NCBI GenBank assembly: GCA_018063105.1
Contig: JAGOQX010000002.1
Location: 1-64,000, forward strand
Length of the DNA: 64,000 nucleotides
Source: Patescibacteria group bacterium
GTDB lineage: Bacteria; Patescibacteriota; Patescibacteriia; 2-12-FULL-60-25
Direction: 5' to 3'
In this document: piece after piece, positions 1 through 64,000 of the stretch
How positions within the stretch are numbered: position 1 is the first letter of the stretch
Layout of the letters: each line of letters opens with the position of its first letter
Notes under the pieces: generated by a model
The model's database searches: none
Seen by the model: only the letters and a program-made list of their open reading frames with translations
Told to the model about the DNA's origin: nothing
Translations under genes and position numbers: made by a program

Positions 1-20
1 GGGTAGAATGGTAGCTGAAT

Positions 21-1766
21 ATGAAAAAAATACTGCATGCCATTGGTTTGCTGTTCTGTAGCGTTAGTTTGGCTATCGTTCCGTTTACCACTATTCAGGC
101 GCGGACGGCCGTAGGTTTTTCAGAAAAAATAGAATCATTTACCAGTGATGTTACGGTTCAGCCAAATGGAGATGTACGAGTTGTGGAAACGATTCAGTAT
201 GATTTTGGTGAGAATGAGAAGCATGGAATGTATCGCACTATCCCCCTAGGTTTTACCCCTCGGGGTCAGTTTCGACATACAGAGATTACCGTCGATAGCG
301 TTGTCGATGATACAAAACGAGACTATGAGTATGATATTACGTCCAAAGATCCGGTGAATATCAAAATTGGAGATCCTGATGTTTTTGTAACTGGTCAGAA
401 GACATATATTATTTCATATACCGTCCATCACGAAATCGGATATTTTGATGATTATGATGAAGTCTATTGGAATATCACAGGAGATGCTTGGAAGGTTCCG
501 ATTGAGCAAGTGAAGGCGACGATTACATTGCCAAAACGCATCGCAGCATCTGAATTGAAGATGGCTCAATATTGCGGAGCAGCAGGTCAGCAGGAACAGT
601 GTGGGACGTTTATAACGGGTAAGGATGGAAGCATCGTATTCGAAATGTCTTCTGATCGATTTCTTAAGCCGTTTGAACAGGTGACGGTGGGTATTGGTTT
701 TCCAAAAGGCTTGGTCTCTGTTCCGAGTGTGCAAGATCTGGTTTGGTATTATGTGACGCAGTTATGGTTTTTGCCGCTTCCATTTCTTATCGCACTGTTT
801 TGGTTTCGTAAGCGTATTGTCTTTTGGAAAAATCATCGCGCATATTTTCGGAAAAATACGATTATTGCAGAGTATGATGCAGGGGGATTTGATCCATTAG
901 AGGCTTCGATTCTTGTGAATGGGAAAGCGAAGAATTCAGACATATCTGCATTGATCGTGTCCCTGGCGATTCGTGGATACCTTAAGATTGAAAATAAGGA
1001 TGATGAGTTTGTCTTTCATCAGCTCAAAGAAGCTGACCCTGAAGGAAAACCGTATGAAAGAACGTTGTTGAAGCAATTAGATGATAAGCACGAATCTGAT
1101 TTGGATCGGGGGTTTGGAGTTTGTGCAGGAAAGGCGATCAAAACTGCTGAAACAAGTTTATTAGCACGTGATTACCTGACAAAATCCGGAGCATTTCATG
1201 GACAGGAAAAAGTGGTTTCGGTCATGCTGGGATTTTTTCTCGCGTTGAACCCAGGATTGTTTATTTGGGTTCTCGTGGGTAAGGCGGCTGGTTTTGCTTT
1301 TTCTGGTGCTTGCGTCCTTATTGCTATTGTTGGCTTATTTTTGAAGCCTCGATCCGTCTATTTGGTTGAGAAAGGATTTGAAGCGGAGCGAAAGTTGTTA
1401 GGATTGAAACTATATCTTGAGGTTGCTGAAGCGGATCGAATCAAGTTTGCAAATGCACCCGCAAAAACGCCGGAGCTGTTTGAGAAGTTGCTGCCGTATG
1501 CCATGATTTTTCATCTGGAAGAAAAGTGGGCAAAGGAATTTGAAGGAATCTACGTTGACCCTCCTACATGGTATGTCGGGAGCACGGCTGCATTTTCATC
1601 CATGGTCTTTGTGCATAGCTTCAGCTCAATGAATGCCGTTGCATCGCAAGCAATTGCATCCAGCGTCCCATCATCATCTCGATCATCGTGGGGCGGTTCC
1701 TCGGGTTCGAGCGGAGGCGGATCATCCGGAGGCGGTGGCGGAGGTGGCGGTGGGGGGAGTTGGTAG
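21..1766 (+). CDS. DUF2207-family membrane protein
   Basis: 581 aa. An N-terminal signal peptide (about residues 1-28, ending in IQA) is followed by an extracytoplasmic beta-rich region to about residue 230 with the DUF2207 pattern (a bipartite 'GMYRTIPL' stretch near residue 70). A membrane segment lies at about 242-265, a cytoplasmic domain follows, and a hydrophobic pair lies at about 400-445. The C-terminus is a Ser/Gly tail ending in GGGGGSW, which is typical of DUF2207 proteins. Family function is unknown; it is a membrane protein widely found in Patescibacteria and Gram-positives. It is followed 21 nt later by a nucleotidyltransferase gene. The family call is from sequence pattern memory and is fairly secure; the role is not known. 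Confidence 0.85.
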   Translation: MKKILHAIGLLFCSVSLAIVPFTTIQARTAVGFSEKIESFTSDVTVQPNGDVRVVETIQYDFGENEKHGMYRTIPLGFTPRGQFRHTEITVDSVVDDTKRDYEYDITSKDPVNIKIGDPDVFVTGQKTYIISYTVHHEIGYFDDYDEVYWNITGDAWKVPIEQVKATITLPKRIAASELKMAQYCGAAGQQEQCGTFITGKDGSIVFEMSSDRFLKPFEQVTVGIGFPKGLVSVPSVQDLVWYYVTQLWFLPLPFLIALFWFRKRIVFWKNHRAYFRKNTIIAEYDAGGFDPLEASILVNGKAKNSDISALIVSLAIRGYLKIENKDDEFVFHQLKEADPEGKPYERTLLKQLDDKHESDLDRGFGVCAGKAIKTAETSLLARDYLTKSGAFHGQEKVVSVMLGFFLALNPGLFIWVLVGKAAGFAFSGACVLIAIVGLFLKPRSVYLVEKGFEAERKLLGLKLYLEVAEADRIKFANAPAKTPELFEKLLPYAMIFHLEEKWAKEFEGIYVDPPTWYVGSTAAFSSMVFVHSFSSMNAVASQAIASSVPSSSRSSWGGSSGSSGGGSSGGGGGGGGGGSW

Positions 1767-1787
1767 AATGAAAATAGATCAGGTAGG

Positions 1788-2513
1788 ATGTCCTCACTGT
1801 CTATGATCCGCCATGCCATTATCCTTGCTGGAGGCCAAGGTTCTCGTCTTCGTCCTGTGACGCTTGAAATTCCAAAACCGTTGGTGACGGTTCAGGGGGT
1901 TCCGATTGCGACCTGGCTTGTGCAATTGTTTGCGCGTCATGGTGTTGAGCGGGTAACCGTTATTTATCCAACGATGTGGAAACAGAAGTTTGAGGAGTGG
2001 TCGCGTGGACCTCATTCAATCCCGATCCAGCTATTTGAAGAAACGGAACCGATGGGGACGATGGGTGCGCTGGTTCATCATTTTTCGTTGGAGGATGAGC
2101 CGGTGTTTGTGACGAACGGGGATGAGCTGAAAGGACTTGATCTTGGGATCTTGTCTCAATTTCATGAAGAGAGGAAAGCGGATGATCCGGGTCATGCCGT
2201 TACGATCGCGTTAGTTCGTGTGGCGAACCCCTCTGAGTACGGCGTTGCGGAAATGGATGGTCATCGGATTTCTCGATTTCATGAAAAGCCAGAGATCCCT
2301 CCATCAACATTAATCAGTTCCGGTCTCTACGTGATTGAGCCGTCCGTCTTGCGCGAAGTTTCCAAAGAGCAAAAATTTCTGATGTTTGAAAAACAATTAT
2401 TTCCACGTCTTGCCGAGGAGCGGCGTCTTGGTGGGTGTCCATTGGATGGTGCTTGGTATGATTGTGGAACGATGGAGCGCTGGGAAAAAGCGATTCGAGA
2501 GTGGCGAGGCTGA
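1788..2513 (+). CDS. NDP-sugar nucleotidyltransferase (mannose-1-P guanylyltransferase / glucose-1-P thymidylyltransferase-like)
   Basis: 241 aa, one nucleotidyltransferase (NTP_transferase) domain. The signature AGGQGSRLRPVT at residues 13-24 followed by IPKPLV binds the nucleotide and phosphates; VFVTNGDEL near residue 105 carries the metal-binding Asp. The enzyme transfers an NMP group to a sugar-1-phosphate, giving an activated sugar for surface glycans. The length matches single-domain family members with no C-terminal hexapeptide-repeat domain. The start at 1788 has a weak AGG-rich site just upstream; a second ATG at 1803 is possible. The exact sugar and nucleotide cannot be told from sequence alone. 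Confidence 0.85.
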   Translation: MSSLSMIRHAIILAGGQGSRLRPVTLEIPKPLVTVQGVPIATWLVQLFARHGVERVTVIYPTMWKQKFEEWSRGPHSIPIQLFEETEPMGTMGALVHHFSLEDEPVFVTNGDELKGLDLGILSQFHEERKADDPGHAVTIALVRVANPSEYGVAEMDGHRISRFHEKPEIPPSTLISSGLYVIEPSVLREVSKEQKFLMFEKQLFPRLAEERRLGGCPLDGAWYDCGTMERWEKAIREWRG

Positions 2514-2540
2514 GTTTTAACCGCGTGGTATTATCATCGT

Positions 2541-3776
2541 ATGAAATCAATTTCTTCATTTGTGCGTCGTGTATTTGGGCTTCGTATTCCGGTAACAGCT
2601 GATGGATATTTGTTGGAGGTCGTGACTGTTCCGGCTGAACTTGATCAGATCGAATCCATTCCGATCGAACTACAGTACGTATTGTCGTTGAAACCGTCTC
2701 GCGTTGAGGCGTTTCGTGGTTTTTTGGAGCAAGGGTATGGCGTCGGTGTTCGATCAGTTGAGAAAACGCCAGAACGAATTCTACAAGCCGTTGAGCATAT
2801 CTCACGCCTCTCGCAAGCGAATACGATTATTCCGTGGCTAGAAGGGTTGTTGCGACGCGAAGAGTTTCCATCATTTACGCTTGATGAGATGGAACGTGCT
2901 GCAGAAAAAGGCGTGAACCTGAACGAAGAGGTCCGAGTGATTTTGTCTCATCGATATGAGTTCACAAAAATTATTCTCGTTGATCTGCATAATCGATGCA
3001 TCGGAGCGGCGGAGCAGAATATGGTACAGGAGTTGAATCAGGAGCTGTTCCCATTGGCTATCGAATCAATTATTCATCGTATCGTTTTCGATTCTGCGCA
3101 TACCCGAACGGAAGTTGCACAGTCTATTTTGAAAGCACTTATTATCGTAGGTCCAATTGCACATACGTTGGAACACGTTGTGTCTGGGTTGGGGAAAGTA
3201 TTTGCCGCAAGCGTTGATGATGTACTCACCGAGGTTGCGGAATTGTTTGCGCTTCGTGGTTCTGGATTTACCTGGCGCCAATTAGCTCGTCGATCACGAA
3301 TTTTGATTCCGGTTTTTTTCCTCGCAACATATGGAGCGTTTCATGTTGAGACGGTGATTCAGCAGGGTCATCTTGCCGCTGCCGGTGCATTATTTGGACT
3401 TTCCGCTGTGTCGCTTTCGCTTGTGACAGCGATCCAGTCAATCGGAATGTACCGTCAGGCATTTCTTTCGTTGGTTACTCAGGGAAAATTTCGGTTGGCA
3501 GCAGGGGAGCGGTTGATATGGGTAGCGTTGCGCCAAGACTTTACTAACCCAGCTCGACTAGGTCTTTTTATTGGGGCAGTGGCGTCTCCATTTGTTTCGG
3601 CAATCGTTTTCACGGGGTGGTCATCCTTGGTGCACAACGGCTGGATGTTGGCCTTACTCGGGTCCGTTGAATCCGTTATTGCCGGATGCGCGGTTATTAG
3701 TGCAAAGCGCATTGAACGTTGGCGATTTCATTCAAAACTAAAAAAACAGATTACTCGCCAATATCGACGTATCTGA
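2541..3776 (+). CDS. Uncharacterised multi-pass membrane protein
   Basis: 411 aa; I do not recognise the family. The N-terminal 240 residues are soluble-looking and helical, with many charged residues. Four hydrophobic segments follow, at about 252-270, 280-300, 340-360 and 368-392. The C-terminus is short and basic (KLKKQITRQYRR). It starts 27 nt after the nucleotidyltransferase and may be cotranscribed with it. Codon use matches its neighbours, so it looks native. No catalytic motif is visible. Confidence 0.7.
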   Translation: MKSISSFVRRVFGLRIPVTADGYLLEVVTVPAELDQIESIPIELQYVLSLKPSRVEAFRGFLEQGYGVGVRSVEKTPERILQAVEHISRLSQANTIIPWLEGLLRREEFPSFTLDEMERAAEKGVNLNEEVRVILSHRYEFTKIILVDLHNRCIGAAEQNMVQELNQELFPLAIESIIHRIVFDSAHTRTEVAQSILKALIIVGPIAHTLEHVVSGLGKVFAASVDDVLTEVAELFALRGSGFTWRQLARRSRILIPVFFLATYGAFHVETVIQQGHLAAAGALFGLSAVSLSLVTAIQSIGMYRQAFLSLVTQGKFRLAAGERLIWVALRQDFTNPARLGLFIGAVASPFVSAIVFTGWSSLVHNGWMLALLGSVESVIAGCAVISAKRIERWRFHSKLKKQITRQYRRI

Positions 3777-3830
3777 AGGATGTGTATCCATGAAATAAAA
3801 CGATGGATTTGTTCATCTAAGCTTTGTTGT

Positions 3831-4208
3831 TTAGCGCTTAATATGTTCTTGCGGATTTTGTAAATCTTTGGACATGATTTTTTTGGTGTTTGGGTCATAT
3901 GTTGAGTAGACCTCGATAGCCCACCAAGAGAAATATGTTGAAAATTTATAAAATTTTGAACCACGTCTTTGTGAGAGATTATGTAAATATTGATTCGCTG
4001 CGATAGGGATGAGTTGTAGGCAAGTTCGGTATAGTTGATGCTGTTCCTTTTTGGGAATGTTGGCAATGTGGTGTTCGCCAATTTTTTTGATGATTTGTGA
4101 AATTGATTGTTTTGTTTTTGTATATGTCTTTGTGTCATGTACTAGCAATAGCAGCCATTCATCAGCCGTGATTTTAGTTGGATCCATCGGTATTTTTTTT
4201 GATTGCAT
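3831..4208 (-). CDS. Small protein with a sigma-70 region 2.3/2.4-like motif
   Basis: 125 aa on the minus strand. A longer in-frame reading exists upstream, but its extra N-terminus is only the antisense of the GC-rich gene at 4285-4515, so I start at the ATG at 4208. The central residues (about 81-99) read RRGSKFYKFSTYFSWWAIE, closely resembling the FSTYxxWW core of sigma-70 region 2.3/2.4 (compare YRFSTYASWW in the sigma factor at 37807-39027). No region 4 is present. It could be a mini-sigma, a sigma mimic or a diverged DNA-binding protein. A promoter TTGCAC-17-TATGCT lies directly upstream and predicts a leader of about 4 nt. The ORF is probably real, but its function is not established. 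Confidence 0.6.
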   Translation of the reverse strand: MQSKKIPMDPTKITADEWLLLLVHDTKTYTKTKQSISQIIKKIGEHHIANIPKKEQHQLYRTCLQLIPIAANQYLHNLSQRRGSKFYKFSTYFSWWAIEVYSTYDPNTKKIMSKDLQNPQEHIKR

Positions 4209-4213
4209 AATTA

Positions 4214-4242
4214 TTGACAGCATACAAATAAACTGATATATG
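4214..4242 (+). promoter_or_regulatory. Strong promoter for the 76-aa GC-rich gene
   Basis: TTGACA at 4214-4219, a 17-bp spacer, and TATATG at 4237-4242. The predicted start is near 4249, downstream of an ATG at 4240, which rules that ATG out and supports the GTG at 4285. It overlaps the divergent promoter for the minus-strand gene over nearly its whole length. Confidence 0.7.
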
Positions 4243-4247
4243 TGCAA
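4219..4247 (-). promoter_or_regulatory. Promoter for the sigma-like 125-aa gene, interlocked with the + strand promoter
   Basis: Read on the minus strand: TTGCAC (plus 4242-4247), a 17-bp spacer, TATGCT (plus 4219-4224). The predicted start is near 4212, four bases before the ATG at 4208. The -10 of one promoter lies next to the -35 of the other, so RNA polymerase cannot bind both at once. Confidence 0.6.
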
Positions 4248-4284
4248 TTGTCGCTTGTTATTGCGACAGAGAGGGAAGGGTCTC

Positions 4285-4515
4285 GTGGGTAAATGGGGCA
4301 GCGCGAAGGATGTGGGCAAGCACACGGGCGTCTCCTCGAGGGAGGCGGCAAGGGCTGGCCACGACGCGCGTGACGACATGGCCTCTTCGGGGTTCCTGTC
4401 GGAGCGCAACGAGTCGAAGACGTCGGACTCCCCGGAGGGCGGGATTCTGAGCCGGATCTTCAGCGGGCTCGGGTTCGGCGCCGACAAGGACGACGACGGG
4501 ACCAAGGGGCTCTAG
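4285..4515 (+). CDS. Small GC-rich hydrophilic protein, unknown
   Basis: 76 aa starting at GTG 4285, five bases after a strong ribosome-binding site (GAGGGAAGGG at 4271-4280). The product is Lys/Asp/Ser/Gly-rich with no membrane segment; it begins GKWGSAKDVGKHTG and ends with a glycine patch and an acidic tail. Base composition is far more GC-rich than the flanks, with G/C at most third positions. It is monocistronic, with a strong promoter (4214-4242) and a hairpin terminator (4568-4599). I do not recognise the family. The combination of promoter, Shine-Dalgarno, codon bias and terminator makes it a likely real, possibly transferred gene. Confidence 0.65.
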   Translation: MGKWGSAKDVGKHTGVSSREAARAGHDARDDMASSGFLSERNESKTSDSPEGGILSRIFSGLGFGADKDDDGTKGL

Positions 4516-4567
4516 CCTCTTGGGGTGCATTTCGACTAGCTAGGATGGGCACATTGCCTGTCCACGG

Positions 4568-4599
4568 GGCGCGCGTACGAACTTGTATGTGCGCCTTTT
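4568..4599 (+). terminator. Rho-independent terminator
   Basis: An 11-bp stem (4568-4578 with 4585-4595, two G-T pairs) with loop GAACTT and then TTTT. It closes the 76-aa gene. Confidence 0.75.
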
Positions 4600-4690
4600 A
4601 ATTATGAGATTGTTTTTTTGTGGGATTTTCTTAAAATAAGTGTAAAGAGTCTTCTTTTAGTGCTTTGAGTTGGTTATAACTATTGCAGTG

Positions 4691-4726
4691 CTCTGACTCG
4701 ACAGGTCAGAGAAACTCAGGTACAGT
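4691..4726 (+). promoter_or_regulatory. lepB promoter with inverted repeat around the -35
   Basis: TCGACA at 4698-4703, a 17-bp spacer, TACAGT at 4721-4726. The predicted start is near 4733, three bases before the lepB ATG. The -35 sits in the centre of a perfect 7-bp inverted repeat, CTCTGAC (4691-4697) and GTCAGAG (4705-4711), which could be an operator. Confidence 0.5.
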
Positions 4727-4735
4727 GGCTGGTAC

Positions 4736-5338
4736 ATGACCTTCCCATTTTCTCGTCGTTCAGAGCTATCGGAGGAGTTGCCAAAGAAGGCTGCGCTGGG
4801 TTTTTTGTTTGAATTGATCCAGGTGATGGCAATTTCGTTGGCAATCATTATTCCGGTCCGGTATTTTCTCATTCAGCCGTTTTATGTGAAAGGGGCTTCA
4901 ATGGAGCCGAATTTCTTTGATCAGGAATATCTGATTATTGATGAGCTCTCGTATCGGTTTCATCAACCGCAACGTGGTGATATCGTTGTGTTCCGCTATC
5001 CAAATGATCCAAAACAGTTCTTTATCAAGCGGGTGATCGGTCTTCCTGGAGAAACGGTTGATATTGCGGGTGGTCAAGTCAAAATATTTAACACAAAGGA
5101 TCCGAATGGAGTTCTGTTGGATGAATCCTCGTATCTTGATCAGGACTTTACAGCAACAACGCGAACGGTGACGCTGAAGAATGATGAATACTTTGTTCTC
5201 GGTGACAATCGTGCTGCTAGTTTGGACTCTCGGTATTTTGGTCCTGTAAAGCGAACGTTTATTGTCGGCCGAGTGTGGCTTCGCGGTTGGCCGTTTGATC
5301 GATGGAAGATTTTTCAGGATCCGCAGTATTCAATCTAA
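4736..5338 (+). CDS. lepB: Signal peptidase I
   Basis: 200 aa, S26 family. It removes signal peptides from exported proteins on the outer face of the membrane, so it serves the surface proteins encoded around it. One N-terminal membrane segment lies at about 25-48. The catalytic Ser is S55 in GASMEPN and the general-base Lys is K98 in FFIKRVIGLPGE; the GDNRAASLDSRYFG box lies near 160. The length is that of a compact single-TM enzyme. No Shine-Dalgarno is seen, and the upstream promoter predicts an essentially leaderless transcript. Confidence 0.95.
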   Translation: MTFPFSRRSELSEELPKKAALGFLFELIQVMAISLAIIIPVRYFLIQPFYVKGASMEPNFFDQEYLIIDELSYRFHQPQRGDIVVFRYPNDPKQFFIKRVIGLPGETVDIAGGQVKIFNTKDPNGVLLDESSYLDQDFTATTRTVTLKNDEYFVLGDNRAASLDSRYFGPVKRTFIVGRVWLRGWPFDRWKIFQDPQYSI

Positions 5339-5350
5339 CCAATATTCTCT

Positions 5351-6697
5351 ATGAAACCTGTAAAAAAAGTAGCTCCAAAAACAGAGACTCCAAAGAAACC
5401 TGCAGAATCGGCAAAGAAGGCTCCGGCTCAGATCGGATTGGTTCGCGGCATGCGTGACCTGTTGCCTCAAGATCAGCCAATTTGGGATTTGATGCGCGAC
5501 AAGGCAAGAGAATTGGCAAAGTCCTATAACTTTGATCGGATTGATACGCCGTTACTCGAAGAGACGAATTTATTTGTTCGTGGTGTTGGAAAGCAAACGG
5601 ATATTGTTGAAAAAGAACTGTTTAGTTTTGATACGCTTGGTGGAGAGCATGTCTCGCTGCGTCCAGAGAGCACGGCTTCGACGATGCGTGCATACATTCA
5701 CCACGGCATGTTGAATCAATCGCAGCCGGTAAAGTTGTGGTCTGTTGGCCCGATGTTCCGTCATGATCGTCCGCAGCACAACCGGTATCGTCAATTTCAA
5801 CAATTTGCCTGTGAAATTATTGGTGACGCAAATGCGGTCATTGATGCACAGTTGATTTTGGTGTCCTATTTGTTTTTGAAAGAGCTGGGTGTTGAAGCAA
5901 CGGTGCATATTAATTCTATCGGTACTCCAGAGTCACGAGTGAATTACAAGAACGCGTTGGTTTCCTATTTCCGCACCAAGCGAAACAAACTTTCCGAAGA
6001 AGACAAGAAGCGATTGTTAAAAAATCCGATGCGCTTGCTTGATTCCAAGGAACCAGGGATGCAAGAGCTCAAAGCAGAGGCGCCTCAGATTGTTGATTGG
6101 TTGGACGAAGAGTCAAAGGCGCACTTCATGCGTGTCTTGGAATATCTTGATGAGTTAAACATTCCATATCAGCTTGATCCGTACCTGGTTCGCGGTTTGG
6201 ATTATTACACGCGCACCGTATTTGAATTCTATTCATCTTCAACGGATCCAGAGCTTGCACAATCTGCACTTGGTGGTGGAGGGCGATATGATGGGTTAGC
6301 CGAGATTCTCGGAGGCCGCCCAACGCCGGCCGCAGGTTTTGCTATCGGCATGGATCGTGTATTCAATCAGTTAAAGGAGACGGCGGTGGCACAACAGCCA
6401 ACCTGTGAGATTTTCGTTGCTCACCTCGGTGATCAGGGGCGAAAGCGTGCTTTGGCTGTTTTTGAAGAGCTTCGCAAGGCGGGATTACGCGCTGGTGAAG
6501 CGTTTGCGAAAGACGCAATTAAGGCTCAGATGGAAATGGCAAATCGAAAAAACGCAAAATTTGCCGTGATTATTGGCCAAAAAGAGGTGATTGATGGCAC
6601 GGCCATTATTCGAGATATGGACGCAGGAACGCAAGAAATCATTGATGTTCGCAAGGTTGTCCACGAATTGCAGAAAAAGTTGGGAAAAGCGGTTTAA
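5351..6697 (+). CDS. hisS: Histidyl-tRNA synthetase
   Basis: 448 aa class II synthetase charging tRNA-His. A Lys/Pro/Ala-rich extension (about residues 1-27) precedes the normal start region (GLVRGMRDLLP). Motif 2 lies around MFRHDRPQHNRYRQFQQ (about 136-152). The histidine-specific motifs are GLDYYTRTVFE (about 284-294) and GGGRYDGL (about 311-318). A C-terminal anticodon-binding domain starts at about 350. It lies 12 nt after lepB, is probably in the same transcript, and is followed by a hairpin at 6719-6745. Confidence 0.95.
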   Translation: MKPVKKVAPKTETPKKPAESAKKAPAQIGLVRGMRDLLPQDQPIWDLMRDKARELAKSYNFDRIDTPLLEETNLFVRGVGKQTDIVEKELFSFDTLGGEHVSLRPESTASTMRAYIHHGMLNQSQPVKLWSVGPMFRHDRPQHNRYRQFQQFACEIIGDANAVIDAQLILVSYLFLKELGVEATVHINSIGTPESRVNYKNALVSYFRTKRNKLSEEDKKRLLKNPMRLLDSKEPGMQELKAEAPQIVDWLDEESKAHFMRVLEYLDELNIPYQLDPYLVRGLDYYTRTVFEFYSSSTDPELAQSALGGGGRYDGLAEILGGRPTPAAGFAIGMDRVFNQLKETAVAQQPTCEIFVAHLGDQGRKRALAVFEELRKAGLRAGEAFAKDAIKAQMEMANRKNAKFAVIIGQKEVIDGTAIIRDMDAGTQEIIDVRKVVHELQKKLGKAV

Positions 6698-6718
6698 TGG
6701 CTCAAGATTGACGAAATG

Positions 6719-6748
6719 GATGCCTTCATCTAAGATGAGGGCATCTTT
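6719..6748 (+). terminator. Hairpin between hisS and rpsU
   Basis: A 12-bp stem (6719-6730 with 6734-6745, one G-T pair), a 3-nt loop and TTT. It is likely a terminator, or an attenuator ahead of rpsU. Confidence 0.6.
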
Positions 6749-6772
6749 AGTATAGAAAGGAGCGTGGGTACC

Positions 6773-7021
6773 ATGACAGAAGTAAAACGAAGAAAAAACG
6801 AAACTTTTGACTCATTCTTGCGCCGTTTTCAACGGCGTATTCAGGCTAGCGGTCAAACGATTCAAACCAAGAAAATTCGCTTTCACAAGAAAGATCCGAG
6901 CAAGAATAAGCGTCGCGAAGGCGCATTGCGTCGCGAAGAGATGCGTGAAGAATACGCATACAAGATGAAGACCGGCCAGATCAAGGAAGATACGCGCCGT
7001 AAACAACCAAATCGCAGATAA
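6773..7021 (+). CDS. rpsU: 30S ribosomal protein S21
   Basis: 82 aa, highly basic, a component of the small ribosomal subunit. The start at ATG 6773 fits the Shine-Dalgarno AAAGGAG at 6756-6762 (10-nt spacing); the in-frame GTG at 6764 is too close to that site. The N-terminus has the S21 pattern (ETFDSFLRRFQRRIQ) followed by an Arg/Lys-rich helical tail. It is one of the few genes here with a strong Shine-Dalgarno. It sits next to yqeY, a pairing common in bacteria. Confidence 0.9.
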   Translation: MTEVKRRKNETFDSFLRRFQRRIQASGQTIQTKKIRFHKKDPSKNKRREGALRREEMREEYAYKMKTGQIKEDTRRKQPNRR

Positions 7022-7041
7022 CCTGCCAGATTTGACCGCCT

Positions 7042-7482
7042 ATGACGATTATTGAACGGATAGATTCAGATTTGAAAGAGGGGATGAAAGCAAAGAACGA
7101 GTCCGTCGTTTCTTCTTTACGCATGGTAAAGTCTGCGTTCAAAAATAAACAGATTGACCTCGGTCATCCATTGACCGATGAAGAAGCAACGTTGGTACTA
7201 CGGACGATCGTTAAACAGTACCGCGATGCGTTATCTGATTTCACCTCTGCCGGCCGAACGGATTTAATGGAAAAGCAAAAAGCTGAGATCGAATTGCTTG
7301 AACGATATCTGCCTGCAGATATCTCAGAAGGAGAGATCGAAGCCATCATCAAGAAAGCCGTTGCTGATACCGGAGCCACGTCTGGTGAGTTTGCAAAAGT
7401 GATGGGCATCGTGATGAAAGAAGTTGCCGGTCGCGCCGACGGAAACGCCGTTCGTGCCATCGTTCAACGGTTGCTCGCATAG
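7042..7482 (+). CDS. yqeY: GatB/YqeY domain protein
   Basis: 146 aa, full length for YqeY. The domain resembles the tRNA-binding tail of the GatB amidotransferase subunit; its exact role is unsettled. Typical features are the N-terminal helical region (RIDSDLKEGMKAKNE), an ERYLP-type motif (LLERYLPADIS, about 93-103) and a C-terminal GADGNAV-like stretch (AGRADGNAVRAIVQRLL). It lies 20 nt after rpsU and is followed by a strong terminator. Confidence 0.92.
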   Translation: MTIIERIDSDLKEGMKAKNESVVSSLRMVKSAFKNKQIDLGHPLTDEEATLVLRTIVKQYRDALSDFTSAGRTDLMEKQKAEIELLERYLPADISEGEIEAIIKKAVADTGATSGEFAKVMGIVMKEVAGRADGNAVRAIVQRLLA

Positions 7483-7512
7483 TTTTGCACACATTGAATA
7501 TCAATTCGGATA

Positions 7513-7546
7513 CACACCCTCAACAACCGTTGAGGGTGTGTTGTTA
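7513..7546 (+). terminator. Rho-independent terminator after yqeY
   Basis: A perfect 10-bp stem (7514-7523 with 7530-7539), a 6-nt loop, then GTTGTTATT. The descending arm also supplies the -35 of the next promoter. Confidence 0.75.
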
Positions 7547-7558
7547 TTCGTGTATACT
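7530..7558 (+). promoter_or_regulatory. Promoter for the first pilin-domain surface protein
   Basis: TTGAGG at 7530-7535, a 17-bp spacer, TATACT at 7553-7558. The predicted start is near 7565. It is embedded in the preceding terminator and supports a start codon at 7578 or 7602, not the in-frame ATG at 7485. Confidence 0.55.
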
Positions 7559-7601
7559 CTGGGAGAACGTTTTCACCATGCCAAATGCTTGTGGCAGATT
7601 T

Positions 7602-9449
7602 ATGAGTAGACTTCGATGCATCTCCGTGCGAGTGATGTTATGTTTCGTTCTGTTGATGGGTTTTGTTGCCATTCCTGCCCATGCACAGATCGCTGCATCA
7701 ACAGAAAATTTTCAAGCCGTGTCAGAGGCGGCGGGTGTAAATCCGAATCAGGACCTGGTTCAGATCGTCGGAAGAATTATCTACATCTTTCTTGGTTTGC
7801 TCGGAACGATTTTTTTGGTGTTGATGTTATACGCAGGGTATCTGTGGATGACAGCTGCTGGTGATCCGGCAAAAGTAGAAAAAGCAAAAGCAACGATTCG
7901 AAATGCCATTATTGGAATTGTGATTATCGCATCTGCATTTGCGATCACGAATTTTATTTTAAAGTCATTGTCCGACGCAACCGGTGGTGGTGTGTTTGGT
8001 GGAAAACAAGGGCCTGGTGGTTTTTTGAACGGAGCTGTGGGTAGTTTGGGCGGTGCAGTCATTGAGTCCGTTTACCCAGCGCCAAATACGAAGGGCGTCG
8101 TTCGCAATACATCAATCATCGTGACGTTTAAAGAGCCGATTAAACCTGAGTCGATTATTGAGGGGTGGACCATGGCAACAAGCAATACGGCGAGCGGACT
8201 TAATGTAGCCAATGTAAAAATTTATCGTTCTGATGCTGGTCCAAATGGAGCCTTAACAATGGAAAAGGTCCGTGCAAAAACGGTTGATTTCAAGACGTAC
8301 GTTTTCAAGCCAGTGTTTCCTCCGGGTCTAGGCAGTCCAACGGACAAAGTGAGCTACACGGTTACCTTGGCTGGTGGAGCGAATGGAATATTGAAAATAA
8401 AGAATAATGAACCGGCATTTTCGGGTGCATTTGGAAAAGGATACTATTGGCAATTCGAAACTTCGACGGTGATTGATCTAACTCCGCCAAAGCTGATCTC
8501 TGCGATTCCGCAACAGGGTGGGGAATATGCAAGGAACGTGATTGTGCAGATGACGTTTAATGAAGCAGTTGATCCAACGGCAACAACTGGGAAAACAGCG
8601 GACGGGTTTCAGAATATTCAGGTGACGTCTGGTGACCAGGTGCCTGTATCTGGAGAGTATCGAATTTCAAATCAGTATCAGACCGTTGAATTTATTCCGG
8701 ATGATAGTTGTGGGATGAATTCATGTAACAAACAAATTTTCTGTCTTCCACCTTCGTTGCCGATCAACGTGTTGATTAAGGCGGCAAATCTTGATCCGAA
8801 GAATCTGCCTCAGGCGCTTTGGACGCAAAATGGATATGACGGTGTGGTTGATGTTGCGAGCAATTCTTTTGATGGAAATAACGATGGCGTTGCACAGGGT
8901 CCACTTGGAAATCCGGCAGATAATTATTCTTGGGCTTTCAAGGTAACGGGTGAGATTAATTTAACGCCTCCAGTGATTAAGAGCACTGTGCCGGCATCTG
9001 ACCCGCAGTTAGGTCAAAACTCAAACATCCCACTTGATCAATCTGTGATTGTGAATTTTGATTCCGTTCTTCAAGCATCAACTGTTACAACCGATAACGC
9101 AAAGATTGATGCTCATGGATGGAAAGAGACGGATCCGGACACATTTTGGTGGACGGATAGCATGCGATTGTTGAATTCAAATGGTGGTGAGATTGATGTG
9201 AAAAAGAATGAAATCGCAACGCAGGCGGCGCTGGTGATTTCGCATCGTCCGTATCTCCCTTCAGGAGACAAGGGGGTCTCTGAGTTAAATTTGTACGATC
9301 CGTATATTTACTCCGGTGTTCAAAATATCTATCAAAATTGTTTCAATCCGGCCGCTTCTTGTACAAAAGGCAAGACGGCTGCGCATCCAAATTGTTGCAA
9401 TTTTGAAGATGTGGGCAAGACAGCTTGTAAAACAATATTGCATCCTTAA
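7602..9449 (+). CDS. Surface protein: T4SS-pilin-like domain plus SbsA-type Ig-like (Big_5) domains
   Basis: 615 aa from ATG 7602; an in-frame ATG at 7578 is an alternative. A classical signal peptide ends at about AHAQ (residue 29). Two hydrophobic helices at about 54-80 and 95-118, separated by a short loop (GDPAKVEKAKATIRNAI), form the T4SS_pilin-type domain common in Patescibacteria. A Gly-rich linker follows, then about three Ig-like repeats of the SbsA/Big_5 type, with openings such as ESVYPAPNTKGVVRNTSI, KLISAIPQQGGEYARNV and VIKSTVPASDP. The C-terminus is Cys-rich. It is probably displayed on the cell surface or part of a pilus-like structure. The gene lies 5 nt before the giant protein, which has the same domain order. 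Confidence 0.8.
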   Translation: MSRLRCISVRVMLCFVLLMGFVAIPAHAQIAASTENFQAVSEAAGVNPNQDLVQIVGRIIYIFLGLLGTIFLVLMLYAGYLWMTAAGDPAKVEKAKATIRNAIIGIVIIASAFAITNFILKSLSDATGGGVFGGKQGPGGFLNGAVGSLGGAVIESVYPAPNTKGVVRNTSIIVTFKEPIKPESIIEGWTMATSNTASGLNVANVKIYRSDAGPNGALTMEKVRAKTVDFKTYVFKPVFPPGLGSPTDKVSYTVTLAGGANGILKIKNNEPAFSGAFGKGYYWQFETSTVIDLTPPKLISAIPQQGGEYARNVIVQMTFNEAVDPTATTGKTADGFQNIQVTSGDQVPVSGEYRISNQYQTVEFIPDDSCGMNSCNKQIFCLPPSLPINVLIKAANLDPKNLPQALWTQNGYDGVVDVASNSFDGNNDGVAQGPLGNPADNYSWAFKVTGEINLTPPVIKSTVPASDPQLGQNSNIPLDQSVIVNFDSVLQASTVTTDNAKIDAHGWKETDPDTFWWTDSMRLLNSNGGEIDVKKNEIATQAALVISHRPYLPSGDKGVSELNLYDPYIYSGVQNIYQNCFNPAASCTKGKTAAHPNCCNFEDVGKTACKTILHP

Positions 9450-9454
9450 CTACC

Positions 9455-12400
9455 ATGAGCCTCAAACGTTTTTTCATCGCCTGCGCATGTACTGCTTCGC
9501 TCCTCGGGATCGGAGCTGTTCCGCTTGTAGCCTCTGCGCAAGAAATTGCATCAGGTCTCCAAGAGATTGGGCAGGTAGTTAAGCTGCCAAGTACAGACCC
9601 ACGAGTCATCGTCGCGAGAGTCATTAATGTCGCCCTGAGCTTGATTGGAATTATTTTGGTGGTGTTATTGATCTACGCGGGGTTCTTGTACATGACGTCT
9701 GGTGGTGAGGCGGCAAAAATTGAAAAAGCAAAAAAGATTATTCAGAATGCGATTATCGGTTTGATCATCGTACTGTCTTCTTGGGCAATTACCCGATACG
9801 TTATTGATAATCTGTTGGTCTCCACAGGTGGGGGCGGAGGAATTCAAGGGAGTGGCACTGCGGGTGGAGGTGGATTTGGCGGTGGAGCCGGTGCTCAGTC
9901 ATTCCGCGTGCTTTCCTTTACGCCGTCTGGAAACGTTTCGATTAGAAATGTTCAGGTAAAAATTGTCTTTAGCAAGTCCGTTGATCCAAAGTCTGTATCC
10001 GCTATTTTGGTGAGCAAGGTAGGCGGAACGACCGTAGGAGGATCTGTGACGGTAGAAGGTTCTGTTGTTACGTTCACTCCGGCGGATGCTTGCCCGCAGC
10101 CAAATGCAGACAAGAAGTGCTTTGAGGGTGACGCTGATTACACGGTCAAGGTTGGCGGTTCCGTTAAATCAACGCAGGGTCAGACCGTTGTATGTAATGC
10201 ATTTGGGTTCCTCTGCGATGGCAAATTCCATACCGGAAATCTCGTAGATACGCAACCACCGTCGGTGAGCGTTTCATTCCCAACGGATGGGATGAAAGTT
10301 TCACAAAACTTCTTGCAAGACGTTCAAGCGGACGCGTCGGATGATAGTGGTGTTGCAACGGTGCAATTCTTTGAAGGGCAGAATTCAATTGGTATTGATG
10401 CGCCAATTGGTGATACTCCGCTTCAATTCCCAGCAAAGATTTCTTGGGATACGGCTGGTGCGGTATTAGGTCCTCATACACTTACGGCAACGGCTGCAGA
10501 TATTGATACAAACATTGGAACAAGTTCGGGTGTATCCGTTGTGGTTCGTCCTGATCATTGTTTTAATACAAAGCAGGATGTGGATAAGGGGGAATCGGGG
10601 ATCGACTGCGGTGGAGATTCCAACAGTCAGGACTATTGTGGTGCATGTGCTGGTGGCGTGTGTAGTAAAAATGCAGACTGTTCTTCCGGTTTCTGTTTGA
10701 ATGGTATCTGTGTTGAAAAACCGGTTATTCAGAGTGTTGGTCCATTGAACGGCAAAGCCGGGACATTTGTGACCCTCAAGGGTGTGAATTTCGGTGGTAC
10801 CCCTGGAAAAGTTGTCTTCTTGGGTGGTCCGGGTGCTTCAGATGATAAAGAGGCTGTAGCTCCGCAAGTTTGCGTTGATGCTGGTATTCAGACATGGAGC
10901 TCTAGTCAGGTTGTTATCGCCGTTCCCGTTGGTGCCGCTTCTGGTCCAATGCAGATTCAGAACAGCGGAAGCTTGTTGATTGATGCGACAAATGATTCAT
11001 CCGGCCCACAGATCCCAAATTTTGTTGTTGATAACGCCGTTCATCCTGGTGTCTGTGGAGCCGTGCCGGATTCGGGTTCTCCTGGGAATCAAACAGATTT
11101 GATTGGTCAAGGTTTTGGCGTTACCGCAAAGACGGTGTTGTTTGGGAAAACCGTTCTTTCACCACCGCAAGGAAAATGGACGGATGGAAAATTGACCTTT
11201 ACGGTGCCGGTCGTCAATAGCGCGCCATATCAAGTCAGTGTTTCAACGGATGGTGGTGTGAGTAATCCGGTGAATTATACGGTTGTTGATAAAAATCTTG
11301 GCGCTGCACCGGTCCTTCAGATGATTGATCCGCCCGCTGGAGCTCAGCAGGCGTATATCACCTTGCAAGGACAGAATTTTGGATATTCCGTTGGGCAGGT
11401 TGTTTTTACGGGAGGTCTTGATGGAAACGCGAATGGTGACACCTCATTTCCACCACAATGTACGGATGCATTCTGGACAGATCAAACGATTGTGATCAAG
11501 GTGCCGACCAGTTTTATCAATAAAAATCCGATTCAAGATGGGGCATATCAAGTGAAGGTGAGACGACAGGATTCGAAAGAGTCGAACAGTTTGGAATTTA
11601 ACGTTGATTCTAAACTTCCGATCGGTCCTGGGATCTGTGCGGTAACTCCGTCTATTGGTCCGGCAGGAACAGCGGTTTCAATTATTGGCGATAAGCTAGG
11701 TGCGAATGGTCCAGAATCAATTACGTTTAGCGCACAGCAGCTCGCAAAAATCGAGAAGGACTCAGGTAATCAATTGGTACACACATCAGTTCCTTCAAAG
11801 GCCGTCACAGGTCCGATGTCCTTGAAGGTGAATGGGCAGGAGTCAAACAAAGTATTATTTCAAGTCAGAAATTGTAATGAAGCTCCGGAAATGTGTGGCC
11901 AGAAATCAATTTGTTGTCCAACGGGTGAATGTGCTCAAAATGGACAGACCTGTGGGGTAAAATCTGACACGGCAGAATATGCCTGGAAAACATCTACGGG
12001 GTTGATCCCGATCGCTCCACGAGTGATTGAAGAATGTACGCCGAATGTTCCAAAGGCACCGGTGCCTTCACCGACGCCATGGTTGGGTCGCCCGGGTGGA
12101 GATCAGACTCCGGTGGATGCATCTGTGGTCATGCGATTTTCAAAGATGTTGAAACCATCAACAATCACGAATAGCGCGTTCCATGTATTAAAGTGTACGG
12201 CGAAAGATGCGGATCCATGTAAGACCACGGAGGAAGTGAAGTTCGACATGATGGTTGGTTCTGCGATGAATAAGTCGCAGCAGGTGATTACGCTTCAACG
12301 AAATCCAGTTGGGAAGATGTTTGATGTGAATACGACGTATCTCGTGACTGTTGCAACGAGTATTATGAGTGATGGTCCTGGCGGTGCGTTGATGGATGAA

Positions 12401-15400
12401 ATGAAGAGCTGTGGGCTTGGTCCGAAAAAAGAAACACTTGGATACTGTTTTCGTTTCAAGACACGAAATTCTCCTGACCCATCTGCAGTCGGCTTGATCA
12501 ATGTGATCCCAGATCCGTTCTACATGCATGGAAAAGATACGGAGAACTACAATGCCGTTCCAATTTCTGCTGGTGATGCGTGTATCGTTCTCGACTGTCG
12601 CCAATTTGATTGGCAGTGGAACGCAGGTGATGGTCGTGCGTCCATCTCAAAAGACACAGAAAATGGGCTCGGTAAATGCGAGCAGATTGCAACAGGCGTT
12701 AGTGAAACGAATGATGTTCCAGTTGAAATTACAGCCGGAATTAACGCGAACCCTGTGAAGCCTGGTGTTGCTGATCTGTATGTGAATTTTGTTCCACCAA
12801 CTGTTGAGGCATACGGACCAGATTGTGGTCAGGCATGTGTAAACGCATTAGTTTGGGCTCGATTTAGTGAGAAGCTGGATCTCGCAAGCGTAACGAAATT
12901 GGGGAACGTTGTGATTCAACCGTGTGCGAATGAAAACTGTAACGAGGCAGAGCTTCTTGCGCCGTTAGCTCTTGGCGCTGAAGATGTTCAATTAATTTCT
13001 CCGTATGGTTCGCTTGCGCCTGATCCGCGGATGATTGTGGTGAAGCCAGTGGTGAAAAAGGACGGTAAGAGTACGTTGTTGCTTGCCCCTGGAACATTTT
13101 ATCGAGTTTTGTTACGTGGAGGTAAGGCCGATGGTATTAAAGGTTCAAATAGTGTACCGATGACCGGTTTGAATCATGCGGATGGTTTTCAGTGGACGTT
13201 CCGTGTGAAATTGTTGAAAGAGGGTGCGATATGCCAAGCAGACAAAATTGATGTTACGCCTCCGGAAAAATATGAGGGCATCATCGGCGCACGTCAGGAA
13301 TTTGTTGCAACTCCGTTTGGAAAACCGGATGAATGTAATGCAAGTGGTCAGCCGTTGATCCAAACAACGTCTGCAGTTTGGAAGACGGAGACGGCTAAGG
13401 TTGCGGATTATTTTAAACTTTCGCAAGCGTTGAAATTGGTTGATACCGGCGGAACACCATTCATTGGTTGTAATGGTAAATGTCTCGCAACCGGTTCAAT
13501 CGGACAGTATGGAAAAGTGTCTGTGTGTGGAAATGGAATCATTGAAACAACGGACACGAACTATTGCGACGTCAAAAAGAATTCAACAACGCCAGCGGGT
13601 GATACATGTCAGGTTCTTCCTGCCGGAGCGGATGCTGGTGAAGAGTGTGAACCTGGCGTAGGAAATTCAGGTGGGTTATGTGATTCGAATACGTGTTTGT
13701 GGTTGCCTGTAAAAACAATCAACGCTGGTGGTACCTGTGGTGATGGAAAAGTGAGTGGCACAGATGCGTGTGATTTTGGTCCAACCTGTGTTGGCGGTTC
13801 TGTTGCAACGTCAACTCCTCCAATTCCGGAATTAACTCCATGTAGTGATCCTGCCGTAAAAACAGCGTGTGAAAAGATTCCAGGTGCATCATGTGGCATG
13901 CATGACTATCGCGGTTGTTCATCCAGCTGCCGTCATCTTGGTGCATTTGCAGGAAAAACAACGTGTGGAAATAGTGATATAAAGGGAGATGGAAAAGATT
14001 GTGATGATGGAAACGCAACAGACGGTGACGGTTGTAGCTCGAGTTGTTTGCATGAGCCGTCTACACCAAAAGCTCAAGCATTTGCAGTTTGTGGAAATGG
14101 AATTCCTGAACCGGGTGAGGTTTGTGAGGCAATTGCTCCACCTCAGATTGGTCAGTCACCGGTATTTCCTCCAGGCTGCGATACATTAACCTGTTTGCAT
14201 ACGGGAACTGCTCCAATGCAGCTCGGTGATAAGGTGGGTTGTGGGAATGCGATGATTGATGCGGGTGAAGATTGTGATGATGGAAATATCCAGAGCGGTG
14301 ATGGATGTAGCGCAAAATGCTTGCTTGAAGGATCTTCTTCAAACTATACGGCAGACGCGCTCACGCCAAGTTTCTGTTCAAATGGATTATTGGAACTTGG
14401 TGAGCAGTGTGAGGCAACGATTTCCTCAGATAAATTATCGCTTGAAGTGAATTATGGAAAAAAGGATTTAAAGGGTATTGCATTGAGTGAGGCGTATACG
14501 AAGATATCGAAAACACAGAAGGGCGATGGCTTGGACGACGCGTCTCAGTTAGGTGTTATTATCGGCGATGGTACACCTGATGCAGATGGAAAGATGAGTT
14601 CAAAACTAACCGTTGATGTAGAAGGAAAGACGGGGAGTGCTGTATATGGTTTGCAGTGCGGATTCACATCAGAAGATTCGTGTACAAAGATTCAGCCAAA
14701 TTCTGGTTTGGATGCAAATAGTTGCTGTTCTGTTCGACCATCTGTTGAAGGAAAGTTTCCGCAACAGGGTGCGCAGGGCGTGTGTCGCAATGTCCAAATT
14801 CAGGCAGCATTTAATGTTCCGATGGATACGACAAGTGTCTTAAATAATTTGCAGATCTCAGAGGCGACATCAACGGTTGATTGTAAGGATCTGGGGCAAC
14901 AAGAGGTTGTCGTTGATGCTGGAGAGCGAGCACCTGGTTTATGGAATTGGTTCAAGCATGTTTGGTCACGAGCCATCGCTTGGTTCAAGGGTGATACGGC
15001 ATTGGCAGTTAAATATTGTACGGGTGGTGTTACCGGCCAGCTTGTTCCGGTTTCAGTCGATGGGCAGAATGGTTCACAGAAATTTAATTTCGTTCTTGAT
15101 CACTCATTACGACCACAGACAACATACCTCGTGCGTTTCATGGGTGATAGCTCTACAAAAGATCCAAAAGATGGGTTGTCTGATAACGATGATCCGAAGC
15201 TACGTCTTGGTGTGAAAACGGCAAAGGGCGTGGTTCATCCATACCAACTCGCATCAACGTTGGGTGAGTTAGCTTGGACGTTTAAGACGGGGAATGACAT
15301 CTGTTCAGTAAACGTTGTGACGGTATTGGATTCAACTCCTGCTCCAGCGTTCCCGAAAGTCGCTCATCCATATCTGTTTGTGAACGAAAATGGGATTGAA

Positions 15401-18400
15401 GAAAAACGAAATTTCCAGGCTCAAGCACAGTCCATTCAGAATGGAATTGCAATTCCGCTGAGCCCATTGGATAAAGAATATTCTTGGACTTGGCTTGCGT
15501 GGACATCAAGTAATCAAAAAGTGGTTACCGTTACTCCAAGTGATGGAGGAAAATTGGCAAAGAGTTCATCTGTTGCAACGGCATTGAAGCAGAACGGAAG
15601 CTCTGTTCTCACGGCAGGCTTAAAGGTTGATATCGATACCGTTAGTAACTCATCAACGATTGGCACAGTGATAAAGGGGATTGCACCCGTGACCGTTTCG
15701 ATTTGTGAAAATCCATGGCCGCAGATGGCAACGGCCCCGTTCCGAGATACAGAAAATTCACCAAGCGTTGTTGATCTTGAATCAAATCCATTACTTGTAC
15801 AGCCGGATAAGTTTGGTCCAAATCCGTATCATTTCTCAACCATGTACTGTCGAGATGCAGGAAAGGCTCAAGATCAAAAAGATGATCTGCCTGCCTTGAA
15901 GATCAATCTCGTTCCACCAAATCCTCCGGTTGATGATCCAAAAGGTATTTTGCGACAATATTTCTTCTCCTATCGAGATGATGCGCCAACATTGCAGCAA
16001 GATGGTATTGGTATTCGAATCATCGCCAATCCACAGCATCTTTCACCGTTGTCTTGGTATAAGAGCAATGGATTCAAGGGCTCACCGCAGCTGATATCGG
16101 TTGATGGATATCCTGCGCTGAAAGACGGTGGAACGATCTATGTTGCTGCATCAAATCGAAAAGAAGCAAAGGGTGGTTCCATTTATTCAAACATCTACTT
16201 GATTTCACATAACCCGGACGCGAAGCCAGAGACGCTGAATATTTACAACCAAATGGTTCAGTATCTGACCTTTAATATCAATTTGATTGCGCAGGGTAAT
16301 GTCTGTGTCTTAAACGATAATACGCCATTTCCAGAGACGAGTCCGGTTTCCTGTTCAGCGGATTGGGAATGTTTTGGGTACGGTCGCACAGATGTTCATT
16401 GTGACAGTTTGAAATTGAAGCTCGCTCGCGATACGACGCGCATGGCAGACTTCCAAGAGTTTGTTGAGACGCTTGAAGCATCGAAGAATACGGTCGGCTC
16501 CTATCCGAAAGCAACGGGTGGAACGTATTTACGCGGAATGTCTACGTCTCGTTGGACGTCTTGGGCAAATGAAATTGGAGCAACGGTTGGGAAGGCGATC
16601 CCTGTTGATCCGGTGAATCATTTCTTGACCTGTGGTCGTTGCTCTATATCGAAATTACCGTGCCAAGGAGCAAGTGAATGTCCGGTGCAGATCGGAGCTG
16701 ATGGAAAGAAGACGACGCAAACATGTGTTGCAGGGCTCCCGGATTCTGATCCAAAGAATCCAGAAGGTTGGAAGGATGATCCAAACATTGATCCAGCAAC
16801 CTGTTGGAACCAGAGTGAGCATAAATTCTACTGTCCGTCGTACGGTGGTGAGGGCGTGTCTCGGTTGTATCAATATCAAACGATTGCAGACGCATCGAGC
16901 TATAAGTTGAGTGCAGAATTTGAAGTTCTTCCTCCGGATCTTGCAAATCCACAAAATAATTGGTGGTCTCCGCCGCTTCAAACGTCTGTGTACCAGTGCG
17001 CTGGTGGAGCTCGAGAGGGAATTCTCTGTACGTCCGCTGATGGAAAGTCGGGGAAGGATGCTTTATGTCGATCGTGTATGTCTGACCCGAGCCAGTGTAA
17101 GACGTGTCATACAACAAACAAACAGATTGGATTGAAAACAGAGGGGCAAGCTTGTACTCAAATAAGTGATTGTATCGATAAGATAAGTGCAGATGTTGTG
17201 TGTAAGGATTTTGGTCTTACAGATAACAGCGTTCCTTCCACTGCGGTAACGGTTGGTTCCTGTCGCCAAATTCGAGCAACGTATTCTTTCGGTGGGTTGT
17301 GTAAGAACAATGCGTTTGGTGATACGGGGTCATGTGGCGATGGCGTGTTAAACGCAGCTGTTGAGAAATGTGAAAAAGGTGATACGCAACAGGTGGCGTG
17401 TCAGGCCGCAGATCAGAATGGTAAACCTGTCTCAGGTCATAAATTGCAGCAGTGTGACTTGAAGGATTGTCAAAAGTTTATTGATGATCCAAAGCACCCA
17501 CAATGTGTCCCTGATGCAATTTGTGGAAACGGACGTATTGATAAGACGTGTGGAGGGATTCCAAATGGTGGAGGATGTTTAACGAATTTAGACTGTCCAG
17601 ACAATAACCCAGTATGTAAGACCGCAGAGAGTTGTGATGATGGTCCGCTCAACGGAACATACGGCCACTGTGCTGGCGGTGCAAACGGATGTCAGAATTT
17701 CTATGGATACTGTGGAGATGGTCAGCTCTCGCCGGGTGAGACGTGTGATTTAGGTTCGGATAACGGAAAATGGTCAGCTAAATATAATGCAATGACATGC
17801 GCGATTGATTGTAAGGGTGTTGGTCCATTCTGTGGTGATAAGCAGATCAATGGATCAGAGCAATGTGATGGAGAGACGTTAACAACTACTGATGCAATTT
17901 GCTCCACGTCACAGCAGCCATGTAAGACGCAGGCGGACTGTGCAAACGGCGAAACATGTGGAGGAGGAAATTCTGATGGTCCAAAACATAATGTGTGGGA
18001 TTCTTGTGTGGGTTACCAGGTAGTTTCAGATATTTTGAAGGACGGTATTTTGCGTGACACCCAGCACAGGCGAACCTGTAATTCACCTGGAATGCAAATG
18101 ATTCCTGGAAAAAAAGCATGCGATCTTGCAGCGTCTTGGTCTCCATGCCAGCCGATTGGGATGTGCGGCGATGGCATCAAAGATTCAAATGAAGAGTGCG
18201 ATGACGGAGGAAATAATGGACCAACAAGATCGTGCTTGAATACCTGTAAGAAAAATACTTGTGGTGATGGATTTGTGAACACGGACGGACAAATTGAGGA
18301 ATGTGATAAGGGAGGTCAGAACGGATCAATTACCTGTGTCGCGGATTACAACTCCATGTGTTTGTCCTGTACAAAATCCTGTAAATTCCAGGCAACATCT

Positions 18401-19609
18401 GGTGGATATTGTGGAAATAAGATTAAAGATGGACCGGAGCAATGTGATGGGGATGCAAAAGGTGCGCCGACCTGTAAGGCGCTTGGATATGATTACGGAT
18501 TAGCATCTGTTTGGAATGAAGTAAAAAAGACGTATTCAGATCAAGAGGTGGCAAATCCAATCTGTGCTCCATCCTGTAACTACGGGGGTTGCTATCGTTG
18601 TCAGGATGTTCCGGGAACAGGAAAGATTGAAGGGCATGTTCATGATGGTGTCTACACAAATCAACCGGTTCCGGGGGCCCGCATATCATTGATGTATAAA
18701 GGTGTGAAAACGGACGAAGCGTTTGCTGATGGAAATGGATATTTCGTCTTTAAAACACTAAATAATCATAAGGCATGTGATGCGTATCGAATTATTGTTG
18801 ATTATTATCAGGATAATGTTTGTACGAATGCATCTGACCGGCCGAGTTGCAATGGAAGGTCTTGGTCGGGAGATTCTATAAATGAATCAATCAATGGCGG
18901 ATATTGGCCGTATATAAGTGATACATTTCAGGGGAACGAAGATGTATTTAAGACTGAAGGCATTCATGATCCTGAAGGGGGAGTCGTGTATCTCTTACCA
19001 AAAGTTGCGAGTGGGGAGACGCTGGTGAATGTTCGTTGGACCGGAAATTTAAAAAAACAAGCTGGTATAGATGATACGGTTGATATTGATGCGCATCTGT
19101 TATTGCCAATTGGATATGCATACACTCATGACGATGGAATTTCTGCAACGTACAACGCCTGTCTTCCAAATGATCCGAAGAAGTGCAAGCGGGATCTTCA
19201 GTGGTATGATCCGGGGAAATCTAATTTGGATGCGCCGCCAAATGCTTCATTATATTGCTTTCATGAGGGTCAGGATGATCAAGATTGCAGAGGGTTCGAT
19301 ACGTCGCCCGAAGTATTAAAGTATAAGTGGAGCCTTGCTGGATCTGATCAATTCAATTTCTTTTTGAGTGATTATGCGAGCATTTGGCAGACGGCAAAAA
19401 AGAATTATACCTCTCCATTGCAGTTGTACGTTGAGGTTGTGACTCCGAATGGTGTGACGAAGATGGTTCCTCCGAAAGACGCTTGGGGAAAAATCTTATT
19501 TGTGTATAGTCAGGATGGAAGTGGGCAGATCGTTCAACAACTGAAGTGGATGACGGAAGCACAATTGTATGCCAGTTTTGGTAAAAACTTTATTGGCATC
19601 TCGCCATAA
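9455..19609 (+). CDS. Giant Cys-rich surface protein (3384 aa) with pilin-like, Big_5, IPT/TIG and DUF4215-type repeats
   Basis: Signal peptide about 1-28, then a two-helix T4SS_pilin-type domain (about 45-115). A Big_5-like domain (about 148-265) and an Ig-like domain (270-360) follow, then a Cys-rich insert. Four IPT/TIG repeats occupy about 422-805. More Big_5-like domains lie near 890, 1120 and 1765. The first DUF4215-type cluster (about 1426-1628) has CDDGN..DGDGCS repeats, and a second Cys-rich cluster spans about 2625-3008. A carboxypeptidase-regulatory-like beta domain begins near 3053. No C-terminal anchor is visible, so the N-terminal helices probably hold it in the membrane. It occupies one sixth of the window. 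It is likely an adhesin or host-contact filament; this is inference from domain content. Reading frame is intact throughout. Confidence 0.85.
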   Translation: MSLKRFFIACACTASLLGIGAVPLVASAQEIASGLQEIGQVVKLPSTDPRVIVARVINVALSLIGIILVVLLIYAGFLYMTSGGEAAKIEKAKKIIQNAIIGLIIVLSSWAITRYVIDNLLVSTGGGGGIQGSGTAGGGGFGGGAGAQSFRVLSFTPSGNVSIRNVQVKIVFSKSVDPKSVSAILVSKVGGTTVGGSVTVEGSVVTFTPADACPQPNADKKCFEGDADYTVKVGGSVKSTQGQTVVCNAFGFLCDGKFHTGNLVDTQPPSVSVSFPTDGMKVSQNFLQDVQADASDDSGVATVQFFEGQNSIGIDAPIGDTPLQFPAKISWDTAGAVLGPHTLTATAADIDTNIGTSSGVSVVVRPDHCFNTKQDVDKGESGIDCGGDSNSQDYCGACAGGVCSKNADCSSGFCLNGICVEKPVIQSVGPLNGKAGTFVTLKGVNFGGTPGKVVFLGGPGASDDKEAVAPQVCVDAGIQTWSSSQVVIAVPVGAASGPMQIQNSGSLLIDATNDSSGPQIPNFVVDNAVHPGVCGAVPDSGSPGNQTDLIGQGFGVTAKTVLFGKTVLSPPQGKWTDGKLTFTVPVVNSAPYQVSVSTDGGVSNPVNYTVVDKNLGAAPVLQMIDPPAGAQQAYITLQGQNFGYSVGQVVFTGGLDGNANGDTSFPPQCTDAFWTDQTIVIKVPTSFINKNPIQDGAYQVKVRRQDSKESNSLEFNVDSKLPIGPGICAVTPSIGPAGTAVSIIGDKLGANGPESITFSAQQLAKIEKDSGNQLVHTSVPSKAVTGPMSLKVNGQESNKVLFQVRNCNEAPEMCGQKSICCPTGECAQNGQTCGVKSDTAEYAWKTSTGLIPIAPRVIEECTPNVPKAPVPSPTPWLGRPGGDQTPVDASVVMRFSKMLKPSTITNSAFHVLKCTAKDADPCKTTEEVKFDMMVGSAMNKSQQVITLQRNPVGKMFDVNTTYLVTVATSIMSDGPGGALMDEMKSCGLGPKKETLGYCFRFKTRNSPDPSAVGLINVIPDPFYMHGKDTENYNAVPISAGDACIVLDCRQFDWQWNAGDGRASISKDTENGLGKCEQIATGVSETNDVPVEITAGINANPVKPGVADLYVNFVPPTVEAYGPDCGQACVNALVWARFSEKLDLASVTKLGNVVIQPCANENCNEAELLAPLALGAEDVQLISPYGSLAPDPRMIVVKPVVKKDGKSTLLLAPGTFYRVLLRGGKADGIKGSNSVPMTGLNHADGFQWTFRVKLLKEGAICQADKIDVTPPEKYEGIIGARQEFVATPFGKPDECNASGQPLIQTTSAVWKTETAKVADYFKLSQALKLVDTGGTPFIGCNGKCLATGSIGQYGKVSVCGNGIIETTDTNYCDVKKNSTTPAGDTCQVLPAGADAGEECEPGVGNSGGLCDSNTCLWLPVKTINAGGTCGDGKVSGTDACDFGPTCVGGSVATSTPPIPELTPCSDPAVKTACEKIPGASCGMHDYRGCSSSCRHLGAFAGKTTCGNSDIKGDGKDCDDGNATDGDGCSSSCLHEPSTPKAQAFAVCGNGIPEPGEVCEAIAPPQIGQSPVFPPGCDTLTCLHTGTAPMQLGDKVGCGNAMIDAGEDCDDGNIQSGDGCSAKCLLEGSSSNYTADALTPSFCSNGLLELGEQCEATISSDKLSLEVNYGKKDLKGIALSEAYTKISKTQKGDGLDDASQLGVIIGDGTPDADGKMSSKLTVDVEGKTGSAVYGLQCGFTSEDSCTKIQPNSGLDANSCCSVRPSVEGKFPQQGAQGVCRNVQIQAAFNVPMDTTSVLNNLQISEATSTVDCKDLGQQEVVVDAGERAPGLWNWFKHVWSRAIAWFKGDTALAVKYCTGGVTGQLVPVSVDGQNGSQKFNFVLDHSLRPQTTYLVRFMGDSSTKDPKDGLSDNDDPKLRLGVKTAKGVVHPYQLASTLGELAWTFKTGNDICSVNVVTVLDSTPAPAFPKVAHPYLFVNENGIEEKRNFQAQAQSIQNGIAIPLSPLDKEYSWTWLAWTSSNQKVVTVTPSDGGKLAKSSSVATALKQNGSSVLTAGLKVDIDTVSNSSTIGTVIKGIAPVTVSICENPWPQMATAPFRDTENSPSVVDLESNPLLVQPDKFGPNPYHFSTMYCRDAGKAQDQKDDLPALKINLVPPNPPVDDPKGILRQYFFSYRDDAPTLQQDGIGIRIIANPQHLSPLSWYKSNGFKGSPQLISVDGYPALKDGGTIYVAASNRKEAKGGSIYSNIYLISHNPDAKPETLNIYNQMVQYLTFNINLIAQGNVCVLNDNTPFPETSPVSCSADWECFGYGRTDVHCDSLKLKLARDTTRMADFQEFVETLEASKNTVGSYPKATGGTYLRGMSTSRWTSWANEIGATVGKAIPVDPVNHFLTCGRCSISKLPCQGASECPVQIGADGKKTTQTCVAGLPDSDPKNPEGWKDDPNIDPATCWNQSEHKFYCPSYGGEGVSRLYQYQTIADASSYKLSAEFEVLPPDLANPQNNWWSPPLQTSVYQCAGGAREGILCTSADGKSGKDALCRSCMSDPSQCKTCHTTNKQIGLKTEGQACTQISDCIDKISADVVCKDFGLTDNSVPSTAVTVGSCRQIRATYSFGGLCKNNAFGDTGSCGDGVLNAAVEKCEKGDTQQVACQAADQNGKPVSGHKLQQCDLKDCQKFIDDPKHPQCVPDAICGNGRIDKTCGGIPNGGGCLTNLDCPDNNPVCKTAESCDDGPLNGTYGHCAGGANGCQNFYGYCGDGQLSPGETCDLGSDNGKWSAKYNAMTCAIDCKGVGPFCGDKQINGSEQCDGETLTTTDAICSTSQQPCKTQADCANGETCGGGNSDGPKHNVWDSCVGYQVVSDILKDGILRDTQHRRTCNSPGMQMIPGKKACDLAASWSPCQPIGMCGDGIKDSNEECDDGGNNGPTRSCLNTCKKNTCGDGFVNTDGQIEECDKGGQNGSITCVADYNSMCLSCTKSCKFQATSGGYCGNKIKDGPEQCDGDAKGAPTCKALGYDYGLASVWNEVKKTYSDQEVANPICAPSCNYGGCYRCQDVPGTGKIEGHVHDGVYTNQPVPGARISLMYKGVKTDEAFADGNGYFVFKTLNNHKACDAYRIIVDYYQDNVCTNASDRPSCNGRSWSGDSINESINGGYWPYISDTFQGNEDVFKTEGIHDPEGGVVYLLPKVASGETLVNVRWTGNLKKQAGIDDTVDIDAHLLLPIGYAYTHDDGISATYNACLPNDPKKCKRDLQWYDPGKSNLDAPPNASLYCFHEGQDDQDCRGFDTSPEVLKYKWSLAGSDQFNFFLSDYASIWQTAKKNYTSPLQLYVEVVTPNGVTKMVPPKDAWGKILFVYSQDGSGQIVQQLKWMTEAQLYASFGKNFIGISP

Positions 19610-19618
19610 CGAATCTAT

Positions 19619-19948
19619 ATGAAAACAATACTTCTCTGGTCTATGCTGTTTCTCGTTATTATTGGTATTGTAGTTGGCGGATTATTTTGGCTTCGAAATC
19701 GTGATATTGGTCAGATTACGCCTTTGATGCAAGGAACGTCTTCTATTTCGTTGCAATCAGTAAAAACCCTACAAGATAAGGAATTAACACCGGTTGAAAA
19801 GGCGCGAAAGGCGGAGATCGATCAGTTGCGCAATGTTTTGCCAAAGGATATTTCTGCGACTTGGAATGATGGGGAATTGAAGATATACGAAAATCAAGCT
19901 GCAGCCCTTCGTGCAAAGCGAGTCTCATCATCCACTCAAACTCAATAG
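19619..19948 (+). CDS. Small single-pass membrane protein
   Basis: 109 aa. One N-terminal membrane segment (about 4-24) is followed by a charged, helical extracytoplasmic region with KARKAEIDQLRN. I do not recognise the family. It begins 9 nt after the giant surface protein and ends 13 nt before the next gene, so it is probably in the same operon and may assist export or anchoring of that protein. Confidence 0.65.
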   Translation: MKTILLWSMLFLVIIGIVVGGLFWLRNRDIGQITPLMQGTSSISLQSVKTLQDKELTPVEKARKAEIDQLRNVLPKDISATWNDGELKIYENQAAALRAKRVSSSTQTQ

Positions 19949-19961
19949 CTGTACACATCCT

Positions 19962-21149
19962 ATGTTTGACTCCACCCCATCCAACTTGCCAGTAGAACCG
20001 ATTGCAACGCCTGCACCCGTGGCGCCTGCTCCGGAACCTGTTCCGTCTGCACCCGCACCCGCACCCGCGTCTGTCCCTGAAGCTCAGCCAGCTGTCGCAG
20101 CTTCACCGTCTATTCAGTCAATGCCGCCTCGTCCGCCTGCTGCACCTCCGAAGGCTTCAGGAGTTGGGAAAGAACCCGAAGATATTTTTTCTGATTTGGA
20201 TCAGGGGAAGGTCGCGCGGCCAATTGCGGAACGGATGGATATGATGGCGCAGCCACGTCGAGGGTTTCCGTTAAAACTCTTTATCATCGGCGGTGTTAGT
20301 GTGTTGGTTTTGATCGGTATTGGTGTGGGTATTTGGATGTGGGTTGGATCATCAAATGCCGTTCCAGAACCTGTTGCCGTAACATCGCCGACAACGACAG
20401 AAAAACTTCCGGAAAAAATTGAACAGCCTCCAGCGATTGAGCAGATGCCGGAACAGCCGGTCGTTATTCCTCCAAGCGGAGCGAATATTCCACTTCCAGA
20501 AACAACGCAGCCAACCTCGGTTACGCCTGTCGCTGAAGATAGTTTAGGAACGAACGCTGTTATGCCGATTGGATCGAACGGAGATCTTCCGGTTGCTGCA
20601 AAGACGTTGTCGGATGGTGTTGATACGGATGGGGATAGCCTCACCAATGTAGAAGAAACATTATACGGAACGGATTCTGTGAAGTCAGACACGGATGGCG
20701 ACGGATTTTCTGATGGCAGTGAAGTGACGAATCTCTTCAGTCCAATGTCAAAAGGTGTTGCTCTGGTAACCGATGATCATGTTCGAAAAGACTCTTGGAA
20801 TAATTGGTTTTTCTTGACACCAAAAGCTTGGAAGGTGAGTGCGCTGGAGGATCGAATGACGATTGCAACGCTGTCCGGAACAACCTTTCAAGTGACGGTA
20901 GCATTAAACCCGGAAAAACTTTCATTCTCTGCATGGATCGCTAGCGGGTTAGACACGGCAGGAGGTAAAACGTTTATAACAAAAAATGGATTAGATGCTG
21001 TTCAGTCTGTTGATGGTCTGAAGACATATATCTCAAGCGGTGACACGATCTTGGTTGTGACGTATGATGTGGGAAGTGATCCATCGTATGAGTACCGAAC
21101 CACGTACGCGATGTTGATCAATTCGTTGATCCCGCCAGCTAAGAAATAG
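19962..21149 (+). CDS. Membrane protein with TSP3-like calcium-binding repeats
   Basis: 395 aa from ATG 19962; an earlier in-frame ATG overlaps the upstream gene and is not favoured. Residues 1-100 are Pro/Ala-rich and probably cytoplasmic. A single membrane segment lies at about 107-130, then another Pro-rich spacer. Thrombospondin type-3-like Asp-rich repeats follow at about 225-262 (DTDGDSLTNVEETLYGT and DTDGDGFSDGSEV), which normally bind calcium. The C-terminal globular domain (about 285-395) resembles that of the next gene. Likely a paired surface protein with 21158-22480. Confidence 0.75.
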   Translation: MFDSTPSNLPVEPIATPAPVAPAPEPVPSAPAPAPASVPEAQPAVAASPSIQSMPPRPPAAPPKASGVGKEPEDIFSDLDQGKVARPIAERMDMMAQPRRGFPLKLFIIGGVSVLVLIGIGVGIWMWVGSSNAVPEPVAVTSPTTTEKLPEKIEQPPAIEQMPEQPVVIPPSGANIPLPETTQPTSVTPVAEDSLGTNAVMPIGSNGDLPVAAKTLSDGVDTDGDSLTNVEETLYGTDSVKSDTDGDGFSDGSEVTNLFSPMSKGVALVTDDHVRKDSWNNWFFLTPKAWKVSALEDRMTIATLSGTTFQVTVALNPEKLSFSAWIASGLDTAGGKTFITKNGLDAVQSVDGLKTYISSGDTILVVTYDVGSDPSYEYRTTYAMLINSLIPPAKK

Positions 21150-21157
21150 ATCATTGT

Positions 21158-22480
21158 ATGCCAGACGTCGCTCCTCCATCATCTCCAGTGCAAACCGGTT
21201 CAATACCTGAGCCGGAGATTCATGTTATTCCGGATGCATACTATGGTGCTGCATTGAAAGCGCATGTTGCTGAACATGGTGCAAAGCCACTGCCGGGAGC
21301 TCCTGGTGCTATCGTGCAACCTCCGAAGAGCAAGGCTCCGTTGATTATTGCATTGAGCACCGTTCTTGTTCTTGGTATTGGGGGAGTTTTTGTTTATGTG
21401 TATCGTGATACGTTGTTCCCTCCACCTCCTGCAAACGTTGTTGTGACAGAGACGCCGCCACCGCCTCCTATTGTGGCACCATCTGCGCCAACGAATTTAA
21501 TCGCAACGTCTACGAATCCGCAGAGTGTCGCCATTTCATGGGCAGACACATCGATGGATGAATCTGGATTTCGAATTGAGCGTTCAACGGATGGTCAATC
21601 GTATCAGGGTCTTACTAATCTTCCATCAAACAGCACATCGTTCTTGGATGTATCTGTACAGCCTGGGACAACCTATCGATATCGCGTGATCGCATCAAAT
21701 CAAGGAGGGGATTCAGAGCCAACATCTGAATCATTTGTCAGCGTCGCGGCACTACCTCCGCCAGTACCTGAATCACCGAAACTTCCACCAGCAGGTTTGG
21801 ATAGTGATTCTGATGGTTTATCTGATCTTGAAGAATCATTATTTGGTACAAAGGCTCAGCTACCGGACACAGACGGTGACGGATTTTTGGATGGTAACGA
21901 GGTTTTTCACTTATACAACCCAAACGGGTTAGCGCCTGCAACGTTGCTTGATGCAAAATTAGTCAAAGATGTTTCTGGAGCTATTGGATGGAAGATGCAG
22001 ATTCCGGAAACTTGGACGTTTGTTGAGAGTGCAAATGGTGCTGCGGCAACGATTTCAAGTGGTCATGGCGAAAAGTTTGTTATTGCAATTCAAGACAATG
22101 CAACGAAGCAACCGATTGTAGATTGGTACCTCGCGGCTCACCCACAGGTTACAGCGTCGCAAGTCCTTCAATATCGTTCAAAGCGTGGCTATCTTGGAAT
22201 TATCGGCGCCGATCTGTTAACGACGTACATCCCATGGGGTGATAAGGTCTTCGTGTTCACCTATGATCTTGGTGGTCAAACATTTATCAATTTCCGGACG
22301 ACGTATTCGATGATGTTGAATGCATTGTTGCTTCAGGGTGTTCCACAGATTGCATTACCGGTAGCGGGGTCTCCACTTCCATTTGAACCAGCAGCGACGT
22401 CAACCGGTGTTATTGCGCAGCCAGTTCCGCTTGCCGGATCTCAATCAACGTCTTCGCTTTCAGCAACCTCAACACCATGA
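21158..22480 (+). CDS. Membrane protein with fibronectin type III and TSP3-like repeats
   Basis: 440 aa. A cytoplasmic N-terminus is followed by a membrane segment at about 62-84 and a Pro-rich spacer. A fibronectin type III domain spans about 108-197 (PTNLIATSTNP opening, YRYRVIASNQGG near the end). TSP3-like Asp-rich repeats follow at about 212-250 (DSDSDGLSDLEE, DTDGDGFLDGNEV). The C-terminal domain (about 258-400) is similar in layout to the one in the preceding gene. It starts 8 nt after that gene and overlaps ybeY by 4 nt. Probably surface-exposed and calcium-stabilised. Confidence 0.8.
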   Translation: MPDVAPPSSPVQTGSIPEPEIHVIPDAYYGAALKAHVAEHGAKPLPGAPGAIVQPPKSKAPLIIALSTVLVLGIGGVFVYVYRDTLFPPPPANVVVTETPPPPPIVAPSAPTNLIATSTNPQSVAISWADTSMDESGFRIERSTDGQSYQGLTNLPSNSTSFLDVSVQPGTTYRYRVIASNQGGDSEPTSESFVSVAALPPPVPESPKLPPAGLDSDSDGLSDLEESLFGTKAQLPDTDGDGFLDGNEVFHLYNPNGLAPATLLDAKLVKDVSGAIGWKMQIPETWTFVESANGAAATISSGHGEKFVIAIQDNATKQPIVDWYLAAHPQVTASQVLQYRSKRGYLGIIGADLLTTYIPWGDKVFVFTYDLGGQTFINFRTTYSMMLNALLLQGVPQIALPVAGSPLPFEPAATSTGVIAQPVPLAGSQSTSSLSATSTP

Positions 22481-22920
22481 TCTCTGTTGTCTGTACGGGA
22501 AAACTTCCCAAAGGTATTTCTGAAGATCTGATTCGGTCAGCATTGCATCGTACCTGTCTTGCGGTGCATAAACAGTCGGTCGGAGCTGTTTCTGTTTCAT
22601 TCATTTCTGCTCAGCGAATCGCTGCGTTGAATAAGCGTTGGCGGAAGCATGATCATGCAACGGATGTTTTATCGTTTGCTCCCGCAGAGGTTCCTGGCAT
22701 GAAGAATACAGAAAAGGAGTGGGGAGATCTGTTCTTGAACACATCTGTGATTCAACGCGAAGCTACGGCAAGATCAATAACGCTGAAAGAAGAAGTGTTG
22801 CGGAATGTGATTCATGGGTTGCTTCATCTCTTTGGGTTTGACCACGCAACGAAGAAAGAAGAGACTGCAATGTTTGGGATACAGGAGCGTGTATTACAAG
22901 AGGTTTTATCCGCCGTATGA
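22477..22920 (+). CDS. ybeY: Endoribonuclease YbeY (rRNA maturation factor)
   Basis: 147 aa metalloprotein of the UPF0054 family, involved in 16S rRNA 3' maturation and ribosome quality control. The zinc motif HGLLHLFGFDH (H113, H117, H123) is intact, preceded by the conserved ATDVLSF stretch (61-67). It overlaps the previous and next genes by 4 nt each, indicating translational coupling. Confidence 0.93.
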   Translation: MISVVCTGKLPKGISEDLIRSALHRTCLAVHKQSVGAVSVSFISAQRIAALNKRWRKHDHATDVLSFAPAEVPGMKNTEKEWGDLFLNTSVIQREATARSITLKEEVLRNVIHGLLHLFGFDHATKKEETAMFGIQERVLQEVLSAV

Positions 22921-23291
22921 ACCATCGATCTCGTTTTATTGATAGCCTTCGACATGCATGGAGCGGATTGCTCTTGGCGTTCTCTTCAGAGAAAAGTTTT
23001 CGATTATTATTGATGGCAGCGTGCGGAGTTTTTGTGATCATTGTGCTTCTTCCGTTGAAAGATTGGGAGCGAGTGATGATGCTTCTAGCTACAGGGTCGG
23101 TTCTTGTGCTAGAATTGTTGAACAGCATGATCGAACGACTCGTGGATTTAGTTAAACCAAGAATGCATGGCTATGTCCATGATATTAAAGATCTGATGGC
23201 CGCAACCGTATTGCTCGCTTCGCTGTTTGCGTTTGCCGTCGTATCACTCATTGTGTGGCCGCACCTTAGTCAGGTGATCCATCGCGTATGA
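22917..23291 (+). CDS. dgkA: Diacylglycerol/undecaprenol kinase
   Basis: 124 aa, three membrane segments (about 31-50, 56-76 and 98-120). It phosphorylates lipid alcohols; in Gram-positive-type enzymes the substrate is undecaprenol, feeding cell-wall lipid carrier supply. The signature ELLNSMIERLVDL (about 65-77) is intact, followed by the conserved basic/Asp segment HDIKDLMAA. It overlaps ybeY and ftsA by 4 nt each. Confidence 0.9.
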   Translation: MNHRSRFIDSLRHAWSGLLLAFSSEKSFRLLLMAACGVFVIIVLLPLKDWERVMMLLATGSVLVLELLNSMIERLVDLVKPRMHGYVHDIKDLMAATVLLASLFAFAVVSLIVWPHLSQVIHRV

Positions 23292-24562
23292 AAGAGCATC
23301 TCCTTGTTGGATTAGATCTTGGAACATCGCATATTCGTATTGCGGTTGGTCAATTATTGCAATCGCCGGAGAAGCGAACGAGTTTGCAGATCATCGGTGC
23401 TTCAGAAGCGCCGTCTCGTGGTATTGCGAAAGGTGCAATTACATCACTCGATGATGTAGTGAGTTCAATTTCCACCTGTCTCGAACAGGCAGAACGGATG
23501 ATTGGATTACCGTTGTCTGAAGCGGTTGTTGGAATTGGTGGAACAAGCATTACGACGCAGAATGCAAAAGGCGTCATCGGCGTTTCGCGATCAGATGGAG
23601 ACATTCGACCAGAAGATGTGGCGCGAGCACTTGAAGCAGCACGGGCATATATCAATCCGGCAAATCAAGAAATTTTACACGTGTTACCGCGCAGCTTCAT
23701 GGTTGATGGGCAACATGGAATTAAGGATCCGATCGGGATGCAGGGGATTCGATTAGAAGTAGACGTCCAAATCGTGCAGGGGTTATCGAGTCATGTACGA
23801 AACGTGACTAAGGCTGTGTTTCGTACAGGATTGGATATCTCTCAATTAGTCTATGCGCCGCTGGCTGTCGCTGAAGCAATTAGCACATCTCGTGAGCGAG
23901 AGCTTGGTGTTTGTCTGCTTTCGATTGGTGGCGCTACAACAGCAATGTCTGTGTATGAGGATGGTGAATTAGTCGAGGCAATTACATTGCCGATTGGTGC
24001 AGATCACATAACGTCTGATATTGCGATCGGATTACGTATCTCATTAGATGCAGCAGAGCAGATTAAGTGCATGTATGGGACGGCTTCTACCGAGCACTTG
24101 CCAAAGCGTGGAGAGGAAATTGATCTCAAAGATTTTGGCGCAGAACAGAGCGAGCTTGTTCCTCTTCGATTCGTTGCTGATATCATTGAAGCGCGAGTGG
24201 AAGAGATTTTTGAAAAAGTTCAACTTGAATTACGAAAGATTGATCGTGAAGGGATGTTGCCTGCCGGTGTTTTGTTGTCTGGTGGAGGATCAAAGTTAGC
24301 TGGAATGGTTGATGTCGGAAAGCGCGTCCTTCGTTTACCATGCGCTCTCGGAACCGTTCATGTCGCCAGTTCCATGCCTGAGCTGATTCGTGATCCTTCA
24401 TTTAGTACAGCGATTGGTTTGGTGATGTGGGCGTATGATGCAGAGCGAAAGGATGACGGCGTTGGTCATATTTCGATGTCCGCAATGGCAGGAAAAGGCG
24501 GAGCACTTCTTGGAAAAATCGGTAGTCCACTCAAAAAAATCTTCAAGTCATTTATCCCGTAG
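23288..24562 (+). CDS. ftsA: Cell division protein FtsA
   Basis: 424 aa actin-like ATPase that anchors FtsZ to the membrane. The N-terminal phosphate-binding loop LVGLDLGTSHIRIAVG is visible, as are the SHS2/1C region and a second phosphate loop (LSIGGATTAMSV, about 212-223). VLLSGGGSKLAGM lies at about 328-340. The C-terminal amphipathic peptide (GKIGSPLKKIFKSFI) is the membrane-targeting sequence. It overlaps dgkA by 4 nt and lies upstream of ftsZ, as in most bacteria. Confidence 0.95.
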   Translation: MKEHLLVGLDLGTSHIRIAVGQLLQSPEKRTSLQIIGASEAPSRGIAKGAITSLDDVVSSISTCLEQAERMIGLPLSEAVVGIGGTSITTQNAKGVIGVSRSDGDIRPEDVARALEAARAYINPANQEILHVLPRSFMVDGQHGIKDPIGMQGIRLEVDVQIVQGLSSHVRNVTKAVFRTGLDISQLVYAPLAVAEAISTSRERELGVCLLSIGGATTAMSVYEDGELVEAITLPIGADHITSDIAIGLRISLDAAEQIKCMYGTASTEHLPKRGEEIDLKDFGAEQSELVPLRFVADIIEARVEEIFEKVQLELRKIDREGMLPAGVLLSGGGSKLAGMVDVGKRVLRLPCALGTVHVASSMPELIRDPSFSTAIGLVMWAYDAERKDDGVGHISMSAMAGKGGALLGKIGSPLKKIFKSFIP

Positions 24563-24590
24563 GTAGCTATTGACAACCCACAAACGTTCC

Positions 24591-24619
24591 TTGACGGAGG
24601 GTGGTTGGTTTTGTACGAT
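24591..24619 (+). promoter_or_regulatory. Promoter for ftsZ
   Basis: TTGACG at 24591-24596, a 17-bp spacer, TACGAT at 24614-24619 (an overlapping GATAAT follows). It lies in the ftsA-ftsZ gap and fits a start codon at 24684. The in-frame TTG at 24570 belongs to this upstream region. Confidence 0.55.
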
Positions 24620-24683
24620 AATTTCGAAAGATACCGTTTTGATTCATTTTTTTATTCGTGAATACGCGTTGTGTTCAAACCGT

Positions 24684-26135
24684 ATGGCTGAAGTCAAACC
24701 AGAAATTGAAACATTCGCCAAGATCAAGGTTGTTGGAATCGGCGGTTCTGGAGGATCGGCGATTAATCGCATGATCGCTTCCAAGATTCGTGGTGTTGAG
24801 TTTGTAGCCATGAATACAGATGTTCAGGCCCTTCATTACTCGCAAGCTGCTATTAAGCTCCATATTGGAAAGACGGTAACGCGTGGATTGGGTGCGGGGA
24901 TGGATCCAGAGATCGGAGCCCAGGCGGCAGAAGAAAGTCAAAATGAGATCAGAGAAGTGCTCAAAGGCGCAGATATGGTGTTCATTACCTGTGGTTTGGG
25001 TGGTGGTACAGGTTCTGGTGCTGGTCCGAAGGTCGCTGAGATCGCAAAAGAGATGGGTGCACTCACCGTTGCCGTTGTTACGCGTCCATTTTTGTTTGAA
25101 GGGATGCAGCGCAAGACGATCGCTGATGGTGCGTATGACCGCCTTGTTGACGTTGTCGACACGATTATCACCATTCCGAATGATCGCGTACTTCAGATTA
25201 TTGATCGCAAAACGTCACTTATTGATGCCTTTGAAATTGTGGATGATGTCTTACGTCAGGGCGTTCAGGGGATTTCTGAAATTATCACTGTGCCAGGGTT
25301 GATCAACGTTGATTTTGCGGATGTTCGATCCATTATGGCGAACCGTGGTTCGGCATTGATGGGAATTGGTCGCGGAACTGGGGATAACCGAGCCGCTGAG
25401 GCGGCGAAGAATGCGGTTGCCTCGCCATTGCTTGAAGTGTCTATCGACGGCGCCAAGGGGATCTTGTTTACGATTACTGGTGGATCAAACCTCGGGATGT
25501 ATGAGGTATCTGAGGCAGCAAAGGTGATTACGCAAACAGCAGATCAAAATGCAAAGGTGATTTTTGGTGCCATTATTGACGAAGGGATGAAGGATGAGGT
25601 GAAGGTGACGGTGATCGCAACCGGCTTTGATGCTCGCACAGCGCCAAAAGTGAAGTCTGGAGTTGCCTCTGGTGCATTTTCAGCGCCACGTACCCCAGAG
25701 CCCCTAGATCGAATGTCGTTTACGGCACGTTCAACGCCTCAGCAACCGATTGTGCCTCCGACCCCTGTTCGCGGAACATACGTTCCACCGGTCGTGCAAC
25801 CAGTGCCAACATATCAGCCACAGCAGCAACCACAGCAACAGCAGCCTCAACCGCAGCCAGAGCCGGCACCAGTTATCTCCCGTACGCCGTTTCAGTCATA
25901 CGCGCCTCAACCTCAGCCGCAACCGGAAGAAGAGACATCTCAACAACAATACCAATCTCAACGAGCTCCAGACCCTGCTCCGGCCCCGATGCAGCCGCAT
26001 GTGCAGGCACCTACCTATGCACCCGTTCAGGCTCAGAGGCCGCCGGTCCAACCTCAAGCCCCACGATCAACGCCTTCAAAATCGGAGGAGGATGATTTAG
26101 AGATCCCAGCATTTATCCGAAAGAAGATGATGTAG
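24684..26135 (+). CDS. ftsZ: Cell division protein FtsZ
   Basis: 483 aa tubulin-like GTPase that forms the division ring. The start at ATG 24684 gives the usual FtsZ N-terminus (FAKIKVVGIGGSGGSAINRM). The tubulin signature GLGGGTGSGAGP is at about 106-117. The globular core ends near 330. A long Pro/Gln-rich linker (about 345-470) follows, and the conserved C-terminal peptide DDLEIPAFIRKK, which binds FtsA, closes the protein. The linker is longer than in E. coli FtsZ. Confidence 0.96.
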   Translation: MAEVKPEIETFAKIKVVGIGGSGGSAINRMIASKIRGVEFVAMNTDVQALHYSQAAIKLHIGKTVTRGLGAGMDPEIGAQAAEESQNEIREVLKGADMVFITCGLGGGTGSGAGPKVAEIAKEMGALTVAVVTRPFLFEGMQRKTIADGAYDRLVDVVDTIITIPNDRVLQIIDRKTSLIDAFEIVDDVLRQGVQGISEIITVPGLINVDFADVRSIMANRGSALMGIGRGTGDNRAAEAAKNAVASPLLEVSIDGAKGILFTITGGSNLGMYEVSEAAKVITQTADQNAKVIFGAIIDEGMKDEVKVTVIATGFDARTAPKVKSGVASGAFSAPRTPEPLDRMSFTARSTPQQPIVPPTPVRGTYVPPVVQPVPTYQPQQQPQQQQPQPQPEPAPVISRTPFQSYAPQPQPQPEEETSQQQYQSQRAPDPAPAPMQPHVQAPTYAPVQAQRPPVQPQAPRSTPSKSEEDDLEIPAFIRKKMM

Positions 26136-26146
26136 CGCTATATTTC

Positions 26147-26647
26147 ATGCATTGTCCCGTTTGCAGCTTTGAAGATACAAAAGTCGTTGATTCCCGCATT
26201 ACCGGAGAGGGTGCGGCTATTCGGCGTCGTCGTGAGTGTGAATCATGTGGATATCGTTTTTCTACCAATGAAGAAGTGGAACTTTTGGATCTTGTTGTGG
26301 TGAAACGGGATGGTGCACGACAGTCGTATTCCAGAGAAAAAATTGAACATGGATTGAAGAAGGCGTTAGAAAAGCGACCGGTCACAGATGCGGCATTTCG
26401 TGGATTGGTTCATGCGATTGAACGGGATATTCAACGAAAAAAGACAAACGAACTTACCAGCGCTGATGTTGGTGAGGTTGTGATGAATCAATTGAAATCA
26501 TTTGATAAGGTTGCGTATATTCGATTTGCATCCGTGTATCGTCAGTTTGAAGATATCGAATCGTTCACCCGAGAATTAGAGAAATTGCATTCACGGGCAA
26601 AGAAGCAAAAAGCAAAACAAGCGTCTCTCCGGTTCACAAAGAGTTAA
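26147..26647 (+). CDS. nrdR: Transcriptional repressor NrdR
   Basis: 166 aa. NrdR represses ribonucleotide reductase genes in response to ATP/dATP. The zinc ribbon uses C3, C6, C31 and C34, and an ATP-cone domain spans about 46-136. No ribonucleotide reductase gene or paired NrdR boxes were noticed in this window. It lies 11 nt after ftsZ and 39 nt before pyk. Confidence 0.95.
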   Translation: MHCPVCSFEDTKVVDSRITGEGAAIRRRRECESCGYRFSTNEEVELLDLVVVKRDGARQSYSREKIEHGLKKALEKRPVTDAAFRGLVHAIERDIQRKKTNELTSADVGEVVMNQLKSFDKVAYIRFASVYRQFEDIESFTRELEKLHSRAKKQKAKQASLRFTKS

Positions 26648-26686
26648 TCGCCTCGTTGGTGTATACTGGGGGAAGCAAAAAAATCT

Positions 26687-28138
26687 ATGACACTTTCCTC
26701 ACCAAATCGAAGTTTATTACAAGAGACAAAACGAACGAAAATCGTGTGTACAATCGGACCAGCTTCAAACTCTGTAGACATGTTGTTTCGATTGGGACAG
26801 GCTGGAATGGACATCGCGCGTCTCAATTTTTCACATGGAACACATGAAGATCATGCCATGGTGATGAAGCGATTGTCTTTGGTTGGGAAACGCCTTGGTC
26901 AGCCGTTTGGCATTCTTCAAGATCTTCAAGGACCAAAGATTCGTATTGGTGATCTGCCACCAGAAGGTGTGCGATTAATTCCGGGAGAGCCGGCGATCTT
27001 TTCAACCGCAGCGCATTTAGAAAAAGGAGATATCCCTGTAACGCTGCCTTCGTTGCATAAGGATGTGAAGCGGGGAGAGCATCTTTTGTTTGATGATGGA
27101 TTGCTTGAAGTGATTGTTCAGAAGATTGTTGGGAATCGAATTTTTACAGAAGTTGTTCAGGGTGGAAAATTGCTGTCTCACAAAGGATTGAATTTACCGG
27201 GCACGACGTTGCATATTCCAGCATTATCCGAAAAGGATCGAAGTGACGCGCGCTTTGGTGTCGAGCTCGGAGTAGATTTTATCGCATTATCATTTGTCCG
27301 CTCTCCAGAAGATGTGCTTGATTTGCGCCGTCTCCTTGATTCGCGCGGAGCAAAAGGAAAAGCGATTCGGATTATTGCAAAGATTGAAAAGCAAGAGGCG
27401 ATTGAGCGGTTTGAAAAGATTTTGCCACTCTGTGACGGTATTATGGTTGCGCGAGGTGATTTGGGTGTAGAAACTCCAGCCGCTCAGGTTCCGGTTGTGC
27501 AAAAGCAGATTATTGTTGCCTGTCGAGAACGAGCGATTCCCGTTATCGTTGCAACGCAGATGCTTGATTCCATGCAACGCAATCCACGACCAACCCGCGC
27601 AGAGGTTTCAGATGTGGCAAATGCAGTGACGGATCATGCAGACGCTGTGATGTTATCCGGAGAAACAGCAAGTGGAGAATTCCCAGTTGAAGCCGTGAAG
27701 ATGATGGCAGAAACAATTAAGCAAACAGAGGCATCAACGTTTGATAATTTGAATCCAGTGAATTTATCAAAACCTCGTGATCTTCCGGAAGTGATCGGCG
27801 CAACAGTCAGGGTTTTGGTTGAGGCATTGCAGCGTCCTCCGGTTGTCATCGCAACCGCAACGGGTCGTTCGGCTCGAGAAGTGTCCTCGTTCCGTCCAGA
27901 AACGCGCGTTCATGCATTTACGTTCGATCCACATGTTGCCAGAACCATGCGCCTCGTTTGGGGCGTGACTCCCTATCTCTTGCCACGCAAGGCCTCACCG
28001 GAATTAATGGTAAAGGCGGCAATGGCGCAGCTAAAGTCTGCAAAGGTGATCAAGGCAAAAGAGCGAGTTATTGTAGTAACGGGATCGATTAAGGCAACAC
28101 CAGGGTCAGCGAATAAGATTGAGATTTTGACGGCGTAA
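26687..28138 (+). CDS. pyk: Pyruvate kinase
   Basis: 483 aa. It converts phosphoenolpyruvate and ADP to pyruvate and ATP, the final step of glycolysis. Signatures: TKIVCTIGPAS at the N-terminus, ARLNFSHG, the PK active-site region IIAKIEKQEAIE (about 227-238), ARGDLGVE, ATQMLDSM and MLSGETASGEFPVEAV. The C-terminal allosteric domain is present. A -10-like TATACT (26662-26667) and a G-rich site lie just upstream. The first DGR target gene begins 3 nt after its stop codon. Confidence 0.96.
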   Translation: MTLSSPNRSLLQETKRTKIVCTIGPASNSVDMLFRLGQAGMDIARLNFSHGTHEDHAMVMKRLSLVGKRLGQPFGILQDLQGPKIRIGDLPPEGVRLIPGEPAIFSTAAHLEKGDIPVTLPSLHKDVKRGEHLLFDDGLLEVIVQKIVGNRIFTEVVQGGKLLSHKGLNLPGTTLHIPALSEKDRSDARFGVELGVDFIALSFVRSPEDVLDLRRLLDSRGAKGKAIRIIAKIEKQEAIERFEKILPLCDGIMVARGDLGVETPAAQVPVVQKQIIVACRERAIPVIVATQMLDSMQRNPRPTRAEVSDVANAVTDHADAVMLSGETASGEFPVEAVKMMAETIKQTEASTFDNLNPVNLSKPRDLPEVIGATVRVLVEALQRPPVVIATATGRSAREVSSFRPETRVHAFTFDPHVARTMRLVWGVTPYLLPRKASPELMVKAAMAQLKSAKVIKAKERVIVVTGSIKATPGSANKIEILTA

Positions 28139-28141
28139 GAT

Positions 28142-29038
28142 ATGAAACACTCCTCTGAACTCCCTTGGACCCCTTCTGAAACAAAGCAAATCCTTTCCCA
28201 TGCTGAGGTGATTGCCTCATTACGCGACAAGGTCGAGCAGGGAAAAGCAGATGCGGATGAAAGAAAGCGTTTTACGAAAGCTGTATTCGCATTGAAGAAA
28301 CAGATGGAGGAGAAAGAGAATCCAACGGCCCAGATTATTCTTGCGGAAGCAAAAGACGGTTCAGAGCTTCGATTTGATTTAAAAGAAATACGTGAAACAT
28401 GGGAGGTATTCTATCGTTCTCACAATCTCCCTCAGCTTGCTGATGCGTTACCTTCAGATGTCAAGCTCACCCCAGCTCAAATCGATCTCCTCAAACAAAA
28501 AGCAAAAGAAGGATATACGCGTGCGACCCTTATTCCTGCTGACGCGGAACGCCATCTGCAAACACTCAAAGCAAATCTCACAGATGGTCTCGAAAAAGAT
28601 GCACAGGGCGATCCGATCGAAACTTTTCTGTTTGACAGTGTTAAATCCAGTTTTCCAAACTTGATTGAAACAGCTGATCAGAAACGAAAAGGCAAGGCAT
28701 ATCTGCTCCTCACCAATCCGAATGAATCTCTTGCACCAAATACAAAAAATAAATCTGCTGATGAGCTGATTGCTGAATTCAATACGAAAGGTCTTTCCGG
28801 TCTTACACTTGCCGACTTCCTCATTGAAGAAAGAAAACATTTTGAAGAGACTGGCAAACACTTGGTTGATTTGACGAATAACGAATGGACGTGGCTTCTC
28901 TCCTCCCGCGATGCTGCCTCTCGCGTGCTGGGTGCGGACTGGGATCCGGACGGTCATCGGGTCGCTGTGTACTCGGATCCCTCTGGTAATCGGAACCCGG
29001 ATCTCGGTGCCCGCTCCTCGGTCGTGTTAGAACTTTAA
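28142..29038 (+). CDS. DGR target protein 1 (C-terminal diversified domain)
   Basis: 298 aa. N-terminal helical segment (about 1-60; LPWTPSETKQ, then a charged DERKRFTKAVFALKKQ stretch), a shared scaffold domain (about 62-165; ILAEAKDGSELRFDL, then LLKQKAKEGYTRA), and a C-terminal domain ending in the variable repeat (about 258-295). The closing pattern SRDAASRVL, then Trp, Asn/Asp-rich variable positions and LGARSSVV fits the C-type-lectin-like fold used by DGR targets. Variable residues correspond to template AAY codons. It starts 3 nt after pyk with no obvious Shine-Dalgarno, so it may ride on the pyk transcript. It is a close paralogue of target 3 (33437-34348). The ligand is unknown. Confidence 0.85.
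   Translation: MKHSSELPWTPSETKQILSHAEVIASLRDKVEQGKADADERKRFTKAVFALKKQMEEKENPTAQIILAEAKDGSELRFDLKEIRETWEVFYRSHNLPQLADALPSDVKLTPAQIDLLKQKAKEGYTRATLIPADAERHLQTLKANLTDGLEKDAQGDPIETFLFDSVKSSFPNLIETADQKRKGKAYLLLTNPNESLAPNTKNKSADELIAEFNTKGLSGLTLADFLIEERKHFEETGKHLVDLTNNEWTWLLSSRDAASRVLGADWDPDGHRVAVYSDPSGNRNPDLGARSSVVLEL
28913..29027 (+). repeat. DGR variable repeat VR1
   Basis: 115 bp, in frame at the 3' end of target 1. Within the aligned 115 bp it differs from the template at 11 adenine positions, at the shared T/C site (template T31976), and at one G/C site at the 5' edge. The GC-rich last 25 bp, the presumed initiation site of mutagenic homing, are identical to the template. Confidence 0.9.
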
Positions 29039-29082
29039 CTTGATCTTTATCTTTCTTAACCTTCATCCTTTACCTTTCTGTC
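29039..29082 (+). repeat. Conserved pyrimidine-rich element downstream of VR1
   Basis: About 44 nt starting CTTGATCTTTATCTTTC, repeated after VR2 (31690-31733) and after VR3 (34344-34387) but absent after the template. It begins at the target stop codon or just inside it. It is a candidate cis element that marks the acceptor repeats. Confidence 0.7.
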
Positions 29083-29104
29083 CTTGTCTTTTCTTGGTTG
29101 GTTC

Positions 29105-29133
29105 TTGTGTGTGGTGTAGGAAAAGGATATTAT
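29105..29133 (+). promoter_or_regulatory. Promoter for the ATPase target gene
   Basis: TTGTGT at 29105-29110, a 17-bp spacer, TATTAT at 29128-29133. The predicted start coincides with the ATG at 29140, giving a leaderless transcript. It separates this gene from target 1. Confidence 0.5.
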
Positions 29134-29139
29134 CGCTAT

Positions 29140-31689
29140 ATGGAAAATCCCTTTAAAGCACCGCATCCAATTACCAAGGAACAGAATCCACATCTGAAGG
29201 CTGAACGATTTTTTGTTCTTCTTCGCCAGCGTGGAGATTTGTGGCGGGAGTTACGTTCCTCGTTTACATTGGAAGAGGGATCAAAGCATTTGAAGAATGG
29301 ACAGGCACATGAATTGCTTGAAACGTTAAAAATGAGACGTGGCAAAAATGTGTCTCCGGTGAAAGAGCGCTTTGCCAAGCGCGTTGCAGCGAGCCCGGAA
29401 AAGAAAGCGCAATTAGATGAGATGGAGGTGGAAATCAGAGCACTGTTGGCAGATCCAGAAGTTCACGAAGCGATTCATGAGATGCGTCATTCGCGCGTGA
29501 AGGCGAGTCAAGAGTCGCGACAGGTGATGAACGAGTATCGGGATCTTCATGCGATTGTAGACGAATTATCGGTTCAAGATTTTGATATTTTGCGGCAGGA
29601 GAGCATTTCGACGAGTGATCGCAAGGAGTTAGAACGAAACGAGGCATTACGGATAGAGGTTGGACTTCGCCTGCGAACATTGATGGAATCTCCAGAAACA
29701 GCACGCGCAGCACGTATCGGTGAGTTACTTTCATATTGTGATGAGCTACGAAAAGATCACTATGCGATGACTCCTTCGCGAAAAGAGCTAGCGGATCAAA
29801 TTCGAAGTCTGTGGGCGCGCGGCGAAGCAGTGATGTTGACTGGTTCAACAGGCACCGGCAAAACGGAGTTGTTTTCACATCTGACCAAACAGCTCTATGG
29901 CAAGCCGCTTTCTCGCCTTATTCGTTCAACGCAAAATGTCACGCCAGCAGAGATCTTTGGCAAGATGGGGCTCAGGGCAACACCAGAAGGTGGGACAGAG
30001 ACGTTTTTCCAACCGGGAGTTTACACCGATGCGATCGACAATGGCATGCCGTTTATTATCGACGAGTTTAATATGCTTGAAACGAAAATTCGTTTCGGTC
30101 TCAAGGAATTCTACAATCGTCGTCCGGGTCAATCTGTAGTCATGCAGGAAGATTCTGGTAAAGCACATGTGATTCAAGAAGGGTTTGTCATTGGCGCCAC
30201 AGCGAATGTGAAGGGGGATAAACATAAAGAACGTTTTGAGCTGGACGCGGCTGAAACGCGTGTTTTTGCGAATCGTAAAGTAGGCTTTTTGCCCAAAGAA
30301 GAAATATACGACCTCTTCCTCGCTCAACTGATGACTGATCGTGGAGAGGTGCGTATGGCGTTGGACGATGCACGAGAGACTCTCCCGCGACTTCTTGAAG
30401 CTGCTGAACTTTCTCAACAAGCTTACGAGGGCAAGCAGACCCAATTTTATGCCGAAGGTGGTGGCGTGAAGAAAACACTTGCAGCGCTTGAAAAGGCCGT
30501 ACTTGACCCAGGCCGTGTGCTTAAGATCATCTCTGGTTGGCCACGTGAAGAAGCACGAGGAAAAGATTTTCGCGGGTATCTTGAACGTGAGATTTTGCAC
30601 GTGATCCAAACCGAGGATTATCCCGAGAAGGATCGACGGCTTCTCTTGCAGATTTTTGTGACAAAGGGGTTTTTTAATGGAAAAACAGCTGAAGAATTGG
30701 GCGTGCCAGGTGTAGATGCGGTAAAATTAAAAGCTTGGGGATGGAGTGAGACGCCCAAGCCTTTGTTGAAGACGCAGATCCTTTCGCTGACGCAGGTCGC
30801 AGATCTTGATCCATTCGGGCTTCGTAAACTGCGTGCATCTGAAGCGGCAGATGAATTTTTATCTGACGAATCAGAAGATATGCGGATGGCTATGCAGGCG
30901 TTGCAACATATCGATCTTTCGAAGTTGCCCCCAAAGGCTCAGAAGTTGTTAGAGCAAAAAACAGGCCCGAACGTGATTCTTGCCGAAGCAAAAGACGGTT
31001 CAGAGCTTCGATTTGATTTACAAGAGATTCGCAGAGAGTGGGCCGCTTTTTATCGTATTCATGATTTAGATGATTTAGCGAATGAGCTCCCAGTAAGCAT
31101 AAAACTTACCCCAGAACAAATCGACCTTCTGAAACAAAAAGCAAAAGAAGGGTATACACGCGCTATCCTCATTCCAGCAAACGCGGAACAGCACCTGCAA
31201 ATATTGAAGGAGAAACTGACAGATGGGTATGAGAAAAATCCTGACGGAACCCCTATCAAAACATATCTTGCAGATTACGATGATAAGAAAGGAGTCGCAT
31301 CATCATTTCCAAACCAAATTGAAACAACGGATCCAAGACGAAAAGGCAAAGCATATCTCCTCCTCACAAACCCGAATGAATCTCTCGCGCCAAACACAAA
31401 GAGTAAATCCGCTGATGAGCTGATCGCTGAATTTAACGCAAAAGGTCTTTCTGGTCTTACCCTTGCCGAGCATCTGATTGAAGAGAGAAAACACTTTGAA
31501 GAAACCGGTAAGCACTTGGTTGACGGTTCGAAAGAGTGGACCTGGCTTCTCGCCTCTCGTGATGCTGCCTCTCGCGTGCTGGATGCGCGCTGGCATCCGG
31601 GCGATCATCAGGTCGATGTGTGCTCGCTTCCCTCTGGTGATCGGAGCCCGGATCTCGGTGCCCGCTCCTCGGTCGTGTTAGAACTTTAA
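29140..31689 (+). CDS. DGR target protein 2: MoxR-like AAA+ ATPase fused to a diversified domain
   Basis: 849 aa. An N-terminal helical region (1-200) precedes a MoxR-type AAA+ module: Walker A GSTGTGKT at 235-242, Walker B FIIDEF with D308/E309, and a sensor-1-like GATANV near 355. A helical lid and linker run to about 605. From about 611 the protein carries the same scaffold as the other targets (ILAEAKDGSELRFDL), and it ends in variable repeat VR2. MoxR ATPases normally work with a vWA-domain partner in remodelling or activating other proteins; such a partner is encoded at 34400-36424. The start at 29140 is chosen from the promoter; an upstream in-frame GTG-type start at 29098 would precede it. 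Fusion of an AAA+ motor to a hypervariable recognition domain suggests ligand-triggered ATPase action. Confidence 0.88.
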   Translation: MENPFKAPHPITKEQNPHLKAERFFVLLRQRGDLWRELRSSFTLEEGSKHLKNGQAHELLETLKMRRGKNVSPVKERFAKRVAASPEKKAQLDEMEVEIRALLADPEVHEAIHEMRHSRVKASQESRQVMNEYRDLHAIVDELSVQDFDILRQESISTSDRKELERNEALRIEVGLRLRTLMESPETARAARIGELLSYCDELRKDHYAMTPSRKELADQIRSLWARGEAVMLTGSTGTGKTELFSHLTKQLYGKPLSRLIRSTQNVTPAEIFGKMGLRATPEGGTETFFQPGVYTDAIDNGMPFIIDEFNMLETKIRFGLKEFYNRRPGQSVVMQEDSGKAHVIQEGFVIGATANVKGDKHKERFELDAAETRVFANRKVGFLPKEEIYDLFLAQLMTDRGEVRMALDDARETLPRLLEAAELSQQAYEGKQTQFYAEGGGVKKTLAALEKAVLDPGRVLKIISGWPREEARGKDFRGYLEREILHVIQTEDYPEKDRRLLLQIFVTKGFFNGKTAEELGVPGVDAVKLKAWGWSETPKPLLKTQILSLTQVADLDPFGLRKLRASEAADEFLSDESEDMRMAMQALQHIDLSKLPPKAQKLLEQKTGPNVILAEAKDGSELRFDLQEIRREWAAFYRIHDLDDLANELPVSIKLTPEQIDLLKQKAKEGYTRAILIPANAEQHLQILKEKLTDGYEKNPDGTPIKTYLADYDDKKGVASSFPNQIETTDPRRKGKAYLLLTNPNESLAPNTKSKSADELIAEFNAKGLSGLTLAEHLIEERKHFEETGKHLVDGSKEWTWLLASRDAASRVLDARWHPGDHQVDVCSLPSGDRSPDLGARSSVVLEL
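31564..31678 (+). repeat. DGR variable repeat VR2
   Basis: 115 bp at the 3' end of the ATPase target. It shows 13 differences at template adenines, the shared T/C site, and one G/C site at the extreme 5' edge. The terminal 25 bp match the template until the last base pair. It is followed by the conserved pyrimidine-rich element (31690-31733). Confidence 0.9.
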
Positions 31690-31733
31690 CTTGATCTTTA
31701 TCTTTCCTAACCTTCATCCTTTACCTTTCTGTC
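31690..31733 (+). repeat. Conserved pyrimidine-rich element downstream of VR2
   Basis: About 44 nt nearly identical to 29039-29082 (a T/C change is visible). It overlaps the stop region of the ATPase target. Confidence 0.7.
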
Positions 31734-31937
31734 TTGGGCTCCTGCAGCCAGTCTTGTCCGATGTGGATGGGGTGTTGGTTCGCCCGCTTGGACTGGCAAA
31801 AGGATGCGTCGGCTTTGATTCCGCGTGGTCGTTGCCAGATCACTCCAAAAAACACGACTGTCCCAGATGGTTGCAGCGGTTTTGAGCTGTTCAGCTACGG
31901 CTGTTTGGCTAGTTGAATATGTTGGGACGAGGAGCGG
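31734..31937 (+). other. Non-coding leader between target 2 and the DGR template
   Basis: About 200 bp without a convincing gene. It contains short inverted repeats (for example GGCT..AGCC near 31737 and AGCTGTTCAGCT near 31887) but no clear -35/-10 pair. It probably forms the 5' part of the template RNA, which could be transcribed by read-through from target 2 or from an unrecognised promoter. Confidence 0.45.
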
Positions 31938-32052
31938 GGTGCCTCTCGCGTGCTGAATGCGAACTGGAATCCGGATGATCATCAGGTCAATGTGAACTCG
32001 AATCCCTCTGGTAATCGGAACCCGAATCTCGGTGCCCGCTCCTCGGTCGTGT
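31938..32052 (+). repeat. DGR template repeat (TR)
   Basis: 115 bp, non-coding, aligned without gaps to VR1, VR2 and VR3. It holds 22 adenines, 18 of them concentrated in nine AAT/AAC codons when read in the VR frame. Eighteen of the 22 adenines differ in at least one VR. Randomising AAY codons cannot create stop codons. The TR ends two bases before the stop codon of the opposite-strand avd gene. T31976 is the one internal non-adenine site at which all three VRs (C) disagree with it. Confidence 0.93.
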
Positions 32053-32054
32053 AA

Positions 32055-32417
32055 TTATTGCTGGCGTGAAAAACGAAGCCAACCGCCCAGCATGGAAGTG
32101 ATTTCAATTAATTCCGTGCCAAGTCTTTGATATTCTGCGGTTGTAATGAGTCCTAGTTCGTGCGCCATGCGAAGAAGGAGATTTGTAACATCTGCCTGAG
32201 CGATTGAAGCGCAGAGTGGCTGCGCCTTAAATCCTTTTTGCTCTTGTGCCGCCAAACATGCGGAGGCAATACAATGTAAGAGCGCGGATTCGATACGCTT
32301 CCCAATACTGTATTTTTCCTGTTTGGTGAAGTTATTGACGACGAGGTGTATTTTTACGGCAAGTTGATAGAGCTTGTTAATAACGATTGGTTCGGTCGTG
32401 GTATCCAATATGGACAT
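32055..32417 (-). CDS. avd: DGR accessory protein Avd (four-helix bundle, S23-like)
   Basis: 120 aa, all-helical. Pattern typical of Avd/bAvd-like proteins: a first helix with KLYQLAVKIHLVVNNFTK, a Lys-Tyr-rich turn followed by GKRIESALLHC, and a C-terminal EITSMLGGWLRF. Avd forms a basic pentamer that binds the DGR reverse transcriptase and template RNA in the Bordetella phage system. Here it is encoded on the strand opposite to the RT and TR. Its start codon overlaps the RT start codon region head-to-head by 8 bp, and its stop lies 2 bp from the TR. This layout is unusual, because avd, TR and RT are usually co-oriented. Confidence 0.85.
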   Translation of the reverse strand: MSILDTTTEPIVINKLYQLAVKIHLVVNNFTKQEKYSIGKRIESALLHCIASACLAAQEQKGFKAQPLCASIAQADVTNLLLRMAHELGLITTAEYQRLGTELIEITSMLGGWLRFSRQQ

Positions 32418-33387
32418 ACTATTTGATGAGGTTATAACGTTTGAAACCGTTTATAATGCATGGCTCCGTTTTCGTCGAGGAAAAAGTCAACGAATAGACG
32501 TGGCTATGTTTGAACGACATCTTGAAAGGAATCTGTTCCAGCTATGGTCGGATCTCGAAGGTGGAACATATCGACACGGAGCGTATCAGAGTTTTGAACT
32601 GAAAGATTCGAAGCGACGTCGTATCGATAAAGCAAGTGTTCGTGATCGTGTTGTACATGAGTTTTTGTTTCGATTTCTTCAAAATATTTTCGAGCCGCGA
32701 TTTATAGCAGATTCTTATAGCAGCCGTACAGGAAAAGGGACTCTAAAAGCCTTAAAAAAAGCAGATGCGTTTTTATCACGATGGCGTCGTGGACGTATCG
32801 GTTGGTATGCGGTTATTTGTGATGTTCGTTCATTTTTTGCGACCGTACCACATTCTGTGCTGTTAGAACGTATTGCGGAGCAGGTGAATGATCCCCGATT
32901 ATTCATGTTACTCAAGGATGTGGTAGAGAGTTTCTCGACTGTTGGTACACCAGGTCTTGGAATTCCTCTCGGTAATGTAACATCGCAAATTTTTGCAAAT
33001 ATTGTTTTGCATTGTTTTGATTGGTATGTAAAGAGAACACTCCAACTTCGACGTTATATTCGATATAATGATGACATTCTTGTGGTTATTTTTGGAGTGC
33101 GTCAGGCAGAACGGGTTGGCGTAATGTTGAAAGATGCAATACAGAAGATGAATTTGGACTTGAAAGTCGCCGTTCTTCCTCTCGAAACGCGAACACATTT
33201 TGATTGGCTGGGCGCATCACATTCGATTTCAAGTCGTTGCGTACGTAGGGCAAGTAAAAAACGAATCGAAAAGGCTATTAAAAAGGGTGATAGAAAACAC
33301 CGACGAAGATATGTCACGACAAATACATATCGAAATATGCTGGCGTCATATGATGCTCATGAAAAAGCGTATGACAAGTTTTTTTGA
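32410..33387 (+). CDS. DGR reverse transcriptase
   Basis: 325 aa from ATG 32410. A single RT domain, no endonuclease or maturase domain. The first catalytic Asp is D138 in DVRSFFATVPH. The DGR-type motif IPLGNVTSQ is at 185-193 and the catalytic box YNDD at 219-222 (commonly YMDD in other DGRs). The C-terminus is a basic thumb (KKRIEKAIKKGDRKHRRR). The enzyme copies TR RNA with errors at adenines and the cDNA replaces a VR. No Shine-Dalgarno is evident. The promoter of the next gene overlaps its stop codon. Confidence 0.95.
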   Translation: MDILFDEVITFETVYNAWLRFRRGKSQRIDVAMFERHLERNLFQLWSDLEGGTYRHGAYQSFELKDSKRRRIDKASVRDRVVHEFLFRFLQNIFEPRFIADSYSSRTGKGTLKALKKADAFLSRWRRGRIGWYAVICDVRSFFATVPHSVLLERIAEQVNDPRLFMLLKDVVESFSTVGTPGLGIPLGNVTSQIFANIVLHCFDWYVKRTLQLRRYIRYNDDILVVIFGVRQAERVGVMLKDAIQKMNLDLKVAVLPLETRTHFDWLGASHSISSRCVRRASKKRIEKAIKKGDRKHRRRYVTTNTYRNMLASYDAHEKAYDKFF

Positions 33388-33412
33388 CGTCCACGCACCA
33401 AGAGCTCATACT
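33384..33412 (+). promoter_or_regulatory. Promoter for target 3
   Basis: TTGACG at 33384-33389 (overlapping the RT stop codon), a 17-bp spacer, CATACT at 33407-33412. The predicted start is near 33419, 18 nt before the ATG at 33437. Confidence 0.55.
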
Positions 33413-33436
33413 ACCAACAATATCCGTATTTTCTCT

Positions 33437-34348
33437 ATGTCAAAAGAATTCCCCTGGACCCCCGCTGAAACAAAGCAACTCATGTCTCATGCCGAGGTGA
33501 TTGCTGCGTTACGCGACAAGGTTGAAGAAGGAAAAGCAGATGCGGATGAAAGAAAGCGTTTCACAAAAGCCGTCTTCGCATTGAAGAAACAGATGGAAGA
33601 GAAAGAGAATCCAACAACACACATCATCCTTGCAGAAGCAGCAAACGGTTCAGAGATTCGCTTCGACCTGCGTGAAATCCGCCAAACATGGGAAACCTTC
33701 TACGGAACCCACAACCTTAAACAACTCGCCGACGCCTTGCCTACCGACATCGAGCTCACCCCAACTCAAATTGACCTTCTGAAACAAAAGGCGAAAGAAG
33801 GGTATACACGCGTTATCCTGATCCCTGCCAATGCAGAACAGAGCTTGCAACTGTTGAAAGAGAATCTGACGGATGGGTATGAGAAAAATCCTGACGGAAC
33901 TTCTATCGAAACATATCTTGCAGATTATGATGATAAGAAGGGGGTCAAATCATCATTTCCAAATCTTATTGAAACGACTGATCCGAAACGAAAAGGCAAG
34001 GCATATCTCCTCCTTACGAATCCGAATGAGTCTCTTGCACCAGATTCAAAAAATAAATCTGCTGATGAGCTGGTCGCTGAATTTCAAGCAAAAGGTCTTT
34101 CCGGTCTTACGCTTGCAGATTTTTTTATTGAAGAAAGAAGGCACTTCGAAGAAACTGGCAATCATTTGATTGATTGGGGAAAGAGTGATTATTCATGGCT
34201 TCTGTCGTCCCGCGACGGTGCCTCTCGCGTGCTGGATGCGGGCTGGTATCCGGGCGCTCATCAGGTCGGTGTGCGCTCGTATCCCTCTGGTCTTCGGAAC
34301 CCGCATCTCGGTGCCCGCTCCTCGGTCGTGTTAGACCTTGAGTCTTGA
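33437..34348 (+). CDS. DGR target protein 3 (C-terminal diversified domain)
   Basis: 303 aa from ATG 33437; an in-frame start inside the RT gene is not favoured because a promoter lies between. Close paralogue of target 1 along its whole length (FPWTPAETKQLMSHAEVIAALRD opening is similar). The shared scaffold domain lies at about 62-175 and a C-terminal lectin-like domain carries VR3. It differs from target 1 by several substitutions and by the insert ADYDDKKGV, which it shares with target 2, so scaffold segments appear mosaic. It is 51 nt upstream of the vWA gene and probably in one transcript with it. Confidence 0.85.
   Translation: MSKEFPWTPAETKQLMSHAEVIAALRDKVEEGKADADERKRFTKAVFALKKQMEEKENPTTHIILAEAANGSEIRFDLREIRQTWETFYGTHNLKQLADALPTDIELTPTQIDLLKQKAKEGYTRVILIPANAEQSLQLLKENLTDGYEKNPDGTSIETYLADYDDKKGVKSSFPNLIETTDPKRKGKAYLLLTNPNESLAPDSKNKSADELVAEFQAKGLSGLTLADFFIEERRHFEETGNHLIDWGKSDYSWLLSSRDGASRVLDAGWYPGAHQVGVRSYPSGLRNPHLGARSSVVLDLES
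34217..34331 (+). repeat. DGR variable repeat VR3
   Basis: 115 bp at the 3' end of target 3. It shows 14 differences at template adenines plus the shared T/C site and no other change. The 5' GGT matches the template, unlike VR1 and VR2. Confidence 0.9.
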
Positions 34349-34387
34349 TCTTTACCTTTCTTAACCTTCATCCTTTACCTTTCAGTT
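34344..34387 (+). repeat. Conserved pyrimidine-rich element downstream of VR3
   Basis: Same element as at 29039-29082 and 31690-31733, slightly diverged at its 3' end. It sits in the gap between target 3 and the vWA gene. Confidence 0.65.
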
Positions 34388-34399
34388 TTTTCCCTTGCT

Positions 34400-36424
34400 A
34401 TGGCTCGAAAATTTGATGGTGGAATGCCGCAGGCTCCAACTGGAGTTCCAGTAGCTGAAAAAGAATGGACATCTGAAGCCAAGCTCGCGGATTTTTTTTC
34501 ACGCAACCAAGATTTTTTTGCACTGTACGCGGGCGACGCTAGTATTAAAGCCAAGCCTAGCCGAAATCTCGGAACATTTGCCATTGATCTTGAAAAAGGT
34601 GTGTTGTATGGTGACCCAAGTTATTACGAGAAAAAAGGACTCACCGAAGCGCATGCCTTCAATTCGTTCTTGCATGAGTTTGAACATTTTTGCCGACTCA
34701 TGACTCTCGCTCACGAGCGCCAAGGACTCGATATTTGGCGAAAGCACCGAGACCGGATGAAGACGAAACCTCATTTGCATGTGTTCGACAATGTGCTTGA
34801 GGATATCAGTGTTGATCGCGCAATTCTGTCTCGTGCGCCGTCTCAAAAGGAAACGCAGTTTGATTTGTATCGCACGCATTTGTGGCCGAGTACGGATTTT
34901 CAAAAATTGCCACGTCACTTGCAATTCATTTACGGATTGTTTCGTGAGCAGATGATGCCAGACGAACCGGTTACGGTAGCTGAAGAGGTGCGTACAGAGA
35001 TTGACCGACTTCAAGCCATGAAGAACACCTCGGGTCAGAGCGTAGTCGAGGTTATTTCGAATCCGGATTTACCACAAGCGAAGCGTCTCGCTCTGCAAGA
35101 GAAGTTCTTTGAGTCTATCTACGAACGCCTGTTTCAACAGGATGCGGAAGAAAAGAAGAAAGAAAAAGAAGATGAAGAAAAGGGTAAGCAGGAACAGGAA
35201 GGAGAGGGCCAGGAAGGCGAGGGGCAAGAGCAGGAACAGTCAGGAGACGGTTCAAAACAGGAGGGTGAACCAGGCGAGAAAGGAAAGAAAGGGAAAAAAG
35301 GTAAACCAGTGCCTGGGCAACCGACCGAACAGCCTCAGTCAGGTGAATCTTCTGATCTGGACGAGCTCTTCAAAGAACATTACGAGGCATATTTTGAGAA
35401 ATCACCAGATGCGGCTCTTTCCGAGGAACAAATTGAGGAAGCATTGAAAAAAATAGAAGTTTCAAAATCAGGCAAATCAAAGTCTGCGGATGAACTGGCG
35501 GCTGAAGCGTATGCCAAGGAAGTCGGTGTGACGCTTGAGGATCTTCAGGCCTATCAGAAGTTTTGGGAGAAGATTGAACAGATGCGCTCACCAGAGGATG
35601 AACTTGTTCTGGAGCAACTCCGCGAAGTGTTTCGTCAGATCGTGACGGAACGGTTGAAGCGCGTAGATCGACCAAAGCAACCGGTCGAGGAAGGAGAATA
35701 TTTAATGAAACCCGCGGAAGCTGTCGCAGAAATTCGTTCCGGGCACACAGAGCCGCGCGTCTGGATGACGTACGAAACGAAAGAGCACCCGAAGGAATTG
35801 TACGGCGCGTTCGATGTTACTCTGGTGTGTGATCGTTCTGGCTCGATGGACGAATCATCTGATGGAATCGTAAAAAAGGAAGAGCAACGCAAGGCTGCTG
35901 TACTATTGCTTGAAGCTCTGTGTGAGTTTTGTGATGATCTGGACGACGCGCGAAAAGATCTGAAATCGGATTTGCATGTGCGAAGCGAAGTCTGGGCATT
36001 CGGCGGTCCATCTGAAGTCGGTTGTTTGAAGGTGCTTTCCGAAGAATTGTCTGATAGACAACGCGTAGCGGTTTTCAAGGAGTTGGCAAGTACGCCAGGA
36101 AAATCAACGCGCGACGATTTAGCGCTCACAGGGATCGCAACTTCTATTCCGGAGGAAGATGTAGAGCGTATTGCAAAAGGAGAATTGCGTAAGATCGTGA
36201 TTGTTCTCACGGATGGCGAAAGCACGAATGCTATCGATGCAAAAAAAGCGATACAAAGATTACGTGAAAAAGGGGTGATCGTGACAGCTATTGGAATTAC
36301 GGAGAGTGGAAAAGCAGCGATTGACCTCTACGCACCGGATGCGAGTCTCGCCGAGAACGCGTCATTCATTGGTGTGCGGGTTAGTGAAACTCTTGAAACT
36401 TTTATCAAAGGGTTGAATTCTTGA
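34400..36424 (+). CDS. HExxH metallopeptidase-like plus vWA-domain protein (MoxR partner type)
   Basis: 674 aa. The N-terminal domain has a zinc-protease-like HEFEH motif (H92, E93, H96), followed by NVLEDISVDRAI (about 133-144), which resembles the third-ligand region of vWA-linked metallopeptidase domains. An acidic/Lys/Gln/Gly-rich low-complexity linker lies at about 250-325. The C-terminal von Willebrand A domain carries the MIDAS motif DRSGS at 478-482 and LTDGEST near 610. Proteins of this architecture (CobT/CoxE-like) function with MoxR-type AAA+ ATPases; the ATPase target at 29140-31689 is the obvious partner. No signal peptide, so cytoplasmic. Whether the HExxH site is catalytic is untested. 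Confidence 0.85.
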   Translation: MARKFDGGMPQAPTGVPVAEKEWTSEAKLADFFSRNQDFFALYAGDASIKAKPSRNLGTFAIDLEKGVLYGDPSYYEKKGLTEAHAFNSFLHEFEHFCRLMTLAHERQGLDIWRKHRDRMKTKPHLHVFDNVLEDISVDRAILSRAPSQKETQFDLYRTHLWPSTDFQKLPRHLQFIYGLFREQMMPDEPVTVAEEVRTEIDRLQAMKNTSGQSVVEVISNPDLPQAKRLALQEKFFESIYERLFQQDAEEKKKEKEDEEKGKQEQEGEGQEGEGQEQEQSGDGSKQEGEPGEKGKKGKKGKPVPGQPTEQPQSGESSDLDELFKEHYEAYFEKSPDAALSEEQIEEALKKIEVSKSGKSKSADELAAEAYAKEVGVTLEDLQAYQKFWEKIEQMRSPEDELVLEQLREVFRQIVTERLKRVDRPKQPVEEGEYLMKPAEAVAEIRSGHTEPRVWMTYETKEHPKELYGAFDVTLVCDRSGSMDESSDGIVKKEEQRKAAVLLLEALCEFCDDLDDARKDLKSDLHVRSEVWAFGGPSEVGCLKVLSEELSDRQRVAVFKELASTPGKSTRDDLALTGIATSIPEEDVERIAKGELRKIVIVLTDGESTNAIDAKKAIQRLREKGVIVTAIGITESGKAAIDLYAPDASLAENASFIGVRVSETLETFIKGLNS

Positions 36425-36470
36425 CCCCAGAGCTCATATCTCATATAATCTCCTATATACAATATATGAG
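36421..36470 (+). promoter_or_regulatory. Near-consensus promoter and candidate operator for the Fic gene
   Basis: TTGACC at 36421-36426, exactly 17 bp, TATAAT at 36444-36449. The -10 is flanked by tandem CTCATAT copies (36433-36439, 36440-36446) and an inverted ATATGAG (36464-36470). This could be an autoregulatory operator for the winged-helix domain of the Fic protein. The promoter explains the spurious in-frame TTG at 36421. Confidence 0.7.
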
Positions 36471-37536
36471 ATTAAGCAATGTACGCCGTGATCAACGGAT
36501 TCAGCATATTCCGCAAAAGCTCTGGTCTCTTATTATTCAAATTGATGAATTGAAAGGCCGTTGGGTTGGAGGAGCGTCTTTGAACCCGCAGGTATTGGGT
36601 CGATTGAAGCGTTCAGTTTTGATTACATCTGCTGGTGCGTCTACGCGTATTGAAGGTGCAAAACTTTCGGATGAAGATGTTGAAAAACTCATGCGTGGTC
36701 TTTCTGTTAAAAAATTCGCTGATCGTGATCAGCAAGAGGTTAAAGGATATTATGAGCTTTTGGAAAATGTTTTTCATGGTTGGAAGCAGATCTCATTTAA
36801 TGAAAATGCAATAAAACATCTTCACAAAGAGCTGTTGAGATTTGTATCTAAAGACGAACGTCATCGAGGAGAATATAAAAAGATGGAAAATACAGTTGAG
36901 ATGTATGACGAATCGGGAAAATCAATTGGCGTCATTTTTGAAACAACTCCTGCATACCTTGTGCCGAAGCAGATGCAAGAGCTTGTAACGTGGACGGCGG
37001 ATGCCTTGACTCAAAAAGAATTCCATCCGTTGTTGATTATCGGAAATTTTCTTGTTGAATTTCTCGCTATCCATCCATTTCAAGATGGGAATGGGCGTCT
37101 TTCTCGTATCCTGGCAAATCTTCTTATGTTGAAAGTTGGATATGAGTACATACCATATGCTTCGCATGAAAAATTAGTTGAAGAGCATAAGGCTGAATAT
37201 TATCTTGAACTTAGGAAAAGTCAGAAGACGCTGAATACAGACCATGAGGATGTCTCCGCGTGGTTGGAATTCTTTTTGGTAATTTCGCTGAGTCAGGCGA
37301 AACAGGCAATTGAGCTTTTGTCTCATGAGAATATCGAACGACTTCTATCTCCAAAACAGCTCGTTGTTTGGAAGAGTATTGAAGGTGTTGCCGAGATGAC
37401 TCCTGGTGAGATCGCGAAAGTAACCGGAGTGGCTCGACCAACGGTTTCACAGGCATTGGATATTCTGATGCGTTTAAAAAAAGTTGAGCGAATCGGGCAG
37501 GGACGAACAACGAGGTATCGAAAAGTTGGTACGTAA
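36466..37536 (+). CDS. Fic-domain AMP-transferase with C-terminal winged helix
   Basis: 356 aa from ATG 36466. The Fic active site HPFQDGNGR is complete at 203-211 (catalytic H203), so transfer of AMP or another nucleotide to a protein hydroxyl is expected. An N-terminal inhibitory motif STRIEG (59-64) matches class II Fic proteins, which are autoinhibited until the Glu is displaced. The C-terminal 55 residues form a winged-helix/HTH (GEIAKVTGVARPTVSQALDI). It has its own strong promoter just inside the end of the vWA gene and a bidirectional terminator after it. It may belong to the DGR island or be an independent cargo gene. Confidence 0.9.
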   Translation: MRLSNVRRDQRIQHIPQKLWSLIIQIDELKGRWVGGASLNPQVLGRLKRSVLITSAGASTRIEGAKLSDEDVEKLMRGLSVKKFADRDQQEVKGYYELLENVFHGWKQISFNENAIKHLHKELLRFVSKDERHRGEYKKMENTVEMYDESGKSIGVIFETTPAYLVPKQMQELVTWTADALTQKEFHPLLIIGNFLVEFLAIHPFQDGNGRLSRILANLLMLKVGYEYIPYASHEKLVEEHKAEYYLELRKSQKTLNTDHEDVSAWLEFFLVISLSQAKQAIELLSHENIERLLSPKQLVVWKSIEGVAEMTPGEIAKVTGVARPTVSQALDILMRLKKVERIGQGRTTRYRKVGT

Positions 37537-37565
37537 AAACCCTCGTTGTGCGAGGGTTTTTACGT
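37531..37565. terminator. Bidirectional terminator between the Fic gene and tRNA-Asp
   Basis: A perfect 15-bp inverted repeat (arms 37531-37545 and 37551-37565) with loop TTGTG. A-rich and T-rich flanks give a U-tract in both directions. It ends exactly at the tRNA 3' CCA. Confidence 0.85.
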
Positions 37566-37642
37566 GGCGGGTGCGAAGGGATTCGAACCCTCGATCTTCT
37601 CCGTGACAGGGAGACGTGTTAACCGGGCTACACCACACACCC
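37565..37642 (-). tRNA. tRNA-Asp (anticodon GTC)
   Basis: 78 nt including an encoded CCA. On the minus strand: acceptor GGGTGTG pairs with CGCACCC (one G-T pair), discriminator G. The anticodon stem TCTCC/GGAGA encloses the loop CTGTCAC with anticodon GTC. The T loop TTCGAAT is present. Confidence 0.93.
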
Positions 37643-37668
37643 ATGTGTTGCGCTGAATTTGTGGCGAA

Positions 37669-37697
37669 ACAATATCATGCGTTTATAGAATGCGCAA
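37669..37697 (-). promoter_or_regulatory. Promoter for tRNA-Asp
   Basis: On the minus strand: TTGCGC (plus 37692-37697), 17 bp, TATTGT (plus 37669-37674), with a predicted leader of about 20 nt. Confidence 0.55.
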
Positions 37698-37708
37698 GGG
37701 CCCACTAT

Positions 37709-37737
37709 TTGACAGGACGGCACTTTTCCATTAATTG
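37709..37737 (+). promoter_or_regulatory. Promoter for the RpoD-like sigma gene
   Basis: TTGACA at 37709-37714 with a poor -10 (TAATTG at 37732-37737) after 17 bp. It lies about 70 nt before the sigma start codon. Confidence 0.4.
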
Positions 37738-37806
37738 AGTCAGCAGGGTATGCGTCTTCAGGTGAAGTGTGGCATAGGGCTCTTTCTATCGTTGGAGGAG
37801 GGTAAT

Positions 37807-39027
37807 GTGAGGAACCGAAGGTTTCAGCAGATGTTGCATAGATCGTACGGTGCCACGCCCCGATCGGGCACGTATTTCGGTGATATCGAGTCATCGTCAC
37901 TTGGCCGATATTCCAGAGACGTTGCACAGCATGAGTTGCTGACGCCAGAAACGGAGAAGAAGGCTGCAAAAGAGATCGAGGATGCAGAAGTTGCTTGCTG
38001 GATCGCAATGTTCGCTTCTCGAGAAGAAGCTGAACGTATCTTGGATCACCTCACCGCCAGTATCTCTCAGCCGCGAAAAACTGATGAAGAAGAGATGAAG
38101 AGGGCTGATCGAGATCTGCTCCAGCGTGCGCAGGAACTTCGTCAGTGCATTCCCGCAGATCAGCCACGGTGGGATGAATTGACTTCCGAGTTTGCGTTGC
38201 AACTGTGTCGTTTTGATTTCGATAAGTCGTTGATCGCCGAAATCAGAGATTTGACAAAGAGTTCAACACATCGCGCGTATCTTGCTCGGATCTCGCATTC
38301 GTTTCGTTTGCGTAAGAAGGCAAGGGACGCGTTCGTCAACGCGAATCTTCGACTCGTGATTTCCATTGCACGCCGGTTTCTTGGGCTGGGTCGTGTTGCA
38401 ATCAATGATCTGGTACAAGAGGGAAATTGCGGTTTGCTCTTAGCGGTAGATCGTTTCGATTATCGGCTTGGGTATCGGTTTTCGACATACGCCTCTTGGT
38501 GGATTCAGCACTCAATCGTGAAGGGGGTTTCGGATCGTGGTCGTATGATCCGTTTCCCGGTGCACGTTCTTGAGGCAATGCAGCAAGTTACAAGGTTGCA
38601 GCAAGATACTGTAGCGCAATTCGGGCGTGAATGTACGTATTCCGAGATCGCAGACGCGCTCGGATTTTCACTGGAAAAAGTTCAACGCGTCCTTGAATGT
38701 TTTCGCATTAGCGCGTCGTACTCACTCAATCGCTCGGTGGATGAGGAATCTAGCGCAACGTTTCTCGATCTGTTGGAAGATACGGATGGCGAATCTCCGC
38801 ACGATGCACTGTTGAAGAAGCAAGAGGCTCGGGATGTTCGCGCGCTGCTTGCGGTCTTAACGCCAAGAGAGCAACGGGTTATCCGTTTGCGTTTTGACCT
38901 TGATGGCACCGAGGACGAGCAGACCCTTCAACAGATTGGTAATCAATACGATTTTTCACGCGAGCGAATTCGACAGATCCAAGAGCATGCCTTGAAGAAG
39001 ATGCGTCATCGACTCGAAGACAAGTAG
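37807..39027 (+). CDS. RNA polymerase sigma-70 factor (RpoD-type)
   Basis: 406 aa from GTG 37807, which follows a strong Shine-Dalgarno (GGAGGAGGG at 37795-37803). Region 1.2-like sequence is near 30-60. Region 2 is clear: NANLRLVISIARRF, then DLVQEGNCGLLLAVDRFDY and GYRFSTYASWWIQ. Region 3 and a region 4 with the HTH LQQIGNQYDFSRERIRQIQEHALKKMR close the protein. Some substitutions are unusual (EGNCGLL, not EGNIGLM). Codon use is more GC-rich at third positions than the neighbours. It could be the principal sigma or a second group-2 type factor; the window cannot decide. Confidence 0.9.
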   Translation: MRNRRFQQMLHRSYGATPRSGTYFGDIESSSLGRYSRDVAQHELLTPETEKKAAKEIEDAEVACWIAMFASREEAERILDHLTASISQPRKTDEEEMKRADRDLLQRAQELRQCIPADQPRWDELTSEFALQLCRFDFDKSLIAEIRDLTKSSTHRAYLARISHSFRLRKKARDAFVNANLRLVISIARRFLGLGRVAINDLVQEGNCGLLLAVDRFDYRLGYRFSTYASWWIQHSIVKGVSDRGRMIRFPVHVLEAMQQVTRLQQDTVAQFGRECTYSEIADALGFSLEKVQRVLECFRISASYSLNRSVDEESSATFLDLLEDTDGESPHDALLKKQEARDVRALLAVLTPREQRVIRLRFDLDGTEDEQTLQQIGNQYDFSRERIRQIQEHALKKMRHRLEDK

Positions 39028-39051
39028 TACAGCGGTTTTTCCGCACTTCTA

Positions 39052-39086
39052 GACCCCTCGGTTGTACCGCGGGGTCGTTTTTTTTA
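39052..39086 (+). terminator. Terminator of the sigma gene
   Basis: GC-rich stem (39052-39061 with 39067-39076, one mismatch), loop TTGTA, then a long T run. Confidence 0.8.
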
Positions 39087-39099
39087 TGCACGAGATTAT

Positions 39100-39879
39100 T
39101 TATATATTACCGAAATATTGGATACCGGCGATGAGGGAAATTCCGAGGGTGGTTAAAAATAAGCCGAACTTTCTGGACATCGTTCCGCTGTGTGCTTGTG
39201 GGAGGAGATCGGAGAGGGCTAAGAAAATGAAGAAGCCTGAAAAGACGGACAACATGACGGCGATGATGGAGCTTGAGGGGGCGAGTGCCATACCGATGAA
39301 GGCACCGATAAATGGAGCGACAGCGTCTGCAGCAAGCATTGGAAGAACGGCACGATGCTTCGGTCCGAACCCTGTTCTCAACATCGTTACAGTGCTCATC
39401 CCATCAGAAAAATCATGCATGATCACGGCGAGCGTGATGATGATGCCGAGGTGTGTGTTCACGGCGAAACCTCCACCGATCGCGATACCGTCGAGCATGC
39501 TGTGCAGAATCATGCTGGAAGCACGTACGACCGCTTTTGTACTTCGATGACGATCATTTTCACAGGCTTCTGTCGGCTCGCCTCCTGCGTGATTGTGATG
39601 TGCGTGGAACGAGAGGGCTTTGTCTAGGAAATGAAAAACTAAGATCGCCGCGAGTGTTGTACCTGTTAAAAATTTCAGATCCAGTCCGGCCTCAGTTCCT
39701 TGACTAATCGCTTCCGGAAGGAGGTCAAGAAACGCAATGCCGAGCAAAATTCCACCAGAAAGTGAGAGCCATGGGTGAAGATCTTTTTTCCAATGATACA
39801 CGGCTAATCCACCAAGCATCGTTGAGATGACTGGCAAGCCGGAAAGCACGACAGGCAGGATATTCATGCAAACGATCAT
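39100..39879 (-). CDS. ZIP-family metal transporter
   Basis: 259 aa, about eight membrane segments; imports divalent metals such as Zn, Fe or Mn. The family motifs in TM4 and TM5 are present: HSMLDGIAIGGGF (about 125-137) and HDFSDGMSTV (about 154-163). A His-rich loop (HAHHNHAGG, about 92-100) lies between TM3 and TM4. The start could be the first ATG or the one four codons later. It is one of the few minus-strand genes and is convergent with the sigma gene. Confidence 0.9.
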   Translation of the reverse strand: MIVCMNILPVVLSGLPVISTMLGGLAVYHWKKDLHPWLSLSGGILLGIAFLDLLPEAISQGTEAGLDLKFLTGTTLAAILVFHFLDKALSFHAHHNHAGGEPTEACENDRHRSTKAVVRASSMILHSMLDGIAIGGGFAVNTHLGIIITLAVIMHDFSDGMSTVTMLRTGFGPKHRAVLPMLAADAVAPFIGAFIGMALAPSSSIIAVMLSVFSGFFIFLALSDLLPQAHSGTMSRKFGLFLTTLGISLIAGIQYFGNI

Positions 39880-39950
39880 AGCCTGAAAAGTGGTGTTTAT
39901 ACAAGCCTTGAGGATTGAGTATTTGTTGGATCAGTGGTAAGGTTTATTGC

Positions 39951-40517
39951 ATGGAACAGACTGATCAAGAGCTCGTTGCATCGTATATTCAGGGTCATAC
40001 GATCTCATTTGATTTGTTGGTTTTGAGATATCTGAAGTTGGTGTATAGCGTTGCGTTTCATTATGCGAAAAATCAGCAGGATGCAGAAGATATTTCGCAG
40101 GACGCATTCGTGAAAGCGTTGCAGCATATTCGTTCCTTTGATCAGGAAAAGCCGTTTAAACCTTGGATGTTGCGTATTGTCAGAAATCAGGCGCTGGATT
40201 GGTTGAAGAAGAAAAAGCCATTTTTGGTTTCAGATGTGGAGACGGAAGAAGAGGGGGAACGTTTGTTAGAATCTATTCCGGATCCTTCGCCGTTAGCTGA
40301 TGTTCTTGCGGTTCAGCACGAATCTTCAGAAGAAATAGTCCGTTTGATCGCGACGTTGCCAGCTGAGGATCGTCATCTCTTATTTTTTCGGTATGTTCGC
40401 GGTTTTTCGTTTAAAGAGATCGCTGGTGAATTGCACCAGGTTTTGGATACGGTTAAAAGCAAGCATCGTCGTTTATTGCTAAAATTACGCAAAATAGTCC
40501 CAGAGTCGTTGCTATAG
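39951..40517 (+). CDS. ECF-type RNA polymerase sigma factor
   Basis: 188 aa from ATG 39951. Region 2 (about 20-85; DAEDISQDAFVKALQHIRSF, then PFKPWMLRIVRNQALDWL) and region 4 (about 125-180; LIATLPAEDRHLLFFRY, then FSFKEIAGEL) are clear, with the short linker typical of extracytoplasmic-function sigmas. It heads a run of envelope genes: a membrane protein 51 nt later and then a MacA/MacB-like efflux system. It probably controls this cluster in response to envelope stress; this is inference from position. Confidence 0.9.
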   Translation: MEQTDQELVASYIQGHTISFDLLVLRYLKLVYSVAFHYAKNQQDAEDISQDAFVKALQHIRSFDQEKPFKPWMLRIVRNQALDWLKKKKPFLVSDVETEEEGERLLESIPDPSPLADVLAVQHESSEEIVRLIATLPAEDRHLLFFRYVRGFSFKEIAGELHQVLDTVKSKHRRLLLKLRKIVPESLL

Positions 40518-40568
40518 AGGAAGGAGCGCACCAAAAGGCATCGTTGGTTCGTATCCAGCGTTAGGACT

Positions 40569-40979
40569 ATGCCAGAAGATGTACAGAAAACGGTTCAACT
40601 TGTTGAGCCACGACCAGCCGTCTTGTCCACGGTTTTGTTTCGCGTTCACGAAGAGCAGCAACTTTCGCGTCTTCGTCGTACGTTTTTAGCGATGTGTTCG
40701 ATGGCAGTGTTGTCTGGCGTTGGTATCTTTTTGGTGGCACAAACGATCATTGAAAGTCTGTCGAGTTCCGGTTTCTTCCGTTTCTTGTCTTTGATTGTTT
40801 CGGACGGCGTAGCACTCGTACCGTATTGGCAGGAATATGTGTACTCCTTACTTGAGGCGCTACCCATCGTTTCGCTTGTCGTGTTCGTCGCATTGTTCAT
40901 CATCTTTCTTCGATCGCTTCAAGGTGTGTTATCAGATGTGAAGCGCATCTCTCATTCAGTTCGAATAGCTCATCAATAA
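40569..40979 (+). CDS. Membrane protein, possible anti-sigma or sigma-linked regulator
   Basis: 136 aa with two membrane segments (about 40-62 and 92-114) and cytoplasmic tails. It follows the ECF sigma gene by 51 nt, the usual place for an anti-sigma factor, but no zinc-binding HxxxCxxC anti-sigma motif is present. I do not recognise the family; the role is inferred only from position. Confidence 0.6.
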   Translation: MPEDVQKTVQLVEPRPAVLSTVLFRVHEEQQLSRLRRTFLAMCSMAVLSGVGIFLVAQTIIESLSSSGFFRFLSLIVSDGVALVPYWQEYVYSLLEALPIVSLVVFVALFIIFLRSLQGVLSDVKRISHSVRIAHQ

Positions 40980-40983
40980 AAAT

Positions 40984-41433
40984 ATGAATATGACGGATAT
41001 CACAAAACATGTTTCGATCAAAGCGGCTATCATCACAGCGGTTGCTGTTGGATTGTTATTAGGAATATTTCAGCTAGGAATTTTTGTTGGATATCGAAAA
41101 GCAACATTCTCCTACAATTGGGGTGACAATTATCATCGGATGTTCGCAGGTCCGAAGCGCGGTTTTTTTCAGGATTTTCAGGGACGAGGTTTTATGAATG
41201 CCCACGGTTTGATGGGAGATGTCTTAAAAATAGATGGGAATACCATTATCTTGAGAGACAAGGACGCTACAGAAAAGGTTGTAATTGTTGGGCCGGGAAC
41301 AACGATTCGTCGTGGACCAGAAGTGCTTCAGATGTCTGATATACGTGAAGGAGAAGATATTGTGGTTATCGGTGGTCCGAATTCTCAGGGTCAGATTGAC
41401 GCAAAGTTGATTCGTATTTTTCCACGTCAATAA
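40984..41433 (+). CDS. Membrane-anchored DUF5666-like protein
   Basis: 149 aa. One membrane segment at about 14-36, then a Gly/Phe-rich extracytoplasmic stretch and a small beta domain (about 75-147) with alternating short strands (DVLKIDGNTIILRD, then DIREGEDIVVIG). The fold and spacing resemble DUF5666/OB-like domains. A second protein of the same layout ends the operon (45366-45827). It lies 4 nt after the preceding gene and 2 nt before the efflux adaptor. Confidence 0.65.
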   Translation: MNMTDITKHVSIKAAIITAVAVGLLLGIFQLGIFVGYRKATFSYNWGDNYHRMFAGPKRGFFQDFQGRGFMNAHGLMGDVLKIDGNTIILRDKDATEKVVIVGPGTTIRRGPEVLQMSDIREGEDIVVIGGPNSQGQIDAKLIRIFPRQ

Positions 41434-41435
41434 CT

Positions 41436-43403
41436 ATGCCGCTCCATCTGAAACAGTGGGTGACGAAGGGTCGTGTGATTGCTTGTTTGGTGTTGCTCGT
41501 AGGTGGAGGGTTTTGGTGGTACCGGTCTGCGACGCAAGTATCTGCCGAATCAAAATATGTTCTATCCGCTGCAACAAAGGGGATGCTCATCATTTCATTA
41601 TCGGGGACGGGTCAGGTCTCTTCTGAAAGTCAGTTGGATGTGAAACCGTTGGTTAGCGGAAAGGTTTTGGATATTCCTGTGAAGGAAGGGCAGGAGGTGA
41701 AAAAAGGAGACATTCTCATGAAGCTCGATCAGAGTGACGCGCTTAAGTCCGTTCGTGATGCTGGGCAGACAGTCCGTGATGCACAGGTGAGTTTGGCATC
41801 TGCACGGTTATCTTTTTCAAAAATAAAACAACCTCCACAGGCGACGAGCTTGTTGCAGGCAACGAATGCGGTGAATCAGGCGCAGCGTGATTTGGATGCG
41901 TTGTATGAAGGGCCGAATGCATCTGATTTGGCACAGGCGCAAGCACAGATTCAATCAGCCCAACAAAATGTGAAACCATCAGCTGACGGAAAGACGCCTC
42001 AGGTGATTCGAAACGCCTATGATAATGAGGTTGCGGCGTTTAAGGCGATACTGCCAACATTGACGACGTCATTAAATGATGCGGATATAGTTCTAGCTGT
42101 AGACAACGCTGGTGCAAATGCTAGTTTTGCAACTCTCCTTTCGGTACTTGATCAATCACGGAAATATCAAGCAATCGCGAATTACAGTATCGCAAAAGGC
42201 GCGATTCAGTCAGCAAAGACTGCGATAGATCCATTAGTTTTGCAGAATGAAGATCCGAAAAAAATCGATGGCGTGGGCGCGATATTGCAGGATGCCTTAG
42301 AAAAAACAGCAGTGATGTTGAATGATGTATCAATGGCGTTGTCGAGTACGTTAACCTCATCAAGTTTTAGTCAGTCGAGTTTAGATAGTTTGAAGAATAC
42401 AATTCAGAGCGATCGAACAAACATTACGTCAAAGCAGTCTACGCTGGTGACACAGCAGCAGTCGGTTATTCAGGCGAATACAAGTTATACGAGCTCACTC
42501 ATTTCCTTGGAGCAAGCGAAGATTTCGTTAGACAGATTGAACGCACCGCCTGATCCGAAAAGTGTTGCCGCAGCAGAGGAGAGATTAACGGTTGCAAAAC
42601 AGCAACTTGTTGATCTGAAAGCCGGTGCATTGCCGATTGATGTGCAGATTGCACAGAATTCCGTTGATCAACGCGCGACAGCCGTTACTGCAGCGCAGAT
42701 AAAATATTCGGACATCGTACAGACGTTGGCGAATTATACGGTCGTTGCTCCGTTTGACGGTATTGTCGCAAAAATTCTAGTTCAAAAAACGGATAGCGTA
42801 TCTTCTGGTACGGCTGTCGTTACAATGCTTACGAACCAGCAACTTGCCACGATCACATTAAACGAAGTTGATGCAGCCAAAGTGAAATCAGGTCAAAAAG
42901 TGACGGTATCATTTGATGCTGTTGATGGGTTGACAATGACGGGCACGATCGCGAATGTGAGTGCGTTGGGAACGGTGACCCAAGGTATTGTGAACTACAC
43001 GACGAAGATCGTATTCGATACACAGGATCCTCGTATTCGAGCGGGGATGAGTGTTCGTGCTTCCATTGTGATCGACACGCGGTCAGATGTTGTTCTTGTT
43101 CCAAATGCAGCAGTGAAAACGTCTGGAGGTCAGCAGTATGTTCAGTTTATCGATAACATGAGTCCGAGCGGTACATCGGCTGGAACACAGGTGAGCGGTA
43201 CAGTACGTCGTCAGATCGTTCAAATTGGTGCGACAAATGACTCTGAAACAGAAATCGTCAGCGGCGTGAATGAGGGGGATCAAGTTGTCGTTCAAACAAT
43301 CACTGCGGCAGCCTCTGCTGCAGCGCCTGCGGCATCGAATAGCTCGATTCGTATTCCTGGAATGACCGGGGGTGGCGCAGGTGGTTTTGGAGGAGGACGA
43401 TAA
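41436..43403 (+). CDS. Efflux periplasmic adaptor (HlyD/MacA family)
   Basis: 655 aa, long for the family. N-terminal membrane anchor about 10-28. A lipoyl-like half-domain (about 60-95, KPLVSGKVLDIPVKEGQEVKKGD) and a very long coiled-coil hairpin (about 100-420) follow. The second lipoyl half (VVAPFDGIVAKILV) is near 437. Beta-barrel and membrane-proximal domains follow, then a Gly-rich tail. It couples to the MacB-like ATPase and permease encoded next. It is surprising in a presumed monoderm; the adaptor may span a thick envelope or act in secretion. Confidence 0.88.
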   Translation: MPLHLKQWVTKGRVIACLVLLVGGGFWWYRSATQVSAESKYVLSAATKGMLIISLSGTGQVSSESQLDVKPLVSGKVLDIPVKEGQEVKKGDILMKLDQSDALKSVRDAGQTVRDAQVSLASARLSFSKIKQPPQATSLLQATNAVNQAQRDLDALYEGPNASDLAQAQAQIQSAQQNVKPSADGKTPQVIRNAYDNEVAAFKAILPTLTTSLNDADIVLAVDNAGANASFATLLSVLDQSRKYQAIANYSIAKGAIQSAKTAIDPLVLQNEDPKKIDGVGAILQDALEKTAVMLNDVSMALSSTLTSSSFSQSSLDSLKNTIQSDRTNITSKQSTLVTQQQSVIQANTSYTSSLISLEQAKISLDRLNAPPDPKSVAAAEERLTVAKQQLVDLKAGALPIDVQIAQNSVDQRATAVTAAQIKYSDIVQTLANYTVVAPFDGIVAKILVQKTDSVSSGTAVVTMLTNQQLATITLNEVDAAKVKSGQKVTVSFDAVDGLTMTGTIANVSALGTVTQGIVNYTTKIVFDTQDPRIRAGMSVRASIVIDTRSDVVLVPNAAVKTSGGQQYVQFIDNMSPSGTSAGTQVSGTVRRQIVQIGATNDSETEIVSGVNEGDQVVVQTITAAASAAAPAASNSSIRIPGMTGGGAGGFGGGR

Positions 43404-43405
43404 AT

Positions 43406-44128
43406 ATGATTGATGTAACGGACGTCACGAAAAAATATGTTACAGGTGATATTGAGTTTTTAGCACTAAAAGGTCTGACGTTTAGTGTCAAAGAGGGCGA
43501 GTTCGTCGCAATCATGGGTCCATCGGGATCTGGAAAATCAACACTGATGCACATTCTTGGTGCGCTCGATGTTCCTTCAACGGGTACGTATATGCTCGAT
43601 GGAAAAGATGTTTCAAAGATGGAAGAAAATGAATTAGCCGTTGTTCGAAGAGAAAAGATCGGATATGTTTTTCAATCGTTTAACTTATTGAAACGAACGT
43701 CCGTTTTGAGAAATGTCATGATTCCGTTGATGTATGCTGGTGTGCCTCGTGCAAAGCGATTAGAGCGAGCGACACGAGCGTTACATTCAGCGGGATTGGA
43801 CGAAACATATTTTAACCATTTATCAAATCAGATTTCAGGTGGGCAGATGCAGCGTGTGGCAATCGCTCGTGCGTTAGTGAATGAGCCCGCAATTATTCTC
43901 GCAGACGAGCCAACGGGAAATCTAGATTCGAAAACGGGAAATGTTGTTCTCGGAACATTTCAACGACTGAATAAAGAGGGGCATACCATTGTGTTGATTA
44001 CGCATGAACGCGATGTCGCAGAGCATGCGCAGCGTATTATCACTATTCGTGACGGTATGGTTCAAAAAGAAGAAACAAATTTTACGCAACGTATTCAAAC
44101 GGAAACTGACGACCATGGAAATTCTTGA
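43406..44128 (+). CDS. ABC transporter ATPase (MacB/LolD type)
   Basis: 240 aa, ATP-binding subunit. Walker [10 protein letters not shown] at about 37-45, Q-loop YVFQSFNLL, signature [14 protein letters not shown] (about 146-159), Walker [12 protein letters not shown] and an H-loop LITHE. The length and sequence match the LolD/MacB ATPase group, which drives export without solute passage through the membrane. It starts 2 nt after the adaptor stop and overlaps the permease gene by 14 nt. Confidence 0.95.
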
Positions 44129-45338
44129 TTTAGTTGAAGAGACGTATATCTCGTTATCCGCGAACAAGGTCCGCTCTGTTTTAACGATGCTTGGAATTGT
44201 GATCGGTATTGCGTCTGTTATTGCAATGGTTGCGATCGGTCAGGGTGCGCAGGGAAATATTCAAGCAAGTATTCAGTCTGCCGGATCGAACTTAGTGATC
44301 GTGACGCCAGGTGCGCAGCGTGGGATTGGGATGCAGGTGAGCGCTGGACGCGGCTCATCGCAAACGCTCACGCAGGCAGATGCGGATGCGATCCGGACAA
44401 CGGTAACGATGGCAAAAGCGGTTGCGCCTGAATTGGCTCGTCGGTATCAGATTAAAGCTAAGGGGACAAATACGAACACGAATGTGATTGGAACAACGCC
44501 GAGTTATCCTGGTGTTCGAAATATTGAAGTTGAACAGGGCGTATTTTTATCTGAACAGGATATTACGTCACTTGGACGCGTTGCCGTTCTTGGTCCTACG
44601 ACAAGGAACGATCTATTCGGAGTTGATTCAAGTCCGATCGGTCAAATGATTACAATCAACTCGATTCAATTCAAAATCATCGGCATCACAAAAGCAAAAG
44701 GCGGAACAGGTTTCACGAATCCGGATGATGTTATGTATATTCCGCTCTCCACGGCGCAGCGATTTTTGGCGGGTGATACGTATGTGTCAACGGTGAGTGT
44801 CGAGGCGGCGGATCAACAAGCAATGGCCAGCGTTCAACAGCAGATCACAGATTTGTTGTTGCAGCGTCATCATCTTTCAAGTGCCGCAGCTGCAGATTTT
44901 AGCGTGCTGAATCAGGCGGATATTGTGGCGTCAGCATCAAGTGTTACAAATACATTCACCGCGCTTCTTGCATCTATTGCGGGTATTTCGTTGTTAGTCG
45001 GAGGAATCGGAATCATGAATATGATGCTCACAACGGTGACAGAACGAACGCGGGAAATTGGATTACGAAAAGCTATTGGTGCACAGCGTGAAGACATTAC
45101 GTATCAGTTTCTGATGGAGGCGGTTTCGCTGACGTTTATCGGGGGAATGATGGGGGTGCTACTGGGTTGGGGAATTGCGTGGGCCGCGACAACATTCGCG
45201 GGGCTCACGACCACTATTTCGTTGTCATCGGTTCTTTTAGCATTCGGTGTATCCGCTGGAATTGGAATCGTCTTCGGTTTCTATCCAGCGTATCGCGCCG
45301 CGCGATTGAATCCGATCGAAGCATTACGTTACGAGTAA
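44115..45338 (+). CDS. ABC transporter permease (MacB/FtsX family)
   Basis: 407 aa from ATG 44115, overlapping the ATPase gene. Typical MacB/FtsX topology: one TM near 22-45, a large extracytoplasmic domain, then three TM segments at about 275-300, 330-355 and 365-390. ANKVRSVLTMLGIVIGIASVIAM and the C-terminal AARLNPIEALRYE are family signatures. With the adaptor and ATPase it makes a complete export machine for a peptide, antibiotic or lipid. Confidence 0.93.
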   Translation: MEILDLVEETYISLSANKVRSVLTMLGIVIGIASVIAMVAIGQGAQGNIQASIQSAGSNLVIVTPGAQRGIGMQVSAGRGSSQTLTQADADAIRTTVTMAKAVAPELARRYQIKAKGTNTNTNVIGTTPSYPGVRNIEVEQGVFLSEQDITSLGRVAVLGPTTRNDLFGVDSSPIGQMITINSIQFKIIGITKAKGGTGFTNPDDVMYIPLSTAQRFLAGDTYVSTVSVEAADQQAMASVQQQITDLLLQRHHLSSAAAADFSVLNQADIVASASSVTNTFTALLASIAGISLLVGGIGIMNMMLTTVTERTREIGLRKAIGAQREDITYQFLMEAVSLTFIGGMMGVLLGWGIAWAATTFAGLTTTISLSSVLLAFGVSAGIGIVFGFYPAYRAARLNPIEALRYE

Positions 45339-45365
45339 TTCATCTATTCACTTATTTTTTTCTCT

Positions 45366-45827
45366 ATGAAAAATCAATACATCATCATGGCAGTGATCGT
45401 TCTCTTGGTCGGTGGAGTTTCGTTTTATGGTGGGATGAAATATCAGCAAGGTAAGACACCGACACGATTTGCAGACGCGGCTGGATTCGGACAGATGCGT
45501 GGAGGTCCGGGTGGTGGGGCCGCGTTTGGTGGTGGTCGTGGTGGAATGAATAGTGGAATGGTGAACGGAGATATTCTCTCGAAGGATGATAAAAGTATCA
45601 CCGTAAAACTTCGTGATGGGGGATCAAAGATTGTCTTTTTCTCTCCAACGACACGCATCGGAAAAACAACAGATGGTGTAATTGCAGATTTGGAGGTTGG
45701 AAAGCAGATCACCGTAACCGGTGCAACGAATTCCGATGGTAGCGTTACGGCGCAGATGATTCAGATTCGAGCTTTTGTTCCAAATAGTGCGACCGGAACG
45801 AGCGCGGCCACAACAACACAGAAATAG
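45366..45827 (+). CDS. Membrane-anchored DUF5666-like protein, second copy
   Basis: 153 aa. TM at about 5-22, a Gly/Arg/Met-rich linker, then a small beta domain (about 62-130; NGDILSKDDKSITVKLRD, then DLEVGKQITVTGA). Same architecture as 40984-41433, and the two flank the efflux genes. Probably the last gene of the ECF-efflux operon. Confidence 0.65.
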   Translation: MKNQYIIMAVIVLLVGGVSFYGGMKYQQGKTPTRFADAAGFGQMRGGPGGGAAFGGGRGGMNSGMVNGDILSKDDKSITVKLRDGGSKIVFFSPTTRIGKTTDGVIADLEVGKQITVTGATNSDGSVTAQMIQIRAFVPNSATGTSAATTTQK

Positions 45828-45856
45828 TTGTTCTTTTGGGCAAAATGTCCTACGCT
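45828..45856 (+). promoter_or_regulatory. Promoter for the EVE-domain gene
   Basis: TTGTTC at 45828-45833, 17 bp, TACGCT at 45851-45856. The predicted start is near 45863, 5 nt before the ATG at 45868. Confidence 0.45.
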
Positions 45857-45867
45857 ATTCCCATTCT

Positions 45868-46281
45868 ATGGCGTATTGGATTTTAAAGACCGAACCCGAG
45901 GTGTATTCCTGGGAAATGCTTGAAAAGGATGGGCGAACCCGATGGGAAGGGGTTCGAAACTATCAGGCACGTAATAATCTCCGGCTCATGAAGCCTGGAG
46001 ATATTGCGTTTATTTATCACAGCGGTGAAGACAAGATGATTCTTGGAATTGCGAAGATTGTTTCTGAAGCATATCCGGACCCGACCGCAACAAAAGGAGA
46101 TTGGGCTGTGGTTGATATTGAGAAAGTGAAACCATTCCAACGCGTTGTCTCATTGGATGAAATGCGAAATACACACGGACTTTCCGTGATGCCACTCGTT
46201 TCTCAGTCACGGTTATCCGTTTCACCCGCAACGGATACTCAAGCCGAAATGATTTTAAAGATCGCAAAAACAACTCTATGA
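45868..46281 (+). CDS. EVE-domain protein
   Basis: 137 aa from ATG 45868. Single EVE (PUA-like) domain: YWILKTEPEVYSWEML at the start, WEGVRNYQARNNL near 28-40, GDIAFIYHS near 45-53. EVE domains bind modified bases in DNA or RNA; the THYN1 group is widespread in bacteria. It overlaps the next gene by 4 nt. Confidence 0.9.
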   Translation: MAYWILKTEPEVYSWEMLEKDGRTRWEGVRNYQARNNLRLMKPGDIAFIYHSGEDKMILGIAKIVSEAYPDPTATKGDWAVVDIEKVKPFQRVVSLDEMRNTHGLSVMPLVSQSRLSVSPATDTQAEMILKIAKTTL

Positions 46282-48326
46282 AGAAAACGCACATTGCCGG
46301 TATAGGTATTGCTATCGCCATTCTCGTCTGTCTGTTCAGTGTGTGGTTTTGGTCTCTTGGTGCGATCGCCTCAGAGGATGTGCCGTACATGCGATTAGAC
46401 GCGGTTCAAGGAAAGGTTGAATGGAAGCGTGAGACGGATGCAAACTGGGGTCCATTAACTGAGACGGTTGATGTGCGTCGCGGTGACATGATTCGAACAA
46501 GTGCAGACGGTAAGGCGGAGATTCGGTGGGGGGATCGTGGTATCACTCGTATCGATTCAGATTCGCAGGTCACGGTTGAGGATATTCCAGAGCGAGAAAT
46601 ACCTGCAACGAACGTGTTGATACGACTTCGTGTTACTTCAGGCCGTGCATGGTCTCGGATGTTAAAGCTGTTGGATGTGCAGAGCGCAGTGGAGGTGGAG
46701 AGTGGTGGTATCGTCGCGACCGTTCGAGGAACGGCATTTGGTGTTGCTGCGCAGGCGTCATCAACGGATGTGATGGTTTCTGATTCTGTGGTTCGTGTTT
46801 CTTCCGTAAAAAATCAAACAGAACTTTTTGTTCGACAGGGTCGAGTGAGTACCTTTAGTCTGGCCGGTGCTCTCGTTATGCTTCGTGATGCAGAAAATTC
46901 AGACGCATGGTTTTCTGAAAACGTGAAAGCGGATGAACAGTTTGATCGTGAATTAGAGCAGGAAATTGCTCAGCGATTTCGGCAACGTATTCCGCGTGGT
47001 CCGATGGTGTTGATTGATTGGTCCGAGCAGCTCCATGAGCGAATGGCGCGCGGTGAAGAGAAGACGCGACTCGCAAGTGCTTACGCGGCCCGTCATATTG
47101 CAGAAGCTTCTATCTGCTCGATGGACTCATTGTGTCGAACGGACGTGGGTCGTTTAGGACTTGTTCAAGATGTGTTGAAAGAGCTACCGGAAAATGATCA
47201 ACGGAAACTTGCTGTTGATGTGTTGCATGCATTATTTTTGCATCGTCCTCTTCGGGATGTGCCGTTCCGCAGTGAACTTGTGGCAGCGTTGCAGAGACTG
47301 CGCGGTCAGTTGGTGTCGGTACAGCCTCAGCCATTTTCAGATGCGATCACGATCGATGATCGCATTGATGCTGCTATTGTGAATGGATTAACAGAAAGTG
47401 TGCGTCAGCAATTGATTCAAGATGTTTCTGATTGGTTTGCGCCGTTGCAATCCGGAAGCGGAATTCCGGAAGATCAACTTGCGTTGCTTCGTCAAAAAGC
47501 AATTTCCTTGGATGAACGACTTTCCGTACCCGTTGCTGCATTTCCTGTTCAGTCAGAATCAAGTCCAACGTCAACGTCTCCGCTGCTGGTGAATACGCAG
47601 GCGACGATGACGATTGGCGGTACGGGAGGATTGCCAAAGCCGGTCACTGCACCGGGAACGTCTCCATCAGGGAATGGGACGGGGCCTGCTCCCGTGTCAC
47701 AGCCTGTGTGCGGGTATCGCTCATTGAGCGTCTTCGCAAAACCTGATCAGGGGATTCGCGTGGGGGATCGAGTTGTGTTTTCGGTGTACCTCGTGTGCGC
47801 AGATGGTCGAGTGCTGGATGTGACGACTCAAGCAATATTTCAGATCGGATCACAAACACAGGGTTCGATCTCTGGGAACGTCCTTGTTCCGCGTGTTGCA
47901 GGACCGATCACGGTAACGACGTTGGTGATTGAAAATGGAACGCAGCGAACACAGCAAACCGTCTTACAGGTTGCCGCAGCGATACGTGTTCCAACGAGTA
48001 TCGTCGTGACAACATCTGGTCAAACGACGCTCACCACAGGTCAGCGCGCTCCATTAACGGCTCGAGTTGCGTATTCAGATGGTGCATCAACAGAGGTTAC
48101 GTATCAGTGTTCTTGGTCATCATCAGATGCAAAGATTGGTTCAGTGAATGACAGTTATTTCACCGCATTGTCCGGAACCGGTGGTACAGCATCTGCAATA
48201 TGTGCATACACAGAGGCTGGGATAACGGTGAAAGGGTCGTTACTCTTTACCGTCAAAATGGATCCAGCGTTGCAACCAACGGTCACTTCACCTGTACCAG
48301 TCTTTAATCCGAATAGAATCTTTTAA
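46278..48326 (+). CDS. FecR-domain surface protein with Ig-like C-terminal domains
   Basis: 682 aa. N-terminal membrane segment (about 7-30). The FecR-type domain (about 40-185) has the VRRGDMIRTSADGKAEIRW pattern and VRGTAFGV near 150. A helical middle region (about 215-400) follows, then a Ser/Thr/Pro/Gly spacer and two Ig-like beta domains of the Big_2 type (about 478-555 and 570-665; TSIVVTTSGQTTLTTGQ). Surface-anchored; ligand unknown. It overlaps the EVE gene by 4 nt. Confidence 0.75.
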   Translation: MKKTHIAGIGIAIAILVCLFSVWFWSLGAIASEDVPYMRLDAVQGKVEWKRETDANWGPLTETVDVRRGDMIRTSADGKAEIRWGDRGITRIDSDSQVTVEDIPEREIPATNVLIRLRVTSGRAWSRMLKLLDVQSAVEVESGGIVATVRGTAFGVAAQASSTDVMVSDSVVRVSSVKNQTELFVRQGRVSTFSLAGALVMLRDAENSDAWFSENVKADEQFDRELEQEIAQRFRQRIPRGPMVLIDWSEQLHERMARGEEKTRLASAYAARHIAEASICSMDSLCRTDVGRLGLVQDVLKELPENDQRKLAVDVLHALFLHRPLRDVPFRSELVAALQRLRGQLVSVQPQPFSDAITIDDRIDAAIVNGLTESVRQQLIQDVSDWFAPLQSGSGIPEDQLALLRQKAISLDERLSVPVAAFPVQSESSPTSTSPLLVNTQATMTIGGTGGLPKPVTAPGTSPSGNGTGPAPVSQPVCGYRSLSVFAKPDQGIRVGDRVVFSVYLVCADGRVLDVTTQAIFQIGSQTQGSISGNVLVPRVAGPITVTTLVIENGTQRTQQTVLQVAAAIRVPTSIVVTTSGQTTLTTGQRAPLTARVAYSDGASTEVTYQCSWSSSDAKIGSVNDSYFTALSGTGGTASAICAYTEAGITVKGSLLFTVKMDPALQPTVTSPVPVFNPNRIF

Positions 48327-48332
48327 CGGAAT

Positions 48333-49862
48333 ATGGATCAGAAAAAAACGTTTGTCGTATCAACGGCGATTGTGTATGCAAATGCTTCTCCGCATATCGG
48401 TTTTGCATTAGAGCAAATCTACTGCGACGCCATGGCGCGTGCGGCACGGTTGCGTGGTCAGCGTGTGACGTTTATGACAGGAACGGATGAGCACGGGCAG
48501 AAGATCGCGCGAAAAGCAGAGGAGGCAGAAAAAGATCCGCAAACGTTTACGGATGAGATTGCGGAGGAATATCGTGCGCTTGCAGCAAAGCTTTCCATTT
48601 CATACACCGACTTTATTCGAACAACAGAACCTCGTCATCGAGCATCTGTTGAAGCGTTCTGGGAGCGTGTCATGAACAATGGATACATTGAAAAACGGAC
48701 GTATCGTGGATTGTATTGTGTTGGATGTGAAGCATTTAAAACAGAGAAAGATTTGGTTGATGGAAAATGCCCAGATCATTTGGTTGCACCGGAAATGGTT
48801 GAAGATGAAAATTATTTTTTCCTTTTATCAAAATTTGGTGATCGATTGAGTGCACTGTATGCCGAGCGTCCGGATTTTGTGTATCCGGAGGAGAAATTTA
48901 ACGAGGTGAAACAGATGGTTGCAGGTGGACTAGAGGATATTAGCATTTCTCGTTCCACAAAATTTCTGACCTGGGGGATTCCTGTCCCAGGTGATGCTTC
49001 CCAGGTGATCTATGTTTGGTTTGATGCCTTGGTAAACTACCTCACCGTTCTTGGATTCCCGGATGACTCCTACACTGATCGATGGCCGGCTTCGTGGCAC
49101 ATTGTGGGAAAGGAAATTAACCGATTTCATACCGTGTTGTGGCCTGCGATGTTGATGGCGGCTGGCATTGAAGTTCCGTCTCGCGTTGGTGTCCATGGGT
49201 GGATTCATGTTGATGGACAAAAGATGTCAAAAACAATTGGAAATGTGATCGCTCCTCAGGATCTTCTTGAGACGTTTGGATTAGATGGAATGCGTTACCT
49301 CCTGCTCCGTTATATCCCGTTTAATGGTGATGGCGATTATTCAGATCAACGTTTCCGTGAGCGTTATGATTCGGATTTAGCGAACAACCTTGGAAATCTC
49401 GTGTTCCGAGTGAGCAACATGTTGATGAAATATCGCGATGGCGTGGTGCCTGCTCAAGCGAGCTCCGTGATTTCGATCGATGATATATCCGCTCGGTATC
49501 AAGCGGCAATTGCTTCACTGTCTTTTGATCAGGCTCTTGGTATTGTGTGGACTGAATTGATTGATGCTGCAAATAAATTGATTGAAGAGACGAAACCGTG
49601 GACGCTTGCAAAAGAAGGAAAGGAATCAGAATTAAATGATGTGTTGTATCGCTGTCTTGAAACGCTTCGATTGATCGCATGGATGATTCGTCCGTGTATG
49701 CCGGGAGCGTCCGATGCGTTGTTAGATCAACTTGGTCAGACTTCAGATCGAGACTCTGTGACATGGAGTGCGGTGATGCATTGGGGTGTGTTAGAGCCGG
49801 GATCAAAAGTCGCACTTGGTCAACCCATGTTTCCAAGACTTGCAACAACGGAATCCACATAA
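48333..49862 (+). CDS. metG: Methionyl-tRNA synthetase
   Basis: 509 aa class I synthetase. The HIGH-equivalent is in YANASPHIGFALEQ (about 14-27). The connective zinc region has CVGCEAF and a later KCPDH (about 127-148), consistent with a single-knuckle MetRS. KMSKS-type loop KMSKTIGN near 295-302. The anticodon-binding helical domain lies C-terminal, with no EMAP-type tail. It is 6 nt after the FecR gene and converges with the minus-strand gene beyond. Confidence 0.95.
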   Translation: MDQKKTFVVSTAIVYANASPHIGFALEQIYCDAMARAARLRGQRVTFMTGTDEHGQKIARKAEEAEKDPQTFTDEIAEEYRALAAKLSISYTDFIRTTEPRHRASVEAFWERVMNNGYIEKRTYRGLYCVGCEAFKTEKDLVDGKCPDHLVAPEMVEDENYFFLLSKFGDRLSALYAERPDFVYPEEKFNEVKQMVAGGLEDISISRSTKFLTWGIPVPGDASQVIYVWFDALVNYLTVLGFPDDSYTDRWPASWHIVGKEINRFHTVLWPAMLMAAGIEVPSRVGVHGWIHVDGQKMSKTIGNVIAPQDLLETFGLDGMRYLLLRYIPFNGDGDYSDQRFRERYDSDLANNLGNLVFRVSNMLMKYRDGVVPAQASSVISIDDISARYQAAIASLSFDQALGIVWTELIDAANKLIEETKPWTLAKEGKESELNDVLYRCLETLRLIAWMIRPCMPGASDALLDQLGQTSDRDSVTWSAVMHWGVLEPGSKVALGQPMFPRLATTEST

Positions 49863-49897
49863 CAAAAGCCCCCATGCCAAATGCAGCATGAGGGCGG
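49861..49897 (-). terminator. Terminator of the GC-rich minus-strand gene
   Basis: A 10-bp stem with one mismatch (49868-49877 with 49886-49895) and an 8-nt loop. On the minus strand it is followed by TTTTGTT. It lies between convergent metG and the 265-aa gene. Confidence 0.65.
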
Positions 49898-49911
49898 AAG
49901 CGACGAGAGCC

Positions 49912-50709
49912 TTACTTCTTGAAGATGAGGCAGTTACGAATATCGAACCCCTTTTTCTTCCCAGGAGAAGGGGGCTTCTGGCATGCGATCACGAGGGCCG
50001 GATTCTCGAACGGAGTGAAGTTCGCCGGATCGCTTTGCGTGCCATTCGTGAAGGCGTTGAGCGTTCCCGCGGTGATCGGAGTAGATCCTGCGACGCCCGT
50101 TTGGCTGGGCGTCTCAGCAGTGATCGTGACGGGTTGCTTGTTCACGAAGAAGAGAGAAGGAGCCACGAGGAGTCCGATGGCGACAGCGATGATGACTCCT
50201 GAGATCCCGATGACTGCCCGTTTGATTTCGGGATTCAGCTTGAACCCGAACGGCTTCTTCGGCGGAGGAGACTTGTCTTTCGACTTCTCCGCCGGAGGAG
50301 CTTGTCGACTGACGATGGTCACCTGAGATGGGCCATCCGGTCCCGCATCTTGGAGGCGCTTCGGCGTATCCACGACCTCCGGAGCCTTCTCGACCCACGG
50401 GGACTTTCGGTCCGAAGCGGGTGGTTGCTCGTCCGCGGCCGCGATCTTGCTTGCTGCCGCCACGAAGTCCGGATCCGATGTCCGCTTCTCGAGAGCCGGA
50501 GCGGGGGCGGCCTTGGGCTCGGAAGTGGGGAGCGGGGGCGGAAGAGCAACTCGGAGGCTGCGCTGGGGCGACGAGGGCGGCGGCGGAGGAGGAGCGTCTT
50601 CTTCTTCGAGCACGCTGACTCGACTACGAAGCTTGATTTGTTTGACGGTGGGAGCGGGATCGCCCTCACCCGTAGACGTCGGCGTATTGTGACGCGAGTT
50701 CGTGTCCAT
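49912..50709 (-). CDS. GC-rich Pro/Lys-rich single-pass membrane protein, unknown
   Basis: 265 aa from ATG 50709, preceded by an AAGGAAGG Shine-Dalgarno. The first 170 residues are disordered and cytoplasmic, rich in Pro, Ala, Ser and Lys with a polyproline run. A membrane segment (about 172-195; VIGISGVIIAVAIGLLVAP) follows, then about 70 extracytoplasmic residues ending in KKKGFDIRNCLIFKK. Base composition and codon use are far more GC-rich than flanking genes. Own promoter (50767-50795) and terminator. I do not recognise a family; it may be transferred DNA. Confidence 0.65.
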   Translation of the reverse strand: MDTNSRHNTPTSTGEGDPAPTVKQIKLRSRVSVLEEEDAPPPPPPSSPQRSLRVALPPPLPTSEPKAAPAPALEKRTSDPDFVAAASKIAAADEQPPASDRKSPWVEKAPEVVDTPKRLQDAGPDGPSQVTIVSRQAPPAEKSKDKSPPPKKPFGFKLNPEIKRAVIGISGVIIAVAIGLLVAPSLFFVNKQPVTITAETPSQTGVAGSTPITAGTLNAFTNGTQSDPANFTPFENPALVIACQKPPSPGKKKGFDIRNCLIFKK

Positions 50710-50766
50710 GTGGACCTTCCTTTCCAAGGGACGTTCCTCATTGAGAGTGGTCAACGAGAATAAAAA

Positions 50767-50805
50767 AACCTATCATAATCTATCTCTTTTGTCAATAATA
50801 TTGAC
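50767..50805 (-). promoter_or_regulatory. Promoter of the 265-aa gene overlapping a palindrome
   Basis: On the minus strand: TTGACA (plus 50790-50795), 17 bp, TAGGTT (plus 50767-50772). The -35 overlaps a perfect 15-bp palindrome at 50791-50805 (two 7-bp arms around one A). Confidence 0.5.
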
Positions 50806-50834
50806 TTGTGAGTTCAGGACGTATTGAGTATCCT
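50806..50834 (+). promoter_or_regulatory. Promoter for gpmI
   Basis: TTGTGA at 50806-50811, 17 bp, TATCCT at 50829-50834; predicted start near 50841, three bases before the ATG. An alternative -35, TTGACT at 50801, overlaps the palindrome at 50791-50805. Confidence 0.45.
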
Positions 50835-50843
50835 ATATCTCAT

Positions 50844-52421
50844 ATGGCACGACCAAAGCCCGTTGTTCTTCTTGTGATCGACGGTTTTGGCGTAGCTCCG
50901 CCGGCTGAGGGGAATGCAATTACTGGCGCCCGGATGCCAAATTATATCCATTATGTAGAGAGCTACCCGGCAATGACCGTGTTAGCCTCAGGTTCGTCCG
51001 TAGGCCTGTCCTGGGGAGAAATGGGGAACTCAGAAGTGGGTCACTTGACCATTGGCGCAGGCCGCATTTTTTTTCAAAGTTTGCCACGCATCAATCTTTC
51101 GATTGAGAACGGTGAATTTTTTTCAAACAAGACGTTCTTGCAGGCGATTGAGCATGCGAAGAAGACGGGCGGAAGTTTGCACTTGATGGGGCTTGTGTCT
51201 CCGGGAAATGTTCATGCAAGTGATGCACAATGCAAGTCGTTATTGGAACTGTGTAAGCAGCAAAAGTTTACTCGCGTATTTGTCCACGCATTTCTTGATG
51301 GTCGTGATGCTATTTTTAATAGTGGAATCGGATTTATTCAGGAGTTGGAAGAAAAGATGGCTGAGTTGAAGGTTGGGAAGATCGCGACAATCGCCGGTCG
51401 ATTTTTTGCGATGGATCGTGATAACCGTTGGGATCGTGTTCAAAAAGCGTACGAAGCCATGGTTGACGGAAAGGCAGACGTGCATGCAACGTCGGCACAT
51501 GATGCGATTCAGCAGTCGTATGATGCAAAAGTGTACGATGAACAGATCGTTCCAACGGTGATTGAAAAGGGAGGTGTTCCGGTTGGAAAAATTGCTTCAG
51601 GTGATTCGGTTATATTCTTTAATTTTCGTCCAGACCGTGCACGGGAATTAACCAAGGCATTCGTCTTGCCGTCTTTTGATAAATTTCCTCGTGAAGCCTT
51701 GAAGGATCTGTTCTTTGTCACAATGACAGAATATGAAAAAGATTTACCCGTTTCCGTTGCATTCCCTCCACAAGCGATTGAAAATTGCATGGCAAAAATT
51801 GTGTCAGAGGGTGGACTAAAGCAGTTGCATATCGCTGAAACGGAAAAATACGCGCACGTGACGTTTTTCATGAACGGGATGATCGAGCAGGAATTTCCTG
51901 GAGAGGATCGTGTCATTATTCCGTCGCCTCGCGTTTCAACGTACGACAAGGCTCCAGAAATGTCCGTGATTCCTATCGCAGAGCGGATCGTGCAAGAAAT
52001 TGGGAAGAACACGTATGATTTGATCATCGCAAATTTCGCAAGTCCAGATATGGTGGGGCATACGGGTGACGAGGAGGCGACGGTCAAAGCAAATGAAACG
52101 GTGGATAAAGCGCTTGGGTTGGTTGTGAACGCAGTGCTGGCTAGTAACGGTGTTTGTATTATCACGGCAGACCATGGGAATGCGGAAGAGGTGAAAAATT
52201 TGGTGACCAGCCAGATTGATAAAGAACATTCAACGAATCCGGTTCCGTTTATTATTATCGGGAAGCAGTTTGAGGGAGTGCGTGCGCCGGTTGGTGATGT
52301 GGTCGGAGGTGATTTATCGTTAACAACGCCCGTTGGAATGTTGGCAGATACCGCACCAACGATTTTAAAATTGTTAGAGCTACCACAGCCACCAGAAATG
52401 ACGGGAAGATCATTGATTTGA
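50844..52421 (+). CDS. gpmI: 2,3-bisphosphoglycerate-independent phosphoglycerate mutase
   Basis: 525 aa from ATG 50844; an in-frame GTG-type start at 50808 lies within the promoter. It interconverts 3- and 2-phosphoglycerate using two Mn ions. N-terminal LLVIDGFGVAP holds a metal-ligand Asp (D13); the phosphoserine nucleophile is S63 in GEMGNSEVGH. FLDGRDAIFNSG, ANFASPDMVGHTG and TADHGNAEE are further signatures. Together with pyk it shows glycolysis genes are distributed in this region. Confidence 0.95.
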   Translation: MARPKPVVLLVIDGFGVAPPAEGNAITGARMPNYIHYVESYPAMTVLASGSSVGLSWGEMGNSEVGHLTIGAGRIFFQSLPRINLSIENGEFFSNKTFLQAIEHAKKTGGSLHLMGLVSPGNVHASDAQCKSLLELCKQQKFTRVFVHAFLDGRDAIFNSGIGFIQELEEKMAELKVGKIATIAGRFFAMDRDNRWDRVQKAYEAMVDGKADVHATSAHDAIQQSYDAKVYDEQIVPTVIEKGGVPVGKIASGDSVIFFNFRPDRARELTKAFVLPSFDKFPREALKDLFFVTMTEYEKDLPVSVAFPPQAIENCMAKIVSEGGLKQLHIAETEKYAHVTFFMNGMIEQEFPGEDRVIIPSPRVSTYDKAPEMSVIPIAERIVQEIGKNTYDLIIANFASPDMVGHTGDEEATVKANETVDKALGLVVNAVLASNGVCIITADHGNAEEVKNLVTSQIDKEHSTNPVPFIIIGKQFEGVRAPVGDVVGGDLSLTTPVGMLADTAPTILKLLELPQPPEMTGRSLI

Positions 52422-52440
52422 TTCGTGATATTCTGTAGAC

Positions 52441-53007
52441 ATGACCCCCTCCTTTGATGTTGCAAGTGTGCTCGCTATTCAGCAGATGATTTTTGCGACT
52501 CCTTGGATGTCTACGGTTGCGATATTCTGTGCTCGTTGGTTGATTGTGCTGGTCGTCTGCTCCGTCTGCGCGATGGTATTTTCTCGTTCATTACGATTAC
52601 GTCACGCTGTTCGTGAGGTGTTTTGGTCAGCGTGTATTGCGATCATCTTGGCAACGTCCTTGTCCACGCTGTTCCTTCGACCGCGACCGTTTGTTGCGCA
52701 TCCAGATGTTCGGTTGCTGATTCCAATTCCATACAACACCTCGTTTCCATCCGGTCATACGGCAACGGCCGTTGCAATTGCGTGCGCTGTTTTTGTAGCT
52801 GACCCTTTTGTGGGTGGAATTGCAATCGTTCTTGCGGCGTTTGTCGCAATGGGTCGAATTGCTGTTGGAGTCCATTATCCTTCTGATATTGTAGGCGGTA
52901 TCATTATCGGGCTCTTCAGTTATGCACTTGTTCGTGCCGGTCATTATGCTGTTCGTCGTAATGAGATTGCTCATGCGAGTGAGCGACGTCGTCAGAATAA
53001 AAATTGA
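52441..53007 (+). CDS. PAP2-family phosphatase (undecaprenyl-diphosphatase-like)
   Basis: 188 aa, about five membrane segments. The PAP2 motifs are present: LRPRPF (about 79-84), PSGHTA (about 102-107) and RIAVGVHYPSDIVGG (about 139-153). It removes a phosphate from a lipid carrier, most likely recycling undecaprenyl diphosphate for cell-wall synthesis. It lies 3 nt upstream of mltG, which fits a cell-wall role. Confidence 0.9.
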   Translation: MTPSFDVASVLAIQQMIFATPWMSTVAIFCARWLIVLVVCSVCAMVFSRSLRLRHAVREVFWSACIAIILATSLSTLFLRPRPFVAHPDVRLLIPIPYNTSFPSGHTATAVAIACAVFVADPFVGGIAIVLAAFVAMGRIAVGVHYPSDIVGGIIIGLFSYALVRAGHYAVRRNEIAHASERRRQNKN

Positions 53008-53010
53008 TGT

Positions 53011-54012
53011 ATGCAGAAACGGTTTATTTTTTTCTTCGGAATTGCTCTGGCTATCATGATGATGGCCTGGTTTGCGTATCACGCCCGGTATGCGCAGCCA
53101 CGTACAGATGCGCAAGTTGTACAGATTCAAATCGAAGAATCAATGGGCATCCGAACGGTCGCTGATCTGCTACAGGAAAAGAGCATTATTTCTTCATCAT
53201 ATGGGTATCGGTTCTACGGATTTCTCAATCCTGAAACCATGCATGTTCGATCCGGCACCTATGCATTGAAGCCGGGGATGAACTATCGGTCTATTGCTCG
53301 CATGTTGGCGTTAGGACCTCCACGAGATGAAGTTACAGTGAAGGTTGTGAACGGTTGGGATCTTCGAGATGAAGCGCGAATGCTACAGGAGTTCTCCGTT
53401 TCGACATCTACGTTTATAGAGCATGCACGTGTATCAGCTTGGCGTGATGATTTTGCATTTATGTATGCGTTGCCGGAGAGTGCGTCTCTTGAAGGGTATT
53501 TATTTCCTGATACCTATCGCGTTTGGAAAGATCAGCTACCAGATAGTTTGATTCGAAAACAACTCGAAGAATTCGCAAAGCATGCAGATCGAATAACACT
53601 TGAAGCAAAGAAGCAGGGGCGGACACTGCTGGAGGTCGTGACACTCGCATCTATTGTTGAGAAGGAAGTTTCAGCGCCAGAAGATCGAAAAATTGTTGCT
53701 GGTATTTTTTTGAATCGTATTGCAGACGGCATGATGTTGCAGTCGGATGCAACGGTGAACTACGTCACGCAAACAGGGAGAACGAGGTCAACCCAAAATG
53801 ATTTGAATATTGATTCTCCCTACAACACCTATCATCACGTTGGACTGCCGCCGGGCCCGATTTGCAACCCGGGTGAAGACGCGTTAGAGGCTGCACTCAA
53901 TCCAACCCCTTCATCCTATCGATATTTTTTGACGGATTCGAACGGAAAGGTGTATTACGGAAAAACATTTCAAGAACATCAGCGAAATCGACAAAAAGCA
54001 TTTGGAAATTGA
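53011..54012 (+). CDS. mltG: Endolytic murein transglycosylase MltG
   Basis: 333 aa. N-terminal TM (about 5-25), then a LysM-like subdomain and the YceG-like domain. LEGYLFPDTY (about 155-164), ASIVEKEVSAPEDR with the catalytic Glu (about 214-227), LQSDATVNYV and the C-terminal SPYNTYHHVGLPPGPICNPG are all conserved. It cleaves nascent glycan strands. It overlaps the in-frame region upstream of the helicase gene only. Confidence 0.95.
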   Translation: MQKRFIFFFGIALAIMMMAWFAYHARYAQPRTDAQVVQIQIEESMGIRTVADLLQEKSIISSSYGYRFYGFLNPETMHVRSGTYALKPGMNYRSIARMLALGPPRDEVTVKVVNGWDLRDEARMLQEFSVSTSTFIEHARVSAWRDDFAFMYALPESASLEGYLFPDTYRVWKDQLPDSLIRKQLEEFAKHADRITLEAKKQGRTLLEVVTLASIVEKEVSAPEDRKIVAGIFLNRIADGMMLQSDATVNYVTQTGRTRSTQNDLNIDSPYNTYHHVGLPPGPICNPGEDALEAALNPTPSSYRYFLTDSNGKVYYGKTFQEHQRNRQKAFGN

Positions 54013-54062
54013 GTCAAGGTGTTTATTTTGTCATTCTCGTGCGCCTCGGCTACTCTTTGGCC

Positions 54063-56150
54063 ATGCAAGGAAGAACCGTTGATTATCATCGTGAGCTGAA
54101 CCAGGAGCAATTGGCCGTTGTCCTGGGCGGAGATGGGCCGTGTTTGGTGTTGGCCGGTGCTGGTTCCGGAAAGACACGAACCGTGACGTATCGGGTGTCG
54201 TATTTAATTGAGCAGGGTGTGGATCCGACGCGTATTCTGTTGCTAACATTTACGAATAAAGCTTCGCGAGAGATGGTGAGTCGCGTACAACAATTAGTAG
54301 GTGGAGGTGCAACCGGTATTTGGGGTGGAACATTTCATTCAGTCGCGAACCGTATTCTTCGAGGCTCTGCTGAGCAGATTGGATTTTCTTCCCGTTTCAC
54401 GATTTTGGATCAGGACGACGCCCAAAGCTTGGTGAAGGCCGTGATGAAGGAGATGCACATTGATCCAAAAGCAAGACGATTTCCAACAGCAGCTGTTGTC
54501 GCAAGTATTTTGTCATATCGGATGAACACGCAGATGACGATTGAAGAGGCGCTGGAATTAAAGCATCCGCATTTCTTTCAATTCGCCTCAGAGATCAAGG
54601 ATATCGGTCAGCGATATCACGACCGAAAAATCGCGTCCAACGCGATGGATTTTGATGATCTACTGTATTACTGGTTACGACTGATGGATAACCCGGTGAT
54701 GGCGCAACGCATCAGTGATCAATTTCAATATGTATTAGTTGATGAGTACCAAGATACGAATGCGCTACAGGATGCGATCGTTGCAAAGGTTGCAGCTGTG
54801 CATCGGAATATTCTTGTGGTTGGTGATGACGCGCAGTCCATTTATGCCTTTCGAGGTGCAGATGTAAAAAATATTTTACGCTTTCCGAGGGATTGGCCCG
54901 GTGCAAAGATGTTTAAGCTGTTGACGAACTATCGATCGGTTCCGGAAATTTTGGATGTGGCAAATGCATCGCTTGATCACAACGTGAATAAATTTCAGAA
55001 AGAGTTGGTTGCGGTAAAACCGCCAGGAAAAAAGCCGGTCGTTGTCCCTGCATCGTCCGCTCGACAAGAAGCGCAATGGATTGCAGAAAAGATTTTATCC
55101 ATCCGTGCAGAAGGCGTGGCTCTTGGAAACATGGCAGTGCTGTTTCGTTCATCCGCGCATTCGCAGGCATTGGAATTTGAATTGCTGCGTCGCGATGTTC
55201 CGTTTGAATATCGAGGAGGTTTAAAATTTTTTGAACGTGCGCACATTAAAGATGTGTTGGCATATATTCGCATCATTGATAACCCGAAAGATGAGGCCGC
55301 ATGGTTACGTGTGATGAATTTGCAGACCGGCATCGGTGCAACGACCGCATTGAATCTTACCACTGCATTGATTCAGGTTTCGGACATGGAACGGATTTTG
55401 CAAACAGATATTAGCTCGCGACTAGGTGCAAAAGCGCGACAGGGTTGGGAAGCGTTTGCAGATATCGCGCGTCGTGTTGTGGCCGAAGGACCGTTGCCAT
55501 CGCACATGCTCCGCGCTGTGATCAAGGCTGGGTATCAAGATTATCTAGAGCGGGAATATCCAGATTGGCGAGAGCGCATGGAGAGTGTTGAGCAACTCGC
55601 GATCTTTGCGGAAAATTATGCAACTGTCTCTGAATTCTTGGCAGATATCGCGCTATATGACACAGCGTTTGCGGGTCGCGATTCTAGCCCGGATCGGGGA
55701 GAAGAGCGAATGGTGCTTTCAACCGTGCATCAGGCAAAAGGGTTGGAGTGGGATACGGTGTTCGTGATGCATTTAGCTGATACAGCGTTTCCAAACCGTC
55801 GAGCCATGACGGAAGAGGGCGGGCTGGAAGAGGAGCGTCGATTGTTTTATGTGGCCGCAACACGTGCACGACGACAATTATTTTTAACCTATCCAACCGT
55901 TCTCGGTGCAGAATCGATGATGTTGTGTCAGCCCTCATTGTTTATCGAGGAGTTGCCACCACGATTATTGGAACGTGTTGAATTGCGAGATGGGCGAACC
56001 GGTGCCGTCCAAAAACGAACATCATGGTCTTGGGATAGCGGTGACACCGGATATGAGGAGCCAACGATTCAGCTAGATGATGATCGACCTCGTCCATCCT
56101 TGCCATCATCGAGCACGAAGACGGTGTGGAAATCATCACGCCCATCTTGA
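54063..56150 (+). CDS. UvrD/PcrA/Rep-family DNA helicase
   Basis: 695 aa from ATG 54063, SF1A 3'-5' helicase. Walker A LAGAGSGKT, motif Ia LTFTNKASREM, DExx box VLVDEYQDTN, motif III VVGDDAQSIYAFRGAD, motif V STVHQAKGLEWDTVFVMHL and motif VI EERRLFYVAATRARR are all present. The C-terminal tail is short and Ser/Asp-rich. Likely works in repair or replication restart. It ends 1 nt before the next start codon. Confidence 0.93.
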   Translation: MQGRTVDYHRELNQEQLAVVLGGDGPCLVLAGAGSGKTRTVTYRVSYLIEQGVDPTRILLLTFTNKASREMVSRVQQLVGGGATGIWGGTFHSVANRILRGSAEQIGFSSRFTILDQDDAQSLVKAVMKEMHIDPKARRFPTAAVVASILSYRMNTQMTIEEALELKHPHFFQFASEIKDIGQRYHDRKIASNAMDFDDLLYYWLRLMDNPVMAQRISDQFQYVLVDEYQDTNALQDAIVAKVAAVHRNILVVGDDAQSIYAFRGADVKNILRFPRDWPGAKMFKLLTNYRSVPEILDVANASLDHNVNKFQKELVAVKPPGKKPVVVPASSARQEAQWIAEKILSIRAEGVALGNMAVLFRSSAHSQALEFELLRRDVPFEYRGGLKFFERAHIKDVLAYIRIIDNPKDEAAWLRVMNLQTGIGATTALNLTTALIQVSDMERILQTDISSRLGAKARQGWEAFADIARRVVAEGPLPSHMLRAVIKAGYQDYLEREYPDWRERMESVEQLAIFAENYATVSEFLADIALYDTAFAGRDSSPDRGEERMVLSTVHQAKGLEWDTVFVMHLADTAFPNRRAMTEEGGLEEERRLFYVAATRARRQLFLTYPTVLGAESMMLCQPSLFIEELPPRLLERVELRDGRTGAVQKRTSWSWDSGDTGYEEPTIQLDDDRPRPSLPSSSTKTVWKSSRPS

Positions 56151-56151
56151 T

Positions 56152-57582
56152 ATGTCTTGGATTTATGAATCGATCACGCGTGACTCTGCGGTAAACAAGA
56201 AAATTCTTGCAACACGATTGTTTGGAAGATGGGAAGTCATCGCAGATGGTGGGTTTCAGACAACGCCCTATGTGACGAACGTATGGAAACATGCAATGCG
56301 GCAGATTCCGAAACAGGGAATCAAGAAAATACTGATGCTCGGATTTGCAACCGGAGGTCTTGTGGAAAATTTGATGCGCAGATATCCATCCGCAAAGGTG
56401 ACGGCTATTGAGTGGGATCCAGTCATGTTGGAATTAGCAACGCAGCTGAAACTCTATCGACCGGAACATCAGCCCCGATTCATTCTTGGAGATGTTCGAG
56501 AAGTTTTGCCGAAGTTAACGGAACAGTTTGATCTGATTCTGTGCGATGTGTTCCAAGGCTTGCGTGCAAGCGATGTCATCGCTGAAGATCAATTCTTGTC
56601 CGATCTCCGTTCGCGACTGGGGCGTGATGGGTATCTGTTGGTGAACACGTATAAAGGTCTGGAGCGATTTACCGCCATTGATCGATTTTTTTCGCGTCAC
56701 AAGACACGGCATATTGAGATGAATGATGTGGCGTTATATCGTCATTTTGGTCAGGGGAATGTTGGTGATCCCCTTCCAGAAGGGTATCGTCATTTTCGTG
56801 CAACGGATGCATTTGTGTTGCGTGAAGGCAGTAACGGATCTCCCTGGCATCCGGTTGGTATCCCGGGATGTATGGGCGCACGTTGGATGCACGGGCCCCT
56901 TCGATTTGAAGGATATCAATCTGATCAAGAGCCGGTGATTGAACCGGGTGGGCCACGACGAATGATTACCTGGCAACCATTTCGACCGATTCCAAAGCCG
57001 GCAGGTTGGCATCAATCATGGTCACAGCCAAATGCGCGTTTGACCGGTTTTTCAGAAATTGTGGATCCATCAGCATACTGGAAAACATGGACAGCTCATG
57101 CCCAGCGTCATCGCACAAAATGGCTTCGTGAACAGCAGTATGAAATGGGGGATATCACGGGTGCAGAATTCATCGAAGCGTACCATGGAGCGAAAATGAA
57201 ATTTGGGTTGAAGGGGATGTCGCTTGGATTGGTGAAACATAAAATGGAACGTCAGGGATCCATGGTTCAATTTCACGGAGCACGTGATCGAGCGACCGGA
57301 AGAATTGTCGCAGGGTTTGCTGTTGTGGATGTTCCCGAATCCAATCAAGCGTATCACCTTGCTTCATTCATGTTGCCGGAAACGAAACACACCTCCGTTG
57401 GTGTTGGATTGGTTGATGAGTGGTTTAAGCGTGGCATTGCCAAAGGATTTCGATATCTTGATTTTGATTTGTTCTATGCGCCCGGCGACCCATCCTCATG
57501 GAAAGGGTTTAGCCGATTCAAGGGACAGTTTGGTGTTACCTTCATCCGATATCCCAAACCATTCATTCGATTCGTGTGGTGA
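56152..57582 (+). CDS. Spermidine-synthase-like methyltransferase fused to a FemAB/GNAT-like acyltransferase
   Basis: 476 aa from ATG 56152. Residues about 20-180 form a spermidine-synthase-type Rossmann domain: the cofactor loop LMLGFATGG (61-69), the acidic AIEWDP (85-90) and GDVREVLPKL near 115. The middle (200-330) is unrecognised, with Gly/Pro/Trp-rich sequence. The C-terminal 130 residues resemble FemAB/GNAT transferases (GLVDEWFKRGIAKGFRYLDFD, then a KGFSRFKGQFG-type motif). Such fusions suggest that one domain makes an amino or methylated precursor and the other transfers it. Substrate unknown. Confidence 0.7.
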   Translation: MSWIYESITRDSAVNKKILATRLFGRWEVIADGGFQTTPYVTNVWKHAMRQIPKQGIKKILMLGFATGGLVENLMRRYPSAKVTAIEWDPVMLELATQLKLYRPEHQPRFILGDVREVLPKLTEQFDLILCDVFQGLRASDVIAEDQFLSDLRSRLGRDGYLLVNTYKGLERFTAIDRFFSRHKTRHIEMNDVALYRHFGQGNVGDPLPEGYRHFRATDAFVLREGSNGSPWHPVGIPGCMGARWMHGPLRFEGYQSDQEPVIEPGGPRRMITWQPFRPIPKPAGWHQSWSQPNARLTGFSEIVDPSAYWKTWTAHAQRHRTKWLREQQYEMGDITGAEFIEAYHGAKMKFGLKGMSLGLVKHKMERQGSMVQFHGARDRATGRIVAGFAVVDVPESNQAYHLASFMLPETKHTSVGVGLVDEWFKRGIAKGFRYLDFDLFYAPGDPSSWKGFSRFKGQFGVTFIRYPKPFIRFVW

Positions 57583-57621
57583 TGTCCGTATGAAATACGT
57601 TCGTTCAAAGGATTCGATCGT

Positions 57622-57630
57622 GCTATTATT
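57622..57630 (+). promoter_or_regulatory. Extended -10 promoter for the ClpC-D1-like gene
   Basis: TGCTATTAT, an exact extended -10 (TGn plus TATTAT). The predicted start is near 57637, two bases before the ATG at 57639. Confidence 0.5.
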
Positions 57631-57638
57631 TAATTCCT

Positions 57639-58787
57639 ATGGATCAGAATGTATTTTATATTATCGGCGGTGTATGTATTGTTTCTGCTTTTTTAGTATG
57701 GGATTATTCGCGTAGAAAGAATGTGAAGTCTAGTGGTGGTTCCGGTCCGATACTTGAACGCTTTACGACTGATGTTACGCTCAGGGCTCAAAAAGGTGAG
57801 TTGGATCCTGTTGTGGGTCGTGATGATGAGATCGAGCGTGTGATTCATATTTTATCTCGAAGAAGAAAAAATAATCCCTTATTGATTGGGGAGCCTGGTG
57901 TCGGTAAAACAGCGATTATAGAGGGTCTTGCGCGACGTATCGTCAAAGGTGCTGTACCGGCCCGCTTGCGTGATAAGCGTATCTTGATGTTGGATTTAAC
58001 GGGGATTATTTCGGGCACGAAGTATCGCGGTGAATTTGAAAAACGAATGCATTCGTTAACGGAGGAGCTGCAGGTGCTTGCGCGATCAGTGATTCTTTTT
58101 ATTGATGAGATTCATATGATTGAACAGTCAGCGGGTGCTGAGGGTGCTGTGAGTGCATCTGATATTTTAAAACCCGCTCTAGCGCGCGGTGATTTACAGG
58201 CTGTTGGTGCTACGACGTGGAAAGAATATGAGAAATATATTAAGCCGGATGATGCACTGAATAGACGTTTTCAACCGGTGCTTGTAGGCGAGCCTTCCGA
58301 TCAGGATGCGCTCGTTATTATGCGTGGTATTAAGGATGCGTATGAGAAATATCATGATGTCGTTATTGATGATGATGCGTTAGAAGCCGCGGTGACTCTT
58401 TCAAAAACAGTGAAGGATCGATATTTGCCGGACAAGGCTATTGATCTAATCGATGAAGCATGCGCAAAAGTATCTATTGAAGCAGTAAGTGGTCATGCGA
58501 TCGCGATCGGTGTTGTGCATGCGGCATCCGCGACAGTTAATCAGCGCGCGCAAGATGAGCTACGAGCGTTGAACCCGCTATTAGAAACGGTTGAAAAGCT
58601 GGATAAAGATTTTCCAAATGATCCAGCTATTGAACGTGTAGAGCGAACGATCAAAAATCATGTTGCAGAAATTACTTTTGCGGCTGAAAAAGCAAAAATG
58701 GGTGATAAGCCACATGTGACGAGGAAGGAGATTGAAGAAATAGTTGCGCTATGGACGAGCGCGGCGCATACTTCTGATGAACAATAG
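57639..58787 (+). CDS. Membrane-tethered single-AAA ClpC/ClpA-like ATPase
   Basis: 382 aa. An N-terminal membrane segment (about 6-22) replaces the ClpN domain. A ClpA/C D1-type AAA+ domain follows: RAQKGELDPVVGRDDEIERVI, Walker A GEPGVGKT (84-91), the pore-loop region GTKYRGEFE (127-134), Walker B FIDEIHM with D156/E157 and an LKPALARG sensor region. The helical lid (YLPDKAIDLIDEA) and a helical tail close the protein. The second AAA domain and ClpP-docking loop of a full ClpC are missing. It probably unfolds or extracts proteins at the membrane. Confidence 0.85.
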   Translation: MDQNVFYIIGGVCIVSAFLVWDYSRRKNVKSSGGSGPILERFTTDVTLRAQKGELDPVVGRDDEIERVIHILSRRRKNNPLLIGEPGVGKTAIIEGLARRIVKGAVPARLRDKRILMLDLTGIISGTKYRGEFEKRMHSLTEELQVLARSVILFIDEIHMIEQSAGAEGAVSASDILKPALARGDLQAVGATTWKEYEKYIKPDDALNRRFQPVLVGEPSDQDALVIMRGIKDAYEKYHDVVIDDDALEAAVTLSKTVKDRYLPDKAIDLIDEACAKVSIEAVSGHAIAIGVVHAASATVNQRAQDELRALNPLLETVEKLDKDFPNDPAIERVERTIKNHVAEITFAAEKAKMGDKPHVTRKEIEEIVALWTSAAHTSDEQ

Positions 58788-58809
58788 ATTTTTATTCTTT
58801 TTTATTTTT

Positions 58810-59727
58810 ATGCCTAAGACAAAAGTTACAACAAATACATCCACCATGGTTAAAGTCGCTGTGGGTGTATTGTTCGGTGCGGGAATCGTTGCGTTTGGAT
58901 TTGGTTTTGCGTTAAGTGGGAGATTGAATATGCCTGATCCGACAAGGGGATCGCCGACTGGTGGATCCGTTGTTGGCGCACCGGGAAAAAAGGTTCCGGT
59001 ACCAAGCCCTGCTTCAACGGTGCCGGTGGCAACACCAGTTATTACGCAGATGCCGATACCGGGTAATCCAAATAATCAGGTGTATAACGGGGACATGGAT
59101 CTTTATCGTTTCCAGGTCTCGGTAAAGCCAGGCGCGAATGGTGCAAACACAATCGCATGGAAACAGATAATGTTTAATTTGGGAAAGTCTCCTTCAATGA
59201 CCATCTCGAATTTCCGTTTAAGACGTGGCAATATGGAAATGAATCCGAGCGAGTATGCGATTGTTAATAGTGACATGATGAATATTGATGTTGGAGCTGA
59301 TTTAATGAATGGAGCTATTGCTTCCAGTACTCCACAAGTATATTTCCTTGTCGTGATGAAGCCTGGATTTGAAGCAATGGAAACTGGTAGCGGTAATGTG
59401 TATACGATACATGCAAATGTTGCATTTAACCCAGCGAAACTAAATAATCCAATCATCGGAATTGCGCTTGATAGATCGTCAAGTACTAAGATTCATGGGT
59501 CATTAAATAGTTGGTCCATTAATCCAAACCTCGTACAGTTACAGTTTGTACCTGGCGTAAGTGCTTGGGATATGCGAAGTTTTATCTGGTCTGATGTTTC
59601 CGCTGTTCCTCATGGAGCCTGTGTAGAAGGATCTGGATGTACGAGTTCTAAAGATTGGTGGAACGCGGCTTATGTAACAGATCTTCCATATCCTGGTCCG
59701 AATTTTTCCGGACTGATGACGAATTGA
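58810..59727 (+). CDS. Surface-anchored protein, unknown
   Basis: 305 aa from ATG 58810. Short basic N-terminus, one membrane segment (about 14-36), a Pro/Val/Thr-rich stalk (about 45-85) and a beta-rich domain from about 90. Several Met, Asn and Ser residues; WSD and WDMRSF near 265-275. It resembles the TM-plus-stalk-plus-beta-domain surface proteins common in Patescibacteria, but I cannot name the family. It starts 22 nt after the ClpC-like gene and is followed by a terminator-like hairpin. Confidence 0.65.
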   Translation: MPKTKVTTNTSTMVKVAVGVLFGAGIVAFGFGFALSGRLNMPDPTRGSPTGGSVVGAPGKKVPVPSPASTVPVATPVITQMPIPGNPNNQVYNGDMDLYRFQVSVKPGANGANTIAWKQIMFNLGKSPSMTISNFRLRRGNMEMNPSEYAIVNSDMMNIDVGADLMNGAIASSTPQVYFLVVMKPGFEAMETGSGNVYTIHANVAFNPAKLNNPIIGIALDRSSSTKIHGSLNSWSINPNLVQLQFVPGVSAWDMRSFIWSDVSAVPHGACVEGSGCTSSKDWWNAAYVTDLPYPGPNFSGLMTN

Positions 59728-59741
59728 TATTTCGGCGTAGC

Positions 59742-59790
59742 TTCACGCGGGCAGTGAATTGCTTGCTCGCGTGAGGTTGCGCGTTTTAGT
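59742..59790 (+). terminator. Hairpin, probable terminator
   Basis: A 12-bp stem (59742-59753 with 59764-59775, two G-T pairs), 10-nt loop, followed by a short T run (GCGTTTTAG). Confidence 0.5.
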
Positions 59791-59795
59791 AATTT

Positions 59796-60470
59796 ATGTT
59801 TTTCCAGTTATTGTTCATTCATCCGATTTCAGCTATCGCGTGGTTTCTTGCGTCGATTTTTTCGTTTACTATTCATGAATTTGGTCACGCGTTTGCGACA
59901 CACTTACTTGGAGATGAAACAGCGGAGCGCGAGGGGCGTCTCACATTGAATCCGCTGTCTCATGTTGATCCAATTGGTTTGTTGATGTTGCTAATGGCTG
60001 GGTTTGGCTGGGCGAAGCCTGTTCCGTTTACCCCGTCAAACTTGAAACATCCTCGACTGGATAGCATGTTGATCGGATTGGCTGGACCATTCGCCAACGT
60101 GATTCTTGCAGCGATCGCTGCCATTATTTTTCGGTTCATGGGATTACAGCTATCGGGTGATTTTTTTTCGACGTTTCTTTTTGTTCTTGTTGTTATCAAC
60201 CTTCTCCTTGTCGTGTTTAATGCGATCCCTATTCCGCCTCTTGACGGATCAAAACTATTATTCGCAGTGATTGGTGGAGCAAAAAAAGCGGATCTCCGAG
60301 CGTATATCGCTTTACGTGGTCCGCAGATTTTGCTTCTTATTGTTGCTGTTTCGTTGTTAACGAAATGGAATCCATTTGGTTTCATTTCATCAACAGCTTT
60401 TTATTTGTGCGATATTGCCACGCGTATCGGTTGTAGTAGCGTGTTGAATACGTTGATAACTGGTGCATAG
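59796..60470 (+). CDS. Site-2 protease family (M50) intramembrane metalloprotease
   Basis: 224 aa, about five membrane segments. Zinc motif HEFGH (H27, E28, H31) in the first TM and the second motif NAIPIPPLDG (about 141-150) with the third ligand Asp. This minimal membrane-only form lacks PDZ and CBS domains. Such enzymes cut regulators or signal peptides within the membrane; targets could include a sigma-linked membrane protein, but this is only a guess. Confidence 0.9.
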   Translation: MFFQLLFIHPISAIAWFLASIFSFTIHEFGHAFATHLLGDETAEREGRLTLNPLSHVDPIGLLMLLMAGFGWAKPVPFTPSNLKHPRLDSMLIGLAGPFANVILAAIAAIIFRFMGLQLSGDFFSTFLFVLVVINLLLVVFNAIPIPPLDGSKLLFAVIGGAKKADLRAYIALRGPQILLLIVAVSLLTKWNPFGFISSTAFYLCDIATRIGCSSVLNTLITGA

Positions 60471-60524
60471 TTTGATGGACGTTTTTTTGATCTTTCCTCT
60501 CTTTCGTGTTAGATACAGCCTTAT

Positions 60525-61514
60525 ATGCGAACGGCACGAATGCGATTATTGGCTCATCCGGATAAGGCATGTGATTTGGTTGCAGAGTCGATCGTTGATG
60601 AGTATTTGAAACGTGATCCAGAGTCGCGTGTGCGCGTGAGTGTTGCGGGTGGTCGGGGAGCGCTGTTTATTTCCGGTGATGTGAAGAGTCAGGCGGATTT
60701 TGATGTGGCTGCGTTAGTTCGTCGAGTCCTCGGATCTATTGGTGTGATGTCAGAAATTGAGCCGTTCGTTTCTTTGGAGCCCGTTGTGCCAGATCAGGCC
60801 TCTTCATTTTCAATGGGAGCAGAGAGCGTTGTGACGGTCGTTGGATATGCGACGAACGAGACAGCTGAGCAAAGTCCGTTACCACTGCAATGCGCACGAA
60901 ACATCGCGAAAGCGATTGAAGAGAAACGACAAACGGATGAAACATGGTTCTGGTTGGGGGGAGATGGAGAGATCGCTGTGACAGCAGATGCGCGTCAGGT
61001 GATTCGGGTAGATGCATTTCTTGAGCACGGTACGCAAACCATGGCAGATGTTCGGAGAGAGGTGGAGGCGTGCATTCGTCCATTCACGCCAGTAGCGCAG
61101 ATCGTTGTGAATGCTGCGGGTCATAATGAAGTTCGAGGAATCGGAAATATGATGGGCGCATCCGGTCGTGAGTCTTCTCCGTATGGTGATCTTCTTCCGC
61201 ACCCATCTCGATTTGTGGGCCGCGATATTCGCTCGCCGGAAAAAGCTGGCACATGGCTTGCACGCGCGGCAGCACGTCAACTCGTTCTTCGTGGCGCCCG
61301 CGCAGCTATGGTGACGCTTGTCTATATTCCCGGAGAAGACCAGCCGGTGATGATTGCTGCACGAGATGAGCGCGGAAAAGATATTTGTCAGGCAATTGAT
61401 GTTGAAACCGTGTCGTTGAGTCGTGTTGTTCGAGAGTGGTGGCGTCCAGGGTTGAACGTTGATGCCATTCGATGGGGATTTGTGGGAGACAAGGACTTGC
61501 CGTGGGAGGCGTAG
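60525..61514 (+). CDS. Divergent S-adenosylmethionine synthetase (MetK-like)
   Basis: 329 aa, shorter than canonical MetK (about 384 aa). Recognisable anchors: AHPDKACDLVAESIVDEYL (about 11-29; canonical GHPDK), VVGYATNETAEQSPLP (canonical FGYATNET), FVGRDIRSPEKAGTWLARAAARQ (canonical FSGKDPxKVDRSAAY) and a C-terminal DLPWEA. The GAGDQG loop before GYATNET and the GGPMGDCGLTGRK loop are not conserved (GNMMGASGRESSPYGD). It may be an active, fast-evolving MetK or a relative with another role. Confidence 0.7.
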   Translation: MRTARMRLLAHPDKACDLVAESIVDEYLKRDPESRVRVSVAGGRGALFISGDVKSQADFDVAALVRRVLGSIGVMSEIEPFVSLEPVVPDQASSFSMGAESVVTVVGYATNETAEQSPLPLQCARNIAKAIEEKRQTDETWFWLGGDGEIAVTADARQVIRVDAFLEHGTQTMADVRREVEACIRPFTPVAQIVVNAAGHNEVRGIGNMMGASGRESSPYGDLLPHPSRFVGRDIRSPEKAGTWLARAAARQLVLRGARAAMVTLVYIPGEDQPVMIAARDERGKDICQAIDVETVSLSRVVREWWRPGLNVDAIRWGFVGDKDLPWEA

Positions 61515-61565
61515 GGGAGACGGCTTGACAAAATCAGTTAGAATCCTTGATTTTTGATATGATCT

Positions 61566-61583
61566 CAGCGGTTTGATCCGCTG
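61566..61583 (+). other. Hairpin in the pyrB leader
   Basis: A perfect 6-bp stem CAGCGG/CCGCTG with loop TTTGAT, followed by TTT. A TTGACA box lies upstream at 61525-61530 but no matching -10 was found. The hairpin could be an attenuator or a weak terminator. Confidence 0.35.
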
Positions 61584-61608
61584 TTTACAACCTGTGAGGA
61601 GCAAGGCG

Positions 61609-62613
61609 ATGGGTAAAAAACACCAGCTTCGAAGTAACCGCATGGTGGCGACGCTTCGTGTTCCGGGTGAGGAGGTTGTGAGGCATCGTTTGAAGGGCAA
61701 ACACATCCTTTCGGCTGGGCAGTTTTCTCGTGCAGACGTTGAAGATGTGATGCGCGTCGCTGAACTGATGGTGAAGGTCGATGAGCATCACCCGTGGTGT
61801 GAATTGTTGCGTGGTCGGATTTTGGCCAGCATCTTCTTCGAGCCATCGACGCGAACCTACTGTTCGTTCTTGAGCGCGCATCAGCGTCTGGGTGGTGGAG
61901 TGCTGCCGATCTTGGGTGTCGAGTTCTCGTCCGTCGCGAAGGGTGAGACATTCCGGGATACGATGCGTGCGTTCGAGGCGATGTCACATGCGCTCGTGAT
62001 TCGACATAAAGAAGATGGCTCTGCGGCGCGTGCGGCTGAAGTACTGAAGAAGCCGCTCATTAACGGTGGTGATGGAAAGAAAGAGCACCCAACGCAGGCA
62101 CTGCTCGATCTCTTCACGATGCTTCACGAGCATCGTTCGCATCGGATCGATGGTCTTACGGTCACGATGGTTGGTGATCTTGCAAAGGGTCGCACCGTAC
62201 ACTCGCTAGCCAAGCTGCTTCAGCAGTTCAATGTTCGCATGAATTTCGTGTCTCGTGCGGATAAGCGACTTCCAGAGGAGATCGTGTCTGATTTGAGTGC
62301 AGGAAACTGCGCATTCGCATGTACGGACTCCCTGGAAGATGTGTTGCCGGAAACTGACGTTCTCTACATGACGCGTACGCAGATGGAGAGGATGTCGGAC
62401 GAAGAGCTGGCCGTGCCTAGTGAACCGTACTGCGTATCGTCAGAAACGATGAAGCGGGCAAAGCCGGACATGGTCCTGATGCACCCGCTCCCTCGTGGTT
62501 CCGAAATTAACGAGGAGGTTGACGCAGATCCTCGCGCTGCCTATTTCCGTCAGATCGAAAACGGTGTCTACGTTCGCATGGCTCTTCTCGCCATGGTGCT
62601 CGGCGCTGTGTAG
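61609..62613 (+). CDS. pyrB: Aspartate carbamoyltransferase
   Basis: 334 aa from ATG 61609, preceded by GAGGAG. It condenses carbamoyl phosphate with aspartate in pyrimidine synthesis. The carbamoyl-phosphate loop reads FEPSTRTYCSF (about 80-90); the second Arg of the usual STRTR motif is Tyr. The HPTQALLDLFT motif, aspartate-binding LYMTRTQMER and HPLPRGSEI are all present. No regulatory pyrI gene is adjacent. Codon use is more GC-rich than its neighbours and it has its own terminator. It is not an ornithine carbamoyltransferase, which has a different aspartate-loop region. Confidence 0.92.
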   Translation: MGKKHQLRSNRMVATLRVPGEEVVRHRLKGKHILSAGQFSRADVEDVMRVAELMVKVDEHHPWCELLRGRILASIFFEPSTRTYCSFLSAHQRLGGGVLPILGVEFSSVAKGETFRDTMRAFEAMSHALVIRHKEDGSAARAAEVLKKPLINGGDGKKEHPTQALLDLFTMLHEHRSHRIDGLTVTMVGDLAKGRTVHSLAKLLQQFNVRMNFVSRADKRLPEEIVSDLSAGNCAFACTDSLEDVLPETDVLYMTRTQMERMSDEELAVPSEPYCVSSETMKRAKPDMVLMHPLPRGSEINEEVDADPRAAYFRQIENGVYVRMALLAMVLGAV

Positions 62614-62623
62614 TTCGCTTCTT

Positions 62624-62666
62624 GCCCCATCTGGTCGGCTTGGCCAGGTGGGGTGTTTCCTTTTTG
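62624..62666 (+). terminator. Terminator of pyrB
   Basis: A 10-bp GC-rich stem (62625-62634 with 62644-62653, one G-T pair), 9-nt loop, then GTTTCCTTTTT. Confidence 0.75.
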
Positions 62667-62691
62667 GAGGATTTGCTACAATGCACCAGCT

Positions 62692-63420
62692 ATGAAACAT
62701 CTCCATTCCTCCGCTCTTCTTATGGGTCTTGGCCTAGCCATCGTTGGCGCTGGCTGTGGATCTCAAACAACACCAGTTCCGCCAGTTGAAAAAGCACCTG
62801 TCACAGCGCCGTCTGATACGCCGGTGAATACAGCGCCTGCGCCTCAGGCTGAAGCTCAGAAGGTTTCCGCAACATCGTCAGATTCAAATAGTGCTGTTAC
62901 TTCAACAACTCCTGATTCATCAACATCGCAACCAACCTCTATGGCTCCATCAGCTCCACTCGCATTTCCAGGTGTTTTACCAGAAAGTGCATTTGCAAAA
63001 AAGTTTGTTCATCTTCAAACGACAAAAGGAGAAATTGTATTTGAACTTCTTCCAAAGGAGGGTCCAAATGCTGCATCGAATTTCGTCTACCTCACAAATC
63101 AGAAGTTTTATGATGGGCTAACGTTCCACCGTGTTGTTCCAGGGTTTGTGATTCAGGGTGGTGATCCGCTCGGAACAGGTACCGGAGGTCCTGGATATGA
63201 ATTCAAAAATGATCCAGTGAAGCTTCCGTATGATGCCGGTATCGTTGCAATGGCAAATGCGGGTCGCGATACAAATGGATCACAGTTTTTCATCATGCTT
63301 GAGAACAATCCGCTTCCACCGGACTATTCTGTCTTTGGACGTGTTGTGAAGGGTTTGGATGTTGTTCGAAAGATTGGGGTAGGAGACAGAATGACGACCG
63401 TGACACTTGATGTAAAATAA
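62692..63420 (+). CDS. Cyclophilin-type peptidyl-prolyl isomerase lipoprotein
   Basis: 242 aa from ATG 62692. Lipoprotein signal peptide with lipobox IVGAGC (about 18-23), a Ser/Thr/Pro linker, then a cyclophilin domain (about 95-242). The catalytic FHRVVPGFVIQGGDP and the GSQFFIMLENNP stretch are intact. It helps fold exported proteins at the outer face of the membrane. It ends in a clear terminator. Confidence 0.93.
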   Translation: MKHLHSSALLMGLGLAIVGAGCGSQTTPVPPVEKAPVTAPSDTPVNTAPAPQAEAQKVSATSSDSNSAVTSTTPDSSTSQPTSMAPSAPLAFPGVLPESAFAKKFVHLQTTKGEIVFELLPKEGPNAASNFVYLTNQKFYDGLTFHRVVPGFVIQGGDPLGTGTGGPGYEFKNDPVKLPYDAGIVAMANAGRDTNGSQFFIMLENNPLPPDYSVFGRVVKGLDVVRKIGVGDRMTTVTLDVK

Positions 63421-63438
63421 GCTAAAAGCTTGAGAAAG

Positions 63439-63462
63439 AAGCGGTTTACGGACCGCTTTTTT
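63439..63462 (+). terminator. Terminator after the cyclophilin gene
   Basis: A 7-bp stem AAGCGGT/ACCGCTT, 6-nt loop, then TTTT. Confidence 0.8.
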
Positions 63463-63479
63463 CGTAGTACGATGATAGA

Positions 63480-64000
63480 ATGAAATTACGAACAGGGGTG
63501 TTGCTTGGATGCGCATTATGCATCCTTGTTGCCGGATACTATCATCGCGGCGTTGTTCGTGCTGAATGGCGTACGTTCATGGCGCCATCGCTTCCAAATG
63601 CACAGAAGTTTAAACCGACCCCATCTACGATCATTGCCGGTGGTACGGCTGCGGTTGAAGGCGGCGTTGCAACTTCGTCACATTTTGTATTAGTTTCGTC
63701 ACCAGACAAAGTTCCGACGGCTGATCCATTTGGAGGGAAGACCGTATTACCAGGTGAGGTGAATTTAGACGTTCCATTTACCAGTCAGGCTCCGTTTTCA
63801 GATTGGTCTATGCCATATCAGGAGGCATGTGAAGAAGCTTCCATGATCATGGTTGATGCATTTTATCGTGGCATTACAAGGAACATTTCTCCATCTGATG
63901 CAAAAACCTTGATTGATAGTATTGTTGCATTTGAAGAGAAAACGATTGGAGGATACAAGGATACATCTGCACAGCAAACGGCAGATATCATGAAGGGGTA
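63480..64000 (+). CDS. Peptidase C39-like domain protein (partial, cut by window end)
   Basis: 173 residues visible. A signal or anchor segment (about 5-22) is followed by a linker and a C39-like papain-fold domain: LDVPFTSQAPFSDW, then PYQEACEEASMIMVDA with the candidate nucleophile Cys. Such stand-alone C39_2-like domains are common in Patescibacteria and are predicted surface peptidases. The rest lies outside the window. Confidence 0.75.
   Translation, partial: MKLRTGVLLGCALCILVAGYYHRGVVRAEWRTFMAPSLPNAQKFKPTPSTIIAGGTAAVEGGVATSSHFVLVSSPDKVPTADPFGGKTVLPGEVNLDVPFTSQAPFSDWSMPYQEACEEASMIMVDAFYRGITRNISPSDAKTLIDSIVAFEEKTIGGYKDTSAQQTADIMKG

What the first reader, a model, noticed from the sequence alone, without database searches (positions are those of the whole stretch)
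28142..34348. Complete diversity-generating retroelement with one template and three targets
The sequence shows an RT with GNVTSQ and YNDD motifs, an Avd-type gene, a 115-bp template repeat, and three in-frame 115-bp variable repeats at the 3' ends of three genes. The gapless, same-length alignment and the confinement of internal change to template adenines (one exception) are diagnostic of DGR activity. Three targets served by one template are many for a single locus, and all are reachable by one RNA.
Basis: partly seen in the sequence, partly recalled or inferred. Interest (0 to 1): 0.93.

Follow-up and report, generated by a model that had tools for sequence, protein, structure and literature searches.

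The report
Hypermutating retroelement editing a MoxR ATPase
An uncultured ultra-small bacterium (Patescibacteria) carries a gene-rewriting retroelement whose single RNA template re-randomises the tips of three related proteins, one of them fused to a MoxR-type ATP-driven motor beside its usual vWA partner gene, which suggests variable sensors that work inside the cell.

Summary
The window holds a complete diversity-generating retroelement (DGR): one 117-nt template (31938-32054), three variable repeats, RT and Avd. Of the internal differences 38 of 41 lie at template adenines (P 1e-7 to 1e-9 per repeat); all 22 core adenines sit at codon positions 1 or 2. The one exception, T31976, is a template change that none of the three repeats has received, so none was rewritten there since. 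Three targets are not exceptional in general (28.6% of DGRs have several repeats), though rare among the Patescibacteria loci examined. Two things stand out. (1) The middle target is a MoxR-type AAA+ ATPase fused to the variable domain, with a vWA gene downstream; such fusions recur in seven other loci, with at least four gains or losses on an RT tree. Published ternary conflict systems carry the variable lectin on the vWA protein instead. (2) Patescibacteria DGRs have a non-BPP-1 layout: Avd antisense between TR and RT, and in most a terminator-like hairpin after TR and a covarying RNA leader directly 5' of TR, absent from Rfam. The window shares the antisense Avd; leader and terminator were not found in it. 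Activity and function are untested.

The parts
31938..32054 (+). Template repeat (TR); 113-nt core 31940-32052 with 22 adenines in 13 codons
28913..29029 (+). VR1, 3' end of target 1
31564..31680 (+). VR2, 3' end of target 2 (MoxR fusion)
34217..34333 (+). VR3, 3' end of target 3
28142..29038 (+). Target 1, 298 aa, no Pfam match, no TM-strength segment; starts 3 nt after the stop of the upstream gene (pyruvate kinase by sequence, own reading)
29140..31689 (+). Target 2, 849 aa: AAA_5/MoxR-type ATPase (Walker A GSTGTGKT, Walker B FIIDEFN) fused to the target domain
31735..31937 (+). Non-coding leader 5' of TR, with blocks conserved in L068; candidate stem CUGUCCCA/UGGGACGAG next to TR (no covariation, not unusually stable)
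32055..32417 (-). Avd (bAvd family), antisense, stop codon abutting the TR
32410..33387 (+). DGR reverse transcriptase, 325 aa
33437..34348 (+). Target 3, 303 aa, paralogue of target 1 (77%)
34400..36424 (+). vWA protein, 674 aa; 65% identical relative directly after the RT in L068
36421..37536 (+). Fic protein with C-terminal helix-turn-helix, SoFic-like, overlapping the vWA gene by 4 nt; possible effector, linkage not conserved in L068
29030..29083 (+). Pyrimidine-rich 3' flank shared by VR1, VR2 (31681-31734) and VR3 (34334-34388); candidate cis element for retrohoming or a relic of duplication

Best explanation
It is a chromosomal Patescibacteria DGR. Shown by sequence: one TR, three A-directed VRs, a DGR-type RT, Avd on the opposite strand, targets without TM-strength segments, one target fused to a MoxR AAA+ ATPase, and a vWA gene downstream. 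Inferred from known DGRs: the + strand TR RNA is copied by RT-Avd with random bases opposite adenines and the cDNA replaces the VRs, so up to 22 adenines in 13 codons are re-drawn in each of three ligand-binding domains. Inferred: these domains (probably C-type-lectin-like) are intracellular recognition tips; binding through target 2, or through the free targets 1 and 3, drives or gates the MoxR-vWA chaperone pair, which remodels or releases an effector (perhaps the vWA protein itself or the adjacent SoFic-like Fic protein). This is a diversified sensor wired to a MoxR motor, akin to the proposed DGR/MoxR-vWA conflict systems but with the variable domain on the motor.
For: TR/VR statistics; three partners only in the whole assembly; RT and Avd identity. 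MoxR-VR fusion with in-frame VR also in L073, L129, L135, L144 (Magasanikbacteria), L175, L187 (Uhrbacteria) and L205 (Falkowbacteria), with a vWA or vWA-like gene nearby in all but L144. At least 4 changes of that label on the RT tree, so the link was made or broken repeatedly. Plain MoxR-vWA pairs without a DGR in related genomes. No TM-strength segment in the targets. Nine of the ten best PDB fold matches are C-type lectins. DGR plus MoxR-vWA association known elsewhere (PMC7159879, PMC10907252). SoFic-like neighbour.
Against: No reads, so current diversification is unseen; T31976 shows no VR was rewritten at that base since the TR changed. The lectin fold is suggested, not established (best Foldseek E 0.11, TM 0.25-0.29 by query). 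No third component of the published ternary systems among the proteins examined; bpMoxR scores below its cutoff. Fic linkage is not seen in L068. MoxR and vWA proteins also have housekeeping assembly roles.
Confidence: 0.6

Rival explanations
1. A genuine DGR whose targets serve attachment or other extracellular binding; the MoxR-vWA association is incidental or serves a housekeeping assembly job.
For: Roux 2021 finds that most cellular DGR targets are membrane-anchored binders (PMC8144416); Patescibacteria depend on contact with hosts (general knowledge).
Against: No TM-strength segment in any of the three targets; MoxR-VR fusion in eight loci in all, with vWA genes beside most.
Confidence: 0.2
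2. A DGR that is intact but now quiescent; the three VRs are frozen alleles of past diversification.
For: TR T31976 differs from C in all three VRs; the TR of the nearest relative L068 also has C there, so the TR changed last.
Against: RT, Avd and all three targets are open and RT motifs intact; a single base, one assembly; a recent TR change or partial conversion tracts would give the same picture.
Confidence: 0.3
3. Not a DGR: three paralogues diverging by ordinary mutation, with the 'template' a gene fragment.
For: Targets 1-3 are paralogues, about 75% identical outside the VRs.
Against: Changes confined to adenines with P 1e-7 to 1e-9; RT and Avd adjacent; same pattern in scores of related loci.
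Confidence: 0.01

Closest known systems
Patescibacteria/CPR DGRs (DGR clade 2 of Roux et al. 2021, PMC8144416)
   Same: RT kin, A-directed TR/VR, chromosomal, targets without TM; Avd antisense between TR and RT as in all 75 named relatives with a detected Avd
   Different: Three targets instead of the usual one; a recognisable MoxR domain on a target, where Roux et al. report that CPR targets typically lack any recognisable domain; leader R1 and terminator not found
DGR-associated MoxR-vWA ternary conflict systems (Kaur 2020 PMC7159879; Dore 2024 PMC10907252)
   Same: DGR together with a MoxR ATPase and a vWA protein; variable C-terminal domain, lectin-like where known
   Different: There the variable lectin is on the vWA component, or on a separate protein next to MoxR; here it is fused to MoxR. 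No VMAP/iSTAND-like third component seen. Different bacterial lineage
Bordetella phage BPP-1 DGR
   Same: TR, VR, Avd, RT; adenine mutagenesis pattern; VR at the 3' end of the target gene
   Different: BPP-1 order is mtd-avd-TR-brt on one strand, with a structured 3' spacer that recruits bRT-Avd and avd mRNA 5' of TR (PMC12875486). Here Avd is antisense and lies 3' of the TR

Membership tests
Diversity-generating retroelement | TR and VR nearly identical, differing at TR adenines | tested here: met
Diversity-generating retroelement | RT of the DGR type | tested here: met
   Best PDB match is entry 8ub7 (its identity as the BPP-1 RT is own knowledge); its kin are RTs of A-biased TR/VR loci. In the tree window and L068 are a long-branch pair, so the exact place is unsure
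Diversity-generating retroelement | Avd accessory protein | tested here: met
   Pfam bAvd above cutoff; NCBIfam equivalog cutoff not reached
Diversity-generating retroelement | VR at the 3' end of an open target gene | tested here: met
   Three genes
Diversity-generating retroelement | Target with C-type lectin fold (usual, not universal) | tested here: inconclusive
   AF2 model pLDDT 88.7; C-type lectins lead the PDB fold list, best E 0.11
Diversity-generating retroelement | Mutagenic retrohoming takes place | not testable with these tools
   Needs reads or an assay
Patescibacteria DGR with R1 template-RNA leader | R1 three-way-junction leader directly 5' of TR | tested here: not met
   No match 5' of the window's TR even with filters off; the three other DGRs of this genome match
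MoxR-vWA ternary conflict system (Kaur 2020) | MoxR AAA+ ATPase | tested here: met
   AAA_5 above cutoff; bpMoxR model below cutoff
MoxR-vWA ternary conflict system (Kaur 2020) | vWA protein in the same locus | tested here: met
   PF00092 above cutoff
MoxR-vWA ternary conflict system (Kaur 2020) | Third component (VMAP, iSTAND or beta-propeller protein) | tested here: not met
   None among the seven proteins of the locus examined; genes further away were not scanned

The most novel reading that the evidence does not exclude
A cellular receptor set: one template RNA re-randomises two free lectin-like sensors and a third built into the MoxR motor that acts with a vWA partner and a SoFic-like Fic protein, giving an ultra-small symbiont or parasite an adaptable intracellular immune or recognition system; MoxR-VR fusions arose repeatedly because placing the variable tip on the motor couples recognition to ATP-driven effector release.
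Probability: 0.25. Interest if true: 0.82.

Novelty: new variant of a known kind. Interest (0 to 1): 0.56.

Why it matters
What CPR DGRs diversify is an open question: Roux et al. 2021 note that their targets typically show no recognisable domain and leave their nature open. A target fused to a MoxR ATPase next to a vWA gene, recurring in other Patescibacteria lineages, gives a concrete, testable answer for one class of them and links them to proposed intracellular conflict systems. The comparison also shows that these DGRs do not use the BPP-1 RNA layout, so priming and termination of mutagenic cDNA may work differently in one of the largest groups of DGRs.

Tried and rejected
Single-protein scans for the RT in genome contigs and viral contigs found nothing; a profile scan gave 80 named loci. 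AF2 on the three window targets alone was poor (pLDDT 53) and was replaced by an 11-sequence alignment. The viral fold library gave no significant match. Sequence and profile searches for the target domain in Pfam and the PDB gave no convincing family; the one low E-value (7mcd, a designed TIM barrel) covers a helical stretch and is taken as chance. Rfam had no match in the locus. I considered that the window's own leader is a diverged R1: no support, and its folding energy is ordinary (z -0.33; -1.41 for the last 91 nt). No terminator was found 3' of the window's TR. Ordinary paralogue divergence was rejected by the adenine pattern. Paul 2017 (Nat Microbiol), the main CPR DGR survey, and Wu 2018 are not held, so whether they already noted the antisense Avd or a MoxR fusion could not be checked.

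Full report
What is there. The window (contig C37 of a 962-kb, 56-contig assembly, about 90% complete) contains a TR at 31938-32054 and VRs at 28913-29029, 31564-31680 and 34217-34333. In the 113-nt core the three VRs differ from TR at 12, 14 and 15 sites, of which 11, 13 and 14 are TR adenines (binomial P 1.5e-7, 6.6e-9, 1.4e-9). 18 of 22 adenines vary. All 22 lie at codon positions 1 or 2, in 13 codons, so every hit is likely to change the protein. The TR has no other partner in the assembly.

The one exception. At 31976 TR has T and all three VRs have C; the TR of the nearest relative, L068, also has C. The simplest reading is that TR changed C to T after the last rewriting of all three VRs at that base. 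The DGR is intact, but recent activity is not shown. One base in one assembly is weak evidence, and partial conversion tracts are possible.

Genes. Target 1 (28142-29038) and target 3 (33437-34348) are paralogues, 298 and 303 aa. Target 2 (29140-31689) is a 849-aa AAA_5/MoxR-type ATPase whose C-terminal 240 residues are the same target domain. Avd (32055-32417) is on the minus strand with its stop abutting the TR; RT is 32410-33387. A vWA gene (34400-36424) and a Fic gene (36421-37536; PADLOC SoFic E 1e-42) follow. None of the three targets has a TM-strength hydrophobic segment, so the ligand is probably intracellular. Upstream genes read as housekeeping ones (FtsA/FtsZ-, NrdR- and pyruvate kinase-like by sequence, own reading), so this is chromosomal and not an obvious prophage.

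The target domain. An AF2 model from 11 homologues (window plus named Patescibacteria loci) has pLDDT 88.7. Nine of the ten best PDB fold matches are C-type lectins, but the best E is 0.11, so the fold is suggested, not proven. The C-terminal pattern RVLNANWNPDD...NPNLGARSSVV resembles that of DGR lectin targets (own knowledge).

Other DGRs in the genome. The same genome has three more RTs, each with its own single TR/VR pair and antisense Avd. Their class includes Ca. Uhrbacteria: loci of same-class genomes coincide in length with named Uhrbacteria contigs.

MoxR fusion recurs. VR lies in frame at the end of a MoxR/AAA_5 protein also in L073, L129 (AAA-VR, TR, Avd, RT, vWA: the window's order), L135, L144, L175, L187 and L205. 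Among 58 VR-bearing genes of the named loci four are such fusions. Some vWA-like partners carry a transglutaminase-like domain. RT-vWA adjacency without a visible fusion occurs in L068, L130, L132, L169 and L218, and plain MoxR-vWA pairs without a DGR exist. On a quick ML tree of 127 RTs the fusion label needs at least four changes (SH-aLRT support only, many open forks). So the link between DGR and MoxR-vWA was made or lost several times. In published systems the variable lectin sits on the vWA protein or a protein beside MoxR.

Layout of Patescibacteria DGRs. Avd is antisense in 75 of 75 named loci where it was detected, between TR and RT in 59 of 60 with a TR. BPP-1 has mtd-avd-TR-brt on one strand, and its 3' spacer recruits the RT complex. 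Of 99 distinct TRs, 80 have a terminator-like hairpin within 80 nt 3' against 7.4 in shuffles (simple dinucleotide-block shuffles). Directly 5' of TR most have a three-way-junction RNA leader: covariation score 0.579 against 0.209 (sd 0.024) in shuffles and at most 0.154 when slid. A covariance model from 13 sequences finds 51 of 72 named loci; in 45 of the 47 with a known TR the leader ends within -4 to +16 nt of TR. A search of the window's own genome hits exactly its three other DGRs. Rfam has no such family at gathering threshold in 13 loci. G-U pairs outnumber A-C (26 to 10), favouring the TR RNA strand. A leader at that place could stop cDNA synthesis at the TR 5' end, as avd mRNA does in BPP-1; this is inference.

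The window's own RNA. R1 does not match 5' of its TR and no terminator follows. Its leader shares conserved blocks with L068, including a possible stem next to TR, but two sequences cannot show covariation. Together with the long RT branch shared with L068 this marks a divergent sublineage.

Verdict. The DGR kind is known; the MoxR fusion in a CPR locus is a new variant. The R1 leader and antisense-Avd layout came out of the comparison and may be the more general result, though they are only partly features of this window. Novelty is limited by two unread surveys.

Noticed in passing
L094:11143-11245 and 50 other named loci; own genome L035, L036, L037: Conserved, covarying three-way-junction RNA leader (model R1) directly 5' of the TR in most Patescibacteria DGRs, not in Rfam; not found in the window's own DGR.
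   Followed up: yes
99 distinct TRs of Patescibacteria DGR loci: A terminator-like hairpin follows the TR within 80 nt in 80 of 99 (7.4 expected), so the TR RNA is probably a short separate transcript converging with avd.
   Followed up: partly
75 named loci; window 32055-32417: Avd is always antisense to TR and RT and lies between them, unlike BPP-1.
   Followed up: yes
Window 29030-29083, 31681-31734, 34334-34388: Pyrimidine-rich flank after each VR; VR1 and VR2 flanks agree at 58 of 60 bases over 29025-29084 although the target coding DNA agrees at only about 70%; a similar tract follows the L068 VR.
   Followed up: partly
L064 (G191:C37): TR, Avd, vWA gene and a VR target (plus a VR piece at the contig edge) with no RT on the 4.5-kb contig; the RT may act from elsewhere.
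   Followed up: no
L073:3167-5683, L175:3686-6364, L187:12550-15045: vWA-like partner proteins of MoxR-VR fusions carry a transglutaminase-like domain, a possible effector.
   Followed up: partly
L093:2846-2969 (-): LOOT RNA (RF03000) overlapping the 3' end of a DGR RT gene on the opposite strand.
   Followed up: no
Window 36421-37536: SoFic-like Fic protein with a C-terminal helix-turn-helix overlapping the vWA stop codon; possible effector.
   Followed up: partly
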